From Sedimenticola sp. (GTDB taxonomy: Bacteria; Pseudomonadota; Gammaproteobacteria; Chromatiales; Chromatiaceae), in contig JALULB010000079.1 of assembly GCA_027041035.1 (NCBI GenBank), forward strand, positions 1-13,970: a stretch of 13,970 nucleotides of DNA. The letters are read 5' to 3'. The translations under genes were made by a program, and so were the position numbers. The notes below the pieces were generated by a model. It did not search any database, was not told where the DNA came from, and saw only the letters and a program-made list of their open reading frames with translations. Shown here one piece after another: positions 1-13,970 of this stretch (the stretch's first letter is position 1; the number at the start of each line of letters is the position of its first letter).

Positions 1-40
1 GTTCATCTTCCGGCGGCGCAACTGCCGCCGGAAGATGAAC
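1..40. repeat. Perfect 17-bp inverted repeat with 6-nt loop at the window edge
   Basis: Bases 1-17 are the exact reverse complement of bases 24-40, with GCAACT (18-23) as loop. It falls inside the 3' end of flhF. No T-run follows, so it is not a standard intrinsic terminator. Because the left arm begins exactly at base 1, the repeat may continue beyond the window or may be a fold-back artefact at a contig end. Confidence 0.9.
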
Positions 41-99
41 TGTCGGATGACTATCTGGCAATGGCGTTTGCGGGAGCGGGAAATTATGCAAATGGCTGA
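1..99 (+). CDS. flhF: Flagellar biosynthesis GTPase FlhF, C-terminal end only (partial)
   Basis: Reading frame 1 is open from the window edge to a TGA at 97-99 and gives 32 residues ending in LAMAFAGAGNYANG. FlhF is the SRP-type GTPase that marks the flagellar pole and normally lies directly upstream of fleN/flhG. The assignment rests mainly on that position and on the overlap with the next gene; the tail also resembles the short Gly/Ala/Phe-rich ends of other FlhF proteins, but no GTPase motif is in view. The stop overlaps the fleN start region by 14 bp, which suggests translational coupling. Oddity: the first 40 bases, which encode the first 13 or so residues, are a perfect inverted repeat, so the first residues may not be trustworthy (see findings). 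Identity is inferred, not proven. Confidence 0.6.
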   Translation, partial: VHLPAAQLPPEDELSDDYLAMAFAGAGNYANG

Positions 100-970
100 A
101 GCGACGCAAGACCAGGCGGCTGGCCTGCGGCGCATGATGAACCATGAGCCGGTACGCGTGATCGCGGTCACCGGCGGCAAGGGCGGCGTCGGCAAGACCA
201 ACGTCGCGATCAATCTGGGCGTCAGCCTGGCCGAGGCCGGACGCGGCGTGATGCTGCTGGATGCCGATCTCGGCCTGGCGAACATCGATGTCGCCCTCGG
301 CCTGCATCCTGACTACAACCTGTCGCACGTATTGCGCGGCGAACGCAGCCTGGAAGAGATCATCGTCACCGGGCCGAAGGGCATCCAGGTCGTGCCCGGC
401 GCTTCCGGCATCAAGCAGATGGCGCGGCTGGATGCCTCCGAGCATGTCGGCCTGATACGCGCCTTCAGCGATCTCGGCAACCAGCTCGACACCCTGATCA
501 TCGATACCGCCGCCGGTATCAGCGACGACGTGGTCAGCTTCAGTCGCGCGGCGCAGGACATCCTCGTCGTGGTATGCGACGAGCCGGCGTCGATGACCGA
601 TGCCTATGCGTTGATCAAACTGCTTCACAAGGAATACGGCATCAGTCGTTTCCGTGTCCTGGCGAACATGGTCAGGACGGTTCAGGAGGGACGTGACCTG
701 TACAACAAGTTGTGCCGTGTCACCGATCGCTACCTGGACGTAATGCTTACCTATATCGGCGCGGTGCCTTTCGACGAGTCACTGCGCAAGGCGGTCAAGG
801 GACAAAAACCTGTGATCCAGGCGTTTCCCCGCAGCAAGTCCGCCCAGGCGTTTCGCGCCATCGCCCGCAAGATCGAGGACTGGCCACTGGCCACCGGAAA
901 CAGCGGGCAACTGCAATTCTTTGTCGAACGTCTGATTCAGTATTCAAGCCAACTCGGGGAGATAGTGTGA
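86..970 (+). CDS. fleN: Flagellar number regulator FleN (FlhG), MinD/ParA-type ATPase
   Basis: FleN/FlhG is a membrane-cycling MinD-like ATPase that limits flagellar number, in Pseudomonas by antagonising the master activator FleQ. The 294-residue product has a deviant Walker A GGKGGVGKT at residues 30-38 (signature K32, catalytic-loop K37), the switch segment LLDADLGLAN from about residue 57, and the second acidic strand LIIDTAAG. The C-terminal FFVERLIQ helix resembles the membrane-targeting end of the family. The start at 86 is chosen because GGGAG at 72-76 lies 9 nt upstream. An in-frame ATG at 35 would add 17 residues lying mostly over flhF, and an ATG at 92 is also possible. The gene overlaps flhF by 14 bp, and its stop shares one base with the fliA ATG, so coupled translation is likely. 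Confidence 0.95.
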   Translation: MQMAEATQDQAAGLRRMMNHEPVRVIAVTGGKGGVGKTNVAINLGVSLAEAGRGVMLLDADLGLANIDVALGLHPDYNLSHVLRGERSLEEIIVTGPKGIQVVPGASGIKQMARLDASEHVGLIRAFSDLGNQLDTLIIDTAAGISDDVVSFSRAAQDILVVVCDEPASMTDAYALIKLLHKEYGISRFRVLANMVRTVQEGRDLYNKLCRVTDRYLDVMLTYIGAVPFDESLRKAVKGQKPVIQAFPRSKSAQAFRAIARKIEDWPLATGNSGQLQFFVERLIQYSSQLGEIV

Positions 971-1722
971 TGAATGGTCTGGCTACCTACAATGCCGTCG
1001 CGGAACAGAGCTACGATGAGCTCGTCAATCAACATGCGGCGCTGGTGAAGCGTATCGCGTACCACCTGATGAGCCGGCTGCCGCCGAACGTGCAGGTAGA
1101 GGATCTGGTGCAGGCCGGCATGATCGGCCTGCTCGAAGCCAGCCGTAACTACGACCCGTCTCAGGGCGCGAGTTTCGAGACCTATGCCGGCATCCGTATC
1201 CGTGGATCGATGCTCGACGAGATCCGTCGCAGCGACTGGACGCCGCGCTCGGTGCATCGCAAGGCGCGCATGGTCGCCGAGGCGATACGCCAGATCGAGA
1301 ACACGGAAGGCCGCGACGCGCGCGACAGCGAGGTCGCCGAGGCGCTGGAGATGACGGTCGAGGAGTATCACGCGGTGTTGAAGGATTCCAACAGCGCACG
1401 CATCTTCAGCTTCGACGAGCTGTCCGCGCTCGGCGAGGTGGTGCCGGAAGGCGGCAACCGGCAGTCGCTCAGCGAGAACCCGATGGAGGGCTTGTATCGC
1501 AGCGATTTCCGCAAGGCGCTGACGAATGCCATCGCCGGCCTGCCGGATCGGGAACGCATGGTGATCGGCATGTACTACCAGGACGAGCTGAACCTGCGCG
1601 AGATCGGCCAGGTGCTCGGCGTCAGCGAATCGCGCGTCTGCCAGATCCACAGCCAGGCGGCATTGCGCTTGCGCGCGCGGCTGAAAGAGTGGCTGTCCGA
1701 TCGGGATGAAGCTAAGGAATAG
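970..1722 (+). CDS. fliA: RNA polymerase sigma-28 factor FliA for flagellar operons
   Basis: FliA directs RNA polymerase to late flagellar and chemotaxis promoters and is normally held inactive by the anti-sigma factor FlgM until the hook is complete. The 250-residue product has sigma region 2 at about residues 20-95 (VEDLVQAGMIGLLEA, FETYAGIRIRGSMLDEIR, DWTPRSVHRKAR), a short region 3 (about 95-145) and region 4 at about 185-245 (LREIGQVLGVSESRVCQIHS helix-turn-helix). Length is typical for the family. The ATG at 970 overlaps the fleN TGA (TGATG) and is preceded by GGGGAG about 8 nt upstream. The frame stays open upstream to 712, but that extension lies entirely inside fleN and is not likely translated. 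Confidence 0.96.
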   Translation: MNGLATYNAVAEQSYDELVNQHAALVKRIAYHLMSRLPPNVQVEDLVQAGMIGLLEASRNYDPSQGASFETYAGIRIRGSMLDEIRRSDWTPRSVHRKARMVAEAIRQIENTEGRDARDSEVAEALEMTVEEYHAVLKDSNSARIFSFDELSALGEVVPEGGNRQSLSENPMEGLYRSDFRKALTNAIAGLPDRERMVIGMYYQDELNLREIGQVLGVSESRVCQIHSQAALRLRARLKEWLSDRDEAKE

Positions 1723-1786
1723 CTCACGCCGGCCGACTGATACAAGCATAAGCGTAACTGTCCTGAACCAGAGAAACCGAACGAAC

Positions 1787-1792
1787 GGGAGG
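1787..1792 (+). promoter_or_regulatory. Shine-Dalgarno GGGAGG that selects a TTG start for cheY
   Basis: GGGAGG ends 5 nt before the TTG at 1798 but 17 nt before the first in-frame ATG at 1810. Normal spacing therefore favours TTG as the cheY initiation codon. Confidence 0.7.
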
Positions 1793-1797
1793 CACCC

Positions 1798-2184
1798 TTG
1801 GACAAAAACATGAAGATCCTCATCGTGGATGATTTTTCCACCATGCGCCGCATCATCAAGAATCTGCTGCGTGATCTGGGTTTCACCAACACCCACGAGG
1901 CCGACGATGGCAACACCGCGTTGCCGATGCTGCAATCGGGCAACTTCGATTTCCTGATCAGCGACTGGAACATGCCCGGCATGACCGGTATCGACCTGCT
2001 GCGCGCGGTGCGCGCCGATGCGAACCTGGCGGCCATGCCGGTGCTCCTGGTGACCGCCGAGTCCAAGCGCGAGCAGATCATCGAGGCGGTACAGGCCGGC
2101 GTCAACGGTTATGTGGTCAAGCCGTTCACCGCGGCAACGTTGGAAGAAAAGATCAACAAGATATTCTCCCGGGTCGCGGCCTGA
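1798..2184 (+). CDS. cheY: Chemotaxis response regulator CheY
   Basis: Single-domain receiver that, when phosphorylated by CheA, binds the flagellar motor switch protein FliM and changes rotation. The 128-residue product carries the full receiver set: acidic pair D11/D12, phospho-acceptor D56 (SDWNMPG), T86, Y105 and K108 (VVKPF). All are one residue short of the E. coli numbering. The TTG start gives an N-terminus M-D-K-N-M-K-I-L, like the N-K-N-M-K-I-L of Vibrio CheY; starting at the ATG at 1810 would match the shorter Pseudomonas form. A 75-bp gap separates it from fliA, the largest inside the operon, with no convincing promoter seen. cheZ starts 2 to 26 bp downstream. Confidence 0.95.
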
Positions 2185-2196
2185 CCATGGCTGCTC

Positions 2197-2203
2197 AAGG
2201 GAG
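2197..2203 (+). promoter_or_regulatory. Shine-Dalgarno AAGGGAG favouring the second ATG of cheZ
   Basis: AAGGGAG lies 7 nt before the ATG at 2211. The earlier in-frame ATG at 2187 has no purine-rich Shine-Dalgarno sequence before it, only the end of cheY. Confidence 0.6.
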
Positions 2204-2210
2204 TGCCGAG

Positions 2211-2942
2211 ATGCTGCAAGGCAGCATCGATGAAAGACGCATCGACATGGCTCGGGAGCTGCTCGCCCTTCTGGAGGCCGGCCGGAACGAACAGGCCGAC
2301 GCGCAACTGACCCAGATGTGCGGCGAGATGGATGCCGCGCTGTTTCAGGAGGTCGGTCGCCTGACCCGCGAGTTGCACGAGGCGATGAACGGTTTTCTGC
2401 TCGACGACCGCGTCTCCGAGATTGCCCTGCACGAGATCCCCGATGCCGCCGAGCGACTGCGCTACGTGATCACGACCACCGAGCAGGCCGCGCACGCGAC
2501 CTTGAACGCGGTCGAGAAATCCCTGCCGCTGGCCGGCGAACTCAGCAGTGGCGCGGAGACCCTGGGGGAGGCCTGGGATCGGTTTCGCGAGCGGCGCATG
2601 ACGGTCAGCGACTTCAAGTCGATGAGCGAGGACATCAGCAGGTTTCTCGATCTGGCGCGCGGCCACTCCAAGGTGTTGCACGCGGAGCTTTCCGAGGTGT
2701 TGATGGCGCAGGGCTACCAGGACATCACCGGACAGATCATCAAGCGCGTCATCAAGCTGGTCGAGGATGTCGAAGGCCGGCTGGTGAACCTGGTGCGCAT
2801 CACCGGCAGCCGTTATCAGCAACACAAGGATCATGACGATCCAGCGATCCTCGAAGGGCCGGTCGTGCCGGGCATCAACCAGGGCAGTGTCGTCGAGGGT
2901 CAGGATGATGTCGATGATCTGCTTTCCAGCCTGGGTTTTTAG
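2211..2942 (+). CDS. cheZ: Protein phosphatase CheZ, CheY-P dephosphorylation
   Basis: CheZ ends the chemotaxis signal by stimulating dephosphorylation of CheY-P. The mostly helical 243-residue product has the catalytic motif YQDITGQIIKR, in which D171 and Q175 correspond to E. coli D143 and Q147. A flexible acidic/Gly linker leads to the C-terminal CheY-docking peptide DDVDDLLSSLGF (232-243), nearly the same as in E. coli. The start at 2211 is chosen for its Shine-Dalgarno; an ATG at 2187, 2 bp after the cheY stop, would add 8 residues. The TAG stop overlaps the AGGAG used by cheA. The adjacent cheY and cheA fit an operon encoding the kinase, regulator and phosphatase together. Confidence 0.94.
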   Translation: MLQGSIDERRIDMARELLALLEAGRNEQADAQLTQMCGEMDAALFQEVGRLTRELHEAMNGFLLDDRVSEIALHEIPDAAERLRYVITTTEQAAHATLNAVEKSLPLAGELSSGAETLGEAWDRFRERRMTVSDFKSMSEDISRFLDLARGHSKVLHAELSEVLMAQGYQDITGQIIKRVIKLVEDVEGRLVNLVRITGSRYQQHKDHDDPAILEGPVVPGINQGSVVEGQDDVDDLLSSLGF

Positions 2943-2951
2943 GAGCGGACT

Positions 2952-5042
2952 ATGAGTCTAGACGCGGATGACGAAATCCTTCAGGATTTCATTGTGGAAG
3001 CCAGCGAAATCCTTGAGCTGCTGTCGGAACAACTGGTCGACCTGGAACAGGCGCCGGATGACTTCGACCTGTTGAACGCGGTATTTCGCGGATTCCACAC
3101 CATCAAGGGCGGCGCCGGTTTTCTGAATATCGACAACCTCGTCGAGATCTGCCATCGCGCCGAGGATGTGTTCAACATCCTGCGCCAGGGGCAGCGTCCG
3201 GTCGACGCGCAACTGATGGATGTCGTGCTTGAAGTGCTCGACGTGCTGAATGCGATGTTCGATGACATCCGTGCGGCGGTCGACCCCGAGCCGGCCAGCC
3301 GCGAGCTGATCCAGCGTCTCGACGAACTCGCCGTGCCGGTTGGCGAAAGCGCCGAGCCGGAAACGCGGGCGCCGGCGCAAGCCGAAGCGCCGGCCGCGCC
3401 GGACCCGGAACCCGCCACGGCGGGCGACGAGGCGCTCGACGAATTGCTCGGCCAGGTGGCCGATGGCAAGGCCGAGCCGCTGGTCGGCGGGGACGACATC
3501 TCCGAGGAGGAGTTCGAGAGCCTGCTGGACGAGCTGCACGGCAAGGGCCGTTTCACGCCGGATGCCGTCAGCGCGCCGGCGGCCGACGCGCCACCGGAGA
3601 AGCCGCCCGCCGCGCCGGCCTCGGACGACATCAGCGAGGACGAGTTCGAATCGCTGCTCGACGAGATGCATGGCAAGGGCAAGCCTCCCGGCGTCGCGGC
3701 CACGGCCGCCGAGGCCGTCGCCGCGAGCACGCCCGCGGAAGCCGCGCCCGCCGCGCCGCTGGAGACGCCAGCGCCGGTTGTCGCCGAAACGCCGAAGGCC
3801 GCGCCGCCGCCCAAGCCGGCCGCGTCGGCAAAGACCCCGCCACGCGAGCCGAGCGCGCCAAGACCGAAGACGAGCGCCGCCGAGACCACGGTGCGCGTCG
3901 ATACCAAGCGCCTCGATGACATCATGAACATGGTCGGCGAGCTGGTGCTGGTACGCAACCGGCTGGCCACGTTGCGCGCCTCGGTCGAGGACGAAAAGGT
4001 ACTCAACGCCATCGCCAACCTGGATGTGGTCACCTCCGACCTGCAACTGTCGGTGATGAAGACACGCATGCAGCCGATCAAGAAGGTGTTCGGTCGTTTC
4101 CCGCGCGTGATCCGCGATCTGGCGCGCAGCCTGGACAAGGAAATCGATCTGGAGATGATCGGCGAGGACACCGATCTGGACAAGAACCTGGTCGAATCAC
4201 TCGCCGATCCGCTGGTGCACCTGGTGCGCAACGCGGTCGATCACGGCATCGAGAAGCCGGACGAGCGCGAGGCCGTCGGCAAGCCGCGCGTCGGCAAGGT
4301 GGTGTTGTCCGCCGCGCAGGAGGGCGACCATATCCTGTTGTCCATCCGCGACGACGGCAAGGGCATGGACCCGGACGTGTTACGCCGGAAGGCGGTCGAG
4401 AAGGGCATGATGGATGCCGAGAGCGCCGAGCGCCTGGACAACCGCGATTGCTATAACCTGATCTTTCAGCCGGGCTTCTCGACCAAGAGTGAGATCTCGG
4501 ATGTCTCCGGGCGGGGTGTCGGCATGGATGTGGTGAAGACCCGCATCAGCGAGTTGAACGGCACCGTCGAGATCGATTCGGAGAAGGGCAAGGGCAGCCT
4601 GATCGTGGTCAAGCTGCCGCTGACGCTGGCGATCCTGCCGACCCTGATGGTGGTGCTCGGCGATCAGCCGTTCGCGTTGCCGCTGGCCAGCGTGGTCGAA
4701 ATCTTCAATCTGCGTGACAGCCGCACGAATGTCGTCGACGGTCAATTGACGGTGCGCGTGCGCGATCGCGCCGTGCCGCTGTTCCACCTGCGCAAGTGGT
4801 TGATCAACGCCTACGACGCGGGCGATGGCGGCGGGCATGTCGTGGTGGTGAACATGAATGGCATGCAGATCGGCCTGGTCGTCGATACCCTGCTCGGCCA
4901 GGAAGAGGTCGTCATCAAGCCGTTGGGCGCGTCCTTGCAGAGTGTCGAAGGCATGGCCGGCGCGACCATCACCGGTGACGGCAAGATCGCGCTGATCCTC
5001 GACGTGCCGGGGTTGATGCGCCGTTATGCCAGCCGCTATTGA
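2952..5042 (+). CDS. cheA: Chemotaxis sensor histidine kinase CheA
   Basis: CheA autophosphorylates under receptor/CheW control and passes phosphate to CheY (and CheB where present). The 696-residue product has an N-terminal Hpt (P1) domain at about 1-105 with phospho-acceptor H49 (FRGFHTIKGG). A long Ala/Pro/Glu linker (about 125-312) carries two near-identical acidic motifs (181-200 and 225-244) instead of a recognisable compact P2 domain. P3 dimerisation helices follow at about 313-375, then the HATPase with N box HLVRNAVDHGIEKP (423-436), G1 DDGKGMD (467-473) and G2 GRGVGMD (520-526). The CheW-like P5 domain covers about 560-696. AGGAG at 2941-2945 gives 6-nt spacing to the ATG. No cheB follows: motC starts 26 bp downstream. 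Confidence 0.96.
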   Translation: MSLDADDEILQDFIVEASEILELLSEQLVDLEQAPDDFDLLNAVFRGFHTIKGGAGFLNIDNLVEICHRAEDVFNILRQGQRPVDAQLMDVVLEVLDVLNAMFDDIRAAVDPEPASRELIQRLDELAVPVGESAEPETRAPAQAEAPAAPDPEPATAGDEALDELLGQVADGKAEPLVGGDDISEEEFESLLDELHGKGRFTPDAVSAPAADAPPEKPPAAPASDDISEDEFESLLDEMHGKGKPPGVAATAAEAVAASTPAEAAPAAPLETPAPVVAETPKAAPPPKPAASAKTPPREPSAPRPKTSAAETTVRVDTKRLDDIMNMVGELVLVRNRLATLRASVEDEKVLNAIANLDVVTSDLQLSVMKTRMQPIKKVFGRFPRVIRDLARSLDKEIDLEMIGEDTDLDKNLVESLADPLVHLVRNAVDHGIEKPDEREAVGKPRVGKVVLSAAQEGDHILLSIRDDGKGMDPDVLRRKAVEKGMMDAESAERLDNRDCYNLIFQPGFSTKSEISDVSGRGVGMDVVKTRISELNGTVEIDSEKGKGSLIVVKLPLTLAILPTLMVVLGDQPFALPLASVVEIFNLRDSRTNVVDGQLTVRVRDRAVPLFHLRKWLINAYDAGDGGGHVVVVNMNGMQIGLVVDTLLGQEEVVIKPLGASLQSVEGMAGATITGDGKIALILDVPGLMRRYASRY
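3492..3551 (+). repeat. CheA linker motif, copy 1 (residues 181-200)
   Basis: Encodes a segment beginning DDISEEEFESLLDELHG. It matches copy 2 at 17 of 20 residues, against a low-complexity Ala/Pro background. This conservation suggests a short linear binding motif in the linker that replaces P2. Confidence 0.8.
3624..3683 (+). repeat. CheA linker motif, copy 2 (residues 225-244)
   Basis: Encodes a segment beginning DDISEDEFESLLDEMHG, the second copy of the acidic/amphipathic motif. A weaker third relative, DEALDELLGQVADGKAE, lies just upstream of copy 1 at about residues 159-175. Confidence 0.8.
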
Positions 5043-5068
5043 ATGTGCCGTGAACGCGGAGCAGCGGC

Positions 5069-5812
5069 ATGGATCTGTTGAGCATCATCGGCATCATCGT
5101 CGGTCTGCTGGCGATCATCGGTGGCAACGCGCTGGACGGCGGCCATATCGATGCGTTGCTAAACGGTCCGGCGATGGTCATCGTCTTCGGCGGCACGCTG
5201 GGAGCGATCCTGCTGCAGACGCCGCTGCCGGTGTTCGTGCATGCGATGCGTCAGGCCGGGCGGGTGTTCGTGACCCCTCGGCTGCCGCGGGAGGAATCCC
5301 TGAAGAAGCTCACCGATTGGGCGCAGAAAGCGCGCAGGGAAGGATTACTCGGGCTTGAGGCGGTCGCCAGCAAGCAGACCGATCCGTTCATCCGCAAGGG
5401 CATGGAACTGCTCGTCGACGGCGGCGAACCGGATGCCATCCGCGACATGCTGGAGGTCGAATTGGACAGTCAGGAACAGAACGATCTGATGGCCGCGCGC
5501 GTGTTCGAAAGCATGGGCGGCTACGCGCCGACGGTGGGCATCCTCGGCGCGGTGATGGGCCTGATCCATGTGATGCAGAATCTGGCGGACCCGGCGATGC
5601 TGGGAGCGGGCATCGCCACCGCGTTCGTCGCGACCATCTATGGCGTCGGCCTGGCCAACCTGTTCCTGCTGCCCTTCGCGAACAAGCTGAAGACCCTGGC
5701 GCAGGTGCGCTCGCGCTATCGTGAGATGGTCATCGAGGGCATCGTCGGCATCGCCGAGGGCGAGAATCCGCGCGCCATCGAGATCAAGCTGCGCGGCTTC
5801 CTGCACGGGTAA
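5069..5812 (+). CDS. motC: Flagellar stator protein MotC (MotA/PomA family)
   Basis: Inner-membrane half of the flagellar stator; with MotD it forms the ion channel that drives rotation by pushing on FliG. The 247-residue product has predicted membrane helices at about 3-20, 34-52, 149-170 and 180-203, and a cytoplasmic loop (about 55-145) with the charged segment KARREGLLGLE that corresponds to the FliG-contacting part of MotA. The conserved channel prolines appear as GGYAPTVGILG (P154) and LLPFANKLK (P202). It follows cheA after 26 bp, with GCGGAGC before the ATG, and is followed 6 bp later by its partner gene. Position and partner match Pseudomonas motCD. Whether protons or sodium are used cannot be decided here. 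Confidence 0.92.
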   Translation: MDLLSIIGIIVGLLAIIGGNALDGGHIDALLNGPAMVIVFGGTLGAILLQTPLPVFVHAMRQAGRVFVTPRLPREESLKKLTDWAQKARREGLLGLEAVASKQTDPFIRKGMELLVDGGEPDAIRDMLEVELDSQEQNDLMAARVFESMGGYAPTVGILGAVMGLIHVMQNLADPAMLGAGIATAFVATIYGVGLANLFLLPFANKLKTLAQVRSRYREMVIEGIVGIAEGENPRAIEIKLRGFLHG

Positions 5813-5818
5813 TCGGTC

Positions 5819-6655
5819 ATGGCGAGACGTCGCAGAAAACATCCCGAGCATGAAAACCTGGAACGCTGGTTGATCTCCTACGCGGATTTCATCACCCTGC
5901 TGTTCGCCTTCTTCGTCGTGATGTACGCGATATCCTCGGTCAACGAGGGCAAGTACCGGGTGTTGTCCGACACCCTGGTGGAGGCCTTCGACAACGGTGG
6001 GCGGAACGCGCCGATCGAGGTCGGCAGCGCGACATCGGCCGATCTGCTTGCCGACAAGGGCGGCGTCGATGCCGGCCTGGTGAACCTGGACGCGGCACTC
6101 ACGCATCCGGAACCCACCGCGCCATTGCGGACCAGCGATGCAGCGCGCCAGCCGGCGGCGGATGCGAATCCGGCCTATGACCTGCTACCGGGGATAGAGG
6201 AGAAGTTGCGCAAGGCGCTGGGTGGCTTCATCGACCGTGATCTGGTCGAGGTCGACAATCACGGCGACTGGGTCAGCGTGGACATGAAGAGCAAGATGCT
6301 GTTTCGCACCGGCAGCGCGGTATTGTCACTGGATGCGCTGGCGGTACTCGCGAAGATTGCCCGGATACTGGCGCCGGACAGCCACGAGATACAGGTCGAG
6401 GGCCACACCGACAACGTTCCCATCCGCACGCGACAGTACCCGTCCAACTGGGAATTGTCGGCGGCGCGCGCCGCCAGCGTGGTGCACTTTCTGGCCGGCA
6501 AGGGCGTCGAACCCCGGCGCATGGCGGCGGTGGGCTACGGCGAATACCGGCCGATCGCCGATAACGCCACGCTGGAAGGCCGACAGAAGAACCGGCGGGT
6601 GTCACTGATCATATTGGGCCATGGCGTCGATCCCTCGGCGCTGCAACAGCGATGA
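5819..6655 (+). CDS. motD: Flagellar stator protein MotD (MotB family, OmpA-like)
   Basis: Stator partner of MotC that anchors the complex to peptidoglycan. The 278-residue product has a basic N-terminus (ARRRRKH), one membrane helix at about 18-38 with the essential channel aspartate D23 in WLISYADFITLL, a periplasmic plug/linker region (about 40-120), and a C-terminal OmpA-like domain (about 151-268) with the peptidoglycan-binding residues of EGHTDNVPI (194-202), NWELSAARA (210-218) and QKNRRVSL (257-264). It starts 6 bp after motC with a poor Shine-Dalgarno, so coupling to motC is likely. Nineteen bases separate its stop from the ParA-like gene. Confidence 0.93.
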   Translation: MARRRRKHPEHENLERWLISYADFITLLFAFFVVMYAISSVNEGKYRVLSDTLVEAFDNGGRNAPIEVGSATSADLLADKGGVDAGLVNLDAALTHPEPTAPLRTSDAARQPAADANPAYDLLPGIEEKLRKALGGFIDRDLVEVDNHGDWVSVDMKSKMLFRTGSAVLSLDALAVLAKIARILAPDSHEIQVEGHTDNVPIRTRQYPSNWELSAARAASVVHFLAGKGVEPRRMAAVGYGEYRPIADNATLEGRQKNRRVSLIILGHGVDPSALQQR

Positions 6656-6674
6656 ACGGCGAGGTGGTCGGGGT

Positions 6675-7466
6675 ATGAATATCTGGGCGGTGGCGAATCA
6701 AAAGGGCGGCGTGGGCAAGACGACCACCACGGTCGCGCTCGGTGGCCTGCTGGCGGCCTGGGGGCTGCGCACCCTGTTGATCGACATCGATCCGCACGGC
6801 TCGATGACCAGCTATTTTCGTTACGACCCCGAGGCCACCGACGACAGCACTTACTCGCTGTTCGATGCCTCGGTGAAGCGCTATCCGCTCGATCCCCATC
6901 GACTCGTGCATCCGACCGGCACCGAGGGTCTGGACCTGATCCCGTCGGCGATGCCGCTGGCGGCGCTCGAACGCCAGTCGGGCACCCTGAAAGGCATGGG
7001 GCTGGTCTTGAAGCGCGCCCTGAGCGAGTTGCGCGACGACTACGACTACGTGCTGATCGACTGTCCCCCGGTGCTGGGTATCCTGTTGATCAACGCGCTG
7101 GCCGCCTGCCAGCATCTGATCGTGCCGGTGCAGACCGAATTCCTCGCGTTGAAAGGCCTGGAACGCATGGTGCGCACGCTGCGCATGGTCAACCGCTCGC
7201 GGCCCCGTCCATTGCCGCATACCATCGTGCCGACCTTCTTCGACAAGCGCACCAACGCCTCGCGTGAAAGCCTGCATGTATTACAGACCTCCTACACCGA
7301 CGAACTCTGGCCCGGCGTGATCCCGATGGACACGCGTCTGCGCGAAGCCGCCCGTGCCGGCCTGCCGCCAGGGGTGTACGATCCGCGTTCTCGTGGTGTT
7401 ACCGCATATGCTGAATTACTGGACTACCTGCGTACCGATACGCGGGCGCTGGCCGCGGGAGGCTGA
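6675..7466 (+). CDS. parC: ParA-family ATPase, probable chemotaxis-array positioning protein ParC
   Basis: A 263-residue P-loop ATPase with the deviant Walker A NQKGGVGKTT (residues 8-17, signature K10, K15), switch segment LIDIDPHGSMTSY and later strand VLIDCPPVLG. Its position after motD matches PA1462 of Pseudomonas and the Vibrio ParC system, in which ParC recruits chemotaxis arrays to the pole and to daughter cells through ParP. The start at 6675 follows GAGGTGG at 6661-6667 and leaves Walker A near the N-terminus as usual; the frame stays open back to 6621 inside motD. No parP or cheW follows, unlike the usual neighbourhood. The symbol is by context; it is not the topoisomerase IV subunit. 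Confidence 0.82.
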   Translation: MNIWAVANQKGGVGKTTTTVALGGLLAAWGLRTLLIDIDPHGSMTSYFRYDPEATDDSTYSLFDASVKRYPLDPHRLVHPTGTEGLDLIPSAMPLAALERQSGTLKGMGLVLKRALSELRDDYDYVLIDCPPVLGILLINALAACQHLIVPVQTEFLALKGLERMVRTLRMVNRSRPRPLPHTIVPTFFDKRTNASRESLHVLQTSYTDELWPGVIPMDTRLREAARAGLPPGVYDPRSRGVTAYAELLDYLRTDTRALAAGG

Positions 7467-7613
7467 TGGCGCGGGTTGTCATCCTTGCCGCCAGAACGTC
7501 GGATTTGGGCAGGTACGCCATGAGTGCTATTCTCGATGCATGCTCGACAGCGGCGCTGCGGCTGCGCATTCCCTACTGTCGCGGTAGATTACCCCTAAAC
7601 CCGACAGCCTCCT

Positions 7614-7622
7614 TGGTATAAT
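7614..7622 (+). promoter_or_regulatory. Extended -10 promoter element TGGTATAAT
   Basis: Perfect -10 hexamer TATAAT (7617-7622) with the extended-10 TG one base upstream. The region 17 bp further upstream has no good -35 (CTAAAC or similar). It follows the end of the chemotaxis operon and would start transcription at about 7628-7630, that is, at or just inside the ATG at 7626. Confidence 0.5.
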
Positions 7623-7625
7623 CTC

Positions 7626-7892
7626 ATGTGTAAAATATCCAGACACCCGCAACAACCCGGCAGGGCCACCCATGAACCCGTCGGCCTGTTATTCCTCATT
7701 CTCGCTATTGCCATCCTTCCCGCTTGCACGGCCAGCCGGTCCACGAAGGCGGGCATGATCGACATCGGCCAGGAGCTTTCTCGCGAGGAATGCGACGGCT
7801 ATCTCGACGAAAACGACCGTCGTGCCTGTCTCTCGCGGGTGGAGTCATCGTACAAGGCGTTGCGGCGGGAACGGGGTATCGAAGGCAGGTAG
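7626..7892 (+). CDS. Small predicted lipoprotein of unknown function
   Basis: I do not recognise the family. The 88-residue product has a 16-residue polar/basic N-region, a hydrophobic stretch GLLFLILAIAILP and a lipobox LPAC with C34 as the lipidated residue. This would give a mature lipoprotein of about 55 residues. The mature part is charged and carries two further cysteines (REECDGYLDENDRRACLSR) that could form a disulphide, and a basic C-terminus. Initiation is unclear: the ATG at 7626 is the only in-frame start, has no Shine-Dalgarno, and sits 4 nt after a TATAAT. It would therefore have to be leaderless or expressed from further upstream. It stands alone between the chemotaxis operon and pyrC. 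Confidence 0.6.
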   Translation: MCKISRHPQQPGRATHEPVGLLFLILAIAILPACTASRSTKAGMIDIGQELSREECDGYLDENDRRACLSRVESSYKALRRERGIEGR

Positions 7893-8015
7893 CGCTGACG
7901 TATCTGCTGGAGTCGCCGTGCCGCCAGCCAGTGATACCGAACGATCGATACCGGCAAATCCGAATCTCCTCGCGCGGCATTGCCCGTCATTCTCGTGTTC
8001 CGCCGGGCCTTCAAA

Positions 8016-8021
8016 TATACT
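8016..8021 (+). promoter_or_regulatory. Possible -10 element TATACT in the pyrC leader
   Basis: TATACT in an AT-rich patch (TTCAAATATACTG) in the otherwise GC-rich gap 7893-8130. No clear -35 lies at 16-18 bp. If used, it gives a 5' leader of about 100 nt for pyrC that would include the hairpin at 8081-8101. Confidence 0.25.
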
Positions 8022-8080
8022 GTTTGGATGGCCGCGCTTTTTGTCCGAACCCGGACGGGCGCGGCGTGACCGACACGCTG

Positions 8081-8101
8081 TTGGAGAACAGGCTTTTCCA
8101 A
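8081..8101 (+). other. Hairpin in the leader upstream of pyrC
   Basis: TTGGAGAA (8081-8088) pairs with TTTTCCAA (8094-8101) over 8 pairs including one G-U, with a 5-nt loop. The CCAA of the right arm can also pair with TTGG at 8105-8108. It lies about 30 nt before the pyrC ATG. No T-run follows, so it is not a terminator in this form. Confidence 0.35.
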
Positions 8102-8130
8102 CCATTGGTACTGCCATATTTGGGGGCACG

Positions 8131-9471
8131 ATGAGCGATTCCATGCTGATTACCAACGCCAGGCTGGTGAACGAGGGCGAGATCCACGAGGCGGATCTGC
8201 TGATTCGCGACGGTCGCATCGCCAGTATCGCGACGAGTATCGACGCGCCGGCGGGAGCCGGGGTATTCGACGCCAATGGCTTGCTGCTGTTACCCGGCAT
8301 GATCGACGATCAAGTGCATTTCCGCGAGCCGGGCCTGACCTACAAGGCGGATATGGCGACGGAATCCCGCGCCGCGCTGGCCGGGGGCATCACCAGTTTC
8401 ATGGATATGCCGAACACCAAGCCACAGACCGTCAGCGTCGACGCGCTGGAGGATAAATATGCGCTGGCCCAGGGCAGGGCGTGGGGCAATCACGCCTTCT
8501 ACTTTGGTGGCACCAATGACAACCTGGACGAGATCCGCAAGCTGAGGCCCGACCAGACCTGCGGCATCAAGGTCTTCATGGGCGCCTCCACCGGCAATAT
8601 GCTGGTCGATGACGAGGAAACCCTGCGCGGTATCTTCAGTGACGCGCCGATGCTGATCGCGACGCATTGCGAGGATACGCCGATGATCAAGGCGAACGAG
8701 GAGCGGTATCGCGCCGAGTATGGCGACGAGATCCCGATGCGCTTCCATCCGCTGATCCGCTCCGCCGAGGCCTGTTACAAGTCCTCCTCGCTGGCGATCG
8801 AACTGGCCAGCGCCTACGATGCCCGCCTGCATGTCCTGCATCTGACCACCGCCACGGAGCTGGAACAGTTCGAGGCGATGCCGCTGGGCGACAAACGCAT
8901 TACCGCGGAAGCCTGCGTCCATCATCTGTATTTCGACGAGCGTGACTATGAGCGCCGCGATACCTTCATCAAGTGCAATCCGGCGATCAAGACCGAGCAG
9001 GACAAGTTGGCGATTCGCCAGGCGCTGGCCGACGGGCGAATCGATGTGATCGGCACCGATCATGCGCCGCACACGCTGGAGGAAAAGCTCTCGCCGAGTT
9101 ATTTCAAGGCGCCTGCCGGCCTGCCGTTGGTGCAGCACGCCTTGCCGATGGCGCTGGAGCTGTATCACGACGAGGTGTTGAGTCTGGCGCAAGTGGTGGA
9201 GAAAACCGCCCACGCGCCGGCCGAGCTGTTCGGCATCGTCGATCGCGGCTATCTACGCGAGGGCTACTGGGCCGACCTGGTGCTCGTCGATATCGACAGC
9301 CGCGTGCGCGTCGAGCGGGAGAACGTGCTGTACAAATGCGGTTGGTCACCGCTGGAAGGCGAGGTGTTGCGCTCCGAGGTCATCGCGACCTGGGTGAATG
9401 GCCAGCCGGTGTATGCACATGGCCGGTTCAGCGGCGCGCCGGAGGGGATGCGCCTGGCGTTTCGACGCTGA
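8131..9471 (+). CDS. pyrC: Dihydroorotase (class I type, DDQVHFREPG subgroup)
   Basis: Dihydroorotase interconverts N-carbamoyl-L-aspartate and dihydroorotate, the third step of pyrimidine synthesis, in the cytoplasm. The 446-residue product is an amidohydrolase: D59-D60-Q61-V62-H63-F64-R65-EPG at the first metal motif, K147 (GIKVFMGAS) as the lysine carboxylated in this family, H179 (THCED), H237 (HVLHLTT) and D310 (GTDHAPH). The C-terminal KCGWSPLEG segment is also typical. The first metal-motif position is Gln where most dihydroorotases have His. Xanthomonas-type and Bacteroidetes enzymes share this change as I recall, so it looks like a subgroup trait rather than decay. The start at 8131 follows GGGGG at 8122-8126; the frame is open back to 7822, but that part looks non-coding. 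Confidence 0.88.
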   Translation: MSDSMLITNARLVNEGEIHEADLLIRDGRIASIATSIDAPAGAGVFDANGLLLLPGMIDDQVHFREPGLTYKADMATESRAALAGGITSFMDMPNTKPQTVSVDALEDKYALAQGRAWGNHAFYFGGTNDNLDEIRKLRPDQTCGIKVFMGASTGNMLVDDEETLRGIFSDAPMLIATHCEDTPMIKANEERYRAEYGDEIPMRFHPLIRSAEACYKSSSLAIELASAYDARLHVLHLTTATELEQFEAMPLGDKRITAEACVHHLYFDERDYERRDTFIKCNPAIKTEQDKLAIRQALADGRIDVIGTDHAPHTLEEKLSPSYFKAPAGLPLVQHALPMALELYHDEVLSLAQVVEKTAHAPAELFGIVDRGYLREGYWADLVLVDIDSRVRVERENVLYKCGWSPLEGEVLRSEVIATWVNGQPVYAHGRFSGAPEGMRLAFRR

Positions 9472-9498
9472 TGTATCGCCTCCGCCGCGTGTTCTCCG

Positions 9499-10290
9499 TT
9501 ACTTTTTGATCTCCACGCCCTTCGCGGTTTTGTGCAGCCAGGCGCGGATGCGGCTGTCGAGCACATCGTCCATGTCGCTGAAGAAATGGTCGGCGCCGTC
9601 GATGCGGATCTGACGGTACAGCGCGTTTCCGGCCTTGCGCGCGGCGATACGTCGCGCGCGGGCGGTCTGCCTGACGGCGGGCAGATCTTCGCCGCCGAAG
9701 ATGTCGAGCACCGGGATCTTCAGCTTGGCGATGGCTCGCAATACGCTGTCGTCGGGATTGTCGCCACCGGCGGACAGACCGATGGCGACGAAGGCGCGTA
9801 TCGCCTCGGGCTGTTGTCGGGCGAGATAGCTCAGGCCCATGTCGGCGCCGAGGCTGTGGCCGATGAGGACGATGTTGAGGATGCCGCTGTCTTTCAATTG
9901 CGTGACCGCGGCGGCGATGCGCGGGCCGGCTTCGGTGATCAGCTGGCGCCACGCGGATGCCGGCGCGTCGCTGGCGGCCACCGGCATCTGTAGTGACAGG
10001 GTCATCCAGCCGTGTTCCGCCAGGTCGGTGCGCAACGGCCGGATGACGGTGGTTCGGTTCGGGTCGGCGCCCATGCCATGCAGGATGATCGCCGCGCCGA
10101 TGGTTTTCGGGGTGTCGGCTTCGGTATGGATGGCGAGAAACCCGTGGCCGTCGGCACGCAGGGTGATCGCTTCGCCGATCAGGATGCTGTCCTCGATCTG
10201 CTCGCGGATGCGTGCCTCGCGGCTGAAGTCGGCGCCCAGCGACCGGCCGACAACTGCCAGCAGTATCAGTATTGGCAGCGCGCGGCACAT
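9499..10290 (-). CDS. Secreted alpha/beta hydrolase, DUF3530-like
   Basis: A 263-residue protein with a signal peptide at about 1-20 (hydrophobic ALPILILLAVVG, cleavage near SLGA/D) and an alpha/beta hydrolase fold. HGMGAD (71-76) is the oxyanion strand turn, VIRPLRTDLAEHGWMTLSLQ (82-101) matches the DUF3530 pattern, S146 in GHSLGA is the nucleophile, and D202 (GGED) and H235 (GADHFF) complete the likely triad. The substrate is unknown; esterase-like activity in the periplasm is inferred. The start (CAT at 10288-10290) lies one base after the stop of the upstream protease with little Shine-Dalgarno, so the two are probably translationally coupled. The frame runs back to 10335 inside the protease gene, but that would bury the signal peptide. 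It converges on pyrC with 27 bp between stops and no clear terminator. Confidence 0.8.
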   Translation of the reverse strand: MCRALPILILLAVVGRSLGADFSREARIREQIEDSILIGEAITLRADGHGFLAIHTEADTPKTIGAAIILHGMGADPNRTTVIRPLRTDLAEHGWMTLSLQMPVAASDAPASAWRQLITEAGPRIAAAVTQLKDSGILNIVLIGHSLGADMGLSYLARQQPEAIRAFVAIGLSAGGDNPDDSVLRAIAKLKIPVLDIFGGEDLPAVRQTARARRIAARKAGNALYRQIRIDGADHFFSDMDDVLDSRIRAWLHKTAKGVEIKK

Positions 10291-10291
10291 G

Positions 10292-12487
10292 TCACGGCAA
10301 CTCGTTGACCGCGACGCCGGCGATGCCGGTCGCATTCTCGAAGCCCTTGACCACCACGGTGTAGTCGCCGGGCGCCAGGGTCATCAGGATTGCTGATTCC
10401 AGTTCGTTGTCCGGCGCGAGACCGTTAGCCCGGATGATGTTCGCCGCCGAGGTGCTGCCCCAGTCGTCGTTCTCGCCGATCTTTTGACTGCCGGAGAACA
10501 CCTCGAGTACCGGGTCGCTCAGCAGATTGCTCAGACCGGAAGAACCCATCGTCGGGCCGAAACCGCGCAGCACGACGCTCTTCTCGCCCCCGCTGATGCG
10601 GAAGCCGGCGATCAGTACCTTGTCGCCGCCATCGACGAAGGCGCGCGTGGCAATGGCTTGCAGGCGCATGTTGTCCGGTAGTTCCAGGTCGTCGACGGCC
10701 AGTCCGCCGACGCCGGTGCCACCATCGGCGCCACGCAGGATGACGGTATAGGGTCCGGCGGGCAGTACCCGGTAGATTGCGGCTTCCCTTGGATCGTCGA
10801 GTCCCAGGCCGGCATCGATGATGCGATCGACGTTCGGCGTGTTCCGCCAACTGTCGTTCTCGGCAAGCAGCGTGGCGCCGGAGAACAACTGGATTTCCGG
10901 GTCGTTCAACACGCCGCTGATACCCGCGCTGGCGAGCGAAGGCCCGGCGCCGCGCGCGACGATCTTTGCCTCTCCGGTGCCGCTGGTTTTGAGACCGGCG
11001 ATGACTACCTCGTCACCGGTGCCGACCCAGGCACGCGACGCCAGGGTGCTGATGCGCGCCGCGTCCGCCGCGTTGCCGCGCAGGATATTCTCGATATCCT
11101 TGCCGGTGAGTTCGAAGCGACCGTAGAAGTCGGCCCCGGTTCTATTCGCGCAACTGGAGTCGCCGCCCCACAGGGTGCCGACGAGCTGCTTCGCGCTGTT
11201 GAACAGCGGGCCGCCGCTGCTGCCGGGTTCGGTGGTGCCCAGGTTCCAGTTGACATTCAACGGCGCGTCCAGGGAACGGTTGCCGAAGATATTGGCGATA
11301 TCACTGATGCGGCCGAAGCTGATCTTCTTCAGGTCGCCCTGGGGGTGATGGATGGCGGTGACGCTGCTGTTGATGGCTTGGCGGTCGGTCGTCCAGGCAG
11401 CGAAGCGCGCGCCGCCTGGCGGGGTGTCCAGCAGCTTCATCAGGCTGTAGTCGGAAAAGCTTTCATGCGCCATCAGCTGCGCGCCGCCGGAGCGCGAGGT
11501 GAGGCTGGTCGGCGCCGCGCTGAAGCATTCGGCGCGGCGGAAGAACCAGTAGGTGATCAGCGAGGAGGCGGTCGCCTGATCGGAGATGCAGTGTTCCGCG
11601 CTGAGAAAAAACGGGGTCTGCGTGCTGTTGTCCAGATCATTGATCAGGGTGCCGGTGCACAGAAAACTGCTGCCGTTTTCGACATACACCATCTTCGCCA
11701 CGCTGGTGCCGGTTTCGCCCCATGCCGCATCCTGACAGGCGATGTCTTCCTGGCAGAAGCCAGAGGCGTTGAGTTCTTGGAGATCCTTGGCGGTCGGCAG
11801 TACCACCAACTGCGAAATCCCGGAAATCGCCAGTTGGACCTTGCTTGGGTCGATGCCGGCCGGCAGGTAGATCTCGAGGCCGGCGCGTTCCCCCGGGATC
11901 ACCGGTGACCAGTAACCCAGGTCGGCGGGCTTGTCGGGCCTGGCGCGGAAGTTCTGGTTCAACAGATGGTGGATCCGCCTGCCGGTCGTCATGTCGATGG
12001 CCTGGTTACCGGGTTTCGCGTTATCGCCCGGCACGTAGAAGCGCAGCTCGGCGCGTGCCGGAAGGGCGATGATCTCCAGCCGGAAACGGATGCCGGCCGC
12101 GCCCTCCGCGGCGACCTCGACACGCGCGAAATGGCCGCCATCGGCGCTGTCCGTCCAGTTCAGGCGCCCCTTTTCCTGGAGCGACTGGGCGGCTTTCGGG
12201 ATGGCCCGCGAAAAGCCGATACGCATCACGCCGTTGGCACGTCTGCTCAGCCGGTTTTTCTCCGCCGGGGCGGCCGGCAGTTGGATGCGATACGGGCGGG
12301 GTAGTGCCTTTTGCGCGCTGGCCGTCTGCTTCAGATGCAGATCCGGGGCTTTTGCCGAGGCGTCCGCGTGTACCGGTTCGGAGGGGGCGGACAGGGCCAT
12401 TGCGGCGCTCCATCCCAGCAGGCCGCCGATCAGCAGCAGGCAGGCCGACAGACGGTGCGGGGTTCGACGTGGGGCATGGTCGTTCAT
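10292..12487 (-). CDS. Secreted lysyl-endopeptidase-like serine protease with C-terminal tandem repeats
   Basis: A 731-residue exported trypsin-fold protease. A signal peptide (about 1-31, hydrophobic ACLLLIGGLLGW) is followed by a propeptide-like region (about 40-238). The catalytic domain is at about 243-470: H299 in SAEHC, D346 in FSDYSLMKL and S424 in TEPGSSGGP form the triad, and six cysteines (245, 251, 277, 300, 321, 446) could form disulphides. GFCQEDIAC and DFYGRF resemble the start and end of Achromobacter Lys-C-type enzymes. Two homologous repeats follow at about 479-602 and 609-729. Lys specificity is not established here. GGAAGG at about 8 nt supports the ATG at 12487. Upstream lies the MITE at 12589-12740; ATTCTA at 12531-12536 (TAGAAT on this strand) is a weak candidate -10. 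Confidence 0.87.
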   Translation of the reverse strand: MNDHAPRRTPHRLSACLLLIGGLLGWSAAMALSAPSEPVHADASAKAPDLHLKQTASAQKALPRPYRIQLPAAPAEKNRLSRRANGVMRIGFSRAIPKAAQSLQEKGRLNWTDSADGGHFARVEVAAEGAAGIRFRLEIIALPARAELRFYVPGDNAKPGNQAIDMTTGRRIHHLLNQNFRARPDKPADLGYWSPVIPGERAGLEIYLPAGIDPSKVQLAISGISQLVVLPTAKDLQELNASGFCQEDIACQDAAWGETGTSVAKMVYVENGSSFLCTGTLINDLDNSTQTPFFLSAEHCISDQATASSLITYWFFRRAECFSAAPTSLTSRSGGAQLMAHESFSDYSLMKLLDTPPGGARFAAWTTDRQAINSSVTAIHHPQGDLKKISFGRISDIANIFGNRSLDAPLNVNWNLGTTEPGSSGGPLFNSAKQLVGTLWGGDSSCANRTGADFYGRFELTGKDIENILRGNAADAARISTLASRAWVGTGDEVVIAGLKTSGTGEAKIVARGAGPSLASAGISGVLNDPEIQLFSGATLLAENDSWRNTPNVDRIIDAGLGLDDPREAAIYRVLPAGPYTVILRGADGGTGVGGLAVDDLELPDNMRLQAIATRAFVDGGDKVLIAGFRISGGEKSVVLRGFGPTMGSSGLSNLLSDPVLEVFSGSQKIGENDDWGSTSAANIIRANGLAPDNELESAILMTLAPGDYTVVVKGFENATGIAGVAVNELP
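10301..10663 (-). repeat. C-terminal repeat 2 of the protease (residues 609-729)
   Basis: Begins RLQAIATRAFVDGGDKVLIAGF and contains VVLRGFGPT, LSDPVLEVFSG, GENDDW, ESAILMTLAPGDYTVVVKG and GVAVNE, in the same order as repeat 1. This is the beta-rich repeat often seen at the C-terminus of secreted or surface proteins. Confidence 0.85.
10682..11053 (-). repeat. C-terminal repeat 1 of the protease (residues 479-602)
   Basis: Begins ISTLASRAWVGTGDEVVIAG and contains IVARGAGPSL, LNDPEIQLFSG, AENDSWRN, REAAIYRVLPAGPYTVILRG and LAVDDLE. It aligns along its full length with repeat 2. Confidence 0.85.
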
Positions 12488-12580
12488 GTGGGTTTCCTTC
12501 CAGATTGATGCTTGTGCGTGCGAAACGGATATTCTACAGGTGAGCAGGGTGCGCGTTTGTGATATCCGGCCATAACCTTA

Positions 12581-12588
12581 AAAGAGAC
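12581..12588. repeat. Target site duplication, left copy (AAAGAGAC)
   Basis: The 8 bases immediately left of the MITE, identical to the 8 bases immediately right of it (12741-12748). Eight-bp duplications are characteristic of IS66-family transposition. Confidence 0.88.
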
Positions 12589-12740
12589 GTAACTACTCAG
12601 CTAACCGCTGAAATGCGCCAGCTCCGCGTTCAAAAATGGTCATTTACACTTGTAAACTCACATTTTTTGCCTTGATCTGACACATTTCAGCGGCGATCTG
12701 AGCAGTTACCCTTCATTTGATCTACTCGCTGAGTAGTTAC
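12589..12740. mobile_element. 152-bp non-autonomous MITE, IS66-family type
   Basis: The ends are perfect 13-bp inverted repeats: GTAACTACTCAGC (12589-12601) and GCTGAGTAGTTAC (12728-12740). They begin with GTAA as in the IS66 family and are flanked by identical 8-bp duplications. There is no transposase reading frame, so it must have been moved in trans. The left 27 bp (12589-12615) also match the reverse complement of 12683-12709 at 23 of 27 positions, giving a second, inner right end. The core is palindromic around 12649-12650: TTTACA-CT-TGTAAA at 12643-12656, enclosed by AAAAATG/CATTTTT at 12632-12638 and 12661-12667. Its AT content is clearly higher than that of the neighbouring genes. 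It could affect expression of the protease or rpe, but nothing here shows that. Confidence 0.87.
12683..12709. repeat. Internal second copy of the MITE end
   Basis: 27 bp matching the reverse complement of the left end (12589-12615) at 23 of 27 positions. It lies 31 bp inside the true right end (12714-12740), with which it shares the leading CATTT and most of the trailing GTTAC-side bases. The flank after 12709 (CCTTCATT) does not repeat the left flank, so this end was not the one used in the visible insertion. Confidence 0.8.
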
Positions 12741-12748
12741 AAAGAGAC
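12741..12748. repeat. Target site duplication, right copy (AAAGAGAC)
   Basis: Exact copy of 12581-12588, directly abutting the right inverted repeat of the MITE. Confidence 0.88.
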
Positions 12749-12899
12749 ATACGATAAACCGGATTTCCTTCGCTGTCCCGGCGCTCGGGGCATCGGCTGA
12801 TTCTCCGAAAGCTGAAAATCCCGGCGAAATCGGGTAAGGTGGCGGGCTTTATCCCAGAATCTGTCGGTATTGTACCGCTTTGACAACCGGAGAAGTTCC

Positions 12900-13589
12900 A
12901 TGGCTGATAACCTGATCGCGCCGTCCATCCTGTCCGCTGATTTTGCCCGTCTCGGTCCCGAGTGCGTGGATGTGCTGAACGCGGGTACCGATGTCATTCA
13001 TTTCGACGTGATGGACAACCATTATGTTCCGAACCTGACCATTGGCCCGCTGGTTTGTGACGCGCTGCGCAAGCATGGCATCGAAGCGCCGATCGACGTG
13101 CATCTGATGGTCAAGCCGGTGGATCGGATCATCCCGGATTTTGCCAAGGCCGGCGCGACCTATATCAGCTTCCACCCGGAGGCCTCCGAGCACATCGACC
13201 GTTCGCTGCAGCTGATCCGCGACGAAGGCTGCAAGGCCGGTCTGGTGTTCAACCCGGCGACACCGCTGGATTATCTCGACTATGTCATGGACAAGCTCGA
13301 CCTGATCCTGCTGATGTCGGTCAACCCGGGCTTTGGCGGCCAGAGCTTCATCCCGTCGACACTGGACAAGCTGCGCCAGGTACGCAAGCTCATCGATGCC
13401 TCCGGCCGTGATATCCGCCTGGAGGTCGATGGCGGCGTGAAGGCCAATAACATCCGCGAGATCAAGGAAGCCGGCGCGGATATGTTCGTCGCCGGCTCGG
13501 CGATCTTCGGTGCCGGTGACGACAACGATCCGAACCACTACGACAGCATCGTCAAGCAGTTCCGCGAAGAACTGGCCAAGGCCGGCTGA
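12900..13589 (+). CDS. rpe: Ribulose-phosphate 3-epimerase
   Basis: Interconverts D-ribulose 5-phosphate and D-xylulose 5-phosphate in the pentose phosphate (and, where present, Calvin) pathway. The 229-residue TIM barrel has the expected motifs: APSILSADF (7-15), the metal/catalytic residues H34 and D36 in [13 protein letters not shown]68 in DVHLMV, the phosphate-loop region [12 protein letters not shown] (139-150), catalytic D177 in DGGV, and VAGSAIF (197-203). Length matches the family. The start at 12900 follows GGAGAAG with normal spacing; an in-frame ATG at 12870 would add 10 unconserved residues. gph starts 5 bp downstream, the common rpe-gph arrangement. Confidence 0.97.
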
Positions 13590-13594
13590 GTCCG

Positions 13595-13970
13595 ATGGCG
13601 ATCAACAAACCCGAGATGGTGCTGATCGATGTGGATGGCACGCTGGTGGACAGCGTGCCGGATCTCGCCTGGTGTGTCGACGAGATGATGCGCCAGCTGG
13701 GTCGCGAGCCCTGGGGTGAGGCCGAGGTACGCAACTGGGTCGGCAACGGCGTCGAGCGACTGGTACGCCGCGCCCTGACCGGCCGGCTCGATGGCGAGCC
13801 GGACGAGGCCGATTTTCAGCGCGCCTACCCGATCTTTCTCGATCTGTATGCCGAGAACACCTCGAAACGTTCGTTGTTGTATCCCGGCGTGCGCGAGGGG
13901 CTGGACTACCTGGCCGAGACCGGCAGCCCGATGGGCTGCTTGACCCACAAGGCCGAGCAGTTCACGCTGC
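13595..13970 (+). CDS. gph: Phosphoglycolate phosphatase, N-terminal part (runs off the window)
   Basis: HAD-family phosphatase that hydrolyses 2-phosphoglycolate to glycolate. The first 125 codons are present. HAD motif I is LIDVDGTLVDS with nucleophile D12 and acid/base D14; a helical cap region follows (WVGNGVERLVRRAL, FLDLYAENTS), then YPGVREGLDYL and CLTHKAEQF, which carries motif II threonine (the family more often has TNK). The reading frame is open to the window end, so motifs III and IV are not visible. It begins 5 bp after rpe without a strong Shine-Dalgarno, which suggests coupling to rpe. In many gammaproteobacteria trpE follows. Confidence 0.9.
   Translation, partial: MAINKPEMVLIDVDGTLVDSVPDLAWCVDEMMRQLGREPWGEAEVRNWVGNGVERLVRRALTGRLDGEPDEADFQRAYPIFLDLYAENTSKRSLLYPGVREGLDYLAETGSPMGCLTHKAEQFTL

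Follow-up and report, generated by a model that had tools for sequence, protein, structure and literature searches.

A MITE with IS66-type ends and a doubled right end between a protease gene and rpe in Sedimenticola sp.

Insertion sequences of the IS66 family have GTAA termini. An 8-bp target duplication is listed for two Paracoccus members of the family (PMC3281130). Bacterial MITEs derived from other insertion sequence families are short and non-coding, have inverted ends, and show many copies or active movement by a borrowed transposase; MITEPsy1, for example, is 100 bp long, has a 4-bp duplication and is listed as "IS5?" (PMC3189936). Mu, Tn7 and IS21 have been described as carrying at least two transposase sites in one end, and IS21 needs both of its direct repeats, 23 bp apart (PMC10122671). 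The activity of CAST elements rises and falls at ∼10-bp steps of site spacing (PMC10201428). Plant tandem-TIR Mutator-like elements (MULEs) are mobile, conserve both TIR copies and outnumber the single-TIR forms in two families (PMC3310237). In the portions available of the open-access literature (including PMC3189936, PMC3281130 and PMC9769881) we found no paper on IS66-derived MITEs, nor, with PMC8024623 included, any description of a doubled-end architecture for IS66-type elements.

The element analyzed here shares GTAAC ends, with 11–16 bp in common, and an 8-bp target duplication with IS66-family insertion sequences (single-transposase members), but it has no transposase gene, and the IS66 elements that we found have single ends. 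It resembles the MITEs of other families in being short and non-coding with inverted ends and many copies, but the available part of the MITEPsy1 account (PMC3189936) describes no doubled end. With tandem-TIR MULEs it shares tandem ends that are both conserved and the existence of single forms, but those elements are eukaryotic, have long TIRs and come with no spacing rule in the sections available (PMC3310237). Tn7-like/CAST and IS21 ends likewise hold two or more transposase sites, but these elements are autonomous and have other transposases and other ends, whereas only one end of the MITE is doubled (PMC10201428, PMC10122671, as far as available). Judged from sequence, this appears to be a new MITE family of a familiar sort, and what seems to be new is its end architecture among IS66-type elements.

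The window is a stretch of 13,970 nucleotides from an assembly of 2.26 Mb in 404 contigs that is 62.7% complete (G000). The element lies in the 412-bp gap between a protease gene and rpe (Table 1). The sequence-only reading had reported perfect 13-bp inverted ends and a perfect 8-bp duplication at 12581–12748, and both are present. Its "126-bp interior" contains a second right end that had been overlooked. A similarity of ∼27 bp, which it had assigned to the two ends, does exist between the left end and the inner right end, but the outermost right end has only 13 bp in common with the left end. The window copy is short, lacks a transposase gene and has terminal inverted repeats that match at 13 of 13 bp; copies are dispersed over at least 40 loci in G000, and a target duplication is present at many independent sites (see below). 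The window element is almost certainly a MITE.

Table 1. Features of the MITE and of the flanking genes in the window.
Feature	Position	Strand	Basis
Target duplication, left copy, 8 bp, AAAGAGAC	12581..12588	.	sequence
MITE, doubled-end form, 152 bp	12589..12740	+	sequence + copies
Left end GTAACTACTCAGC, 13 bp	12589..12601	+	sequence + copies
Centre around TTTACANNTGTAAA (12643-12656), similar in other genomes	12638..12666	+	cross-genome alignment
Inner right end CTGAGCAGTTAC; terminus of the 121-bp single-ended form	12698..12709	-	
Spacer, 19 bp, sequence variable; end-to-end distance 31 bp	12710..12728	.	
Outer right end CTGAGTAGTTAC; terminus used in doubled-end elements	12729..12740	-	
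Right 13 bp GCTGAGTAGTTAC, perfect inverted match to the left end	12728..12740		sequence
Target duplication, right copy, 8 bp, AAAGAGAC	12741..12748	.	sequence
Trypsin-like protease gene, 731 aa, PF13365; start codon 12487	10292..12487	-	
rpe, ribulose-phosphate 3-epimerase, TIGR01163; start codon 12900	12900..13589	+	

The sequence-only reading had proposed a search of the genome with 12589–12740. It had named two results that would refute it, conservation of the 152 bp with its flanks at this locus across distant relatives, or the lack of both other copies and elements with matching ends in this or related genomes; neither was obtained. The G000 loci found are separate and 85–100% identical over the matched part; their number is a lower bound (40 scored among 117 candidates), and the remaining 39 rows of the similarity search are the same loci on the opposite strand. 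The nearest other copies share 97% identity with the window element, so that a "fairly recent" transposition, as had been suggested, is only moderately borne out. With up to one mismatch allowed, G000 contains 88 + 89 occurrences of the 13-bp end, against 0 + 0 for the pattern read backwards. The repeat and its duplication are far beyond chance. Eight of 92 genomes searched (G000 counted) match the MITE at E ≤ 1e-3. Two of the element-bearing relatives are of the same genus, and G065, from another family, carries a 152-bp form that is 84% identical. Within the window's family the doubled-end pattern was found in 7 of 210 genomes and 4 of 61 genera, including G241 and G243, again at a distance of 30–31 bp. 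Element length across the set ranges from 62 to 274 bp, and the 62-bp elements of G038 and G480 consist of almost nothing but ends. No MITE match was found in the plasmid and phage collections. Two viral contigs with a doubled motif had no duplication at it and were dropped as probable chance.

We then considered 117 doubled-end elements with a left end and flanks, for which a duplication was not required; many of the loci behind them were found by the end pattern, which biases the set towards intact ends. At the outer end, 102 elements have target copies that agree at 7 or more of the 8 bases (82 of them perfectly); at the inner end none do. Two comparisons shifted by 4 bases gave no duplication in the 117 elements each. 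Among the 15 elements without a duplication at this level is L060, in which a perfect pair of CTTGCGTC adjoins an end that carries a small insertion. The duplications sit at the outer and never at the inner one of the two sites, so an outer end, where there is one, is the functional terminus.

The fetched loci of 8 genomes contain 109 distinct insertions whose target copies agree to this same degree (7 or more of 8 bases), of which 103 are doubled and 6 were scored as single. Five of the latter, in G000 (four of 121 bp and one of 168 bp), have the duplication at the inner end; in the sixth, from G002, the inner end has decayed. The inner end is thus the terminus where the outer one is absent, because single-ended copies carry the duplication there; these copies are rarer, and they have also moved. 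In all 97 elements that could be classified, the tail lies to one and the same side of the core; 6 were unclassifiable.

The distance between the two right ends was 20–22 or 30–32 bp in 114 of the 117 elements, although the search pattern permitted 14–44 bp and the count 15–48 bp. Individual distances were 20 (1 element), 21 (13), 22 (1), 30 (6), 31 (81), 32 (12), 36 (1), 41 (1) and 44 bp (1). The 41-bp element is L060. L047, at 36 bp, is an exception to the spacing rule; its duplication is perfect. The 44-bp case belongs to an array in G065 (L177, contig C132) in which five ends follow one another in 22-bp steps. In this array the outermost end alone reads TAGTTAC and the inner ones CAGTTAC or CAGCTAC, a base difference between outer and inner ends that was also observed in ten aligned sequences. 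Between genomes (five rows: the G000 consensus, G002, G065, G001 and G036; loci found by similarity only) mean pairwise identity was 90% at the left end, 81 and 85% in the arms, 86% in the centre, 97% at the inner end, 47% in the spacer and 92% at the outer end.

Whether the right end is a two-site, helix-phased end is finely balanced. In our favored reading an IS66-family (DDE) transposase would mobilize the miniature, non-autonomous transposon in trans, joining its GTAAC ends to a target of which 8 bp are duplicated. The conserved inner and outer sites of the right end are spaced at about two or three helical turns and therefore would both face the same side of the DNA. Joining would take place at the outer site in doubled-end elements, and the inner site would probably bind a further transposase unit that helps the complex to assemble or to orient; in elements that lack the outer site, the terminus would have been the inner site instead. 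We tentatively propose, with slightly less than an even chance of being right, that IS66-type transposition uses an asymmetric synapse with one left site and two helically phased right sites, of which these MITEs are a record. The freely changing spacer, the distances of about two or three turns and the five-end array at 22-bp steps would be the traces of such a synapse.

The main rival is that the second right end arose by chance and was passed on by descent: a 121-bp ancestor of the MITE would have acquired it on one or a few occasions, and tails of 31 and 21 bp would since have been inherited, while the inner site has no function. This is a serious possibility, although we hold it to be somewhat doubtful. 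Single-ended copies have duplications, as such a history would predict, but the similarity-found G000 copies with a duplication (loci L001–L040) comprise 18 doubled and 4 single ones. Among 23 copies of G000 the identity of the inner end is 96.4%, not above that of the arms (96.4 and 94.8%), whereas between genomes the spacer is near-random and both ends are strongly kept. The spacers have an A+T-rich middle in common (by eye), and therefore may be homologous. Core length in the 121-bp core form is equally stable (120–122 bp), and therefore a stable tail length need not mean selection. Against inheritance alone, however, the two distances differ by about one DNA turn and recur in several genomes, and the array repeats its ends at 22-bp steps.

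Returning to the two-site end, the logic of multi-site ends would, by analogy, fit the MITE, with its conserved inner site that is not terminal, its variable spacer and a spacing of about two or three turns. Tn7-like elements have TG-type termini and duplicate 5 bp of target. With an 8-bp duplication and GTAAC termini the MITE was rejected as a Tn7-like multi-site element, and any likeness in the way it works may be limited to the presence of multiple sites in one end. If the two-site end is true, the requirements of the enzyme can already be read in outline from over 100 natural insertions, namely a 12–13 bp core, two preferred distances and a fixed polarity; end recognition in the little-studied IS66 family would become directly testable, and there would be a bacterial parallel to the plant tandem-TIR elements.

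The link to IS66 rests on ends and target duplications. The MITE family has GTAA termini and 8-bp duplications, and IS66 elements with matching ends were found elsewhere. The C-terminus of TnpC adjoins an end of the MITE type in three element-bearing genomes: GTAACTACTCAGC in G032 (13/13), GTAACTACTCAC in G038 and a decayed GTATCTACTCAC in G001. The pattern of a TnpC C-terminus followed by TGAGTAGTTAC was present in 4 of 210 genomes of the window's family, and a slightly narrower pattern in 21 stretches of the named genome collection, 5 of which (L107, L109, L111, L113 and L114) have a second end within 3.5 kb. L107 (1709 bp, with an open frame of 518 aa) is flanked by TGAGAATC twice, and L113 (1691 bp, frame broken) by GAAAGCCT twice, both perfect 8-bp duplications; they are IS66 elements with GTAACTACTC(A/G) ends, and NF033517 and PF03050 identify the L107 protein as an IS66 transposase, which matched no solved structure by sequence at E ≤ 0.01. 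No duplication was present in L109 (600 bp), L111 (1712 bp, 493-aa frame, from a Sedimenticola MAG) or L114 (1566 bp, broken). The end match is longest in a 960-bp copy that carries IS66 gene pieces on a plasmid of Marinobacter sp. M3C, with a GTAACTATTCAGCTCA end and AAAACTTT twice; its 16-bp end differs by one base from the GTAACTACTCAGCTCA left end of several relatives. A plasmid of Oceanisphaera sp. carries a 1570-bp IS66 copy without a duplication.

Mobilization of the MITE is very probably of IS66 type, and the two statements taken together, a MITE mobilized in this way, are only slightly less secure. The earlier view of a non-autonomous MITE with IS66-type ends is supported by the many copies and by IS66 genes bounded by matching ends elsewhere. 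Full IS66 elements with such ends, which it had expected, exist in related and other genomes, but none was found in G000, where a PF03050 search of the 404 contigs (62.7% complete) gave no IS66 transposase. PF03050 matches were obtained in 5 of the 7 other element-bearing genomes, mostly as fragments, and none in G036 and G065. These absences and the single ends of the IS66 elements count against our favored reading. No doubled end was seen in L107, L111, L113, L114 or either plasmid copy; a TnpC C-terminus followed by CTGAGTAGTTAC was found in 0 of 369 genomes of the class, and the 6-kb stretches of the two full IS66 copies in G038 show no such end. As a candidate for such an element we examined the region between facing MITEs on G065 contigs C52 and C113 and rejected it: judged by eye, its open frames resemble a LuxR-type regulator and a Lon-like protein rather than a transposase.

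The lack of an IS66 transposase in G000, G036 and G065, and the shortness of the end common to both kinds of element, would also be compatible with a partner that is an unknown non-IS66 transposase with similar ends and 8-bp duplications. We regard this as unlikely: IS66 transposase genes directly adjoin such ends in G032, G001 and G038, whole IS66 elements combine ends of this type with 8-bp duplications, the Marinobacter end is one base off the left end of several relatives, and no other transposase was seen within such ends among the stretches examined for IS66.

Mobility of the family was also considered at orthologous sites. The joined flanks of the 109 insertions were compared with sister-genome loci already fetched, and two alignments spanned a junction. 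The clean one involves a 202-bp copy in G480 (L190; duplication 7/8). The genes around it have the same order in the congener G065 (L179), which lacks both the element and one of the two target copies there. A separate copy of G065 occupies an intergenic gap close by; G480 does not have it, but the gap has diverged too far to define an exact empty site. The other alignment (104 bp, 76% identity) was set aside as it looks like another repeat, because its query matched several loci. G000 (L058) and G002 (L227) carry copies at different positions within one intergenic region. At the window locus, homology to the rpe contig of G001 starts only at 12887, and that contig ends 161 bp past the rpe coding match; homology to the protease contig of G002 is lost at 12544. 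G002 (same genus, 99% complete) gave no rpe match, perhaps owing to an assembly gap, and the similarity of other rpe loci to the window lies mostly in coding regions.

The intergenic position and the folding as one long hairpin (RNA z −7.1 and −9.4; DNA z −6.1 for the single strand) would suit a repeat that does not move, either of the REP/BIME type or a hairpin with an RNA or regulatory role. Such a repeat is extremely improbable, as it is already contradicted by the 8-bp duplications of most copies and disfavored by the absence of another copy at the orthologous site of a congener and of any Rfam match in 12301–13000 at E ≤ 1.

Insertions lie within frames of at least 150 aa in 28 of 46 cases in G000, 5 of 17 in G002, 10 of 22 in G065 and 9 of 10 in G480, compared with fractions of 0.83, 0.60, 0.78 and 0.79, respectively, for random positions; this comparison is crude and its outcome mixed across genomes. 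The sequence-only reading had placed the element in a divergent promoter region and had suggested that it could alter either gene; a scan of 12440–12930 gave no consensus promoter- or terminator-like site. A promoter-like stretch of rpe at 12813–12840 lies between the element and rpe, outside the element. Among 13 relatives examined, 4 have a similar pattern ahead of rpe and 8 have its GTAAAGT-like part; the sister genome G001 shows neither. The neighboring protease has a C-terminal stretch of the DVUA0089 family (NF038127, residues 622–719).

Within the element, the TTTACANNTGTAAA palindrome at 12643–12656 is followed by CTCACATTT; the arrangement is similar in other genomes and resembles a protein-binding site. 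A small tail hairpin (CTACTC-GCT-GAGTAG) was rejected, as it is not kept, by eye, in the tails of other genomes. The G000 copies L042, L046 and L048 hold runs of ten N and several copies are at contig ends, as if the assembly broke at these repeats. Longer forms with modules inserted in the core were observed in G000 (L042, L045, L214, L006 and L157), G065 (L172–L174 and L181) and G480 (L165, L189, L190, L249 and L253). The modules are a GGCAATTGCTCC(A)TGCATTGCC hairpin in G000 and G065, CCTACATGGATGTAGG in G065, and TCCATGGATGGA in G480 and one G000 copy; they are possibly other small repeats that landed within the MITE. In its core insert and tail the G000 copy L157 is like those of G480, from another family, and unlike the other G000 copies displayed, a likeness that perhaps reflects horizontal transfer.
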